Assembly: GCA_017466325.1 (NCBI GenBank)
Contig: JAFTUK010000012.1
Span: forward strand, 1 to 46,300
Origin: Bacteroidaceae bacterium
Lineage (GTDB): Bacteria; Bacteroidota; Bacteroidia; Bacteroidales; Bacteroidaceae
Reading direction: 5' to 3'
Length of the DNA stretch: 46,300 bases
This document shows, piece after piece, positions 1-46,300 of this stretch; within the stretch, counting starts at the first letter, position 1; each line of letters begins with the position of its first letter. Made by a program: the position numbers and the translations under genes. Below the pieces are notes generated by a model that worked only from the letters and a program-made list of their open reading frames with translations, had not been told where the DNA came from and did no database searches.

Positions 1-67
1 AATATATATAAATATATATTATATAATAAAATTTCTTTCATCCCTTTTCAAACCCCTAAAAAAAAAA

Positions 68-99
68 ACTGCATAACTGTATAACTGCATAACTGCATA
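68..99. repeat. 4 x 8-bp tandem repeat (ACTGCATA)
   Basis: Four head-to-tail units, ACTGCATA, ACTGTATA, ACTGCATA, ACTGCATA, directly after a run of A. Only one base differs among the four copies. No gene overlaps it. Confidence 0.9.
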
Positions 100-560
100 T
101 AGTGTTCTTCTTGATAATGTAAAGATATTTCAGCCTTATCAAACGATTGGCATTTAACGGCAGCCGCACTGTTTTACTGAATAAATGTGCAAAACTGCGA
201 GAATACATCAATTTGATATTCAGGATGTTATTTTGATACACTACTCCCTTGCCACTTACGTTTTTTCGTTCTCTTTCCGTTCTCACATCGCCCGTGAGAT
301 GCTGACATATTGTCATGCGCCTGTTCGTTCATGTTCACGGCTGACTCCATGCGAGGACCGAGCCTTGACGATACGAGGATTTTCCGCCCTGCGCCGCACA
401 CACACAGATGTAAAGTTTTTTTAGAGTACAGATGATAGAGTGCAGACCACAGATGACACTGATTTAACAGATTTTCATGCGGAGGATGCACTACATCTCT
501 CAATCCCGTAGGGGGCAGCGGAGGCGACATGCGGGCAAAGCATATTCTTCGTTTTATTTC

Positions 561-610
561 ACTCCAAGTCACCATAAGTCACTCCAAATCGCCATAAGTC
601 ACCATAAGTC
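561..610. repeat. 5 x 10-bp tandem repeat (ACCATAAGTC type)
   Basis: Units in order are actccaagtc, accataagtc, actccaaatc, gccataagtc, accataagtc. The period is exactly 10 bp with two alternating variants. The array ends about 20 bp before the TATCTTTG promoter element at 633. Confidence 0.85.
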
Positions 611-632
611 ACTTTCCGCCATTTTTGTGCCG

Positions 633-640
633 TATCTTTG
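633..640 (+). promoter_or_regulatory. probable -7 promoter element (TATCTTTG)
   Basis: TATCTTTG fits the Bacteroidota -7 consensus TAnnTTTG. No TTG lies 19-21 bp upstream, so the -33 half is weak or absent. It would start a transcript of about 115 nt of leader, almost wholly made of short tandem repeats, before the small gene at 760. The surrounding gccgtatctttg is repeated at 46219-46229 in front of the last gene of the window. Confidence 0.5.
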
Positions 641-682
641 CACCAGAAAAACGGAAAAGTGAAAACGGAAAGCGGAAAACTG

Positions 683-753
683 ACCCGCTCACCCGCTCAC
701 CCGCTCTTCGTTAACTACTAACTCCTAACTCCTAATTACTAATTACTAACTCC
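683..753. repeat. stacked arrays: 3 x 8 bp and 6 x 7 bp
   Basis: Positions 683-706 hold three perfect ACCCGCTC units. Positions 712-753 hold six 7-bp units: taactac, taactcc, taactcc, taattac, taattac, taactcc. The second array ends seven bases before the start codon of the smalltalk gene. The first array is the complement of the GTGAGCGG-type repeats found near 18758, 41861, 44205, 45827 and 46079. Confidence 0.85.
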
Positions 754-759
754 AAATCT

Positions 760-864
760 ATGGGAACATTCAACAACAACTCCACCTGGGGTAAAATCCT
801 CAACATCCTCATCACCATCCTCACGGCAATCGCCACCACCTTTGGCACGGCGAGTTGCATGTAG
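760..864 (+). CDS. smalltalk family small protein (34 aa)
   Basis: A 34-residue frame, too short for ordinary gene calling, starts at ATG 760 and ends at TAG 862. The protein has a polar N-terminus (MGTFNNNSTWGK), a hydrophobic segment (ILNILITILTAIATTF) and a GTASCM end. From memory this is the pattern of the tiny smalltalk proteins of Bacteroides and Prevotella: Trp near residue 10, a Leu/Ile-rich helix, Ala-Thr-Thr and a terminal Ser-Cys. They typically sit beside HU-like DNA-binding proteins, as here, and often an amidase, which is absent. Function is unknown. The single helix and the Cys suggest membrane association. The stop codon overlaps the edge of an inverted-repeat element (864-977). 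Confidence 0.75.
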   Translation: MGTFNNNSTWGKILNILITILTAIATTFGTASCM

Positions 865-977
865 GACCCACCCCATCCCTCCCTGTGAGGGAGGGAGAGC
901 AGTACAACCGACTAAGTGGCCACATCGGCAGTACATTATACTCCCCGCCCTATAGGGAGGGGCAAGGGGGAGGGTCC
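864..977. repeat. 114-bp element with inverted ends and C/G-rich hairpins
   Basis: The left end GGACCC (864-869) is the reverse complement of the right end GGGTCC (972-977), and both continue into C-rich or G-rich tracts (imperfect). Inside are two further hairpins, CCTCCCT/AGGGAGG (about 879-895) and CTCCCC/GGGGAG-type arms (about 941-962). The phrase cagtacat(t/c)atactccc at about 929 recurs at 1027. It could be a small mobile element remnant, a repetitive palindrome or a terminator for the small gene. Confidence 0.6.
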
Positions 978-1026
978 GACCCTTTAATCTTAATCTATTA
1001 ATCCTTTAACAAAATCCTCATTCCCC

Positions 1027-1075
1027 CAGTACATCATACTCCCTCCCCTTGTGGGAGGGTACGGGGAGGGGTCCC
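1027..1075. repeat. second partial copy of the C/G-rich hairpin element
   Basis: The sequence starts with cagtacatcatactccc and ends with ggggaggggtccc, matching about 929-977 apart from scattered changes. The core hairpin is CCCTCCC (1041-1047) with GGGAGGG (1053-1059) and a 5-nt loop. It ends about 10 bp before the start chosen for the HU-like gene, so it would fold just upstream of that start in the mRNA. Confidence 0.6.
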
Positions 1076-1084
1076 TTTATTATT

Positions 1085-1597
1085 ATGTCAATACCTTATT
1101 CTCTTGCCCTGCGCCAGATACATCCGGGCGAACCCGAAATGGGAAACAAGACCTATCCGGTAGCACAATTCCGCACAGCAATGAACCTCAGCGACATGGC
1201 AAAGCACATGTCCAGTCACTCCAGCAAGTATGACAAGGGCGATGTGATGGCCGTGGCCACCCAACTGACCTCATGCATACGCGAACAGTTGCTCCTTGGC
1301 AACAAGGTGGTGCTTGGCGACCTGGGTGCCTTCAGCGTAACCCTCGTTTCCGATGCCGCCGACAATGCCGAGTCCTTCAGCACCGCACTGATAAAGAAGG
1401 TGAAGGTGCGCTGGGAACCCAGCAGCGAGTTCAAGGACCTGCTGAACGAAGCCTCCTTCGAGTACGTGGGCACTCGCAAGGCTCAGGCCGAGGCCCGCAA
1501 GACCGAAAAGGAAATGCTGAACAACATGGCCACCATACAGCCCGGCGAGGATGCTCCCGATGACGGCGGCGACGAAGGCGAAGGCTCGCTGGGCTAA
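1085..1597 (+). CDS. HU-like DNA-binding protein (170 aa, acidic tail)
   Basis: The protein fits the Bacteroidota branch of HU/IHF-like proteins (HU-HIG type). An N-terminal part (MSIPYSLALRQIHPGEP) and the phrase KTYPVAQFRT precede a helical HU-type core near residues 35-110 (ATQLTSCIREQLLLGNKVVLGDLGAFSVTL), where GDLGAF matches the HU GFGxF turn. The C-terminus is unusual for HU: a charged helix rich in Ala, Arg and Glu, then an acidic glycine-rich tail (DAPDDGGDEGEGS). ATG 1085 is preferred because the 12 codons before it run through the C/G-rich repeat. It probably binds DNA in the nucleoid; sequence preference is unknown. It shares the smalltalk neighbourhood usual for the family. Confidence 0.8.
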   Translation: MSIPYSLALRQIHPGEPEMGNKTYPVAQFRTAMNLSDMAKHMSSHSSKYDKGDVMAVATQLTSCIREQLLLGNKVVLGDLGAFSVTLVSDAADNAESFSTALIKKVKVRWEPSSEFKDLLNEASFEYVGTRKAQAEARKTEKEMLNNMATIQPGEDAPDDGGDEGEGSLG

Positions 1598-1786
1598 AAG
1601 AACGTTGAACGTTGACTGCCTTGGCTTGATGAGCGTAGGCGAATAACGTTTCAGGTTCAACCATGACAGCATTGGGTTTGATGTCACCACTGCCGGAAAG
1701 GGACTGACACCGATTGCAAGAACTGTATAGGGGAGAATACATAAAAAACTCCCCTATCATTGTCACCTTTTGTATGGATAAATCGT

Positions 1787-1794
1787 TATATTTG
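1787..1794 (+). promoter_or_regulatory. probable -7 promoter element of the sigma operon (TATATTTG)
   Basis: TATATTTG matches TAnnTTTG and lies 50 bp before the first gene of the sigma-factor operon. TTG triplets upstream are at 14 and 24 bp, not the preferred 19-21, so the -33 box is poor. Confidence 0.5.
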
Positions 1795-1844
1795 TGAGCA
1801 TGTTCAAGAAAACGATTCATTAACAAACAATAAAATCAAACATT

Positions 1845-2297
1845 ATGGAAGACGTATTGAGAGAAGTTCTGCTGCCGATAAGCATTACGGTCGTTCTGCC
1901 CATCGTGATAGTATGGCTGAACATCAAGAGCAAGAAACACGAATCCGACAACAGGACCGGAGTGCTGCTGGCGGCAATAGAGAAGAATTCCGACGTGGAC
2001 ATAGAGGAACTGATGCGGAAAATGAACATGCAGGACAAGTCGCATACCACACTGAAGGAGAGGCTGCTGAAGAAACTTCTGTGGGGAAGTATAGTCACAG
2101 CCGTTGGTACAGGCCTGCTGGGTTACGCCCTGTATATGGATTTCCTGGGAGACATGCCAACCACCTCATTAAAAGAATGGTACCTGTTTGGCGGCGTGAC
2201 ACTGCTCATCGGACTGGCCATCCTGCTTGTCTTCTTCATCAGCAAGAGGATGCTGGCAAAGGAACTGGAGATGGAAAGCGAGAAGCAGCAAGACTGA
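1845..2297 (+). CDS. small membrane protein, DUF6249-like
   Basis: A 150-residue protein with an N-terminal membrane helix (residues about 8-26, LLPISITVVLPIVIVWL), a charged cytoplasmic linker (about 27-75) and two further helices (about 78-97 and 110-132), then a charged end (KELEMESEKQQD). This layout matches DUF6249-type proteins that sit beside ECF sigma genes in Bacteroidota; the name is from recall. It is nine bases upstream of the sigma gene, so the two are almost certainly co-transcribed. The linker contains DVDIEELMRKM, which may be an amphipathic interaction helix. I infer a role in sensing or sigma control, without direct evidence. Confidence 0.7.
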   Translation: MEDVLREVLLPISITVVLPIVIVWLNIKSKKHESDNRTGVLLAAIEKNSDVDIEELMRKMNMQDKSHTTLKERLLKKLLWGSIVTAVGTGLLGYALYMDFLGDMPTTSLKEWYLFGGVTLLIGLAILLVFFISKRMLAKELEMESEKQQD

Positions 2298-2306
2298 CGG
2301 TGAAAC

Positions 2307-2786
2307 ATGAACAGAGAGGAGTTCATAGCACACATCAGAGGCGAGCAGGAACAACTGAGGCGTTTCCTGCTTGCCCTCTGCCTTGGCAACCGCGACGAGG
2401 CCGACGACATAGCGCAGGAAAGCCTTGTCAAGGCCTACCTTTCCTCCAGCGGCTATCAGGACAAGGGGAAGTTCACCTCGTGGCTCTACAGGATTGCCCA
2501 CCACACTTTCCTTGACCACATGAAGAACCGCAAAAGCCTACAACCGCTGGACACGGCATACGACATAGCGGACACGTCCATGCCTGCCGACCGTTCGTTC
2601 CGATACCAGGAACTCTATGCCGCACTGGACACCTTGCCGCCCAAGGAGCGCTCCTCCATACTGCTCTTCTACATAAAGGGCTACTCGGTGAAGGAAATCT
2701 GCCAGATAACGGACAGTAGCGAGGATGCCGTAAAGAAGCAACTTTCACGTGGACGCGAACATCTAAAAACGAAACTGAAACGATGA
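2307..2786 (+). CDS. ECF-type RNA polymerase sigma factor
   Basis: At 159 residues it has the two-domain plan of an extracytoplasmic-function sigma factor. Region 2 spans about residues 10-75 with the core-binding and -10 recognition phrases DEADDIAQESLVKAY and FTSWLYRIAHH. Region 4 spans about 105-157 with LPPKERSSILLFYIKGYSVKEI and a helix-turn-helix ending AVKKQLSRGREHLK. It directs RNA polymerase to a small regulon, probably including this operon. Its stop codon overlaps the next start in ATGA, showing translational coupling with the membrane protein that follows, the usual position of an anti-sigma factor. Confidence 0.92.
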   Translation: MNREEFIAHIRGEQEQLRRFLLALCLGNRDEADDIAQESLVKAYLSSSGYQDKGKFTSWLYRIAHHTFLDHMKNRKSLQPLDTAYDIADTSMPADRSFRYQELYAALDTLPPKERSSILLFYIKGYSVKEICQITDSSEDAVKKQLSRGREHLKTKLKR

Positions 2787-3202
2787 CAGACAAGGACAAG
2801 ACTTTAGAACAGATATTCGGCGACTTCACCCCCGACCTGGGGAATGGAGATGCCTTCATGGCACGACTGGACAGGAAACTGGATGCCGTGGAGTTCATCA
2901 AGGCAAGGCAGGAGAAGCAACTCCGCCAGTACCGCTATGCCGTAATGGCCGCCTTTGTGCTTGGAGTGGCGGTGAGCGGAGTGATGTTTGCCATCATCCT
3001 TGGCGAACCGGCCGACCTGCCTGCATTCTCATTCGGCATAGAGTCCCTGCCCTTCCTGCTTCTGGAGGAGAACAGCCGCATGCTCTCCCTGACGGGCCTT
3101 GCCATGCTGATGAGTGCCGGCATCATCGTCATAGTGAACATGTGGCAGGAACTGGCAAGCATGCAGGATATGCACGAGAGTGGTATAAAAGTCGGGGCAT
3201 AG
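2783..3202 (+). CDS. membrane protein, probable anti-sigma partner
   Basis: A 139-residue protein translated by ATGA overlap from the sigma factor. The N-terminal 50 residues are cytoplasmic in character (EQIFGDFTPDLGNGDAFMAR, then RLDRKLDAVEFIKARQEKQ) and could form the helical sigma-binding segment. Two membrane helices follow at about 51-72 and 99-121. There is no His-Cys-Cys zinc anti-sigma motif, so it is not the ZAS type. Gene position and topology suggest it holds the sigma factor at the membrane; this is inference. A hairpin at 3230-3261 closes the operon. Confidence 0.65.
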   Translation: MTDKDKTLEQIFGDFTPDLGNGDAFMARLDRKLDAVEFIKARQEKQLRQYRYAVMAAFVLGVAVSGVMFAIILGEPADLPAFSFGIESLPFLLLEENSRMLSLTGLAMLMSAGIIVIVNMWQELASMQDMHESGIKVGA

Positions 3203-3229
3203 CATCTTTGAGTGTGACGACGCAATGGA

Positions 3230-3261
3230 AAGCGCACCCTCCAGCAAAGGAGAGTGCGCTT
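3230..3261. terminator. bidirectional hairpin between convergent operons
   Basis: The arms AAGCGCACCCTCC (3230-3242) and GGAGAGTGCGCTT (3249-3261) pair over 13 bp with one mismatch and a 6-nt loop. It lies between the convergent ends of the sigma operon and ribH. T-tracts are poor on both sides, so strength is uncertain. Confidence 0.7.
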
Positions 3262-3293
3262 ATGCTATACCTTAATATTATATATGCAAGTGC

Positions 3294-3782
3294 TTAGAGG
3301 TCCTGGCGGAACTGAATCATCTTGAGGGCTGTGACAGCACATTCGTCGCCCTTGTTGCCCAAGGCACCGCCACAACGGTCGAGGGCCTGTTGCATGGTGT
3401 TGCAGGTGAGGAGGCCGTAGATGACGGGAACCTCTGCCTGGCGGTTCAGTTCGGCAAGTCCCTGGGTTGTGCCCTGGCAGATGTAGTCGAAATGAGGGGT
3501 GTCGCCACGGATGACGCAACCTATTGCTATGACGGCGTCCACGGCGGTGTCCTCTATCATGGCGGCGGAACCGTAAACCAGTTCAAAACTGCCGGGTACG
3601 GTCTTCACTATGATGTCGTCTTTGTCCACACCATGCTTCAGCAGGGTATTGTAGGCACCCTCCAGAAGGGCACCTGTCACCTCTTCGTTCCATTCGCTGA
3701 CAACGATGCCTATCTGCCAACCGTTGCCGTCGGGCACGGTGGCGGGGTCGTAACTGCTCAGGTTATGCAATGCACTTGCCAT
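3294..3782 (-). CDS. ribH: 6,7-dimethyl-8-ribityllumazine synthase
   Basis: It catalyses the penultimate step of riboflavin synthesis, condensing the ribityl-aminopyrimidine with dihydroxybutanone phosphate to lumazine. The 162-residue length and motifs are typical: the N-terminal strand [12 protein letters not shown], the phosphate-loop region [11 protein letters not shown] (about 65-75) and [15 protein letters not shown] (about 90-104), whose His is the usual acid-base residue; [13 protein letters not shown] follows. The enzyme forms pentamers or 60-mers. It lies 25 bp downstream of a TPR membrane protein gene and is probably co-transcribed with it. No other rib genes and no FMN riboswitch are present. 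Confidence 0.97.
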
Positions 3783-3807
3783 ATCGGGGGGGGATTTGTC
3801 GTTGGGG

Positions 3808-4479
3808 TTACTTTACGCGCTCGATGTACTTGTCAACATCCTGGCGCTGCATGCTCTGGGGATAATCGTTCTTGATGGTCTCGTAGCACTCCAGAGCCTT
3901 GTCCTTGTTGCCAAGTGACTCGTAGAGCTGACCGGCCTGCAGGTAGAAGAGAGGAGACAGAGTGGTGCTGTTGGCACGCTTGGCAGCCTTCAGGAGTGTG
4001 TCGGCAGCCTTCTCGTTCTGACCCAACTGGGCATAGACGTTGCCAAGAGCGGCAATGGAAGCATTGCTGACCATCATGTCGTCGCACTGGTCATAATCCT
4101 CAAGGTACTTTACAGCCTCCTCGGCTCTGTCGGTGTTTGCATAGCACAGACCGGCATAGAGACGTGCGATGTTGCCGCTGGGGGTGCTGCCGTACTGCTC
4201 GATAATCTGCAGGAAACCGAGGTTGGTGCCGTCACCGTTCAAGGCCTGCTCGTACATGCCCTGCTGGAAGTGCTGCTGCGCAACGGCGATGTTGTCTGCA
4301 GCCTCAATCTTATTGGGCTGGATGTAGTACTGGTTTACAACCAGACAGATGATGATAATTGCAAGTACGCCACCGATGGTAGCTACAATTGTCTTCAAGT
4401 GCTTCTCGATGAAACTGGTGCTCGCCTTGATTGTCTCGTCAATCTCGTTCACGGGAGCTGCATTGTGTTTTTTGCTCAT
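3808..4479 (-). CDS. TPR membrane protein, YfgM-like
   Basis: A 223-residue protein with a short cytoplasmic N-terminus (about 30 residues), one membrane helix (about 31-51, [19 protein letters not shown]) and a periplasmic part made of tetratricopeptide repeats. A clear repeat is [18 protein letters not shown] near residue 195; another is [15 protein letters not shown] near 150. The plan resembles YfgM (UPF0070), an ancillary SecYEG/chaperone-associated protein; the Bacteroidota version is usually called tetratricopeptide-repeat protein. It is the first gene before ribH and is read divergently from recF. A TATCTTTG element on this strand lies 54 bp upstream. Confidence 0.85.
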
Positions 4480-4532
4480 AATGTTTATATGTTCTTTGTT
4501 TTTACTGATTCGTATTTCGGCAATTCAAGGTG

Positions 4533-4540
4533 CAAAGATA
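4533..4540 (-). promoter_or_regulatory. probable -7 element for the TPR-ribH operon
   Basis: On the minus strand the sequence reads TATCTTTG, matching TAnnTTTG. No TTG sits at the preferred distance. The leader would be about 50 nt. The recF promoter on the other strand begins 40 bp away. Confidence 0.5.
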
Positions 4541-4580
4541 ATGTTTTTCCCAAACATACCGAAATTTGCATGACGATATT

Positions 4581-4611
4581 TTGGTCATACGGTCGTTTTT
4601 GCATAATTTTG
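4581..4611 (+). promoter_or_regulatory. recF promoter, TTG-N20-TAATTTTG
   Basis: TTG at 4581-4583, a 20-bp spacer and TAATTTTG at 4604-4611 form a full consensus Bacteroidota promoter. The recF ATG begins at 4620, eight bases after the box, so the transcript would have a leader of only a few nucleotides. Confidence 0.8.
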
Positions 4612-4619
4612 CAAGTGAT

Positions 4620-5729
4620 ATGACACTGAAACACCTGTCCATACTGAACTACAAGAACATTGCCGAGGCGGAACTGGACTTCTCGCCGGGCCTGAACTGC
4701 ATCATCGGAAGCAACGGTGAGGGTAAGACAAACCTGCTGGACGGCATACGCTTCCTGTCGCTGTGCAAGAGCCTTGGCGTCACCCAGGACTCGCTGTGCA
4801 TACGGCACGACCAGGACTTCTTCATGCTTAAAGGCATGTACGGGCGCGAGGACGACACACTGGAGGAGATACACTGCTCGCTGAAGCGCGGGCAAAAGAA
4901 GATAATGCGCCGGCAGGGCAAGCCCTACAAGCGCCTGGCAGAGCATATAGGCCTGATTCCCGTGGTGCTGGTATCGCCTTCGGACGGCATGCTCATAGCC
5001 GGAGGAAGCGAGGAAAGAAGGCGGTTCATGGACGTGGTGATATCGCAGATGGACCTGCCATATCTGGATGCACTGACACGATACAACAAGGCTCTGCAAC
5101 AGCGCAACGCACTGCTGAAAGCCGACCCTCCATGCGACACGGAAATGCTCGCCCTATGGGAAGAACAGATGGCCAAGGAGGGCGAGTTCGTGTATCGCCG
5201 CAGGCAGGAATACATAGAACGCTTCACACCCATTTTCCAACGCTACTACGACCTCATTGCGCAGGAGCATGAAAAGGTAACACTTTCGTACACAAGCCAT
5301 TGTCAAAGAGGACCTCTACTAAAGGTTATACAGCAGGACCGCCACAAGGACCTGGCCGTGGGATACTCCCTGCACGGCATACACCGCGACGACCTGGAGA
5401 TGATGATAAACGGATACCCCATACGGCGAGAAGGAAGCCAGGGGCAGAACAAGACCATGCTGGTGGCACTGAAACTGGCACAATACGATTTCCTGCACCA
5501 CACGGGTAGCGGCACAAGACCCATACTCCTGCTGGACGACATATTCGACCGCCTGGACGCACAACGCGTGGAACGCATAGTGGCGCTGGTGAGCGGAGAC
5601 TCCTTCGGACAGACCTTCATCACCGACACCAACCGCGACCACCTGGACAAAATCCTGAGCATGACATCGCAGGACTACAAACTGTTCCATTGCGAAAACG
5701 GATGCTTCCACGAAATAAACCGCAGATAA
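4620..5729 (+). CDS. recF: DNA replication and repair protein RecF
   Basis: RecF binds single-strand/double-strand DNA junctions at gaps and, with RecO and RecR, loads RecA. The 369-residue protein has the family features: a Walker A motif GSNGEGKT at residues 30-37, the RecF phrase SPSDGMLIAGGSEERRRF (about 119-136), the ABC signature region REGSQGQNKTM near 282 and Walker B LLLDDIFDRLD near 316. ATG 4620 is chosen over the TTG at 4566 because the promoter lies between them and family members begin with a strand like MTLKHLSILNYKN. Its stop overlaps the next gene start (TAATG), showing coupling with a DUF721 protein. Confidence 0.96.
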   Translation: MTLKHLSILNYKNIAEAELDFSPGLNCIIGSNGEGKTNLLDGIRFLSLCKSLGVTQDSLCIRHDQDFFMLKGMYGREDDTLEEIHCSLKRGQKKIMRRQGKPYKRLAEHIGLIPVVLVSPSDGMLIAGGSEERRRFMDVVISQMDLPYLDALTRYNKALQQRNALLKADPPCDTEMLALWEEQMAKEGEFVYRRRQEYIERFTPIFQRYYDLIAQEHEKVTLSYTSHCQRGPLLKVIQQDRHKDLAVGYSLHGIHRDDLEMMINGYPIRREGSQGQNKTMLVALKLAQYDFLHHTGSGTRPILLLDDIFDRLDAQRVERIVALVSGDSFGQTFITDTNRDHLDKILSMTSQDYKLFHCENGCFHEINRR

Positions 5730-6019
5730 TGGAAAGGCACAAAAGCGTACCCATAACCAACCTCCTGGACGCATGGCTGCGACAAGAGGGATTGGAGACT
5801 CCCCTACTCCAGCACCGCATGATAAAAGGATGGCCGGAGGTGATGGGAGCCACCGTGGCGCAATACACAGGAGACATCAGGATATACGGCAACGTACTCA
5901 GGGTACAGATAAAGAGCCCTGCACTGAGGCAGAACCTGCTGATGATGCGCACCGAAATAGCACGGAAAATGAACGATTATGTGAAAGCACAAGTCATACA
6001 GGAAGTGACATTCTACTGA
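5729..6019 (+). CDS. DUF721 family protein (DciA-like)
   Basis: A 96-residue protein overlapping the recF stop by one base. The pattern (LLDAWLRQEGLETPLLQHRMIKGWPEVMG, shown in parts: start LLDAWLRQEG, end RMIKGWPEVMG), then VAQYTGDIRIYGNVLRVQI and LRQNLLMMRTEIARKMN, is that of DUF721. Longer relatives such as DciA recruit the replicative helicase DnaB in most bacteria; this short form has only the KH-like DUF721 core. Position next to recF fits replication or repair. The ATG at 5729 was chosen because the frame upstream lies inside recF. I infer, but cannot show, a helicase-loading role. Confidence 0.85.
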   Translation: MERHKSVPITNLLDAWLRQEGLETPLLQHRMIKGWPEVMGATVAQYTGDIRIYGNVLRVQIKSPALRQNLLMMRTEIARKMNDYVKAQVIQEVTFY

Positions 6020-6135
6020 CCACCGGCACGGCACCAACAACACAAAAGCACGGAAAAACGCCCATAACACACGAAAAATCACCGCGTTTGCCAATTTTAT
6101 TGCCGCACCATACCGCAACTTTCATAAAAAAGATG

Positions 6136-6143
6136 TATCTTTG
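6136..6143 (+). promoter_or_regulatory. probable -7 element for rpsP (TATCTTTG)
   Basis: TATCTTTG matches TAnnTTTG; the leader would be about 55-60 nt. No TTG lies at 19-21 bp upstream. Confidence 0.55.
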
Positions 6144-6203
6144 CACCCGCAATTACGAGTTAATTGCATTATTTCAAACCTATAAAACCATTATTTAAAC
6201 ATT

Positions 6204-6740
6204 ATGGCAACAAAAATCCGTTTACAGCGCCACGGCCGTAAGAGCTACGCTTTCTACAGCATCGTGATCGCTGATGTAAGAGCACCACGTGATGGTAAGT
6301 TTACAGAAAAGATTGGTACCTACAACCCCAACACCAATCCTGCCACTGTAGATTTGAAATTTGACCGTGCATTGTACTGGGTAGAGACCGGCGCACAGCC
6401 CACTGACACCGTACGCAACATCCTCTCCAACGAGGGCGTGTACATGATGAAGCACCTCCGTGGTGGCGTCAAGAAGGGTGCGTTCGACGAGGCTGCTGCT
6501 CAGGCAAAGTTCGATGCCTGGAAGGCTGACAAGCAGAAGGGTCTGGCTGCATTCGCTGCCAAGGAGGCCGCTGCAAAGAAGCAGGCTGAGGCTGCACGTT
6601 TAGAGGCTGAGAAGAAAACCGCAGAGGCAATCGCTCAGAAGGTAGCTGACAAGAAGGCTGCCGAGGCTGCCGCAAAGGCTGAGGCTGAGGCCGCAGAGAC
6701 TGCTGAAACAGAAACCACAGAGGCTCCTGCAGAGGCATAA
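6204..6740 (+). CDS. rpsP: 30S ribosomal protein S16 with long C-terminal tail
   Basis: Residues 1-85 are S16, which binds 16S rRNA early in 30S assembly: [20 protein letters not shown], then [12 protein letters not shown] and [11 protein letters not shown]-like phrases. The remaining 90 residues form a low-complexity Ala, Lys and Glu tail with repeated KKAAEAA-type units ending TTEAPAEA. Total length is 178 residues against about 80-90 in many bacteria; such extensions are known in Bacteroidota S16. Codons are those expected for high expression. A strong hairpin with a T-tract follows at 6786-6824, so it is probably transcribed alone. Confidence 0.97.
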
Positions 6741-6785
6741 TCAACAAATTCAAACATTTTCCAAGACAAATTCCAAACAAACATA

Positions 6786-6824
6786 AGAGGACTTTGCTGT
6801 GAAGCAGAGTCCTCTCCTTTTTTT
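6786..6824 (+). terminator. rho-independent terminator after rpsP
   Basis: AGAGGACT (6786-6793) pairs with AGTCCTCT (6808-6815), with further inner pairing TGCT/AGCA, followed by CCTTTTTTT to 6824. Confidence 0.92.
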
Positions 6825-6904
6825 ATATTATAATACAGCACCATGGTACATTCAATACTTTTCGGTACTTTCCTGTGTTTTACGAAAAATAGATGTACTA
6901 TAAC

Positions 6905-6935
6905 TTGGTAAATACCTCACTTATTTGTACCTTTG
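6905..6935 (+). promoter_or_regulatory. promoter TTG-N20-TACCTTTG
   Basis: TTG at 6905-6907, a 20-bp spacer and TACCTTTG at 6928-6935, 27 bp before the start of the ThiE/TenI-like gene. An AAAGGAG stretch (6954-6960) precedes that ATG by only two bases. Confidence 0.78.
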
Positions 6936-6962
6936 CATCGTTATAAACCTACCAAAGGAGTC

Positions 6963-7571
6963 ATGAAGTTATTATTACTTAGCAGCCCCAACTTTTTCGT
7001 AGAGGAAGACAAGATACTGGCAACACTTTTTGAGGAAGGCTTGGATATTTTGCATCTGCGCAAGCCTAACTCGGAACCCGTATACTGCGAACGTCTGCTC
7101 ACCCTGCTTCCGGAAAAATATCATCAACGAATAATAACCAACGACCACTTCTATCTGAAAGAGGAATTCGACCTGATGGGCATACACATATCCGAGCGCA
7201 ATCCGGACATACCCCAAGGCTATAAAGGCGTGACCACACGCACATGCTACAGCCTGGACGAACTGTCCGAGGCCAAAAAGAAGAACCAGTATGTCATACT
7301 GAGAGACGTGTACGACAGCGCTTCCGGCAACGGAAGCAAGTCAGCATATACACACGAGCAACTGCGCGATGCCAGCCGTCGTGGTCTTATAGACAAACGC
7401 GTGATGGCACAGACAGGCATCAGCCTTGAAAATATTCAGGAAGTACGTGATCTTGGATTTGGAGGAGCCGTAGTGTGCAGCGACCTATGGAAACGCTTCA
7501 ACATACACAGCGGTATGGACTTCAAGGATGTCATCAAGCACTTCCACAAACTGAGAAAAGCATCTGAATAG
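6963..7571 (+). CDS. ThiE/TenI-like phosphate synthase family protein
   Basis: A 202-residue TIM-barrel protein resembling the thiamine-phosphate synthase/TenI superfamily: GLDILHLRKPN (about 24-34), IITNDHFYLKEEFDLMGIHIS (in parts, ITNDHFYLKE and LMGIHIS, about 58-77) and MAQTGISLENIQEVRDLGF-type phrases near 147-165. It lacks the clear pyrophosphate-binding and GPxxxTxTK phrases of true ThiE, so the exact reaction is uncertain, and no other thi gene or TPP riboswitch is near. ATG 6963 follows a promoter and a GGAG; an alternative start at 6933 lies inside the promoter and is rejected. The gene ends 56 bp before prs. Confidence 0.7.
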   Translation: MKLLLLSSPNFFVEEDKILATLFEEGLDILHLRKPNSEPVYCERLLTLLPEKYHQRIITNDHFYLKEEFDLMGIHISERNPDIPQGYKGVTTRTCYSLDELSEAKKKNQYVILRDVYDSASGNGSKSAYTHEQLRDASRRGLIDKRVMAQTGISLENIQEVRDLGFGGAVVCSDLWKRFNIHSGMDFKDVIKHFHKLRKASE

Positions 7572-7627
7572 ATTACAACTCAGAGATAGCGAAAAGATAA
7601 AAGAACCCTATATTATTCCACAAGACA

Positions 7628-8566
7628 ATGATTGAGAACAAGTCATTCAAGGTATTCTCCGGCACTGCTACACGCTATCTTGCCGAGAAAATTTGCGCCA
7701 GCCTTGGTTGCGAGCTGGGCAACATGACAGTAACCCGTTTCGCTGACGGCGAATTCGAGGTGTGCTTTGAAGAAAGCATACGTGGCAAGGATGTCTACCT
7801 GGTTCAAAGCACCTTTCCCAATGCAGACAACCTCATGGAACTCCTGCTTATGATAGATGCTGCCAAGCGAGCCTCTGCACGCACGGTAAATGCCGTTGTA
7901 CCATACTTCGGCTGGGCACGCCAGGACCGCAAGAGCAAGCCTCGCGTGAGCATTGCCGCAAAGTTGGTTGCCGACATGTTTACCGTTGCTGGCATCGACC
8001 GCATGATAACCATGGACCTGCATGCCGACCAGGAGCAAGGTTTCTTCAATGTCCCCGTTGACCACCTCTATGCCAGCAGCGTATTGCTGCCCTACATCAA
8101 GTCGTTGCAACTGGAGAACCTCGTCATAGCAAGTCCCGACGTGGGCGGCAGCAAGCGCGCTTCCTCCTATGCCAAATTCTTCAACTGCCCCATGGTAATG
8201 TGCAACAAGACCCGCAAGAAGGCCAACGAGGTTGCCCACATGGATGTCATCGGCGACGTTGAGGGTGCGGACGTTGTCCTCATTGACGATATGGTGGACA
8301 CCGCAGGCACAATCACCAAGGCTGCCGACCTGCTGAAGGAGAAGGGTGCACGCAGTGTCCGTGCATTGGCCAGCCACTGCATAATGAGCGGTCCTGCCAA
8401 CGAGCGTGTTGAGGCGTGCGCACTGGAGGAGATGATTTTCACCGACTCAATCCCCTACCACGGTTCCTGCGCCAAGGTGAAGCAGCTTTCTGTTGCCGAA
8501 CTCATTGCCAACACCATCCGCAGCGTACAGGACAACGAAAGCATAAGCGACCAATACCTTATATAA
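7628..8566 (+). CDS. prs: ribose-phosphate pyrophosphokinase
   Basis: This enzyme makes PRPP from ribose 5-phosphate and ATP, feeding purine, pyrimidine, histidine, tryptophan and NAD synthesis. At 312 residues it matches class I enzymes. Seen: FSGTATRYLAEKI at the N-terminus, FADGEFEV (about 38-45), the ATP-site phrase YFGWARQDRK (about 94-103), the PRPP synthase signature DLHADQEQGFF (about 129-139), and the PRPP loop VLIDDMVDTAGTI near 213-225. No promoter of the usual form lies in the 56-bp gap upstream, so it may be read from the ThiE/TenI-like gene promoter. A hairpin follows at 8593-8639. Confidence 0.97.
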   Translation: MIENKSFKVFSGTATRYLAEKICASLGCELGNMTVTRFADGEFEVCFEESIRGKDVYLVQSTFPNADNLMELLLMIDAAKRASARTVNAVVPYFGWARQDRKSKPRVSIAAKLVADMFTVAGIDRMITMDLHADQEQGFFNVPVDHLYASSVLLPYIKSLQLENLVIASPDVGGSKRASSYAKFFNCPMVMCNKTRKKANEVAHMDVIGDVEGADVVLIDDMVDTAGTITKAADLLKEKGARSVRALASHCIMSGPANERVEACALEEMIFTDSIPYHGSCAKVKQLSVAELIANTIRSVQDNESISDQYLI

Positions 8567-8592
8567 TATAACAAGGTAAATTACATCATACC

Positions 8593-8639
8593 AATCCCAC
8601 CATTACCGTCATTCCAAGATATGGCTGTATGGTGGGATT
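8593..8639 (+). terminator. hairpin after prs
   Basis: AATCCCACCAT (8593-8603) pairs perfectly with ATGGTGGGATT (8629-8639) over 11 bp with a 25-nt loop. The following sequence is only moderately T-rich, so it may stop transcription partially and let the next gene be read. Confidence 0.6.
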
Positions 8640-8672
8640 CTATTATTATATGAATAGAAGCAAAGAATACAG

Positions 8673-9668
8673 ATGACAACATTGCTGTTGCGAACAAGTA
8701 ACCTTCTCGCCTCACACTCCTCGCTCTATGTCATAGCGGCAGCCATTTTGGCGTTCTTCCTGCCGGAGACATTCACTTGGGTAAAAGGAGACGTTTCCAG
8801 TGTCATTCTGGGCATCATCATGCTTACGATGGGGCTGACACTGACCACTGACGACTTCAGGGAATTGTTCAGACGTCCGCTGGACATATTCATCGGGGCC
8901 TGTGCACAATACACCCTCATGCCACTGATAGCATGGACGCTGACACAAGCCTTCAATCTCAACCCCTACCTCTCCATAGGCATAATCCTGGTAGGATGCT
9001 GTCCTGGCGGAGTATCCAGCAATATCATGTCCTACCTGTGCCGTGGCGATGTCGCGTACTCGGTGGGCATGACCACAGCCTCCACCCTTCTGGCCCCACT
9101 GATGACTCCGTTGCTTGTATGGTGGCTGGCTGGAAGCAGGATTGAAGTGGACGTTATAGGCATGTTTCAGGGCATACTCCTTATCACACTAATACCAGTG
9201 GCCATAGGTTTCACGGCAAATACCCTGATGGGCAAGAAGCGCGTATTCAAGGACATACACTCGGTCATGCCGGGTGTCAGCGTAACGTGCCTCGCGCTCA
9301 TCGTAGGCGGTGTTGTGGCACAAGTCACTCCACAACTGATGAACAGCGGCCTTTCCCTGTTCCTGCTCATGCTGTGCGTCGTTTTCTGCCACAACACTTT
9401 GGGTTATGCCACAGGATACGGTATCGGATACTTGTTCCGCTTCAACAAGGCCAAGAGACGTACCATATCCATAGAAGTGGGCATGCAGAATGCGGGCATG
9501 GCCACAGTGCTTGCCACCTCATACTTTGCAAACCCCGAAATCCTCGCCGCCAATCCCGAGGCCATACTTTGTGTGGTACCGTGTGCCATCAGTTGTGCAT
9601 ATCATTCCATTTCCGGCACTCTGTTGGCAAACCTCTTCGTGATGTCGGACAAGAAGGGAAAGGATTAG
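8673..9668 (+). CDS. bile acid:sodium symporter family transporter
   Basis: A 331-residue, very hydrophobic protein with about nine to ten membrane helices. Diagnostic phrases of the SBF (BASS/NTCP/ASBT) family are present: LGIIMLTMGLTLTTDDF (about 46-62), LVGCCPGGVSSNIMSYLCRGDVAYSV in two parts near 105-130 (CCPGGVSSN binds sodium and substrate) and EVGMQNAGMATVLATSYF near 270-287. The substrate could be bile acids, pantoate or other organic anions and cannot be set from sequence. I see no consensus promoter upstream; a terminator at 9711-9740 follows. Confidence 0.9.
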   Translation: MTTLLLRTSNLLASHSSLYVIAAAILAFFLPETFTWVKGDVSSVILGIIMLTMGLTLTTDDFRELFRRPLDIFIGACAQYTLMPLIAWTLTQAFNLNPYLSIGIILVGCCPGGVSSNIMSYLCRGDVAYSVGMTTASTLLAPLMTPLLVWWLAGSRIEVDVIGMFQGILLITLIPVAIGFTANTLMGKKRVFKDIHSVMPGVSVTCLALIVGGVVAQVTPQLMNSGLSLFLLMLCVVFCHNTLGYATGYGIGYLFRFNKAKRRTISIEVGMQNAGMATVLATSYFANPEILAANPEAILCVVPCAISCAYHSISGTLLANLFVMSDKKGKD

Positions 9669-9710
9669 ACACTGCATTCACGAGACAGCACAAGAATCAG
9701 AGGAGCGCCA

Positions 9711-9740
9711 TGATAACAATGTATCACAGCGCTCCTTTTT
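9711..9740 (+). terminator. rho-independent terminator after the symporter
   Basis: AGGAGCGC (9711-9718) pairs with GCGCTCCT (9729-9736), with inner GATA/TATC pairing, then TTTTT to 9740. It lies between convergent genes. Confidence 0.88.
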
Positions 9741-9770
9741 ATAAACAATTCCGTTTTCTGGAAACAAACG

Positions 9771-12263
9771 TCAATCCAGTGCTATGGCCTTCTTTACCTG
9801 CTCGGCAATCTCGTCGTAAGACTTGGTGGGATCGGGCATGATGGCCGGCAGATACTCCACGGTAATCTTGTGGGGACGGGGCAGGGACTTCTGGCGGGGC
9901 AGAGCCTCGAAAGCACCCGTTATGCGCACGGGGACGATGGGAACGCGAAGTTCCTTGGACAGGATGGCAAAGGTCTTCTTGAACTGCCCCATCTCGCCTG
10001 TGTTGGTACGACGGCCTTCAGGGAAGATAATCAGATTCTTGCCGGCACGCAGTACCTGGGCCATGTTCTGGATGGAGGTCTTCAGGTTGGCACGCTGCAT
10101 GAGTATGACGTTGCACTGGCGTGCAAAGGACTGTCTTGCCTTGGACTTCACATGCTCCTCGGTGGCATAGAAGTAGCAGTCCTTCAGGGTACTGAACGAC
10201 AAGCCACTGGTAACGACAGGTCCGTCCAGGAAACTCTGGTGGTTGGGAGCAATGATAAAGGGACCCTTGGCAGGGATGTTCTCCTTACCCTTCACGGAAA
10301 GGCGGAAGTACAGGCGGTTGAACAATTCGGCCAAGCCTGCGCTAATGGGGAGCAGGGCAGTAGGTTTGGAAGGCAGGACAGCAGGAGTGTTGGTGAGCAG
10401 AGTGTGCCAATCCACCTCCTCTGCCACCTCGGTATGCTTCTTCTGCTTGGCAATATGCTCGGCAAGAGCCTGCAGGGTGGAGAAATACAGGATGCTGTCT
10501 GCATTCACCTCGGCGCCGAAGGTCTGCTCTATGAACTCCTGCATGCTGACACGGTCCAGCGAGTCAAGGCCGAGGTCGGTTTCCAGATGGTCGGTAGGAC
10601 GCACGACATCCAGGCGCTTCTCCTTCATCACATAGTCGCGCATGATGCGGTACTCCTCCATGTCTGGCTCCACAATCTTTGCCTCAGCCTGAGTGTTGGC
10701 GGCAGAAACGCCGTTCTTCAGCATATCCAGCACCTTGAAGCGCTGTATCTTGGACAGGCGTGTACGGGGCAGGGCGCCGTGAAGGACTAAGATAGACATC
10801 ACCTTCTTGTAGTTCATGGCCTCGTTGTTGTAGGGCTCCAGAACCTCGTGCTTCAGCAAAGCCTCTATTTCCGCATCAGTCTTGCCCTTGGCTATATCGT
10901 CCTGGGGCACGATGACGGCCACCAACTTGTCGTTGTAGTATGACACGGCACATTCCTTAACGAACTGGTCGTACTTCTCCAACTTGAACTCTATCTCCAC
11001 GGGCTGCACGTTCTTGCCGTTGGACAGGACGATGATTTCCTTCTTGCGGCCGGTGATGTACACCCTGCCCTTCTGGTCCAGACGGGCCAGGTCGCCGGTA
11101 TGCAGATAACCGTTCTCGTCGAAGAGTTCGGCTGTCTCCTCGGGGCGGTTGTAATAGCCCTTCATCACGTTGTCGCCCTTCACGCACATCTCGCCGTCAA
11201 TTATCTTGCACTCGCAACAGGGCAAGGGCAGACCCGAGCATCCGGGTATGACATCGCCAGGACGTGTGAAACATATCATGGGGGAAGTCTCGGTCATGCC
11301 ATAACCCTCGAGCACGGTAATGCCCAGCGTCTTCATGCCAATGCCTATCTCCTTGTCCAGAGCGGCGCCACCGCTGACGCAATATATCAGGTGTCCGCCC
11401 AACTTCTTATGAACGCTGGCAAACACTTTCTTGGAGAAGCCGTAACTGCCCACCTTTTCGCACAACTTGTAGAGTGTGCTGGCAAGGGCGCTTTCGTCTA
11501 TCTTCTTCTTTATGCCGTTGTAGAGTGTCTGCCACAGACGGGGCACGCCCACCATGATGGTAACCTTGCCTCTCTGCAATGAAGCCATGATGTCGGGACC
11601 CGACATAGTGGGACACAATACCACCTGCGACTCGCTGAATATGGGGGCAACAAGCGTACCAACCAAGGGCATGACATGGTGCAGGGGCAGCAGGATGAGC
11701 GTACTGCTGTTCTTGTTGAAGATGGGCACTTCCTTGCTCGAAATGGCATCGATGTTGACCAGCAGGTTCTTGAAGGTGAGCATAACGCCCTTGGGGAAAC
11801 CTGTAGTGCCGGAGGTGTAGAGGATTACGCACACGTCGCTATCCTCGAAACTGATACCGGTTTCCTTTGTCTCGGCATGGGCGGCAAGTCCTGAGAGGTC
11901 GTCCATGCGGAGCACCACGGTATCTACACCGGCCTTCTCTATTGCCTGGCGTGCCGTTTCCTCAGTTTGTCCGCTTACCCATATAGCCTCGGGGCGGGCA
12001 TCGTTCAGGATATAGGCAACATCGTCCACGGTGCTGCTGGCATCCACGGGAATGGCAATGCCCTTGTTCTGCCAGATGGAGAAGAAACTGTATATCCACT
12101 CCACGGAGTTCTCGGCAAAGACGATGGTCTTGGCCTCCTTCTGCTCAGGGGTATAGCGTGCAAATAGACGGATGTTCTCAAGCATCTCGGCATAGGAAAT
12201 CTCCTCGGTGGGAGTCACTATGGCCACGCGGTCGATAACCTTTATCTTGTTTTCGTAATACAT
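9771..12263 (-). CDS. AMP-dependent ligase / acyl carrier / acyltransferase fusion
   Basis: An 830-residue protein with three parts. Residues about 1-520 are an acyl-AMP ligase: ATP loop ILYTSGTTGFPKGVM near 155, GYGMTETSP near 325, TGDLARLDQKGRVYITGRKKE near 390 (in parts). Residues about 540-625 are an acyl carrier domain whose DLGLDSLDRVSM carries the Ser for phosphopantetheine. Residues about 645-830 are a PlsC-type acyltransferase with the NHQSFLD (HX4D) box and FPEGRR. The ligase can load an acyl chain, the carrier hold it and the acyltransferase move it to a lysophospholipid, as in Aas-like salvage; this route is inferred. ATG 12263 is preferred over an upstream GTG. Confidence 0.92.
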   Translation of the reverse strand: MYYENKIKVIDRVAIVTPTEEISYAEMLENIRLFARYTPEQKEAKTIVFAENSVEWIYSFFSIWQNKGIAIPVDASSTVDDVAYILNDARPEAIWVSGQTEETARQAIEKAGVDTVVLRMDDLSGLAAHAETKETGISFEDSDVCVILYTSGTTGFPKGVMLTFKNLLVNIDAISSKEVPIFNKNSSTLILLPLHHVMPLVGTLVAPIFSESQVVLCPTMSGPDIMASLQRGKVTIMVGVPRLWQTLYNGIKKKIDESALASTLYKLCEKVGSYGFSKKVFASVHKKLGGHLIYCVSGGAALDKEIGIGMKTLGITVLEGYGMTETSPMICFTRPGDVIPGCSGLPLPCCECKIIDGEMCVKGDNVMKGYYNRPEETAELFDENGYLHTGDLARLDQKGRVYITGRKKEIIVLSNGKNVQPVEIEFKLEKYDQFVKECAVSYYNDKLVAVIVPQDDIAKGKTDAEIEALLKHEVLEPYNNEAMNYKKVMSILVLHGALPRTRLSKIQRFKVLDMLKNGVSAANTQAEAKIVEPDMEEYRIMRDYVMKEKRLDVVRPTDHLETDLGLDSLDRVSMQEFIEQTFGAEVNADSILYFSTLQALAEHIAKQKKHTEVAEEVDWHTLLTNTPAVLPSKPTALLPISAGLAELFNRLYFRLSVKGKENIPAKGPFIIAPNHQSFLDGPVVTSGLSFSTLKDCYFYATEEHVKSKARQSFARQCNVILMQRANLKTSIQNMAQVLRAGKNLIIFPEGRRTNTGEMGQFKKTFAILSKELRVPIVPVRITGAFEALPRQKSLPRPHKITVEYLPAIMPDPTKSYDEIAEQVKKAIALD

Positions 12264-12425
12264 AATGCTGCTCTTTTGTTGTTGTTTGGCCACGACGGAG
12301 AGTACCGCCCGTTTTCATAAATTTGAACGGCACCTCCCTTTCCTCTGGCTCGGCCAGTAGGGGCATGCCGCTCAAAAGCAGAATAGTTACTTATTTAATG
12401 TATGTATTGGTATGTACATTCTTGA
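12264..12425. other. intergenic, no clear signals
   Basis: Between the porin stop and the ligase start I see no TAnnTTTG box on the minus strand and no strong hairpin with a T-tract. The ligase gene may be read from an unrecognised promoter or by read-through from the porin gene. Confidence 0.4.
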
Positions 12426-13865
12426 TTACCAAGCGAAGTTGAAGCCAATACCTACAACATCGTTGGTGCGAGAATAACGGTCAATCTTGTTACCCAGTGC
12501 AGTTACAGACGTTACCTCGCGGTCCTTGTAGAAGGTGTGCATGTAACCAAGGTCTATATTGAAGAGTTTGGTGGGATGTATACGTATACCAAGACCCATT
12601 GAGTTGCTGCTAAGGTTGAAACTTACGTCACTCATGTAAGCGTCAGTCAGGCCATAACTGGTGTTCTGCCAAGAGCAAGAAGCTGTAATCCACTTGCAGA
12701 ACTTCCATTCAACACCTGCCAGGAACTCCATGGTGTTATGATCGATGTATGCGCTGGTGTGCTTGTCACCGTACTTGGTGGCAGACTTGTCGAAGTAATA
12801 GTGCCATGCACCGGCAATGCGCAAATCCTTGATGGGGCTGTACTGTGCACCAACGGTCAGCAGTGCAGGCATGTCCTCTGCAATTTTCTTGCCATCAGCA
12901 AACTGAGACAACAGGTGTGTGGGATCAGCGGCAAAAGCTGCGGCAGCCTCGCTCATACGTGAGTTGTTCTCAAGACGGATACGAGTCTTAAACTCATACT
13001 TGGCTGCCAGTTCCCAATGCTTGTTAGGACGGTAGTGGATACCCAAGATAGGAGTAACGCCGAAACCAACCTGGTCACAATTAAGACTCAGTTCGGTACC
13101 TGTAGCAGTACCGTTCACTGTTACGTCATCAACGAAGCCGTTGTAGTTACATGTAGCATAAACGCCACGGATACCACCATAAACGGCAAGATTGTCCAGC
13201 ACCTTGTATGTAGCACCAACCTGCAGACCGAAGTAGTACTGCTTACCCTTCATGTAGGAATTCAGGCTGTAGTTCTTGAAGTTTTCTACGCCATAAGCAG
13301 CGGCATCCTTCTGCATCTCTGCCATAGCCAGCTCCTTACTCATACCCTGTTGCATATAACCCATAACAGCTGCTTCACCATAGGGAGAATTTGCCCACAT
13401 GTTGGCTATACCCTGAATACCGCTCTGTACAGTAAGAGCCTCTAAAGAACCAAGGCCGTTCTCAAATTCGCAAGCACCACCGCCACCTACAAGACCGAGG
13501 TGAGCAGAAATGCTCCACTTGTCCTGATTATAGGTAACATCCAATGAAGGCACCACAGGGGCAAAAGCCTCGCCCTTAAAAGTGTGTGTCGGATTGGGGT
13601 TGTTTGTGTTCAGGGCAAAAGCGGGGAAAGTTGTATCAATAGTACGGCTCTGAATAGCAGTCATTGAAGAGATACCCATGTGCCATCCGTTATGCAGGAA
13701 AGCTTGACCTGCGGGATTGGCATAAAGACTGGAAAGTGTAATGTTGGCATCCTGTGTGAAGAAACGCAGGTAATGAGCGTTCTGGCTTGTTGTTGTCAAC
13801 AGACCACCGGCGAAAGCACTTGTTGCGGCCAAAGCGGTGGCCAAAGAAATTACAATCTTTTTCAT
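12426..13865 (-). CDS. FadL/OmpP1-type outer-membrane protein
   Basis: A 479-residue protein with a signal peptide (MKKIVISLATALAATSAFAG, cleaved near residue 19-20) and a beta-barrel composition of alternating hydrophobic strands. The mature N-terminus (FTQDANITLSSLYANPAG) carries the NPAG phrase typical of the OmpP1/FadL/TodX family, where this end plugs the barrel. It should move hydrophobic compounds such as fatty acids across the outer membrane. Standing beside a fatty-acid ligase/acyltransferase fusion on the same strand, it suggests an uptake-and-activation pair. It ends FNFAW with the C-terminal aromatic residue common in barrels. ATG 13865 is chosen for the signal peptide. Confidence 0.9.
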   Translation of the reverse strand: MKKIVISLATALAATSAFAGGLLTTTSQNAHYLRFFTQDANITLSSLYANPAGQAFLHNGWHMGISSMTAIQSRTIDTTFPAFALNTNNPNPTHTFKGEAFAPVVPSLDVTYNQDKWSISAHLGLVGGGGACEFENGLGSLEALTVQSGIQGIANMWANSPYGEAAVMGYMQQGMSKELAMAEMQKDAAAYGVENFKNYSLNSYMKGKQYYFGLQVGATYKVLDNLAVYGGIRGVYATCNYNGFVDDVTVNGTATGTELSLNCDQVGFGVTPILGIHYRPNKHWELAAKYEFKTRIRLENNSRMSEAAAAFAADPTHLLSQFADGKKIAEDMPALLTVGAQYSPIKDLRIAGAWHYYFDKSATKYGDKHTSAYIDHNTMEFLAGVEWKFCKWITASCSWQNTSYGLTDAYMSDVSFNLSSNSMGLGIRIHPTKLFNIDLGYMHTFYKDREVTSVTALGNKIDRYSRTNDVVGIGFNFAW

Positions 13866-13896
13866 ATATTTTACCTTGTTTGTGTAAATTCGAGTG

Positions 13897-13904
13897 CAAA
13901 GGTA
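13897..13904 (-). promoter_or_regulatory. probable -7 element for the FadL-type gene (TACCTTTG)
   Basis: On the minus strand TACCTTTG matches the consensus, 31 bp before the start codon. A TTG lies upstream at a shorter than usual spacing. Confidence 0.6.
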
Positions 13905-14126
13905 ACACATTTTTGCAAAACCTGTGCACAAATTAAAACTTTTTAGACAGCAATGGGTGTTTTTTGTGCACTTATAAATAAAAACATGCTTATTATACCT
14001 TATATATATATATATATTATTGCTATGGAAATTATGCTTTAACTAGGCATAAAGACAAAAGTAAAAGCAAAGCATGGCTTACGAGATTTCATGCTTCTAT
14101 CCTACCGACCCCTCGGGAAAGCGTCG

Positions 14127-14193
14127 GTGGCGGTAAAATTAATCGCCACTGGCGATAAAATTCACCGCCAGTAGCGGCTCATTTTACCGTCAC
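14127..14193. repeat. 67-bp near-perfect palindrome
   Basis: The whole segment resembles its own reverse complement. Outer arms are GTGGCGGTAAAAT (14127-14139) and ATTTTACCGTCAC (14181-14193), with 12 of 13 pairs. The inner blocks CGCCACTGGCG (14144-14154) and CGCCAGTAGCG (14166-14176) also pair, 10 of 11. A transcript of either strand would fold into a long hairpin. It lacks the T-tract of a terminator. Confidence 0.8.
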
Positions 14194-14267
14194 TAAGGAC
14201 TATAGTAAGGACTTATGAAGAAAGACCACAGAAACACCAGAAAAATGGAGTAAAGTACGATTGACTC

Positions 14268-15296
14268 CTATTTTATACCTCTTTTGTCCAATGCGCGGGC
14301 ATAGCGGCGGGCATTGGCAAGGTGTTCGGAATAGGTGCGGGCAAAGTTGTGCGAGCCGGAGAAGTCTTCCTTGGCGCACATGTAGAGATAGCCGTGCTGC
14401 TCGTGGTTGAGCACCGCATCAATGGCCTTGACGGAAGGGATGCAGATGGGACCTGGCGGCAGCCCCTTGTTCTTATAGGTATTGTAGGGGCTATTCACTT
14501 CCAGATGCTTGAACAGGATGCGTCGCAGGGAAAAGTCGCCCAGGGCAAACTTCACCGTCGGATCGGCCTGCAGGGGCATGCCAATCTGCAAGCGGCGGAT
14601 GTACATGCCTGCCAACTTGGGCATCTCGGGCACGTAGGCCGTTTCCTCGGACACTATGCTGGCCAGGGTAACCACCTCCACGGGTGTCATGCCCAAGGCC
14701 TGTGCCTTCTCCATGCGAGCCTCCGTCCAGAAGGCCTTGTTCTCACGCTGCATGCGCTGCATGAACTTGTCCACGGAGGTATTCCACCACATTTCGTAGG
14801 TATTGGGGATAAAGAGCGCCGGCAGGGTCTGCCATGTGTATCCCAAGCGTGCACAATATGCACTATCATGCAGGGCAGTGGCGATGGAGGCACTGTCGGG
14901 CATGAGTTGGCGGGCAAGGCGCGAGGCAAGTTGGTCAATCGTACGCACCTGGGGTACTGTTACCCTGACAGGCGTTTGTGTGCCACCCTGGAACTTGCGA
15001 TATACATCAAGCATGCTCTCTCCAGGCTGTATCTGATAATGACCGGTTCGCGGCCTGGCATCATAATACCAGTCAAGCCACGACCATCTCTTGGGATTAC
15101 CGGCCTTAATGCGGACGGAGTCCTGAGTGTCGTCTGCGTCTATATAAACGCTTATCGGAGTCGTGCCGGTATTCACTTCGGCACGGAAAGGAATGATTGC
15201 AAGGCAGACAAGGAGCACAAGCAGAGACACGGTGATGAGCGCAATGGTAACCGCACGCGGGTGATTCCGAATTATTTGCAGATATGGATGTGGCAT
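14268..15296 (-). CDS. mltG: endolytic transglycosylase MltG (YceG-like)
   Basis: MltG cuts nascent glycan strands at the inner membrane and may release them from synthesis. The 342-residue protein has one N-terminal membrane helix (about 14-38, VTIALITVSLLVLLVCLAII), a LysM-like region containing YQIQPGESMLDVYRKF (about 88-103) and the YceG domain: FIPNTYEMWWNTS (about 160-172), LASIVSEETAYVPEM (catalytic Glu region, about 208-222), IGMPLQADPTVKFALGD and YNTYKNKGLPPGPICIP near 275-291. ATG 15296 is chosen over a TTG 18 bases upstream. It lies 14 bp after the methionine synthase gene and is probably the last gene of that operon. Confidence 0.93.
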   Translation of the reverse strand: MPHPYLQIIRNHPRAVTIALITVSLLVLLVCLAIIPFRAEVNTGTTPISVYIDADDTQDSVRIKAGNPKRWSWLDWYYDARPRTGHYQIQPGESMLDVYRKFQGGTQTPVRVTVPQVRTIDQLASRLARQLMPDSASIATALHDSAYCARLGYTWQTLPALFIPNTYEMWWNTSVDKFMQRMQRENKAFWTEARMEKAQALGMTPVEVVTLASIVSEETAYVPEMPKLAGMYIRRLQIGMPLQADPTVKFALGDFSLRRILFKHLEVNSPYNTYKNKGLPPGPICIPSVKAIDAVLNHEQHGYLYMCAKEDFSGSHNFARTYSEHLANARRYARALDKRGIK

Positions 15297-15310
15297 AGGA
15301 TGTAAAACGT

Positions 15311-17040
<1,730 letters not shown>

Positions 17041-17050
<10 letters not shown>

Positions 17051-18024
17051 AAATCCACTACCGCTTTAATGTGTTCGGGAGTCGTGCCGCAGCACCCTCC
17101 TATAATATCAACAAGTCTCTCATCCAGCATGGGACTGATGCTCTGTGCAAACTGGTCGGGGGTGACATCATACTGCCCCATGGAATTGGGCAGACCTGCA
17201 TTGGGGTGGCAGGATATGAAAGGACGTTGTCCGCTCTCCCCTGCCCTATCAGTGAGCATACGGTGGAGGTTGCGCAACACGGGCAACATCTGGCCGGCAC
17301 CGAAAGAGCAGTTCAAACCTATGGAAAGCAAGGGGGCATGGGACACGGATATGAGGAAAGCCTCCAGGGTCTGCCCTGAAAGCAGTCTGCCTGCGGTATC
17401 GTTCACCGTGGCGGAGAGCATCAGCGGTATGTCCTTGCCCGTCCTGTGCATCACCTCCTGCATGGCATATATGCCGGCCTTGGCATTGAGCGTGTCAAAA
17501 ACAGTTTCCAGAAGTATGGCATCCACTCCCTCCTGGGCAAGGACCTCCATCTGCCCGATATAGGCCTCGGCCAACTGGTCAAAGGTGATGGCACGGCATG
17601 CCGGGTCGTTGATGTCTGGCGAGATGCTCAGCGACTTGTTGGTAGGTCCCACGGTGGCAATGACAAACCCCTCGCGTCCGCTATCGGCAAAGGCACGGCG
17701 TGCCAGGCGCACCGCCTCGCGGTTCATTTCCGCAACCAGATGCTGGCAATTATAATCTGCCTGTGAAATGGAATTGGCGGAGAAGGTGTTGGCGGTAAGT
17801 ATGTCGGCACCGGCATCCACATAAGCACGATAGATGTCGCCCACCACATCGGGACGCGTCAGGCAGAGCATCTCGTTGTTGCCCAAAAGCATGCCTGGTA
17901 TGTCGCGATAGCGGTAGCCGCGGAAGTCCTCCTCCTTTAGACCGTAGCGCTGTACCATGGTGCCGAAACCTCCGTCCAGCACCAACGGCTTCTTCCTCTC
18001 CTCCAATGCCTGTCTTATGTTCAT
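17041..18024 (-). CDS. methionine synthase, homocysteine-binding part
   Basis: A 327-residue homocysteine S-methyltransferase domain matching the N-terminal third of MetH. Seen: LVLDGGFGTMVQRYGL (about 13-28), ANTFSANSISQADY, the zinc ligand Cys in GLNCSFGAGQMLPVL (about 236-250) and the second zinc motif IIGGCCGTTPEHIKAV (about 308-323). It ends in DLCR, and the next gene begins within the last codons (shared ATGCAGATAG, a shift of one base). Joined, the two read like a normal MetH with a very short linker. Its start overlaps the stop of the DMP19-like gene by four bases (ATGA). Confidence 0.93.
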
Positions 18025-18521
18025 GCCTCTATCTCTGCAAAGTCCTGAAGATGCTCGTCTATGTATCTGGCCACGGTTTCCGTAACCTCCTCCTCCATCA
18101 GGATGAACTCGTCGTCCAGGTCGTCCGCCTCGGGGTAGTTCTCGTATATCGCCATAAACTCCTCATCGGTACAATCCGCCGTCAGCGCCTTATGGTTCTC
18201 TTCGTAGAACTTACGTCCGCTATATACCAGTTTGGAGAACTCCTTGGCTCCCCACAGGCGCATGGCCTTGGCAAAGGGGTTCAGGAAGATGAATGGACCG
18301 TAACCGTTGTGTATGAGTTGCACATGACCTCCGTCCATCACCTCCTCGCGGTATATGCAATACGCCAGCAGGGTTATCTGGTCGGGATTCAGGAGCGACA
18401 TGCTCTCCTGCGTCAGTTCCCCTCCGATATGTTCCATGGTGGCATTGTAGAACAGTTCCACAAAGGCATCCATGCCACTCTGTGCCGCCTCTATTACGGC
18501 CGATTCCTTTATCCTTAGCAT
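18021..18521 (-). CDS. DMP19-like (DUF4375) protein
   Basis: A 166-residue acidic soluble protein. The phrases LYNATMEHIGGELTQESMSLLN-like region (about 22-45), LLAYCIYREEVMDGGHVQLIHNGYGPFI (in parts, VMDGGHVQLI and NGYGPFI, about 60-78) recall the DUF4375/DMP19 family, in which a conserved NGGFxQ(F/Y)xxN segment is typical; DMP19 of Neisseria has been described as a DNA mimic. Here the segment is DGGHVQLIHNGYG. The C-terminus is strongly acidic (PEADDLDDEFILMEEE), which would fit a mimic but is not proof. It is coupled by ATGA to the homocysteine methyltransferase gene. Confidence 0.65.
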   Translation of the reverse strand: MLRIKESAVIEAAQSGMDAFVELFYNATMEHIGGELTQESMSLLNPDQITLLAYCIYREEVMDGGHVQLIHNGYGPFIFLNPFAKAMRLWGAKEFSKLVYSGRKFYEENHKALTADCTDEEFMAIYENYPEADDLDDEFILMEEEVTETVARYIDEHLQDFAEIEA

Positions 18522-18524
18522 CTC

Positions 18525-18707
18525 TTACTTTTTCTTTCCATCCAGGAATATGTTGACAAAGAACATAGCCACGGCAAACACAGCACCCTCAATGATGTAT
18601 ATATAGGATGTCTTTTCGTCCTCCAGGAAGAACTCGTCGCCTAACCACATAAGCACCGCGAATAGCACACCCTGCAATAGGGCCACGATAACCTGTTGTC
18701 TGTTCAT
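18525..18707 (-). CDS. 60-residue membrane protein
   Basis: A small protein with two hydrophobic segments (about 6-22, VIVALLQGVLFAVLMWL, and about 37-54, YIIEGAVFAVAMFFVNIF) separated by an acidic loop (GDEFFLEDEKTS) and ending in a Lys cluster. The topology suggests a helical hairpin in the inner membrane with the termini in the cytoplasm. I recognise no family. It lies three bases before the DMP19-like gene and heads the metH operon. No consensus promoter is seen upstream. Confidence 0.65.
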   Translation of the reverse strand: MNRQQVIVALLQGVLFAVLMWLGDEFFLEDEKTSYIYIIEGAVFAVAMFFVNIFLDGKKK

Positions 18708-19103
18708 AGTCTTTTTTTACTTAATTGTATCTTTACTTGCTTGTCGTCCGGCAAGCACGGTGAGCATGAAGCGGTGAGGGGATGAGAGGTGAGTTTTTCC
18801 GTTTTGACTTCAGCCCCTTTGGGCGTCGACCTTCGGTTCACCTTTCCATTTTCAGTTTACATCATACCCCCTCCCCCTACGGGTACTCCCCCTGTTCAGG
18901 GGGAGATAGTGGCAACAGCGTTCCTTGCCGCTTTGTCCACCTAAGATAGGGGGACGAGGAGCGGAGCGACGGAGGGGGTATGTTAGTTTTCCGTTTTAAT
19001 CCCGCTTTGCGGTCTTGAATCTGCTCCCGCTCGGCAATTCAAACAAGTTTGATTGCTCTCGCTTACTCGCAGATTTCCGTTTTCCGATTTCCGTTTTCCG
19101 TTC
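18708..19103. other. 396-bp intergenic region of repeat modules
   Basis: No gene is visible. It carries a degenerate GTGAGCGG-type stretch (about 18758-18793), CCGTTTT units (about 18797-18805 and 18985-18997), the 120-bp inverted-repeat element at 18863-18982, and CCGTTTTCCGATTT-type repeats running to the smpB stop (about 19074-19101). The same set of modules occurs in front of the smalltalk gene near 640-1075. Confidence 0.7.
18863..18982. repeat. 120-bp element with perfect 12-bp terminal inverted repeats
   Basis: CATACCCCCTCC (18863-18874) is the exact reverse complement of GGAGGGGGTATG (18971-18982). Inside, CTCCCCCTG (18886-18894) and CAGGGGGAG (18897-18905) form a perfect 9-bp stem with a 2-nt centre. 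The inner sequence has no reading frame of note. It resembles C/G-rich intergenic repeats I recall from gut bacteria and, in plan, the element at 864-977. Confidence 0.75.
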
Positions 19104-19577
19104 TCAATATCCTTTCTTGAAGGCGCGGTCCATCTGTCTTCGGTCCTCCTTCTCCTTCATGGTCTCGCGCTTGTCATACTCCTTCTTGCCTCGGGCTATG
19201 CTGATATCCAGTTTTGCCAGCCCCTTCTCGTCAATATATAATAATGTAGGCACTATGCTGAACCCAGGCTGCTTCACCGTCTGCTGGATCTTGCGTATCT
19301 CGCGGCGGTTCAACAGGAGTTTGCGCTCGCGCCGCTCCACATGGTTGTTGTACGAACCCTGCTCGTAGTGGGCGATGTACATGTTCTTAACCCACACCTC
19401 GCCGTTGTGCACATAACAGAACGTATCCACCAGCGAAGCCTTGCCCTGACGGATACTCTTTATCTCCGTGCCGGTAAGCACAATGCCAGCAGTATAGTCA
19501 TCGAACAGGGCGAAGTCGAACGAGGCACGCTTGTTCTTTATGTTTATTGTCTTTGATTTGTTTTCCTTCTTGGCCAT
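19104..19577 (-). CDS. smpB: SsrA-binding protein SmpB
   Basis: SmpB binds tmRNA and brings it to stalled ribosomes for trans-translation. The 157-residue protein has the family landmarks: [20 protein letters not shown] near residues 14-33 (in parts, NKRASFDF and [16 protein letters not shown]), [23 protein letters not shown] (about 46-70, in parts) and the C-terminal basic tail starting [21 protein letters not shown] 19577 is preferred over an upstream frame extension because a TACCTTTG promoter element sits eight bases upstream, inside the extension. It is read divergently from the GGGtGRT operon. Confidence 0.96.
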
Positions 19578-19585
19578 AATCGGTT

Positions 19586-19593
19586 CAAAGGTA
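19586..19593 (-). promoter_or_regulatory. probable -7 element for smpB (TACCTTTG)
   Basis: Minus-strand TACCTTTG ends eight bases before the smpB ATG, which implies a leader of only a few bases, as for recF. No TTG at the preferred distance. Confidence 0.6.
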
Positions 19594-19666
19594 CGAAAAA
19601 AATGACGATACGTGAAGATTGACGGCAGAAATTGCCACAAAGCACGCAAAATATTGGGCAAATACT

Positions 19667-19696
19667 TTGCATGCTACCTAAAAATGACTATTTTTG
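19667..19696 (+). promoter_or_regulatory. promoter of the GGGtGRT operon, TTG-N19-TATTTTTG
   Basis: TTG at 19667-19669, a 19-bp spacer and TATTTTTG at 19689-19696. The leader to ATG 19750 would be about 50 nt. Confidence 0.78.
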
Positions 19697-19749
19697 TAGA
19701 CGCAAAAGTGTTGAACCACTAAAATACAAAACAACCTAACAACAAAATT

Positions 19750-20451
19750 ATGCAGTACACACACGAAGTACAGAACATGTGTTGTGTGGCTAAAGGCCCC
19801 AACCATGGTCCCGCTCCCATCCCTGAAGAGGGCAAGTGGGTGCAGGCAAAGGAAATCAAGGACATCAGCGGTCTGACCCACGGTGTGGGTTGGTGTGCTC
19901 CCCAGCAGGGCGCCTGCAAGCTGACCTTGAACGTGAAGGAAGGTATCATCGAGGAGTGCCTCGTTGAGACCATCGGTTGCTCCGGCATGACCCACTCTGC
20001 CGCTATGGCCAGCGAGATTCTTCCCGGCAAGACCATCCTGGAGGCTCTGAATACCGACCTGGTATGTGATGCCATCAACACCGCCATGCGCGAACTGTTC
20101 CTGCAGATCGTTTACGGCCGCACCCAGTCTGCATTCTCAGAGGGCGGTTTGACCATCGGTGCAGGTATGGAAGACCTGGGTAAGGGTCTGATTTCACAGA
20201 CAGGTACCCTGTACGGCACCAAGCTCAAGGGCACACGTTACCTGCAGCTCACCGAGGGTTACATCACCAAGATGTTCCTGGATGAGGACGACCAGGTTTG
20301 CGGTTACGAATTCGTACACATGGGCAAGCTGATGGACGCCATCAAGAAGGGTATGGACGCCAACGAGGCTCTCAAGAGTGTAACAGGCACCTATGGCCGC
20401 ACAAAGGCCGAGGATGGCGCTGTCAAGAGTATTGACCCCCGTAAGGACTAA
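19750..20451 (+). CDS. IscU/NifU-like scaffold-type protein of the GGGtGRT pair
   Basis: A 233-residue protein whose first 140 residues recall the IscU/NifU N-terminal fold: GVGWCAPQQGACKLTLNVKEGIIEE (about 45-69, in parts GWCAPQQGACKL) and ETIGCSGMTHSAAMASE (about 73-89), where Cys77 stands in the usual scaffold GCG(x)A position. Cys11, Cys12, Cys49, Cys56, Cys70 and Cys77 could bind iron-sulfur clusters or zinc. The C-terminal 90 residues are not in classical IscU. The partner gene follows after 20 bp; this pairing is common in anaerobic bacteria and its function is unknown to me. Codons (GGT, GCT, CGT, AAG) look adapted for high expression. Confidence 0.8.
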   Translation: MQYTHEVQNMCCVAKGPNHGPAPIPEEGKWVQAKEIKDISGLTHGVGWCAPQQGACKLTLNVKEGIIEECLVETIGCSGMTHSAAMASEILPGKTILEALNTDLVCDAINTAMRELFLQIVYGRTQSAFSEGGLTIGAGMEDLGKGLISQTGTLYGTKLKGTRYLQLTEGYITKMFLDEDDQVCGYEFVHMGKLMDAIKKGMDANEALKSVTGTYGRTKAEDGAVKSIDPRKD

Positions 20452-20457
20452 TAATTT

Positions 20458-20463
20458 GGAGGA
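20458..20463 (+). promoter_or_regulatory. strong Shine-Dalgarno site GGAGGA
   Basis: GGAGGA lies eight bases before ATG 20472. Such full sites are uncommon in this window, where most starts have no recognisable Shine-Dalgarno, and it supports both the start and strong translation of the GGGtGRT gene. Confidence 0.7.
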
Positions 20464-20471
20464 ACAAGACT

Positions 20472-21491
20472 ATGATTAGAGAAGTAAAATTCGAGTCACA
20501 GGACCGTCGTATCAAGCAGATCCTTGCTTGTCTGAACAGCCACGGTATCGCCTCCATCGAAGAGGCTAATGAGATTTGTGATGCAGCCGGCATCGATCCT
20601 TACAAGACTTGTGAGGAAACACAGATGATTTGCTTTGAGAACGCAAAGTGGGCTTATGTAGTAGGTACCGCTATCGCTCTGAAGGAAAAGGCAAAGGACG
20701 CTGTTGAGGCTGCCAACTATATTGGTGAGGGTCTGCAGAGCTTCTGTATCCCTGGTTCTGTTGCCGACGACCGCAAGGTTGGTATCGGCCACGGCGAGCT
20801 GGCAGCACGTCTGCTCTCTCCCGAGACCAAGTGCTTCGCATTCCTGGCAGGTCACGAGTCATTCGCTGCTGCCGAGGGTGCCATCAAGATCGCTCAGATG
20901 GCCAACAAGTCAAGACCAGCCGACAAGCCCCTGCGCTGCATCCTGAACGGTCTTGGCAAGGACGCTGCCATGATCATCAGCCGTATCAACGGTTTCACCT
21001 ATGTACAGACCCAGTTCGACTACTTCACCGGCGAGTTGAAGATTGTCAGCAAGAAGGCATACAGCAACGGTCCCCGCGCTGCCGTTAACTGCTATGGTGC
21101 AGACGACGTTCGCGAAGGTGTTGCCATCATGTGGCACGAGGACGTAGACGTTTCCATCACCGGTAACTCTACCAACCCCACCCGTTTCCAACACCCCACC
21201 GCAGGTACTTACAAAAAGGAGCGCGTACGTGCCGGCAAGGCATACTTCAGCGTAGCTTCAGGTGGTGGTACCGGCCGTACCCTGCACCCCGACAACATGG
21301 CTGCAGGTCCCGCTTCTTACGGTATGACCGACACTCTGGGCCGCATGCACTCTGACGCTCAGTTCGCAGGTTCTTCATCTGTTCCCGCTCACGTGGAGAT
21401 GATGGGCTTCCTGGGTATCGGCAACAACCCCATGGTTGGTTGCTCTGTAGCATGCGCAGTACAGGCCGACCTGTATTTGAACAAGAAGTAA
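20472..21491 (+). CDS. GGGtGRT protein
   Basis: A 339-residue protein carrying the motif that names the family, ASGGGTGRTLHPDN, near residue 262. Other strongly family-like phrases are GPRAAVNCYGADDVREG and GNSTNPTRFQHPTAGTY, and the end FLGIGNNPMVGCSVACAVQ with two Cys. It is probably cytosolic, with no signal or membrane helix. From recall it is always linked with the IscU-like gene upstream; the glycine-rich loop could bind a phosphate or nucleotide. The reaction is unknown and I do not assign one. Codon choice matches rpsP more than neighbouring metabolic genes. A strong terminator follows at 21548-21590. Confidence 0.88.
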   Translation: MIREVKFESQDRRIKQILACLNSHGIASIEEANEICDAAGIDPYKTCEETQMICFENAKWAYVVGTAIALKEKAKDAVEAANYIGEGLQSFCIPGSVADDRKVGIGHGELAARLLSPETKCFAFLAGHESFAAAEGAIKIAQMANKSRPADKPLRCILNGLGKDAAMIISRINGFTYVQTQFDYFTGELKIVSKKAYSNGPRAAVNCYGADDVREGVAIMWHEDVDVSITGNSTNPTRFQHPTAGTYKKERVRAGKAYFSVASGGGTGRTLHPDNMAAGPASYGMTDTLGRMHSDAQFAGSSSVPAHVEMMGFLGIGNNPMVGCSVACAVQADLYLNKK

Positions 21492-21547
21492 TTGTTGCTT
21501 AACGTATTAGCCCAATAAGGTTAAACAAAAGCGACAACCAACGTTAT

Positions 21548-21590
21548 ATCTCCTATAGCCACCCGACTACATGGCTATAGGAGATTTTTT
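21548..21590 (+). terminator. rho-independent terminator of the GGGtGRT operon
   Basis: ATCTCCTATAGCCA (21548-21561) pairs perfectly over 14 bp with TGGCTATAGGAGAT (21572-21585), loop of 10, then TTTTTT to 21590. An in-frame ATG at 21571 for the downstream HU gene falls inside this hairpin and is therefore rejected as its start. Confidence 0.95.
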
Positions 21591-21615
21591 AACATCTCGA
21601 ACAACAATACCCGAC

Positions 21616-21900
21616 ATGAACAGAAGTGAACTGATAGCAGCCGTAGCGGCACGACTGGACACCACCAAGGGCAATGCCGCACAGATGGTGGACACCGTAC
21701 TGGGAGTAATAGCCGACCGACTCACCGAAGAGCGCGAAGAAGTGGCCATTGCCGACTTCGGACGTTTCTCCATCAAGCAGCAACCCGAGCGCCAGGGCAT
21801 CAACCCCCAGACGGGAGAAAAGATGACCATCGAGGCAAAGGAAAAGGTTGTCTTCAAGGCCTCCACAAGTCTGGAGTACTATAGCCGCAAGCACAACTAA
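21616..21900 (+). CDS. HU family DNA-binding protein
   Basis: A 94-residue histone-like protein of standard HU length: MNRSELIAAVAARLDTTKG at the N-terminus (helix-turn-helix dimer core), then VAIADFGRFSIKQQPERQGINPQTGE (in parts, IADFGRFSIKQ and RQGINPQTGE), where NPQTGE marks the DNA-intercalating beta arm, and KVVFKASTSL at the end. It bends DNA as a dimer in the nucleoid. ATG 21616 gives the normal N-terminus. No promoter of the usual type lies between the preceding terminator and this start, so it may depend on read-through or an unrecognised promoter. Confidence 0.93.
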   Translation: MNRSELIAAVAARLDTTKGNAAQMVDTVLGVIADRLTEEREEVAIADFGRFSIKQQPERQGINPQTGEKMTIEAKEKVVFKASTSLEYYSRKHN

Positions 21901-21947
21901 ACCTATGCTTGGTTTCATCAACTTCAAATACAGCAAATAACATACCA

Positions 21948-21985
21948 GTAGGAGGTAAACGCTTATAGAAGCGCATACCTCCTAC
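21948..21985 (+). terminator. hairpin after the HU gene
   Basis: GTAGGAGGTA (21948-21957) pairs with TACCTCCTAC (21976-21985), and inside it CGCTT pairs with AAGCG around a 4-nt loop. The T-tract is weak (cctttggttta). Confidence 0.65.
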
Positions 21986-22094
21986 CTTTGGTTTATTGCC
22001 CCAGTCTCCCCGGTGCAAGCGGTCCCATGTGATTGAAACTATTAAGTTTCGCTTGGGACTTGTACCCGTTAGTTGAAATTCATACCGAGCATAC

Positions 22095-22126
22095 AAAAAA
22101 GAGGACATGCCAATTGGCACGTCCTC
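22095..22126 (-). terminator. rho-independent terminator of the DUF3127 gene
   Basis: On the minus strand GAGGACGTGCCA and TGGCATGTCCTC (22101-22126) pair with one G-U and are followed by TTTTTT (22100-22095). Confidence 0.88.
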
Positions 22127-22159
22127 CTATGTTTTACATATGAATCTCTTGTGAATACC

Positions 22160-22576
22160 TTAGAACGGTAAGTCTTCTGCACCTGTAGACGTAAACGGAG
22201 CTGCCTCTTGAGGTGCTGCCGTTGGCATAGGAGCAGTTGAGGGAGCGCCAAACGGAGTCATGTCGGGAGCACCCATGGGCATTTGCGCCATTGGATCTGC
22301 AAGATTGCGATCAACGTTCCATGCACGGATACTGTTATACCAACGTCCCTGATACTCACGTGCATCTATGTCAAAACTGACGCGTACCATTTCACCAACC
22401 TGAATATTGAACTGCTGTATCTTGTCTGATCCGAAGACCTCAAACACCATCTTGCGAGGAAAACGGTCTGTTGTTGTCTCCAAAACGTATGAAGCCATAC
22501 GCCATTCACTGCCTGTACGCGCAGAAGTGCCACTACGTTCAGGAAGTACCTGAATAATTTTTCCTATCAATTCCAT
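22160..22576 (-). CDS. DUF3127 OB-fold-like protein with SSB-like tail
   Basis: A 138-residue protein. The first 95 residues match DUF3127: MELIGKIIQVLPERSGTSARTG, SYVLETTTDRFPRKMVFEVFG and VSFDIDAREYQGRWYNSIRAW (each quoted in part), an OB-like strand pattern resembling single-strand DNA-binding proteins. Then comes a Pro/Met/Ala-rich linker (about 100-130) and the end GAEDLPF. Canonical SSB ends in an acidic stretch plus Pro-Phe that docks replication and repair proteins; the AEDLPF end here looks the same. It is divergent from dnaN with back-to-back promoters. I infer a DNA- or RNA-binding role; it could be a specialised SSB. Confidence 0.8.
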   Translation of the reverse strand: MELIGKIIQVLPERSGTSARTGSEWRMASYVLETTTDRFPRKMVFEVFGSDKIQQFNIQVGEMVRVSFDIDAREYQGRWYNSIRAWNVDRNLADPMAQMPMGAPDMTPFGAPSTAPMPTAAPQEAAPFTSTGAEDLPF

Positions 22577-22599
22577 AATTTATACTTTTTAATTCTGCA

Positions 22600-22630
22600 C
22601 AAAGTTAAGACAAATTACCTACATACACAA
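22600..22630 (-). promoter_or_regulatory. promoter of the DUF3127 gene, TTG-N20-TAACTTTG
   Basis: Read on the minus strand: TTG (22630-22628), 20 bp, TAACTTTG (22607-22600), leader about 20 nt. The -33 box is 17 bp from the -33 box of the divergent dnaN promoter. Confidence 0.78.
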
Positions 22631-22647
22631 AAAACAGATTGCATTTT

Positions 22648-22678
22648 TTGGCATTATGAAGATAAATAAGTAAATTTG
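22648..22678 (+). promoter_or_regulatory. dnaN promoter, TTG-N20-TAAATTTG
   Basis: TTG at 22648-22650, 20 bp, TAAATTTG at 22671-22678, leader about 32 nt to ATG 22715. Confidence 0.82.
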
Positions 22679-22714
22679 CAAGGAAATACGTAAACATATA
22701 ATCACTATTACAAT

Positions 22715-23839
22715 ATGAATTTCAAAGTATCAAGCTCGGCTCTTAACAGCCGCCTCATCTGCGCCAGCAAGGTTCTGGCAAGCAAGAACTCAATGCCCAT
22801 ACTGGACTGCTTTCTGATAGACGTGTCAGAGGGTGGACAAATGACAATAACAGCAAGTGACTCAGAAAAATGCTACATTGCCAATTTGCCTTTGTTGGAA
22901 CATAGTAATCCAGGAAGATTCTGTGTGCCGGCCAAGACTTTGATGGAGAGCCTGCGCGAGATTCCCGAGCAGCCAATAACATTGGAATTGAACGAAAACA
23001 CATATGAACTCCGTGGCAAGCACGGTAGCGGACAATTCGCAATCATGGCACAGAGCGCAGAGCCCTACCCTGCTCCACGTCCTGTTGTAGAAGGCAACAC
23101 CCTGAACATAACTGCCGATGTGCTGCTTTCCGGCATAAACCGTTCCCTTTTTGCCACTGCCAACGATGAAGTTCGTCTGGTAATGAACGGAATCTATTTC
23201 GACATCAAACCCGACCACCTTATCTTTGCCGGCACCGACGGTCGCAAGTTGGTAAAGAACATTGTACGTGGCATGACACCCGGTTTCAACGGAAGCTTCA
23301 TCCTCCCCAAGAAGGTGGCAACGATCCTGAAAAGCGTTGTAAACAAGGATGAGAATGACATACGTATCGTTTACACAAATGATCGTGCGACCATCTCAAC
23401 AGAAGACATGGTCATGCATTTCCGTCTGATAGAGGGCAACTACCCCAACTATAATGCCGTTATTCCTACCAGCAATCCTTACCATGCAGTAATTGACCGT
23501 CAGGCTTTTGCCAGTGCGCTTAAGCGTGTCAGCGTGTGTTGCAACCAGAGCAGCGGTCTTGTTAAACTGGAATTGAGTCGCAACAACGTACACCTAACCG
23601 GTCAGGACAACGAATATTCCACCAGTGCGGAGGAATTCCTGACATGTGAATATGACAACAATCCCATCAGCATCGGATTCTCATGTCAGTTCCTGATAGA
23701 GATATGCAACATACTGGATTCTGAGAATGTAGTCCTTGAACTCGCCGACCCCAGCCGCCCGGGATTGGTACGTCCCGCACAGGAGAAGGAAAACGAAGAA
23801 CTGATCATGCTGCTCATGCCCATGCGCGTAGAAGACTGA
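22715..23839 (+). CDS. dnaN: DNA polymerase III subunit beta (sliding clamp)
   Basis: The ring-shaped clamp holds polymerase III and other enzymes on DNA. The 374-residue length and three repeated domains of about 120 residues are standard. Seen: MNFKVSSSALNSRLI and PILDCFLIDVSEGG in domain 1, LLSGINRSLFATANDEVRLVMNGIYF (in parts, near 135-160) and GTDGRKLVKN in domain 2, and IEGNYPNYNAVIP plus FLIEICNILDSENVVLEL in domain 3, ending LMLLMPMRV, the conserved C-terminal clamp edge. It begins an operon with an exonuclease gene seven bases downstream. dnaA is not in this window. Confidence 0.97.
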   Translation: MNFKVSSSALNSRLICASKVLASKNSMPILDCFLIDVSEGGQMTITASDSEKCYIANLPLLEHSNPGRFCVPAKTLMESLREIPEQPITLELNENTYELRGKHGSGQFAIMAQSAEPYPAPRPVVEGNTLNITADVLLSGINRSLFATANDEVRLVMNGIYFDIKPDHLIFAGTDGRKLVKNIVRGMTPGFNGSFILPKKVATILKSVVNKDENDIRIVYTNDRATISTEDMVMHFRLIEGNYPNYNAVIPTSNPYHAVIDRQAFASALKRVSVCCNQSSGLVKLELSRNNVHLTGQDNEYSTSAEEFLTCEYDNNPISIGFSCQFLIEICNILDSENVVLELADPSRPGLVRPAQEKENEELIMLLMPMRVED

Positions 23840-23846
23840 TGACACC

Positions 23847-24614
23847 ATGAAACTGAATCTTAAGAAACCCATAGTATTCTTTGACTTGGAAACAACAGGC
23901 ATAGATGTGGCAACAGACCGCATTGTAGAAATATGCCTGATACGCCTGGAGCCCAACGGTAACCGTCAGTCAATGACAATGAGACTGAATCCAGAAAGGC
24001 ACATTCCAGAAGAGGCCAGTTCTGTCCATGGCATTTACGATGCCGACGTTAAGGACTGCCCGACATTCCGCGAAAAGGCAGAAGAACTGAAGACGATTTT
24101 CGACGGATGCGACTTGGCTGGTTTCAACAGCAACAGATTTGACATTCCACTGCTTGCTGAAGAATTCATCCGTTCTGGAGTGAACATTGACCTGAACACT
24201 CCACGCCGTGTGGATGTCCAGAACATTTATCATAAGCTCGAGCGCAGAACACTGATTGCAGCGTACAAGTTCTATTGCGACAAGGATTTGGAGAACGCTC
24301 ATTCCGCTTTGGCCGACACAGAAGCCACGCTGGAGGTCCTTGAGGCACAGCTTGACCGCTATCCAGAAGATTTGCAGAACGACATAGACTTTCTGGCCGA
24401 GTATAGCAGCAGGGATAACTTTGTTGACTTTGCCGGGCGGTTTGCATACAATGCCAAGGGCGAGGAAATTGTAAACTTCGGCAAGCACAAGGGACGCTTA
24501 GTCAAGGATGTACTGAGAGTTGAACCAAGTTACTATAACTGGATGATGCAGAGCGACTTTACAATGAACACAAAACAAGTACTCACACGTCTCAAATACA
24601 AGTATTCCTTATAA
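23847..24614 (+). CDS. DEDDh 3'-5' exonuclease (DnaQ-like) with GKHKG domain
   Basis: A 255-residue protein. Residues about 1-175 are a DnaQ-type exonuclease with all acidic residues: FFDLETTGID (Exo I, about 10-19), GFNSNRFDIPLL (Exo II, about 92-103) and AHSALADTEAT (Exo III, His and Asp). The C-terminal segment FGKHKGRLVKDVL, then PSYYNWMMQSDF resembles the short C-terminal domain of ExoX/DUF3820-type nucleases. It could proofread or degrade single strands. It starts seven bases after the clamp gene, with which it should be co-transcribed. A 43-bp gap separates it from coaBC. Confidence 0.88.
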   Translation: MKLNLKKPIVFFDLETTGIDVATDRIVEICLIRLEPNGNRQSMTMRLNPERHIPEEASSVHGIYDADVKDCPTFREKAEELKTIFDGCDLAGFNSNRFDIPLLAEEFIRSGVNIDLNTPRRVDVQNIYHKLERRTLIAAYKFYCDKDLENAHSALADTEATLEVLEAQLDRYPEDLQNDIDFLAEYSSRDNFVDFAGRFAYNAKGEEIVNFGKHKGRLVKDVLRVEPSYYNWMMQSDFTMNTKQVLTRLKYKYSL

Positions 24615-24657
24615 TATCTCACACGACAGATAATTAAGGACTCACAATACATACATC

Positions 24658-25851
24658 ATGTTAAAGGGTAAAAAGATAGTTTTGGGCATAACGGGAAGCA
24701 TTGCCGCATACAAGGCATGCACGCTTATCCGTCTGCTCATAAAGCAAGGGGCTGAAGTGCAGGTTGTCATAACACCGGCCGGAAAAGAGTTCATCACTCC
24801 GATTACACTGAGTGCCCTGACACATAAACCCGTAGTGTCTGAGTTCTTCAACCAGCGCGACGGTTCCTGGCATAGCCACGTGGATCTTGGCCTGTGGGCC
24901 GACGCCATGATCATAGCACCGTGTACAGCCAGCACATTAGGGAAAATGGCACACGGCATAGCAGACAACATGCTCATAACCACATACCTCAGCATGAAGG
25001 CTCCGGTACTTGTGGCTCCGGCCATGGACCTGGACATGTATGCGCATGCATCTACACAGGACAATATGCAACTGCTGCAACAACGTGGTGTCACGATTAT
25101 AGAACCCGGCAGCGGTTTTCTTGCCTCAACCCTTGAGGGTAAGGGCCGCATGCAGGAACCGGAAATCATTGTTGAGGAAATAAAGGAGTTCTTCGCCCGT
25201 CGCGAAGGAAGATTGCGTGGACAGAGGATACTTATCACCGCAGGGCCTACATACGAGAAACTGGATCCTGTCAGGTTCATCGGCAATTACTCGAGCGGTA
25301 AGATGGGTATAGCCCTTGCCAACGAATGTCTCGCTCAAGGAGCAGACGTAGAGTTGGTACTCGGACCATGTGCATTGGAACTTCCTCATTCTACCTTATT
25401 GCATACCACACACGTTGAAAGTGCAGCGGAAATGTATCATGCAGCAACCTCCCTGTTCCCAGCTTGTTCGGCAGGAATCATGTGTGCCGCAGTTGCCGAC
25501 TTCACTCCCGACACATGTGCCGAAGAAAAAATCAAGCGCGAAGGCGAACAGTTGGTACTGCATCTGAATCCAACACAGGACATAGCTGCCGCTATTGGCA
25601 ACATGAAAACGATAAATCAGAAATTGTGCGGATTTGCTCTGGAAACACACGATGCCATGTCTCATGCCAAGGAGAAACTGCAACGCAAACACCTTGACAT
25701 GATTGTCATGAACAGTCTTCAAGACGCTGGCGCAGGTTTCCGTGTTAACACGAATAAGGTTACTATTATCACACCAGACGAAGTGGAATCCCTACCCTTA
25801 CAAAGCAAGACGGATGTCGCCAAGGAAATAATTAACAGATTCATCCCATGA
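24658..25851 (+). CDS. coaBC: bifunctional phosphopantothenoylcysteine decarboxylase/synthase
   Basis: It catalyses two consecutive steps to coenzyme A: adding Cys to 4'-phosphopantothenate (CoaB) and decarboxylating the product (CoaC). The 397-residue fusion has the flavoprotein CoaC half first: GITGSIAAYKACTLIR (about 8-23), catalytic His in WHSHVDLGLWADAM and substrate motif APAMDLDMYAHA. CoaB follows from about 190: ILITAGPTYEKLDPVRFIGNYSSGKMG (in parts) and AAVADFTPD with KIKR. The CoaC Cys normally in an ACG(x)4GRM-like segment reads ASTLEGKGRM here, with Ser (see findings). Its stop overlaps the next start (ATGA). Confidence 0.95.
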   Translation: MLKGKKIVLGITGSIAAYKACTLIRLLIKQGAEVQVVITPAGKEFITPITLSALTHKPVVSEFFNQRDGSWHSHVDLGLWADAMIIAPCTASTLGKMAHGIADNMLITTYLSMKAPVLVAPAMDLDMYAHASTQDNMQLLQQRGVTIIEPGSGFLASTLEGKGRMQEPEIIVEEIKEFFARREGRLRGQRILITAGPTYEKLDPVRFIGNYSSGKMGIALANECLAQGADVELVLGPCALELPHSTLLHTTHVESAAEMYHAATSLFPACSAGIMCAAVADFTPDTCAEEKIKREGEQLVLHLNPTQDIAAAIGNMKTINQKLCGFALETHDAMSHAKEKLQRKHLDMIVMNSLQDAGAGFRVNTNKVTIITPDEVESLPLQSKTDVAKEIINRFIP

Positions 25852-26747
25852 AACACCTGTTAGCCATATTAGCTTTAATTGCCTTACCAGCTTGTGCTAT
25901 GGCACAGGAACTTAATGCCAAGGTGGTGATAAATACGGCACAAATAGGCAACACCAACATTGAAGCGTGCGAAACATTCAGGGAAAAGGTACAAGAGTTT
26001 CTGAACAGCAAACAATGGACAACAGTAAAGTACGATGAGGTTGAACGTATAGACTGTACCTTCAACATAACCATAACCAAGTACTCTGCCCAAGACGGAG
26101 CCTTTGAGTGTACACTGCTTCTGAACAGCACACGTCCGGTATGGGGAAGCTCATATACCTCTTCGCTCTATAATACACGTGACCAGCACTTTGACTTCAA
26201 GTTTGACCCAGCAGACCAGTTGGAATACAATCCTGATAATCTTGACAACCAGTTAATGGCTCTGTTGGCATATTATGCCCACCTGCTTATAGGCATGGAT
26301 ATGGACACCTTTGCCCCTTTGGGAGGCACTTCTGTTTTGCAGACTGCAGAGGATATTGTCAGCAAGGCACAAAACCTTGGATACAGCGGATGGAGTGCAT
26401 TCAACGAGAGCAACAACCGCTTTGCACTACTCAATGATTATATGGACGGCAGCATGGAGGCTATTCGGCAGATGAATTACATGTATCATCGCCAGGGACT
26501 TGACCAACTGTGCGACAGCACTCAAAAAGCCCAGTCGGCTTTAGTGGAGAGCATGGAACTGTTGGACCAAGCTCGACAAGCCCGTTCTATGAGCAATGTG
26601 CCCCAACTCTTCACCGAGTACAAGAAGGAAGAACTTGTAAACATTTTCAGCAAACACGAAAACCAGCAGGAACGTCTACGAGTATATGACATTCTGTTTG
26701 CCATCAACCCCAGCCAAAATACAAGTTGGGAGAAAATAAAGAAATAG
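25848..26747 (+). CDS. DUF4835 family secreted protein
   Basis: A 299-residue protein with an N-terminal signal peptide (MKHLLAILALIALPACAMAQ, cut after residue 19 or so). The mature part opens ELNAKVVINTAQIGNTN, typical of DUF4835, a Bacteroidota family in the coaBC-DUF4835-recN gene order. I recall it being named PorD in relation to type IX secretion, but am not certain. A CAMAQ stretch could also be read as a lipobox with Cys16, though AMAQ after it favours signal peptidase I. Overlap with coaBC and the same strand as recN show co-transcription. Role not assigned. Confidence 0.78.
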   Translation: MKHLLAILALIALPACAMAQELNAKVVINTAQIGNTNIEACETFREKVQEFLNSKQWTTVKYDEVERIDCTFNITITKYSAQDGAFECTLLLNSTRPVWGSSYTSSLYNTRDQHFDFKFDPADQLEYNPDNLDNQLMALLAYYAHLLIGMDMDTFAPLGGTSVLQTAEDIVSKAQNLGYSGWSAFNESNNRFALLNDYMDGSMEAIRQMNYMYHRQGLDQLCDSTQKAQSALVESMELLDQARQARSMSNVPQLFTEYKKEELVNIFSKHENQQERLRVYDILFAINPSQNTSWEKIKK

Positions 26748-26810
26748 ACATGGTTTCAGCTCTGATGGCTAAATGTGCACCATTAATTCCCAAACACTTC
26801 CGTACAAGCA

Positions 26811-28472
26811 ATGTTAAAGCATCTACATATTGAAAACTATGCACTCATTGAGAGTCTTGACATAGACTTAAACGATGGCTTTTCTGTAATAACCGGTGAG
26901 ACAGGTGCCGGCAAAAGCATACTTCTCGGTGCAATAGGTCTGCTAACCGGAGACAGGGCAGACCTCTCGGCCATACAGTCGGGCAAACAAAGATGCATTC
27001 TGGAAGCGACATTCAATCTGGAAGGCTATGATTTGGAGGCATTTTTCCAAGAAGAAGACCTTGAGTTCGACCCATCGGAGTGTATAATACGTCGCGAACT
27101 AACGGCAAACGGCAAAAGCCGCGCCTTCATCAACGATACCCCAACAACCATAACAGCCCTAAAACGATTAGGCAGCAGCCTTATCGACATTCATTCACAG
27201 CATCAGAATCTTCTGCTCGGACAAGAAGACTTTCAATTATCTGTCCTTGACGCTATTGCAGCAATACCAGAACTTACTCTATCCTATTCCGATGCCTTCC
27301 GCAAATGGCAGAAGACCGTGAAGGAACTTGACAAGGCGCAGAACAATCTTGACGAAAGCAGGAAAGACGAGGACTATCTGCGTTTTCTTGTAACGGAACT
27401 TACAAACTTCAACCCGCAACCTGCTGAAGACGAGACATTACAGCAACAAGGCGACATGCTTGAACATGCCCAGGACATCAAGAATGCTCTAATGCAAAGT
27501 TATGGCCAACTATCAGAAGGAGACACACCAGTTACAGACACCTTGCGTCAGGTTCGTAATCAACTCTCATCCATACAACCGTATTTCCAGCAAGCTGAGG
27601 AACTTGCCGAACGGATAGAAAGTTGCCGTATAGAACTTCAGGACATTGCCGACACATTGGAATCTGAGGGCGAGTCCATTGACTATGACCCTATGCGTCT
27701 GGAAGAGTTGCAATCCCGACTTAATACCTTGTATTCTCTGGAACAAAAGCATCATGTAGGCAGCAGTGAAGAATTGATTGACCTCATGAAACAGATGAAG
27801 GAACGCCTGGATATGATGGACAACAGCGACGAATACATCAAACAGTTACAGCGTGAAGAACAAGAGGCCCGCACCCTATTGGACCGCATCTCTGACAAAC
27901 TTACGGAAAAGCGTACCGTAGCCGCCAAGAAAGTTGAAAAAGACGTTGTAGCCAGTTTGAAGACACTGGGCATGCCAAATGTGCGTTTCCAGGTGTACAT
28001 GTCTGCCACAGAATCCCCTACCCCCAAAGGCAAGGACAAGGTTTCCTTCCTTTTCTCAGCCAACCTTGGTTCGGACATGCAGAACATATCCCAGGTGGCC
28101 AGTGGTGGCGAAACGGCCCGTGTCATGCTCTCGCTCAAAGCCATACTGTCTGGTGCAATGTCCTTGCCCACCATTATATTTGACGAGATAGATACCGGTG
28201 TTTCTGGCCACATCGCTGAGTCCATGGCAAATATCATGCACAAGATGGGACAACAGGGCCGACAGGTCATAAGCATCACACACCTGCCTCAAATTGCGGC
28301 CCTCGGCCAACATCATTACAAGGTATGGAAGGAAGATACCGAAATGGTTACGAGAAGCCACATCACACGCCTCAGCCAAGAGGAACGTATCTCTGAACTT
28401 GCCAATATGCTTTCCGGCAGCAATGTCTCCAAAGAAGCGATGGACAATGCAAGGGCCCTGTTAGGATTATAA
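26811..28472 (+). CDS. recN: DNA repair protein RecN
   Basis: An SMC-like ATPase that helps double-strand-break repair. The 553-residue protein has Walker A GETGAGKS at residues 29-36, a central coiled coil (about 150-370, rich in Glu, Gln, Leu), the ABC signature ASGGETARVMLSLKA near 431-445, and Walker B PTIIFDEIDTGVSG near 455-468; a conserved DIHSQHQ phrase sits at about 130. ATG 26811 gives the family N-terminus MLKHLHIENYALIE. It lies 63 bp after the DUF4835 gene and two bases before tilS. Confidence 0.97.
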   Translation: MLKHLHIENYALIESLDIDLNDGFSVITGETGAGKSILLGAIGLLTGDRADLSAIQSGKQRCILEATFNLEGYDLEAFFQEEDLEFDPSECIIRRELTANGKSRAFINDTPTTITALKRLGSSLIDIHSQHQNLLLGQEDFQLSVLDAIAAIPELTLSYSDAFRKWQKTVKELDKAQNNLDESRKDEDYLRFLVTELTNFNPQPAEDETLQQQGDMLEHAQDIKNALMQSYGQLSEGDTPVTDTLRQVRNQLSSIQPYFQQAEELAERIESCRIELQDIADTLESEGESIDYDPMRLEELQSRLNTLYSLEQKHHVGSSEELIDLMKQMKERLDMMDNSDEYIKQLQREEQEARTLLDRISDKLTEKRTVAAKKVEKDVVASLKTLGMPNVRFQVYMSATESPTPKGKDKVSFLFSANLGSDMQNISQVASGGETARVMLSLKAILSGAMSLPTIIFDEIDTGVSGHIAESMANIMHKMGQQGRQVISITHLPQIAALGQHHYKVWKEDTEMVTRSHITRLSQEERISELANMLSGSNVSKEAMDNARALLGL

Positions 28473-28474
28473 CA

Positions 28475-29695
28475 ATGACTCTCAAGGAACTTACACCCGA
28501 CAAACTCTATCTAGTTGCACTGAGCGGAGGTGCCGACTCCGTAGCCCTTACCCTGATGATGAAGGAGAAAGGGTTGAATTTCTATGCATTGCATTGCAAC
28601 TTCCATCTACGAGACGAAGAATCTGATCGTGACGAAGCTTTCGTGCGCAATTTCTGTAACAAGCATGACATCCCACTTGATGTGTGCCATTTTGACACCA
28701 AAACTTCAGCCAAGGAGCATGGAGTGAGTATAGAAATGGAAGCACGCGAACTCCGTTACACATGGTTTGCAGAACAGGCCAACAAACTAAAGGCCGAAGC
28801 GATATGTGTCGCACACCACAAAGATGACCAAGCCGAGACCCTTCTGCTAAATCTTATACGTGGCACTGGTTTGCGAGGTCTGTCTGCCATGCATCCCGAC
28901 CGTACCATCAATGGCTTGCGCATATTACGTCCCCTCCTTGACATCACCAAACAGGAAATTCTTGATTATCTTGCATCCAGGCATCAGGAATATGTAACCG
29001 ACAGCACAAACCTTGAACGCGATGCACTGCGCAACCGCATCCGTCTGGATGTCATCCCCATGCTTCAAGAATTGAATCCAAACATAACCGATTGCTTGGC
29101 ACGTACGGCAACTAATGTTCGAATGGAATTGGATTCTGATTCACAAGAGAGATATTATCACAGGTGGCTCTCACCTTTTGGATTCAACCGACAGCAGATT
29201 CTTGATATATTTGAGCATCGGCCAAAAGAAGAAGGAGGACATTCTGTAAAAACAGGACTAACATGGCTTAGCAACACCCATATCCTTTTAAAGGACAGGG
29301 GAAAATGGGTATTAGAGGAAAGGAAAGAGTATACAGACACAGATATGCCTAAACTTGTCGTTCGGGAACTTCCAGCAAAATTCAAACCCGTACGAAAAGA
29401 TTTTCTTATAGGGGGACAAGCTTTCATTGATGCTGACCGCATTGAAGGTCCTCTTGCTATACGACACATAGTTTCCGGAGACCGTTTCCGCCCATACGGT
29501 ATGAAAAACGGCACAAAACTAATCAGCGATTATCTAACCGACCGTAAAGTCAACAAATTGTGCAAACACGAACAATTTGTTGTCACAGATACGGCTAATG
29601 GTAATATTATATGGCTTGTAAACCATACTATTGACAATCGTTATTGCCTCACATCTGATACAAAAAGAATCATGCAACTTTCTACAGAGCGTTGA
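28475..29695 (+). CDS. tilS: tRNA(Ile)-lysidine synthetase
   Basis: TilS turns C34 of the tRNA-Ile CAU anticodon into lysidine so that it reads AUA. At 406 residues it has the PP-loop ATP motif ALSGGADSVAL (about 15-25), HCNFHLRDEESDRDE (about 45-59, quoted in part), AHHKDDQAETLLLNLIRGTGLRGL (in parts, about 105-127) and the C-terminal substrate-binding domain ending in GDRFRPYGMKNGTKLISDYL near 340-358 (in parts). It closes the dnaN-recN operon, convergent with pcrA 30 bp away; I see no clear terminator between them. Confidence 0.95.
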   Translation: MTLKELTPDKLYLVALSGGADSVALTLMMKEKGLNFYALHCNFHLRDEESDRDEAFVRNFCNKHDIPLDVCHFDTKTSAKEHGVSIEMEARELRYTWFAEQANKLKAEAICVAHHKDDQAETLLLNLIRGTGLRGLSAMHPDRTINGLRILRPLLDITKQEILDYLASRHQEYVTDSTNLERDALRNRIRLDVIPMLQELNPNITDCLARTATNVRMELDSDSQERYYHRWLSPFGFNRQQILDIFEHRPKEEGGHSVKTGLTWLSNTHILLKDRGKWVLEERKEYTDTDMPKLVVRELPAKFKPVRKDFLIGGQAFIDADRIEGPLAIRHIVSGDRFRPYGMKNGTKLISDYLTDRKVNKLCKHEQFVVTDTANGNIIWLVNHTIDNRYCLTSDTKRIMQLSTER

Positions 29696-29725
29696 CAAGT
29701 TGGTTACATATTGATCATGCTGTAA

Positions 29726-32050
29726 TCAAGACAACACCTTGAATTTGGCAAAGCGGAGAAGAAGTTGTTTTATCCCTACATTGTCAAAGTCCACTTTAGC
29801 CTTTGCATCTATACCCTTACCTTCAATAGCAGTCACCACACCAGAACCGAAACGGTCGTGCAATATTCGCGTACCAATGGAAACAGGCAACGTGTCCTTA
29901 GTGGCAATATTTGACTGTAATGTTCCAGAACCGGACTGTGCCACAGGTTTCACACGGATAAAACGACGTGCATCTATACCAGTGGGGATGGATTGGCGGA
30001 CATTGGAAGAGGATGTTTGTGAGACGCCAAACAGTGGTGAGGATGACGAAGCACCCTGACCGAACCTACCAGTCCCAACGGAGGTATTTGCCGAAGCACC
30101 CTTAACGCGCAGGAAGCGTGGGTCTATCTCGCGCAGGAAGCGTGACGGTTCGCAGAACTCGGTCTTACCATAACGGAAACGGCTCTTGGCATGCGTGATT
30201 ATCAGAAACTCTTCGGCACGGGTAATGGCAACATAGAACAGGCGTCTTTCCTCTTCCAGGCCTCTGGGGCTGTCCATACTCATTTGGGACGGAAAGAGGG
30301 TTTCTTCCATTCCCACAATGAAAACGACTCTGAACTCCAATCCCTTGGCTGAGTGTACCGTCATCAATGTAAGCCTGTCCTCACTTTGAGTGTCGTTCTC
30401 ATCAACATCGCTCAGCAGCGACACCTCCTGAAGGTAATGCGTGAGGAAGTACTCCTGTCCCTGCTCCTTACGTTCCTGCACAAAGGCGGCAATGCCGTCC
30501 ATCAGTTCCTGCAGATTCTCCTGTCTGGCAATGTCCTCTGGTTCGTGCCCCCTGTTCACCTCGGCCTGCATACCGCTCTGCCTGACAATGTCCAGTACAA
30601 GACTGTATGCATCGTCCTTGGAATGGCGCTCGTTAAATGACTTTATCATCTGCACGAAAGCCAGAAGTTTGCTCCTGGTACCTGCATTTACATCAGGCAG
30701 CAACTGCGGAGTACATAGCACCTCCCATGGAGTGGTTTCATGAACAGAAGCAGCCTTGAACACCTTGTCCAGAGTTGTCTGGCCTATGCCGCGTGCCGGA
30801 TAGTTTATGACTCGGCGAAGCGCCTCCTCGTCATACATATTAACGGTAAGACGGAGATATGCAATAATATCCTTTATTTCCTTGCGCTGATAGAAGGACA
30901 TTCCTCCATATACTCTGTATGGAACGGAAGACTTGCGCAAGACCTCTTCAAAGGCTCGGCTTTGTGCATTGGTGCGGTAGAGCACGGCCATCTGGCTGTA
31001 TGGTATCTGCTCATTGCTGCGGAATTCGCGGATACACTTCATTACAACCGTGGCTTCATCTATGTCGCTATATGTCTGTATAACGCTTATAGGCTCGCCC
31101 AACTCCTTGCGGGAAAACACTTCCTTGTGAATCTGTCCGCGGTTATGGCCGATAAGGGAATTGGCGGCAGAAACAATGGTCTGGGTGGAACGGTAGTTCT
31201 GTTCAAGTTTGAATAGCCGGCTGCCACTGTACTGCTCCTGAAAACGAAGGATGTTGTCGATGTTGGCACCTCTGAAGGAATATATACTCTGCGCATCATC
31301 ACCCACGACACACACACGCTGACGATGCTGGGTCAGCAACCATACAATAAGATGCTGGGCATAGTTGGTGTCCTGGTACTCGTCCACGAGAACAAAGTGA
31401 AAACGGTCTTCCCACTTCTGTGCAATATCGGGATGCTCTGAAAACAATATCCAAGTATACAGGAGCAAATCATCGAAATCCATAACATTGGATTGGCGGC
31501 AACGTTGCCAGTATTGCATGTATATCTGACCTGTTGCCGGCATCTTCGCGTGCATGTCAGCCTCGAAATTCTGCCTGTCGGCCATATATGCCGACGGCAG
31601 TATCAGGCGGTTCTTTGCCATGCTGATACGTGATGCCACACTGCCAGGCTTATAGGTCTTGTCGTCCAACTGCATGTCCTTGATAATGCTCTTCACCAGG
31701 CTCTTGCTGTCCGATGCATCGTATATGGTAAAGTCACGCGCGAAGCCCAGATGCGCACATTCCTGGCGCAGTATACGCGAAAAGACACTGTGGAAGGTGC
31801 CCATCCACAGGCGTGATGCCGTTTCCTCTCCGACCATACGCCCAATACGCTCACGCATTTCCTTGGCAGCCTTGTTGGTAAAGGTAAGGGCAAGTATATT
31901 CCACGGTTGCATACCATTCTGCAACAAGTAGGCTATTTTGCTGGTCAGCACACGGGTCTTTCCCGAACCTGCACCGGCAATTACAAGCGAAGGGGCATCG
32001 CAGCAAAGAACTGCCTCACGCTGACTCTCGTTAAGTTCTTCTATTATCAT
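29726..32050 (-). CDS. UvrD/PcrA-type ATP-dependent DNA helicase
   Basis: A superfamily 1A 3'-5' helicase for repair and replication restart. The 774-residue protein carries all helicase motifs: Q-motif LNESQREAV, Walker A AGAGSGKT (about 25-32), AMTFTNKAAKEMRERI-type Ia, DEYQDTN (II), QSIYSFRGAN (III), LEQNYRST (IV), TLMTVHSAKGLEF (V) and VAITRAEEFL (VI), plus a Pro/Ser/Thr-rich C-terminal tail leading to a KVDFDNVGIKQLLLRF-type segment found in PcrA. ATG 32050 is used; an upstream TTG is less likely. A 44-bp gap separates it from the membrane protein gene upstream. Confidence 0.95.
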   Translation of the reverse strand: MIIEELNESQREAVLCCDAPSLVIAGAGSGKTRVLTSKIAYLLQNGMQPWNILALTFTNKAAKEMRERIGRMVGEETASRLWMGTFHSVFSRILRQECAHLGFARDFTIYDASDSKSLVKSIIKDMQLDDKTYKPGSVASRISMAKNRLILPSAYMADRQNFEADMHAKMPATGQIYMQYWQRCRQSNVMDFDDLLLYTWILFSEHPDIAQKWEDRFHFVLVDEYQDTNYAQHLIVWLLTQHRQRVCVVGDDAQSIYSFRGANIDNILRFQEQYSGSRLFKLEQNYRSTQTIVSAANSLIGHNRGQIHKEVFSRKELGEPISVIQTYSDIDEATVVMKCIREFRSNEQIPYSQMAVLYRTNAQSRAFEEVLRKSSVPYRVYGGMSFYQRKEIKDIIAYLRLTVNMYDEEALRRVINYPARGIGQTTLDKVFKAASVHETTPWEVLCTPQLLPDVNAGTRSKLLAFVQMIKSFNERHSKDDAYSLVLDIVRQSGMQAEVNRGHEPEDIARQENLQELMDGIAAFVQERKEQGQEYFLTHYLQEVSLLSDVDENDTQSEDRLTLMTVHSAKGLEFRVVFIVGMEETLFPSQMSMDSPRGLEEERRLFYVAITRAEEFLIITHAKSRFRYGKTEFCEPSRFLREIDPRFLRVKGASANTSVGTGRFGQGASSSSPLFGVSQTSSSNVRQSIPTGIDARRFIRVKPVAQSGSGTLQSNIATKDTLPVSIGTRILHDRFGSGVVTAIEGKGIDAKAKVDFDNVGIKQLLLRFAKFKVLS

Positions 32051-32094
32051 CAATGACTTTTTTCGTTATATTCTCCGCCAGAGTCCTATACATA

Positions 32095-32529
32095 TTATAT
32101 ATTTACAAAGAAGGATACGGCCATAGCCAACAGTATGGCCCATGGCCAGCGGACAATGCCATAGGTAATGAGTTCAAGTGCATCGCGCCTGGAGTGCAGG
32201 GTACCTGACACTATACCAAAGACAAAGCACACCAATATACACTCTATGCACAGACTTTGGAAAAGTCCACGACTCCACGGGGACGGAAACACCTTGCCGG
32301 TAACACCAAGCAGAGGACTATAGGGAATCAGGGCGGAAAGCAGCAAAAGCACATTGCAGATGACAGCAACTACAATGGCCGCCACAAGACCGTCCATATC
32401 GCGCACTACCAGCAACCTGCTACGGATTACGCTGCCTACGGCTACAATGAACAGAATCGTGTAAACCAGCAATTCCGAGGCGGCACGCTCTGTACCATGA
32501 AGCCACAGATACCTCAGTATTTCGTCCAT
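32095..32529 (-). CDS. four-helix membrane protein, unknown family
   Basis: A 144-residue hydrophobic protein with four probable membrane segments (about 18-36, 46-67, 88-109 and 124-142). A charged cytoplasmic-looking start (MDEILRYLWLHGTERA) precedes the first helix, with a basic turn (SRLLVVRD) between helices 1 and 2. I recognise no family. It lies 41 bp after the response regulator and 44 bp before the helicase, all on one strand, so it may belong to the signalling operon as an output or sensor part. No enzymatic motif is seen. Confidence 0.65.
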   Translation of the reverse strand: MDEILRYLWLHGTERAASELLVYTILFIVAVGSVIRSRLLVVRDMDGLVAAIVVAVICNVLLLLSALIPYSPLLGVTGKVFPSPWSRGLFQSLCIECILVCFVFGIVSGTLHSRRDALELITYGIVRWPWAILLAMAVSFFVNI

Positions 32530-32570
32530 GTATGAATGTGTGTATATTATATGTTATAATCTGCCGGAGC

Positions 32571-33293
32571 CTACTCCTCATCGGGACGGAGGTTCTCCAA
32601 ATCTATTATACGAAGTTGCAATGCCCTTGTTACCAGACGTGTTGCATTGACACCCGTACGTTCATTGCCCGGGAACAAGCGGTTGATAAGGTCGGCCTGA
32701 CGCTTCTCAAGGCTCTTGGCTCCGAAGGGCATCCCCTTAAGGTTTGCAATCATGTCTTTGGTGTATCCCAAGGCCAAATGACGGAGATAACGTTCGTCGT
32801 ACTCGTCAATGTCGTAGTCGATAATGGCATCGCTCTGCTGCACTTCTGCCAAGATGCTTTTGCGGAAGCGAACGAGTATCTTCTCCAGAATAGGTTCGTT
32901 AAACACAAAGCGACGTCCATGCATGACCAGTTGCACGTCATCGCGTTGCAACAAGTTGCCGGTCTTCAGAATTATGCCGTCGGCACCGGCAGAAAGAGCC
33001 TCTACCCACAGACGCTCATTCTGGATTTCACCAGTGAATATCAGTATCTTGAGATTGCTGTACCTGTCTCTCAACTGGCGGCAAATGTCGATGCCCACCG
33101 TGGTGCTTCCACCCAAGCCAAGGTCCAGCAATATCATGTCAGGCACATCCTTACGCATGAGTTTCCAGAGTTCTGCCTCATTTTGTGCAGTGCCAATAAT
33201 AGTGGCCTCAGGAATCTCACTCCTGAAGATATGTTCAGTTCCCTTTAATTCCAACTGAACGTCTTCGACGATAATAACCTTGAATTCTTCCAT
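32571..33293 (-). CDS. response regulator with receiver and divergent HTH output
   Basis: A 240-residue protein with a receiver domain: acidic pair E10-D11 in KVIIVEDVQ, phospho-acceptor D57 in DMILLDLGLGG, the switch residue T in LIFTGEI, and K in GIILKTG. The C-terminal part (about 165-235) has LALGYTKDMIANLKGMPFG, RQADLINRLF and ATRLVTRALQL, a plan like a LuxR/NarL helix-turn-helix with changed residues. It should be phosphorylated by the kinase encoded just upstream; its gene starts 49 bases inside the kinase gene, so the two are translationally coupled. Target genes are unknown. Confidence 0.9.
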   Translation of the reverse strand: MEEFKVIIVEDVQLELKGTEHIFRSEIPEATIIGTAQNEAELWKLMRKDVPDMILLDLGLGGSTTVGIDICRQLRDRYSNLKILIFTGEIQNERLWVEALSAGADGIILKTGNLLQRDDVQLVMHGRRFVFNEPILEKILVRFRKSILAEVQQSDAIIDYDIDEYDERYLRHLALGYTKDMIANLKGMPFGAKSLEKRQADLINRLFPGNERTGVNATRLVTRALQLRIIDLENLRPDEE

Positions 33294-36200
33294 AATGTTA
33301 TGATGATTTCATTGTTTTCCACATATAGTCTCAATCCCGGGAAACCGCATGACGCATCATGCATGCGTACTATCTCGCGTGCCACGAAAGCATCCAGATT
33401 GCCCGCCTCTGGCGTGAACAGATTGTCGGGTATCTGCTTGCCCAACACCTTTATTCTTACTTCCCGGATTTTGTTAATGTCCTTGGTCTCAACCGAAATG
33501 GGTGCGTGTGAAATGGCAGCCATAATCCTACGTTTCAATTCGTACAGCACGCTTTCATCCATAGCGACCTTGAGGGCTGTCTGGCGTTGCGCCTGACCCA
33601 ACAGCATGGTGTACACATCATTGTAGTAGTTCATCAGCTGGAAAAGGTCCTTGGTGTCGGTATGCCTGTTCATAGCCATCTGCTGGATACGGGCAGGATA
33701 ATACATTGTCTCGTGCTTGATTGTGGAAAGGCTGTTGTCCAGAATACGGTTCTGGATGTGTACGCGGTCCAGCTCATACTGCACACGGTTGAGCGTCTCT
33801 GTCTGGAGGGACTGCAAATCCTCCTGCTGTCGCATCTCGTTCCTACGACGTCTGGAACGACGAACGGCAAATATCAGCCAGACAACGGAGAAAAGGAAGA
33901 ACAGCAGAGTGAAGAATAAAGACCATGTTATTTCCGTCTTTACCGTATGCAATCGCTTGGCATAGACAGGAAGATTGGGGTCTGCCGTGTATTGTCTGTA
34001 CAGGCGGACGCATTGCAGATTGTGGTTCCTGTACTCGTCCCACAAGCAGAGGTTCTGCGATGCAACAGCCATTTCATTCTCCACAAGCATACGTAAATAT
34101 ATGCTGTCTTCTGGTATAAGCTGGAGAAGTTGGCGGCCATGTTCCAATGCCTTGCCATAGCGGGCGGTAGCATTGTAATTGCATATTGAGTCGTAGCGGA
34201 CAAGCGCCTTGTCATATTCATTCCCGGCAAACACACCGACATTGAATAACAGGAAAGCAAGTACCGCAAGTACACGGGGAAGCCTGAACCAGAAACGGCT
34301 TCCCTTGCCTTCCTCGCTTTCAACACCGAAATCACAACAGTGAAAACGGCTTGAAAGTTTCTTCATCTGGCCGATAATGCCCTTACAGTTCATCAATCCG
34401 AAGCCAAATCCCTTGCCGTCACTCTGTGTCGGGTCATCGTCGTTTTTCACAGAAGAAATCCGGAATACCTTGCTGTTGTTTATCTTGTCCACATTCTCAG
34501 GAGTAAGACCGCAACCGGTATCCTTAACCGATATCTCAACTACATTATCGTCTGCATTTACCATTATGCTCACAGTGCCGCCGGAAGGCGTAAACTTGCG
34601 TGCATTGTCACAGAGCGTGTTAATCATGAAAAGCGTCAGGGCACGATCCGCCTTTACACAGATACCTTCTGCCGCAGCGACTTCAAGGCTGATACCTTTC
34701 TGCAGATAGGTGCTTCTGTTCTTGGCTATGGTATCCAGTAGCGGTTGCAATGGGAATGTGGTAATATTCATTGCCACCTTGCCCTGCTTTACCTGAATCC
34801 ATTCCGTAAGTATATCGTTTATACGAAGAATCTCTGCCGAAAGTTCGGCCACATACTCCATGTCCTGCGTGTTGAGCATGCGGTTTATGTATGGTACGAC
34901 GTTCTCGGCAAGGCTCACCTTTGCACGACGCTCAATATTGGACAGTTTTTCGCGAGCCAACTGCATCTCGCGTGCACGTGTCTCGTCTATCGTGAACTGC
35001 AGGGTTTCCTCCGCTTCGCGCTCCTGCCTCTGGCTGTGCTTTTTTAACCTTGCGTTCAAGGTGCGGAAAACCACAAACACTATCAGTATGAGGATGGCTA
35101 TGACAGAAAGGTTTATGTACAACCTGTAGTTATACGACTGCAATTCTTCGGCTCGAGCCTCTTCTTCAAGGTCCTGGCGCATTGACTCGAGAAGAGACAG
35201 GTAGATGTTGCGGTTCTGCATCGCCTTTTCCGTGTTGCCGAGCGCACTGTGTGTCAAGGACAGGCGTTCGTAGATGGCGGCTTCCCAATAAGGGACACGT
35301 TTTGCTTCTATCCTATGCTGCTTGGACACGATTTCAAGAGCCTCGTACAATGGTGCAAGAGCCTCCTCATAACGTTTCTGCCGGAAAAGCAATTCTGCCT
35401 TTGTACGCAACACGTTGGCTGTCTGGAAGCAGTCATTGTACTGGCGGAACAGTTTCAAAGAGTGGTTGGCAAGTCTCAGGGGCAATGAATCTTCGCAAGA
35501 CATCGTACCCGGCTCGGAATACTGTCCGACAATGAAGTCCATACCTCCACCGCGGTTGTTTCTCAGCAACGCCTGTATTCCAGGCTTCTCCAATAGGGTG
35601 GCAAGAGCCTGAAGACTATTGGCCTGGAAGTATTTGTCCTTACGACGCCGGGAAATGGTCAGTACGTGTGTAAGATAGTCGAATTCCTTCAATATGACAG
35701 TAACGCTATCCCCACTCAATATTCCTCCTGCACCAAGCAAATACATGTAACTGGTCCATTGTGCGGTATCCATAGGCAGCCTCATATAAGGCTCTATGCT
35801 GTTCATCTCGGCACGCGAGGCAGAATGCTGTTGGGAATAGAAATAGAATGTACATACAATGATGTGCATTTCCGTGCGTGCATACAGGACTCTGCTCCTG
35901 AGATGGGGGGATAGAAGATGAAGTTCCTCATCTATTCTGTCCAGCCTTCTCTCGGCACTATGCCATGCTCTGTAGAATGTCCGGAACTCGCCCGTTCTCT
36001 GCGACACCTTCATTCTCAGAACGTCAGCACATAGAAGTTCCACCTGATTGTTTGTCAGCGAATCAACCGCATCCAACGCTTTCATGGCGTCGCTGAAATG
36101 CATCTGCTGGTAAAGGACAAATGCCTTATGGCTTATGGCTTCTGCCTTGCCATCGGGATAATCTTCACTAAGGGTATATGCATAGTTGGCATAATGCAAT

Positions 36201-36331
36201 GACGAGTCGACATCAACATAACGAAGAAGGTATGCCCGACGATTCATTTCGTCGGGCATACTTGTGTCTTTCCGTGTACATGATGCAAACACGAGAAGCA
36301 CCATTAACGCAACAGCAATTCCTCTATTCAT
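33245..36331 (-). CDS. tandem-module sensor histidine kinase with two TPR sensor regions (DUF5112/DUF5113-like)
   Basis: A 1028-residue protein. Residues 1-18 are a signal with a lipobox-like FASC. About 30-400 is a helical TPR-type sensor, then a membrane helix (406-424), a dimerisation-like helix (455-515) and an HATPase domain (535-685): N-box NTLCDNARKF, G1 DTGCGL (604-609), G2 GKGFGFG. A second membrane helix (686-702) leads to another TPR-like periplasmic stretch (703-800), helix 801-823, then HETMYY at His873 and a C-terminal domain without a good ATP motif. In the first dimerisation helix the usual phospho-His site is Ala475 (LAENVVP). A degenerate His-box appears only in the second half. 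DUF names are from recall. Confidence 0.85.
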   Translation of the reverse strand: MNRGIAVALMVLLVFASCTRKDTSMPDEMNRRAYLLRYVDVDSSLHYANYAYTLSEDYPDGKAEAISHKAFVLYQQMHFSDAMKALDAVDSLTNNQVELLCADVLRMKVSQRTGEFRTFYRAWHSAERRLDRIDEELHLLSPHLRSRVLYARTEMHIIVCTFYFYSQQHSASRAEMNSIEPYMRLPMDTAQWTSYMYLLGAGGILSGDSVTVILKEFDYLTHVLTISRRRKDKYFQANSLQALATLLEKPGIQALLRNNRGGGMDFIVGQYSEPGTMSCEDSLPLRLANHSLKLFRQYNDCFQTANVLRTKAELLFRQKRYEEALAPLYEALEIVSKQHRIEAKRVPYWEAAIYERLSLTHSALGNTEKAMQNRNIYLSLLESMRQDLEEEARAEELQSYNYRLYINLSVIAILILIVFVVFRTLNARLKKHSQRQEREAEETLQFTIDETRAREMQLAREKLSNIERRAKVSLAENVVPYINRMLNTQDMEYVAELSAEILRINDILTEWIQVKQGKVAMNITTFPLQPLLDTIAKNRSTYLQKGISLEVAAAEGICVKADRALTLFMINTLCDNARKFTPSGGTVSIMVNADDNVVEISVKDTGCGLTPENVDKINNSKVFRISSVKNDDDPTQSDGKGFGFGLMNCKGIIGQMKKLSSRFHCCDFGVESEEGKGSRFWFRLPRVLAVLAFLLFNVGVFAGNEYDKALVRYDSICNYNATARYGKALEHGRQLLQLIPEDSIYLRMLVENEMAVASQNLCLWDEYRNHNLQCVRLYRQYTADPNLPVYAKRLHTVKTEITWSLFFTLLFFLFSVVWLIFAVRRSRRRRNEMRQQEDLQSLQTETLNRVQYELDRVHIQNRILDNSLSTIKHETMYYPARIQQMAMNRHTDTKDLFQLMNYYNDVYTMLLGQAQRQTALKVAMDESVLYELKRRIMAAISHAPISVETKDINKIREVRIKVLGKQIPDNLFTPEAGNLDAFVAREIVRMHDASCGFPGLRLYVENNEIIITLWKNSRLLSSKTFSWN

Positions 36332-36347
36332 ACCCTGACACTATGTT

Positions 36348-37598
36348 TCAGTCTTTGACAAAACGCTTGTCCATCGTATTTGACTGCATATTGCTGTTCA
36401 TGAATGGAGTCACCTTCATATCGTCTTCTGACTTGGCATTACCATGATGCTTTTCTAACATCTTGTCTATTTCTTCAAACTTCTGTCCCATGTTCAGGTT
36501 CAGGTAAATCCTGTACAACGGATTACCCCAACGGTCCAAATCATCCGGAATAAGTTCCCGAACCCTCTCCATCGGTTCAAGGGCACGACGATACAAAACC
36601 CTGCGCCTTGCCGTCTGATTCTCCGACAATGCCAAATTCAACAGGGGAATTCCTTTATTGTATAAGGCATCTATGTTGTCGCTCTCACGCTTCAGGCACT
36701 CGTCGCTCATGCTTATGCACTTCTCATAATCTCCTTGTGCCAGGGCAAACATGCTCATGGCAAACCAGTACATGGCCCTGTCCACATCTGACCTGACCAA
36801 CGAGTCTGTACGTGCGAGACCTTTTTCTATCTCCCCATGGCGCATATAATAATCCATAAGGTTCAAGAAGAAATAGTTGTAACCGGGATACAGGTCAACA
36901 CCCTCGTCCAGTATCTCCAGCCACTTGGCACTGTCACCGATATGAACATAACTGCGTGCCTTATATTCTGCCAGTGCGGGACGCTCTGCTTCTGAATTCA
37001 AGGCAATTGCCTTATCCACATGTTCCAGCACATGATAAGGGTTGTTTTCGTTCATTCCGCAGATTGTGGCCCAGTATGCTACACGTCCGATGACACTGTC
37101 CAAGTCTGTGGTGCATGTTTTGATGTACATGTCAAAAAAGGGATATGCCTCTGACCATTTGGATTTACGGAGCAGGAACTTGCCGCCTCCCAACAGGTTG
37201 TCCCGGTGCAATGCCCTCAGTTTTATGTTCTTGTTCTCGAATTTGCCTGATTCATCCACAGAATCACTGCTGAGGGTGTAATCATATATTTTAAGGACCG
37301 TCTGGTATAATTTTACGGTATCTAAATTCTGCTTCAGATAGGCTTGCATATTCAAGCCTTCGTTCTGACTCTGCTGTAACAGGGCACAGAGATTATACCC
37401 CTCTGCTCTCTGTTTGTCAGTAGTCGTGGGCAATGCCATGCTGTCAAGAAGAATACGTTCAATGTTTTCCTGACCTGAACCTGCCTTTATAGCAGCATGG
37501 GCTTCTTTGAACCTCTTCTTGATGGTCATCTTCTTTTGAGCATTAAGAGTAGTAAAAGAGAAGAGGCTCACAAATAATATAAGTAGTAGTCGAATCAT
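36348..37598 (-). CDS. secreted tetratricopeptide-repeat protein
   Basis: A 416-residue protein with a signal peptide (MIRLLLILFVSLFSFTTLNAQ, cleaved before about residue 21) and a mature part of alpha-helical repeats; recognisable repeat-like segments are near 190-210 (HVLEHVDKAIALNSEA), 255-275 and 290-320 (ALAQGDYEKCISMSDECLKRE). It starts the transcription unit containing the sensor kinase, whose start is 16 bp after this stop. A periplasmic ligand or stress sensor feeding the kinase is a reasonable guess but not shown. ATG 37598 is chosen because the signal peptide begins there. Confidence 0.78.
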   Translation of the reverse strand: MIRLLLILFVSLFSFTTLNAQKKMTIKKRFKEAHAAIKAGSGQENIERILLDSMALPTTTDKQRAEGYNLCALLQQSQNEGLNMQAYLKQNLDTVKLYQTVLKIYDYTLSSDSVDESGKFENKNIKLRALHRDNLLGGGKFLLRKSKWSEAYPFFDMYIKTCTTDLDSVIGRVAYWATICGMNENNPYHVLEHVDKAIALNSEAERPALAEYKARSYVHIGDSAKWLEILDEGVDLYPGYNYFFLNLMDYYMRHGEIEKGLARTDSLVRSDVDRAMYWFAMSMFALAQGDYEKCISMSDECLKRESDNIDALYNKGIPLLNLALSENQTARRRVLYRRALEPMERVRELIPDDLDRWGNPLYRIYLNLNMGQKFEEIDKMLEKHHGNAKSEDDMKVTPFMNSNMQSNTMDKRFVKD

Positions 37599-37622
37599 TA
37601 TAGAATCAACAGGAAGAGAATT

Positions 37623-37658
37623 TAAAAGGACTGCCACAACAGCATACCGTTGTGGCAG
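37623..37658 (-). terminator. terminator of the gyrA-TPR operon
   Basis: CTGCCACAAC (37631-37640) pairs with GTTGTGGCAG (37649-37658). On the minus strand the stem is followed by TCCTTTT (37630-37624), so it ends transcription from the TPR gene upstream on that strand. Confidence 0.85.
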
Positions 37659-37664
37659 CCTTTA

Positions 37665-37695
37665 TTGAACTTTAATATATCGTTACGTAATTTTG
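37665..37695 (+). promoter_or_regulatory. consensus promoter in antisense orientation
   Basis: TTG (37665-37667), 20 bp and TAATTTTG (37688-37695) form a full consensus reading into the 3' end of the minus-strand TPR gene. No plus-strand gene follows. It sits just beyond the hairpin of the terminator. Confidence 0.5.
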
Positions 37696-37705
37696 CAGAA
37701 ACTGA

Positions 37706-39094
37706 TTAGTTGAGGTATGCATCCATTTCAGCAGCCTTCTCCTTCTCACCAATGTTGTTATAGATAACCTTCAAGGGAGAGGCCCATTTGCTGGGATCCT
37801 TGTCTTCCAACTCGCGATACCTTTCAAAATAGGGAGCGGCCTTGGCGAAAAGACCCTTCACCTCATCCTCGGCAGCCTTGATGGCGGCCTGAGACTTCAT
37901 CTTCTTTCCGCTTATTTCACGTGCCTTCTCCAATGCGTTCTGATAATAGCAATAACCGCAATTGTAAACACCGTCAGCATAGTCGGGATCTATCTCCACA
38001 GACTTCTGGAAGAAGGTGATGGCATTGCTAAAGTCGCTCTTGGCATAGAAAGCAAAACCACGGCAGTAGTTTGCCACCTTACTCTCGGGATACTTCTCAA
38101 CCAATTCCTTGGTGTAGGCATCAACTGCCTCGTTACCGGCACTATTGTAATGAGCCATCAACTGCTGCATACCTATTTCGCCAACCTCGCTATCGGGAGC
38201 AAGAGCGATCATCTCCTTCATTGCTACAATCCACTCCTCTGTCTTGCCCTGGTCCTTCAGCATCTGGGGCTTTGCGCGAAGAACGAAGTTGTGGCTTTCC
38301 TTGTTGTCGAACTGCAAGGCCAGGTCATAATACTTGTCCATCAGTTCAGCGTTCTTGTCATTGAAAGCAGTATAGAAGATATTGAACGCAAATTGCGAAG
38401 CGGGATATTCGGGATTCTTCACGATGTCGTTGTCAGCCATCTCGGGATACTTGACAGGGAAGTTGATGTAAGCATCCAATGCCTTCTGTGCGCCTTCCAG
38501 GTCCTTTGCTTCAATGCAGAACTGACACAGGTAAGCATAGTATGTATGAGTCTTGGGGAACTTCAACTTTACAGACTGGATACTAAGATTCTGAGTCTGG
38601 TCTTCCACATTACCCCATGTCAGCTGGCCGTGGCATGCATCGGTAATGGCGAAGATTGAAGATGCAAGTGCTTCACGGTTATAGGGTTCCTTCTTGGAAG
38701 CCTTTACCAGTTCGCTGTTCAAGACCATTGTTGCCATGTCGTCCAGTGCCTTGTATGCCTGGAACTTCTTGTTGTCCTTGATGTACTCGGTAGAGAGTGC
38801 TTCTGTCAGAAGTGCGATACCCTCAAGAGATACTGTCTGGATCTTGGCCTCGTTTTCTGCAATCAACAAATCATTGGAAGACTCGCCCTTCTGCTGCTCC
38901 ATCTGGATAGCCTGATAAAGGGTCTGTACCTCTGTTGCACAAGCCATACCGTCGCTGAGTTTCTTGTTGGCCTGCTTGGTGGCTTCTTTCAACGCGGCCT
39001 TGGCAGCCTTTTCAGCAGCCTTCTCTTCGGGAGTCTGAGCCATCACACTACCTGTAAATAGTGCAAGGGCAATGGTGAAAAGAATCTTTTTCAT
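37706..39094 (-). CDS. secreted TPR protein
   Basis: A 462-residue protein with a signal peptide (MKKILFTIALALFTGSVMAQ) and a Lys/Ala/Glu-rich mature start (TPEEKAAEKAAKAALKEATK). TPR-like units are visible, e.g. FAFYAKSDFSNAITFFQKSVEIDPDYADGVYNCGYCYY (about 350-390, in parts), and a C-terminal QAAIKAAEDEVKGLFAKAAPYFERY. It is 30 bp after gyrA on the same strand, hence probably co-transcribed. It may be an envelope assembly or maintenance protein; no precise role can be assigned. Confidence 0.8.
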   Translation of the reverse strand: MKKILFTIALALFTGSVMAQTPEEKAAEKAAKAALKEATKQANKKLSDGMACATEVQTLYQAIQMEQQKGESSNDLLIAENEAKIQTVSLEGIALLTEALSTEYIKDNKKFQAYKALDDMATMVLNSELVKASKKEPYNREALASSIFAITDACHGQLTWGNVEDQTQNLSIQSVKLKFPKTHTYYAYLCQFCIEAKDLEGAQKALDAYINFPVKYPEMADNDIVKNPEYPASQFAFNIFYTAFNDKNAELMDKYYDLALQFDNKESHNFVLRAKPQMLKDQGKTEEWIVAMKEMIALAPDSEVGEIGMQQLMAHYNSAGNEAVDAYTKELVEKYPESKVANYCRGFAFYAKSDFSNAITFFQKSVEIDPDYADGVYNCGYCYYQNALEKAREISGKKMKSQAAIKAAEDEVKGLFAKAAPYFERYRELEDKDPSKWASPLKVIYNNIGEKEKAAEMDAYLN

Positions 39095-39124
39095 AATTAA
39101 TGTTGTTTAGTGGTTTGGTTATTA

Positions 39125-41710
39125 TCATTCATTAGTCTCATTGAAATCAAATTCGCCCTGTACCTCACCCTTTGCCTCGGGGGTCTGCTCAACCGGAGTT
39201 TCTGTCTGAATGGTTTGGGCATCGTTCATCTCTACTTCGGGAGCAGTAGACTCCTCTTCTTCGTCGGAACGAGGAACCACACATACGTGGGCAATGCTGT
39301 CGCCACGCTTCTTCAGTTCTATCAACTTGGTTCCCTGGGTGGCACGGTTCTTGGTTTCCTTGATGTCATCAACATGCAGACGTATTACGGTACCCGACTT
39401 GTTGATTATCATCAGGTCGTCTTCCTCGGTAACGACCTGCAGGGTAACAAGTTTGTTGTCGTCCACGAGGTTCATGGCCTTCACGCCCTTGGCATGGCGT
39501 TTGGTCTTGCGGTATGCCTCCACAGAGGTGTACTTGCCCCAACCCTTGTCGCTCATTACCAGGATGCTCTCGTTCTCGGGATCGTTGATTACTGCCATTC
39601 CGATTACCTCATCCTCACCGTCGTTGTCCAGGACAATGCTCTGCACACCGGTGCTCACACGTCCCATGGTACGGACGTCTGATTCATTGAAGCGAACGGC
39701 ACGGCCATTGCGGTTGGCAACGATGACTTCATCTGTTCCGTTGGTGAGGTTCACGGCAATCACCCTGTCCTCCTCACGGATATTGATGGCGTTCACACCA
39801 TTGGTTCTGGGACGGCTGTACTCTGTCAGACAGGTCTTCTTGATGATACCGTCCTTGGTGGCAAAGACAACATAGTGTGACTTGCAGAAGTCGGGATCCT
39901 GCAACTTGCGGATAAGCAGACATGCCTGCACCTTGTCGCCGGGTTCTATCTGCAGCATGTTCTGTATGGCACGACCCTTGTTCTGCTTCGTTCCCTCGGG
40001 TATGTCATATACCTTCAGCCAGTAGCAACGTCCACGGTCGGTGAAGAACATCATGGTATTGTGCATGGTGCCGGTGTAGAGATGCTCTATGAAGTCGTTG
40101 TCGCGTGTAGCGGAGCCCTTTGAACCTATACCGCCACGTCCCTGTGCACGGAACTCGGCCAAGGGAGTACGCTTGATATAGCCCATGTGGCTGATGGTAA
40201 CGACCACCTCGTCGTCGGCATAGAAGTCCTCGGCATTGAACTCCTCGGCACTGGGCATGATCTGGGTCTTGCGCTCGTCGGCATACTTCTCCTTCACCTC
40301 GATGAGTTCGTCCTTGATTACCTTGCGGCACAGGTTGTCGTCGGTAAGTATCTGGTTGTAGTATGCTATCTTTGCCTGCAGGTCGTCGAACTCGTTGTGC
40401 AAATCCTCCTGACGAAGGCCTGTCAACTGGCTGAGGCGCATATCCACAATGGCCTTTGACTGAAGTTCGTCCAGATTGAAGCGCACCTCCAGATTGCGCT
40501 GGGCATCCTGGGGAGTCTTGCTTCCACGGATAATGTGTACCACCTCGTCGATGTTGTCGCTGGCAATGATCAGGCCTTCCAGTATGTGTGCACGTTCCTC
40601 TGCCTTCTTCAGGTCGTACTTGGTACGACGGATAACCACCTCATGACGGTGCTCGACGAAATTGCTGATGCAATCCTTCAGGGTGAGCAGACGGGGACGA
40701 CCCTTGACCAGTGCAATGGCGTTCACGCTGAAACTTGTCTGCAAGGGTGTCATCTTGAACAATTTATTCAAGACAACGCGGGCATTGGCATCGCGCTTCA
40801 CGTCCACAACGATACGCATGCCTTCACGGTCGCTCTCATCATTGGCATTGCTGATACCGTCCAGTTTGCCCTCCTTCATCAGTTCGGCAATGTACTCGAT
40901 AAGTTGTGCCTTGTTGACACCATAGGGTATCTCCGTGACAACGATCTTGTCGTGCTGGTCATGTGCCTCAATATCGGCCTTGGCACGCATGATGACGCGT
41001 CCGCGACCTGTTTCGTAGGCATCCTTTATTCCCTGCAAGCCCATGATGTAGGCACCCGTTGGGAAGTCGGGGCCCTTCACGTACTGCATCAAGGCCTCGG
41101 TATCCATCTCCGGATTGTCAACGTATGCCACACAGGCATCAATAACCTCACCAAGGTTGTGGGTGGGGATGTTCGTTGCCATACCAACGGCAATACCTGT
41201 GGCACCGTTGACCAGCAGGTTGGGGATACGTGTAGGCATTACGGTAGGCTCCTGCAGGGTATCGTCGAAGTTGTTGGTCATGTTCACCGTATCCTTCTCC
41301 AAATCCTCCATCATAGCCTCGCCCATCATGCTGAGGCGTGCTTCGGTGTAACGCATTGCCGCAGCACCGTCACCGTCTACCGAGCCAAAGTTTCCCTGAC
41401 CGTCAATAAGCGTATAGCGCATGTTCCAGTCCTGTGCCATGCGCACCAGTGCGCCATACACGGAACTGTCGCCATGGGGATGATACTTACCAAGCACCTC
41501 ACCCACTATACGGGCACTCTTCTTGTAGGGTTTGTTGTGCGTGTTGCCCAATCCCTCCATACCGAAGAGGATGCGGCGGTGAACGGGTTTGAAACCGTCG
41601 CGCACGTCGGGCAAGGCACGAGCCACAATGACGCTCATCGAGTAGTCAATGTAGCTTTTCCTCATCTCGGACTCAATGTCCACTTTGATGATTCTTTCCT
41701 GATCTTCCAT
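39125..41710 (-). CDS. gyrA: DNA gyrase subunit A
   Basis: GyrA cuts and rejoins DNA in the gyrase A2B2 complex that introduces negative supercoils. The 861-residue protein has the N-terminal winged-helix region DYSMSVIVARALPDVRDGFKPVHRR (in parts), the quinolone-binding segment HPHGDSSVYGALVRM (77-91) and the catalytic Tyr121 in AAAMRYTEARL. The C-terminal beta-pinwheel has a GyrA-box-like GQGRGGIGSKG (near 535) and repeats of RGKVKRT type, ending in an acidic tail. Codon 86 is Gly where E. coli has Asp87 (see findings). A full promoter lies upstream at 41765-41795. Confidence 0.97.
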   Translation of the reverse strand: MEDQERIIKVDIESEMRKSYIDYSMSVIVARALPDVRDGFKPVHRRILFGMEGLGNTHNKPYKKSARIVGEVLGKYHPHGDSSVYGALVRMAQDWNMRYTLIDGQGNFGSVDGDGAAAMRYTEARLSMMGEAMMEDLEKDTVNMTNNFDDTLQEPTVMPTRIPNLLVNGATGIAVGMATNIPTHNLGEVIDACVAYVDNPEMDTEALMQYVKGPDFPTGAYIMGLQGIKDAYETGRGRVIMRAKADIEAHDQHDKIVVTEIPYGVNKAQLIEYIAELMKEGKLDGISNANDESDREGMRIVVDVKRDANARVVLNKLFKMTPLQTSFSVNAIALVKGRPRLLTLKDCISNFVEHRHEVVIRRTKYDLKKAEERAHILEGLIIASDNIDEVVHIIRGSKTPQDAQRNLEVRFNLDELQSKAIVDMRLSQLTGLRQEDLHNEFDDLQAKIAYYNQILTDDNLCRKVIKDELIEVKEKYADERKTQIMPSAEEFNAEDFYADDEVVVTISHMGYIKRTPLAEFRAQGRGGIGSKGSATRDNDFIEHLYTGTMHNTMMFFTDRGRCYWLKVYDIPEGTKQNKGRAIQNMLQIEPGDKVQACLLIRKLQDPDFCKSHYVVFATKDGIIKKTCLTEYSRPRTNGVNAINIREEDRVIAVNLTNGTDEVIVANRNGRAVRFNESDVRTMGRVSTGVQSIVLDNDGEDEVIGMAVINDPENESILVMSDKGWGKYTSVEAYRKTKRHAKGVKAMNLVDDNKLVTLQVVTEEDDLMIINKSGTVIRLHVDDIKETKNRATQGTKLIELKKRGDSIAHVCVVPRSDEEEESTAPEVEMNDAQTIQTETPVEQTPEAKGEVQGEFDFNETNE

Positions 41711-41764
41711 TTATAAAAATTTAGTACAATATCATATAAAAGGGGCTCATACCCTTATTCCGTG

Positions 41765-41795
41765 CAAATTTAGTCATTTTTCGCGATTCGAGCAA
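41765..41795 (-). promoter_or_regulatory. gyrA promoter, TTG-N20-TAAATTTG
   Basis: On the minus strand: TTG (41795-41793), 20 bp, TAAATTTG (41772-41765), with a leader of about 50 nt to ATG 41710. Confidence 0.82.
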
Positions 41796-41860
41796 GAAAT
41801 CGGTCAAGAAACACCTTGCCTGAGTGTTAAAATAACAACATTTATCATTTCGCGTTTAAC

Positions 41861-41950
41861 GGTGAGGGGTTAGCGGGTGAGCGGTGAGCGGTGAGCGGGT
41901 GAGCGGTGAGCGGTGAGCGGTGAGCGGGTGAGCGGTGAGCGGGTGAGCGG
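41861..41950. repeat. 7-8 bp tandem repeat array (GTGAGCG/GGTGAGCG)
   Basis: About 11-12 units of GGTGAGC or GGGTGAGC run head to tail with alternation between 7 and 8 bp, preceded by a variant (ggtgaggggttagcg). It is flanked on the left by cgtttaac. Confidence 0.9.
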
Positions 41951-41957
41951 ATCAAGA

Positions 41958-41989
41958 CAAAAAAAATACGGTCCTGCACAGAACCGTAT
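41958..41989 (-). terminator. terminator of the aminotransferase-dehydratase operon
   Basis: ATACGGT (41966-41972) pairs with ACCGTAT (41983-41989), and the minus strand continues with TTTTTTTT (41966-41959). Confidence 0.85.
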
Positions 41990-42029
41990 CATTATCATGC
42001 CATCATGCCATGCGGAAGGCATCGCAAGT

Positions 42030-44021
42030 CTATGAAGCCAACCCCCCATCCAGCACTTCATACTTGGAACTGTTGCTTTTGTATTCCGGCACGATTTCCT
42101 TCATTTTCTTCACGATAGCCATATCATCATAAGAGAATGAGAGTTCGTACAGTTCCCGTTCATCCTTCAAGGCCTGCCCAAAGGGATATTCCCTTACCGC
42201 ACTGACCTTAATCTTCGGATGTGGTGTGGGCCGGGTGGTTTCCTTGTTGTTCAGCACCTCTTCGTACAGTTTCTCGCCATCGCGCAATCCTGTGTATTTT
42301 ATCTTCACGTCCTTGGCACCACTCAAGTCTATCATCTTCTGGGCCATATCGGCTATACGCACGGGTTCTCCCATGTCGAAGATAAAAATCTCTCCCCCAT
42401 GCCCCATGACTCCGGCCTCCAATACCAGTCGGCAGGCTTCGGAGATGAGCATGAAATAGCGGATTATGTCGGGATGTGTAACCGTAACCGGACCACCCTC
42501 GGCAATCTGCCTCTTGAATATGGGGATAACACTGCCGTTTGAGCCCAGGACGTTTCCGAAGCGTGTGGTGACGAACTGTGTAACGCCTGGCGCCCCGTCC
42601 TTTTGAAACAGCACCGGATATTGTCCGGCATCCTGCCCTCCCCCTTCGTGCAGTGACTGAAGCGCTCCGTTGAAACTCTGGCAATATATCTCGCAAATGC
42701 GCTTGCTGCATCCCATCACGTTGGTCGGATTCACTGCCTTGTCCGTGGAAATCATCACAAACTTCCTGGTACCGTATTTCACTGCCAAATCTGCAATGAC
42801 CCTGGTTCCGTAAACGTTATTCTGCACTGCCTCCGACGGGTTATCCTCCATCATGGGCACATGCTTGTAGGCTGCGGCATGGAATACGTAATCGGGACGT
42901 CCTTCGTCGAAAAGTTGTTCCATCCTGCCTTCGTTCGTTATACTGGTGACTACAGTCATGACATTCAGGTACGAATACTTGTCTGCCATATACCTGCGTA
43001 CATCATGCAGAGGCGTTTCCGCCTGGTCCACAAGAAGCATCCGGGAGGGGCGGAAAGAGGCCACCTGTTTTGCCAGTTCAAAACCTATGGAGCCTGCCGC
43101 TCCGGTTATCATTATGCATTTGCCCTTCAGCATCCGGTTTACCGCATCCATGTCTATTTCTATCGGTTCGCGGGCCAACAGGTCTTCCACCTCCACTTCA
43201 TGCAACTGTTTTCCATCCAGAGGAGTCTTTCCGTCCCACAGCAGATCCAGAGGACGGACCATCACCCTGATCCCGTTTCTGACCATATCCAGGAACAGGT
43301 CGGACTTGTCGTGCAACTCTTTGTTCTTCAGGGGACTGACAAACAGGGTGTCCACGTTCAATTCCAACATGGTGGGGAGAAGTTCCGCATCATTCCTGTA
43401 CACATTCACGCCCATCATCCTGTGACCGGCATAACTGTCGTCATCCGTAACAAAGCCCACCAGGGCATACTCCTTTTTCTTGTCCCGGAGGATTGATTGT
43501 GCCAACGATTCCCCACCCTCGTGGATTCCGTAAATGAAGACCCGCTTGCGGGTGTGGGTGTAGGAAAAAGAGTCGAACAGCACCTTCAACAGCAATCGCA
43601 AGCCCACGCACAGGCAGCAACTGACTATAAACTGTATGACTATGGTCACACCCTTCACATTGAATGTATGGGGGAAGAACACCAGCACCTTATGGATGGT
43701 CCAGGCGCCCAGTCCTCCCAGTGTCAGCGATGCCACCACCTGCAACAGGTCCATGTATGACGAGTAGCGCAGGATACTGGCATAGGTGTGGAACACCCTG
43801 AAGCCAAGCAGATAGCATGGCAGTAAGGTGCAGTATATCCCCAGCATCTCCCAGAAGTTGGCCGCCACCATGTGTCCGCCGTAGACCAGATAGTAGCCTA
43901 TGGTACCGGCAAAGACCACCAGGATGGAATCCAACAGCAATATAATCCAGTAGGGCGAGGCGCTCTTGCTGAAGTACCACTCCAGACCTCTCGCTATCTT
44001 ATTTCTCAACGAGTTTATCAT
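42030..44021 (-). CDS. membrane nucleotide-sugar 4,6-dehydratase (FlaA1/PglF/WbpM type)
   Basis: A 663-residue protein with four N-terminal membrane helices (about 25-155), a Rossmann-like region (near 160-280) and an SDR catalytic domain (about 300-600): NAD motif ITGAAGSIGFELA (near 307), AAYKHVPMMEDNP, STDKAVNPTNVMGCSKR and FGNVLGSNGSVIPIFK. The Ser-Thr-Asp-Lys stretch is typical of the non-canonical catalytic residues of this family. It makes a UDP-4-keto-6-deoxy sugar, probably from UDP-GlcNAc, for capsule or glycoprotein glycans. The aminotransferase gene ends 21 bp upstream and is the first gene of the operon. Confidence 0.93.
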   Translation of the reverse strand: MINSLRNKIARGLEWYFSKSASPYWIILLLDSILVVFAGTIGYYLVYGGHMVAANFWEMLGIYCTLLPCYLLGFRVFHTYASILRYSSYMDLLQVVASLTLGGLGAWTIHKVLVFFPHTFNVKGVTIVIQFIVSCCLCVGLRLLLKVLFDSFSYTHTRKRVFIYGIHEGGESLAQSILRDKKKEYALVGFVTDDDSYAGHRMMGVNVYRNDAELLPTMLELNVDTLFVSPLKNKELHDKSDLFLDMVRNGIRVMVRPLDLLWDGKTPLDGKQLHEVEVEDLLAREPIEIDMDAVNRMLKGKCIMITGAAGSIGFELAKQVASFRPSRMLLVDQAETPLHDVRRYMADKYSYLNVMTVVTSITNEGRMEQLFDEGRPDYVFHAAAYKHVPMMEDNPSEAVQNNVYGTRVIADLAVKYGTRKFVMISTDKAVNPTNVMGCSKRICEIYCQSFNGALQSLHEGGGQDAGQYPVLFQKDGAPGVTQFVTTRFGNVLGSNGSVIPIFKRQIAEGGPVTVTHPDIIRYFMLISEACRLVLEAGVMGHGGEIFIFDMGEPVRIADMAQKMIDLSGAKDVKIKYTGLRDGEKLYEEVLNNKETTRPTPHPKIKVSAVREYPFGQALKDERELYELSFSYDDMAIVKKMKEIVPEYKSNSSKYEVLDGGLAS

Positions 44022-44042
44022 CAACGATATATTACAGTAGAA

Positions 44043-45431
44043 TTAATCTTTCGGTACAATGGCGGACTTTATGGTTTCCACGATATATGCCACGTCTTCA
44101 TCGGAAACGCAAGGGCCGGCAGGAAGGCACATTCCCACCTTGAAGATTTCTTCAGACACACCATTGACATAGGCCACGCTCCTGTCCGAAGTCATGCAGA
44201 CAATCCTCTCACCGCTCACCGCTAACCCCTCACCGCTCACCGCTAACCGCTCACCGTTCATCCGCTCACCGCCCACATACACCGGTTGCCTGTGCATCGG
44301 TTTCCACAGAGGACGGGCCTCAATCTTCTTGGACAACATATACACACGCAGTGCCTCCACGTTGTCGTTAGGCTGGCAGTCCGTCGTAGGGCAGTCCACG
44401 GCATGAATCACACCGGCAGCACCGCCCACGGCAGTCTTCACCGTTTCCTTGTAGGCATTCTCCTGCCCCACGATTCTCACGTCTTCATCAATGGTAATCG
44501 TGCAGAGCCAGAAATTGGAGTCATACTCTCCCGTTTCGGGTTGCGTATGCACGTGTATTCCGGGCACATCGGCCAGCAGTTCCTCGTACAGTGCCTGCAC
44601 ATGCTTGTGATGTCCGATATGTGCCTGCAGCACGGTCATCTGCCCGCGCCCTATGCCGGCACAGACATTGCTCATTCGGTAGTTATAGCCAATTGCCGTA
44701 TGCTGGTAGTAAGGATATGCGTCCCTTGCCTGTGTGGCATACCACATAATCTCGTTGGCATCGTCCTCGGGTGCAGAAGCCCCTTTCCCGTTGCATATCA
44801 GCGCTCCGCCGCCGGAAGTGGTAATCATCTTGTTGCCATTGAACGAGAGGACGCCAAAGCGGCCCGACGTTCCCAGAACCCTGCCTTTGTAGCAAGACCC
44901 CATACCCTCGGCAGCATCCTCTATGACGGGAATGCCGTACTTGTCGGCCACTGCCATGATACGGTCTGTCTGGTACGGCATGCCGTACAAGGCCACGGGT
45001 ATTATGGCCTTGGGATAGTGTCCTGTCTTTGCCTTGCGGTCCAGTATGGCCAGTTCGAGCAGTTCGGGGTCCATGTTCCACGTCTCACGCTCCGAATCCA
45101 CGAACACCGGTTTGGCCCCAAGATAAGTAATCGGGTGGGAAGATGCGCAGAACGTGAACGACTGCACTATCACCTCGTCACCGGCCTGAACCCCACAGGC
45201 AATCAGGGCCAGATGCACTGCCGCCGTACCGGAGGACAGGCATACGACTTTAGATGAGAGAGGCTCTCCGGAAAGGTTCACAAATCGTTCCAGGTCCTGT
45301 TCGAATGCATTTACATTAGGTCCCATCGGCACCACCCAATTGGTGTCGAAGGCTTCCTTGATGTACTTCTGCTCTACTCCCTCTTCGGACATGTGTGCCA
45401 GGCAGAGGTATATGGTTTTTCTTTCCGACAT
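44043..45431 (-). CDS. DegT/DnrJ/EryC1-family nucleotide-sugar aminotransferase
   Basis: A 462-residue PLP enzyme expected to aminate the 4-keto sugar made by the next gene. Seen: LAHMSEEGVEQKYIKEAFDTN (in part), LSSGTAAVHLALIACGV near 75, ALYGMPYQTDRIM near 160, DAAEGMGS and SFNGNKMITTSGGGALI near 205 where K is the PLP lysine. It resembles PglE-like enzymes of the bacillosamine pathway. The C-terminal portion contains a 23-residue insert of repeat origin (about 387-409, with ERLAVSGEGLAVSGER), matching DNA repeats outside the gene. Start 45431 is used as it follows a full promoter. Confidence 0.9.
   Translation of the reverse strand: MSERKTIYLCLAHMSEEGVEQKYIKEAFDTNWVVPMGPNVNAFEQDLERFVNLSGEPLSSKVVCLSSGTAAVHLALIACGVQAGDEVIVQSFTFCASSHPITYLGAKPVFVDSERETWNMDPELLELAILDRKAKTGHYPKAIIPVALYGMPYQTDRIMAVADKYGIPVIEDAAEGMGSCYKGRVLGTSGRFGVLSFNGNKMITTSGGGALICNGKGASAPEDDANEIMWYATQARDAYPYYQHTAIGYNYRMSNVCAGIGRGQMTVLQAHIGHHKHVQALYEELLADVPGIHVHTQPETGEYDSNFWLCTITIDEDVRIVGQENAYKETVKTAVGGAAGVIHAVDCPTTDCQPNDNVEALRVYMLSKKIEARPLWKPMHRQPVYVGGERMNGERLAVSGEGLAVSGERIVCMTSDRSVAYVNGVSEEIFKVGMCLPAGPCVSDEDVAYIVETIKSAIVPKD
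44205..44272. repeat. GTGAGCGG-type repeat inside the aminotransferase gene
   Basis: The plus strand shows a run of CTCACCGCTCACCGCTAACC-type units, complementary to the GTGAGCG arrays at 41861, 45827 and 46079. It reads in frame and adds no stop, giving the residues GERMNGERLAVSGEGLAVSGER. This explains the insert in the protein relative to the family pattern that runs directly from HRQPVY to NGVSEEIF. Confidence 0.85.
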
Positions 45432-45456
45432 ACGCGATAATCTCAATTCATGTGCG

Positions 45457-45487
45457 CAAATATACGACAATTTCCCAACATCACCAA
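45457..45487 (-). promoter_or_regulatory. promoter of the sugar operon, TTG-N20-TATATTTG
   Basis: On the minus strand: TTG (45487-45485), 20 bp, TATATTTG (45464-45457), leader about 20 nt to ATG 45431. Confidence 0.8.
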
Positions 45488-45569
45488 GAATTAGTTTCGG
45501 TTTTAGCAGTTGGCTGACGATGAACATTTAACACTTAACATTTAACGATGACGGGGGAGGGAGAGGAGA

Positions 45570-45682
45570 GAAAGTAAGGAAAGTAAGGAAAGTATAGAGG
45601 GTATAGAGGGTATAGAGGGTATAGAGAGTATAGAGAGTAAGGAAAGTATAGAAAGTAAGGAAAGTATAGAGGGTATAGAGGG
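45570..45682. repeat. 12 x 9-bp purine-rich tandem repeat
   Basis: Twelve 9-bp units of the form GARRGTAWR (e.g. gaaagtaag, gagggtata) from 45570 to 45677, then gaggg. Purine-rich sequence starts at about 45553. Pyrimidine-rich ctttcctct-type repeats (45683-45745) follow at once, so the two halves could pair with each other or adopt unusual DNA structure. Confidence 0.9.
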
Positions 45683-45826
45683 CTTTCCTCTCTTTCCTCT
45701 CTTTCCCTTCTTTCCCTTCTTTCCTTTCTCTCCTTTCTATCCCCCACAAAAAATACCTCGGGGAGAGAGTTTTTGCTACATCACGAGAAAGGGCAAAAAC
45801 GTTAATCGCTAATCGTTAAACGTTAT

Positions 45827-45894
45827 TCGCTCACCCGCTCACCCGCTCACCGCTCATCCGCTCACCCGCTCACCGTTAAACGTTAAACGTTAAA
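45827..45894. repeat. CGCTCACC array with GTTAAACGTTA flanks
   Basis: Positions 45827-45875 hold about six CGCTCACC or CGCTCATC units. Before it stands gttaatcgctaatcgttaaacgtta (45801-45825, in parts), after it cgttaaacgttaaacgttaaatg. The flank motif recurs next to the arrays at 41855 and 46060. Confidence 0.85.
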
Positions 45895-46078
45895 TGGAAC
45901 CTCCTTCGCCCTGCACATCTATATCAACAGGTGGCATGTAAATATAATCTACATACTCTTATATTATTATAATTTAATTAATAATATTATTATATTAAAT
46001 AATTACTTTAACCTAAAGGCAGAACCACTCTCCTCTTCTGGTGACGGAAAACGTTTCAGTTAACACTTAACATTTAAC

Positions 46079-46191
46079 GGTGAGCGGATGAGCGGTGAGA
46101 GGATGAGCGGTGATAGGTGAGCGGATGAGAGGTGAGCGGTGAGCGGTGAGCGGATGAGAGGTGAGCGGATGAGCGGTGAGCGGATGAGCGG
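46079..46191. repeat. GTGAGCGGATGAGCG array
   Basis: About 14-15 units mixing GGTGAGC, GGATGAGC, GGTGAGA and GGTGATA. It is preceded by ttaacacttaacatttaac (46060-46078) and ends eight bases before the -33 box of the next promoter. Confidence 0.9.
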
Positions 46192-46199
46192 ACAACCCA

Positions 46200-46229
46200 T
46201 TGCCATACGATGGATATGCCGTATCTTTG
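46200..46229 (+). promoter_or_regulatory. promoter TTG-N19-TATCTTTG of the last gene
   Basis: TTG at 46200-46202, 19 bp, TATCTTTG at 46222-46229. Leader about 48 nt to ATG 46282. The element shares gccgtatctttg with 630-640 at the other end of the window. Confidence 0.75.
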
Positions 46230-46281
46230 TACCGTTATTCCGAAACGGGAATACGCTGTGTATCAAAATACGTTTGCGATT

Positions 46282-46300
46282 ATGGCAATCAAGGTAAAGG
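46282..46300 (+). CDS. start of a gene cut by the window end
   Basis: ATG 46282 is followed by GCAATCAAGGTAAAG (MAIKVK), preceded by a full promoter. Only six codons are present, so no family can be given with confidence. Basic small starts like this are seen in HU-like proteins of this clade, which also follow the repeat-rich leader at 633-760, but this is a guess. Confidence 0.4.

Follow-up and report, generated by a model that had tools for sequence, protein, structure and literature searches.

A membrane sensor kinase of Bacteroidaceae with its ATP site and its predicted phospho-acceptor histidine in different halves of one chain

The kinase described here appears to divide the two sites of a histidine kinase between two halves of a single membrane chain. 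In the mechanism that we propose, a sensor–TM–DHp–CA unit would have been duplicated within the chain, after which half 1 would have kept the ATP-binding CA domain and lost the phospho-His, while half 2 would have kept the phospho-His and lost the ATP motifs. The first DHp helices of both halves would pair, in a single chain or by exchange between two, and the resulting asymmetric bundle would correspond to the one that an ordinary kinase builds from its two copies. Once stimulated, CA1 would use ATP to phosphorylate His873 in the opposite half, from which the phosphate would go on to Asp57 of the DUF5932 regulator encoded by the neighbouring gene. We consider this one-chain asymmetric kinase, with its complementary decay, its DHp1–DHp2 pairing and its route from CA1 through H873 to D57, to be fairly probable; within it, we infer both phosphotransfer steps, their direction and a periplasmic stimulus. 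We also favour, a little less firmly, the broader view that in most of the Bacteroidaceae examined the dimer is fused and permanently asymmetric, with a one-way flow of phosphate. An earlier note on this DNA had tentatively placed ATP binding in half 1 and phosphate acceptance in half 2, and this placement is supported by conservation and fold; the present analysis adds that the halves are duplicates which probably pair with each other.

Gene, domains and partner regulator

The window, that is, the whole stretch of DNA analysed (46,300 nucleotides), comprises positions 1 to 46,300 of contig JAFTUK010000012.1 in assembly GCA_017466325.1 of a Bacteroidaceae bacterium, and all coordinates below refer to it. 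The features are as follows.

33245..36331, minus strand: two-half sensor histidine kinase, a single 1028-aa reading frame that begins with ATG at 36331 and stops at 33245–33247
36278..36331, minus strand: signal peptide with lipobox-like Cys18 (hydrophobic residues 3–19)
35444..36253, minus strand: sensor 1, DUF5112, helical TPR-like repeat, residues 27–296 (Pfam E 3e-70)
35048..35302, minus strand: partial first DUF5113 with TM1, residues 344–428, the best stretch of the Pfam DUF5113 match (TM 406–422 by hydrophobicity)
34787..35014, minus strand: helices of DHp1 (half 1), lacking a phospho-His, residues 440–515 (alignment; model helices 388–476, 478–486 and 491–511)
34907..34909, minus strand: Ala475, the usual phospho-His place by the Pro register (alignment)
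34274..34783, minus strand: CA1, the half-1 domain with the intact ATP site, residues 517–686 (Pfam HATPase_c over 569–686, E 3e-18)
34220..34273, minus strand: TM2, about residues 687–704, limits uncertain (hydrophobic window 680–696; low-confidence model stretch 688–704)
33980..34216, minus strand: sensor 2, a second, shortened DUF5113-like region, residues 706–784 (homologue scans; four model helices)
33869..33919, minus strand: TM3, residues 805–821 (hydrophobicity)
33578..33808, minus strand: DHp2 hairpin with conserved LSxxKHE motif, residues 842–918 (222-row alignment; model helices 786–875, 878–887 and 893–918)
33713..33715, minus strand: His873, predicted phospho-acceptor (222/222; its equivalent in homologue L063 lies near HK853 residue 260)
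33278..33559, minus strand: CA2, decayed, shortened ATPase-like domain, residues 925–1018 (profile match, motif loss, fold of the L063 counterpart)
32571..33293, minus strand: response regulator, receiver plus DUF5932 (Pfam), overlapping the kinase by 49 nt
33123..33125, minus strand: Asp57 of the regulator, predicted final acceptor (D in 122/122 regulators)

The residues on which the earlier note had based its proposal are all in place (A475 in LAENVVP, N571–N576, D604–G608, GKGFGFG, and H873–E874 in KHETMYYP with Pro at +6), and the parts that it had named as DUF5112 (PF17139) and DUF5113 (PF17140) both exceed their Pfam gathering scores, with 237.1 against 29.4 bits and 63.6 against 27.1 bits, respectively. 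Its layout was right as to three hydrophobic segments, at 406–422, 680–696 and 805–821, and incomplete at the N-terminus, where the segment ending at Cys18 had gone unmentioned. This position is Cys in 135 of 142 aligned homologues, and the kinase is presumably lipidated there. The sensor of the predicted kinase model resembles TPR proteins in structure comparison, and two DUF5113 stretches were seen in four of five scanned homologues, the best stretch lying in half 2 for three of these four. The Pfam domains DUF5112, DUF5113 and DUF5932 have no known function, and a literature search, mostly at the level of titles and abstracts, found no paper naming any of them, nor one describing this two-half kinase.

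Kinase relatives occur in 310 of 399 genomes of the same family (E ≤ 1e-40), and none was found in the viral contigs searched. A DUF5112 search of 201 Bacteroidaceae genomes recovered the system from 156; both the kinase and the regulator families are present in these 156, and their presence and absence match across the family. The regulator adjoins the kinase in 198 of the 204 loci that have at least 400 nt downstream, and three further loci with 309–336 nt downstream also show it. In the other six (L085, L086, L088, L130, L135 and L162), which we weigh against our preferred explanation, it does not adjoin the kinase, and in three of those genomes (G344, G363 and G481) it lies on another contig. 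The regulator is thus linked to the kinase and co-occurs with it. The helix by which it probably contacts the kinase shows no variation (L14, E15, G18, T19 and I22, 122/122), so that nothing in it could covary with either kinase half.

The possibility of a fusion artefact was rejected, since each of the 222 aligned sequences has both sites in a single frame, and two copies of the kinase in MAGs (L031, 71% identity; L032, 98%) argue against a sequencing error.

The two halves and their active-site residues

All conservation counts refer to 222 non-identical homologues, the window copy included. The ATP site of half 1 is fully retained: its HATPase_c domain has the N, G1 and G2 boxes, and N576, D604, G606, G608, G643 and G645 are invariant in all 222 sequences. 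The counterpart of His873 in this half falls on column 475 by the Pro register and on column 476 by profile–profile alignment. The earlier note's proposal that half 1 lacks His at 475 is borne out, this column being V in 200 sequences, A in 13, L in 4, I in 3 and M in 2, with His in 0 of 222. Column 476 is His in 16 sequences and otherwise variable (Glu in the window copy), the residue after this His being A in six, G in four, S in three, D in two and N in one. The nearest miss is a His-Asp pair, one column on from 475, in two sequences of a single genus (L248 and L250, g203), with Pro at +4 and accompanied by an intact half-2 His. Given these two, half 1 may not be free of His in function everywhere.

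In half 2 the pattern is reversed. Ser869, Lys872, His873, Glu874 and Pro879 are each invariant (222/222), which agrees with the earlier expectation for His873; the Pro stands at His+6 and not at the usual +5, which we count against our preferred explanation. The N, G1 and G2 motif residues are lost, and a Pfam scan of the protein found no HATPase_c in this half. The earlier note was correct that no ATP-binding motif is clear here, but the C-terminal part that it had left unassigned is, by profile and by fold, a kinase ATPase domain that has decayed and, in the clade to which the window copy belongs, has also become shorter. The half-2 profile matches CA domains of kinases in the PDB (ThkA, 6e-7; ZraS, 7e-7), and the predicted structure of the L063 counterpart (pLDDT 91) has HK853, CpxA and ZraS among its Foldseek matches, the match to HK853 extending over DHp and CA (E 6e-14, TM about 0.5). 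All five of the HK853 rows beginning in the first helix share an offset of 228, which puts the conserved His (model residue 32) on residue 260; the rmsd of these five superpositions is large (12–17) because DHp and CA lie differently. The model thus shows half 2 as a complete kinase core fold with a decayed ATPase domain, and, as the earlier note's proposal demanded, His873 falls on helix 1 of a DHp hairpin, close to where HK853 has its phospho-His.

The two halves are homologous to each other according to profile–profile alignment (99.0%, E 8.7e-18, 203 columns), and neither of them carries His and ATP site in one core as canonical HisKA-type kinases do. Mean pairwise identity is 0.37 in the H-box of half 1 vs. 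0.73 in that of half 2, and 0.56 in the CA domain of half 1 vs. 0.31 in that of half 2, so the two measures run in opposite senses. Mean pairwise identity of the cytoplasmic columns is about 0.40, with gaps counted as letters, and the invariance of His873, Glu874 and the ATP-site columns is, on these alignments, far beyond chance. Loss and conservation in the two halves are, at the level of sequence, complementary, and the kinase seems to be a clear example of an enzyme that duplicated internally and whose copies then lost different functions.

Pairing of the halves and alternative readings

The DCA data suggest that DHp1 pairs with DHp2. A heptad ladder joins the first helix of DHp1 to that of DHp2 (451–843, 458–850 and 465–857, all at offset 392), with companions at offset 393 (454–847 and 461–854). 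Its z value is 7.3 vs. 3.7–4.5 for four named controls, and it exceeds all 123 overlapping control blocks. The sample, which has to be counted as a caveat, consists of 222 sequences (effective number 143–169). Plain mutual information ranks the 451–843 ladder second, whether 222 or 142 rows are used; from 66 rows, DCA ranks it second and mutual information leaves it outside the five best. Two strong inter-half pairs, 450–905 and 447–909, are at odds with the geometry of a bundle, and an enrichment of couplings between CA1 and DHp2 was looked for and not found (0.63-fold in the top 100).

The same division of labour might also be achieved with two homodimeric bundles, DHp1–DHp1' and DHp2–DHp2', if CA1 reached across to the His873 of an adjacent bundle. 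Homodimers are the rule among ordinary membrane kinases, and each half retains its own TM and helix hairpin; moreover, the DHp1–DHp2 block as a whole is unremarkable, with 14 pairs above 4 sd vs. 4 to 16 in other inter-block comparisons. The inter-half heptad ladder, however, would be unexpected in such an arrangement, which we regard as unlikely, although it is the most probable of the alternatives.

Considerably less probable, in our opinion, is a relay in which half 2 would be charged by another kinase or regulator while the ATP of half 1 would be only regulatory. Spo0B, ChpT and PhyT are indeed built in this way, from a DHp that bears His and an ATPase domain that has decayed (PMC5898713), but here the six residues of the ATP site are kept throughout the alignment in the same chain as half 2. 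A kinase found outside the family (loci L107 and L285) also speaks against such a relay, since it joins His (RHD) and an intact ATP site in one core. This kinase shares with ours a lipobox-like start, a TPR-like sensor, a hydrophobic segment before the core and a partner regulator over the DUF5932 cut-off, and differs in having one core with both sites intact; we regard it as a candidate single-core relative and count it in favour of our preferred explanation. A core tree separates half 1, half 2 and this relative from a set of 34 other kinases (100/99) but gives no order among the three, and its branches are long. Half 2 was also sought as a separate protein outside the family (profile A2, 247 genomes of the order); among the matches listed from outside the family, all start at profile position 41 or later, and because the DHp His region is near position 30 these matches do not cover it.

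A further reading, to which we give slightly less weight again, is that half 1 phosphorylates another residue of its own or none, half 2 being only a phosphatase of the regulator or a scaffold for it. His873 is a predicted acceptor, and 16 half-1 sequences do have a His at column 476, two of them followed by Asp; the column is nevertheless variable, while the His-Glu of half 2 is invariant. The HE/DxxN/T phosphatase motif, which is cited in the part of PMC3591291 concerned with it, is absent from half 2, where His+4 is Y in 206 sequences, W in 11, F in 3 and S in 2. Finally, that both halves are relics serving as a scaffold or sensor without phosphotransfer, as the motif-free CA2 and its shortening in the window's own clade might hint, seems very improbable in view of the invariant catalytic residues, the linked regulator and the matching presence and absence across the family.

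Comparison with known systems

Split kinases are among the known systems closest to the one-chain asymmetric kinase that we favour. In CheA3/CheA4 of Rhodobacter sphaeroides and in the split CheA Hik36/Hik43, the ATP site and the phospho-His are described, in the portions of PMC3591291 and PMC7656254 that deal with them, as belonging to cooperating parts. The placement of the two sites in separate domains is shared with our kinase, where it is read from motifs. In contrast to the split CheA systems, which are separate CheA-type proteins (the His of CheA3 being in a P1 domain), the window kinase is one membrane chain, in a single frame in all 222 rows, and both of its parts are predicted DHp–CA cores homologous to each other.

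Among NCBIfam models the best match of the whole protein is FimS of Porphyromonas (NF053520; over residues 403–686, E 4.9e-22); membership was rejected, the score being 77.9 bits against a 600-bit cut-off. The atypical kinases DivL and RetS are separate proteins without a second half that supplies the missing site.

Spo0B and ChpT combine a DHp whose His is conserved with an ATPase-like domain that has decayed. They are named as precedents in the section of PMC5898713 where PhyT is suspected of being a kinase derivative that arose by degeneration. Half 2 has in common with these three proteins the His-bearing DHp and the decayed CA fold; unlike them, since they are separate relay proteins, it is fused to a CA1 that could feed its His.

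The homodimeric kinases HK853, CpxA and ZraS share the DHp–CA fold with each half of the window kinase, but neither half has both the His and the ATP site, and the asymmetry is in this way fixed in the sequence. Since the subunits of a kinase are identical, it is usually hidden whether they act symmetrically and whether phosphorylation occurs within or between them. In the window kinase the roles are seemingly assigned to two halves that can be told apart although they belong to one chain, and each half could be mutated alone.

Domain plan and complementary conservation of the two halves

The kinase gene occupies a single frame on the minus strand of the window (33245-36331, 1028 aa), and one copy of it is present in the genome, which is 88% complete. 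Pfam assigns DUF5112, a portion of DUF5113, TPR and a single HATPase_c to the product. The motif positions named in the earlier note are accurate. Searches with the window protein produced matches at E<=1e-40 in 310 of 399 Bacteroidaceae genomes and much weaker ones outside the family (best E 1.3e-23, 295 Bacteroidales genomes). The alignments, with one protein per fetched locus, comprised 66, then 142, then 222 rows, and the 215 proteins clear of locus ends are 978 to 1529 aa long. Two DUF5113 stretches were found in four of five scanned homologues; the best stretch belongs to half 2 for three proteins and to half 1 for the remaining one, so the domain is present in both halves. The full plan is DUF5112-TPR-DUF5113-TM-DHp1-CA1-TM-DUF5113-TM-DHp2-CA2 (DHp, helix hairpin; CA, ATPase domain), and compared with it the window protein is shortened. 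The residues C-terminal to the half-2 His number 155 in the window's own clade versus up to 234 in other homologues, and the decay of CA2 seems to be continuing in this clade.

36278-36331, minus strand: lipobox-like signal at the kinase start; 135 of 142 homologues carry Cys at this position, and the single-core relative likewise has such a signal
33278-33559, minus strand: CA2, in the window's own clade without the first strands and helix of longer homologues

A sensor kinase possibly lipid-anchored at its N-terminus seems unusual.

It had been proposed that half 1 binds ATP and half 2 accepts the phosphate, with Ala475 standing in half 1 at the usual place of the phospho-His. In the 222 rows this column contains V (200), A (13), L (4), I (3) or M (2) and never His, and His873 of half 2 is His in 222 of 222, as the proposal would have it. 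Ser869, Lys872, Glu874 and Pro879 of half 2 are likewise invariant, as are T572, N576, K579, D604, G606, G608, G643 and G645 of half 1, where N571 is N in 219 of 222. Column 476, the half-1 partner of His873 in the profile alignment, is His in 16 of 222 rows, followed by A (6), G (4), S (3), D (2) or N (1); other half-1 histidines occur at column 479 (five rows) and column 473 (one). In two closely related loci of genus g203 (L248 and L250) the half-1 H-box carries His-Asp one column from Ala475 and the half-2 His is kept, which raises the question of whether a second His was retained or regained. Mean pairwise identity (142 rows, 1500 sampled pairs) in the H-box region is 0.37 for half 1 versus 0.73 for half 2, and in the CA domain 0.56 versus 0.31, so that conservation in each half falls on the part lost from the other. 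The presence, conservation and homology of the two halves, the kinase-core fold of half 2 and the linkage to the regulator are shown, and we consider the division of labour, taken alone, to be highly probable. The phosphatase motif HE/DxxN/T has Thr or Asn at His+4 (cited in PMC3591291); since this position in half 2 is aromatic in 220 of 222 rows, such phosphatase chemistry is unlikely in this protein.

Probable pairing of the helix hairpins

Mean-field coupling analysis (DCA) of DHp1 and DHp2 revealed a ladder of coupled pairs, 451-843, 458-850 and 465-857 (offset 392), with weaker pairs 454-847 and 461-854 (offset 393), the 3 and 4 spacings alternating as in a coiled coil. With z 7.3 the best three-step ladder lies above the four control helix pairs (3.7 to 4.5) and above every one of 123 mutually overlapping control blocks (maximum z 5.96). 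On 222 rows each of the six DCA settings ranks it first, as does the single setting run on 142 rows, and plain mutual information places it second on both sets; with 66 rows it was second by DCA and outside the five best by mutual information. The pairs 471-913, 474-913 and 476-915 connect the first helix of DHp1 with the second helix of DHp2. In the hhalign register, homologous positions upstream of the His are offset by about 396, and relative to this the ladder suggests a shift of roughly half a heptad. Several observations count against pairing, however: the DHp1-DHp2 block holds 14 pairs above 4 sd, which does not raise it over sensor 1-sensor 2 (16) or sensor 1-DHp1 (13), no enrichment was found when CA1-DHp2 couplings were looked for, and some strong pairs misfit the bundle geometry. 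On balance, the data support pairing of DHp1 with DHp2 and do not discriminate between a bundle formed inside one chain and a swap of helices between two. Division of labour together with this pairing is rather probable, less so than the division alone.

The 16 sensor pairs are strong mutual couplings of residues 301-400 and 706-800, and these two regions may pair in the manner of the DHp helices.

On the combined reading, a stimulus would be perceived in the periplasm, CA1 would bind ATP and phosphorylate His873 of the other half in a mixed DHp bundle, and the phosphate would pass to Asp57 of the regulator.

Partner regulator and gene neighbourhood

In the window a receiver-DUF5932 regulator gene overlaps the kinase gene by 49 nt. 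Where a locus extends 400 nt or more beyond the kinase, the first set shows the regulator in 118 of 124 cases and the second in 80 of 80, together 198 of 204; three loci with shorter downstream stretches (309-336 nt) have it as well. Of these 201 regulators, all on the kinase strand, 194 start between -200 and 300 nt from the kinase end, and for the remaining seven the gap or overlap, as called, is larger. Asp occupies position 57 in 122 of 122 regulators. Across 201 genomes of the family, 157 have DUF5932 and 156 have DUF5112, and the two sets agree apart from G391. The adjoining regulator is missing in several genomes of genus g211 (L085, L086, L088, L135, L162); in three of these genomes (G344, G363 and G481) both genes are kept, on different contigs. 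Similarity of the regulator to NarL (5-183, E 2.6e-8) makes DNA binding its likely output. One genome (G376; L075, L268) has two matches to the kinase and two to the regulator.

36348-37637 and 37706-39094, minus strand: two TPR-repeat genes directly upstream of the kinase
32095-32529, minus strand: hydrophobic protein of 144 aa after the regulator, matched at 15 of the 42 loci

Segments of the arrangement gyrA-TPR-TPR-kinase-regulator-pcrA are seen again among the 42 loci, with matches to TPR1 in 12, TPR2 in 10, gyrA in 9 and pcrA in 17.

Origin and known systems

All 35 outgroup kinases examined from the loci of the Bacteroidales searches are single-core and have His in the H-box, including the following:

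L107:656-3432, minus strand: single-core TPR kinase of genome G101 in which both the His and the ATP site are intact, overlapped by a DUF5932-like regulator

DUF5932 was found in five of 277 Bacteroidales genomes, four Bacteroidaceae and G101. The single-core kinase is present in G101 and G286, two of 60 genomes of their own family, as proteins 94% identical that begin with a lipobox-like segment and have a TPR-like sensor and an RHD H-box; in G101 the N and G1 boxes of the ATP site can be read directly, and the overlapping regulator scores over the DUF5932 cut-off. An unrooted tree was built from 68 cores: 16 from half 1, 16 from half 2, 2 single-core and 34 from other Bacteroidales kinases. 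The 34 others form one side of a 100/99 branch, and the tree gives no clear mutual order for the two halves and the single-core proteins. The L107 kinase is a candidate for the pre-duplication state, and the simplest account of the origin is duplication of an L107-like core followed by complementary decay.

In the literature searched, which covered few subscription journals, we found no report of complementary half-kinases in one chain. Kinases split between separate proteins are already described, namely CheA3/CheA4 (PMC3591291) and Hik36/Hik43 (PMC7656254), as are degenerate kinases retaining His such as PhyT, alongside which Spo0B and ChpT are named (PMC5898713). EL346 is reported as a monomeric kinase whose own sensor covers the dimer face (PMC10359499), and engineered heterodimeric phytochromes have been described that control kinase modules (PMC12329595).
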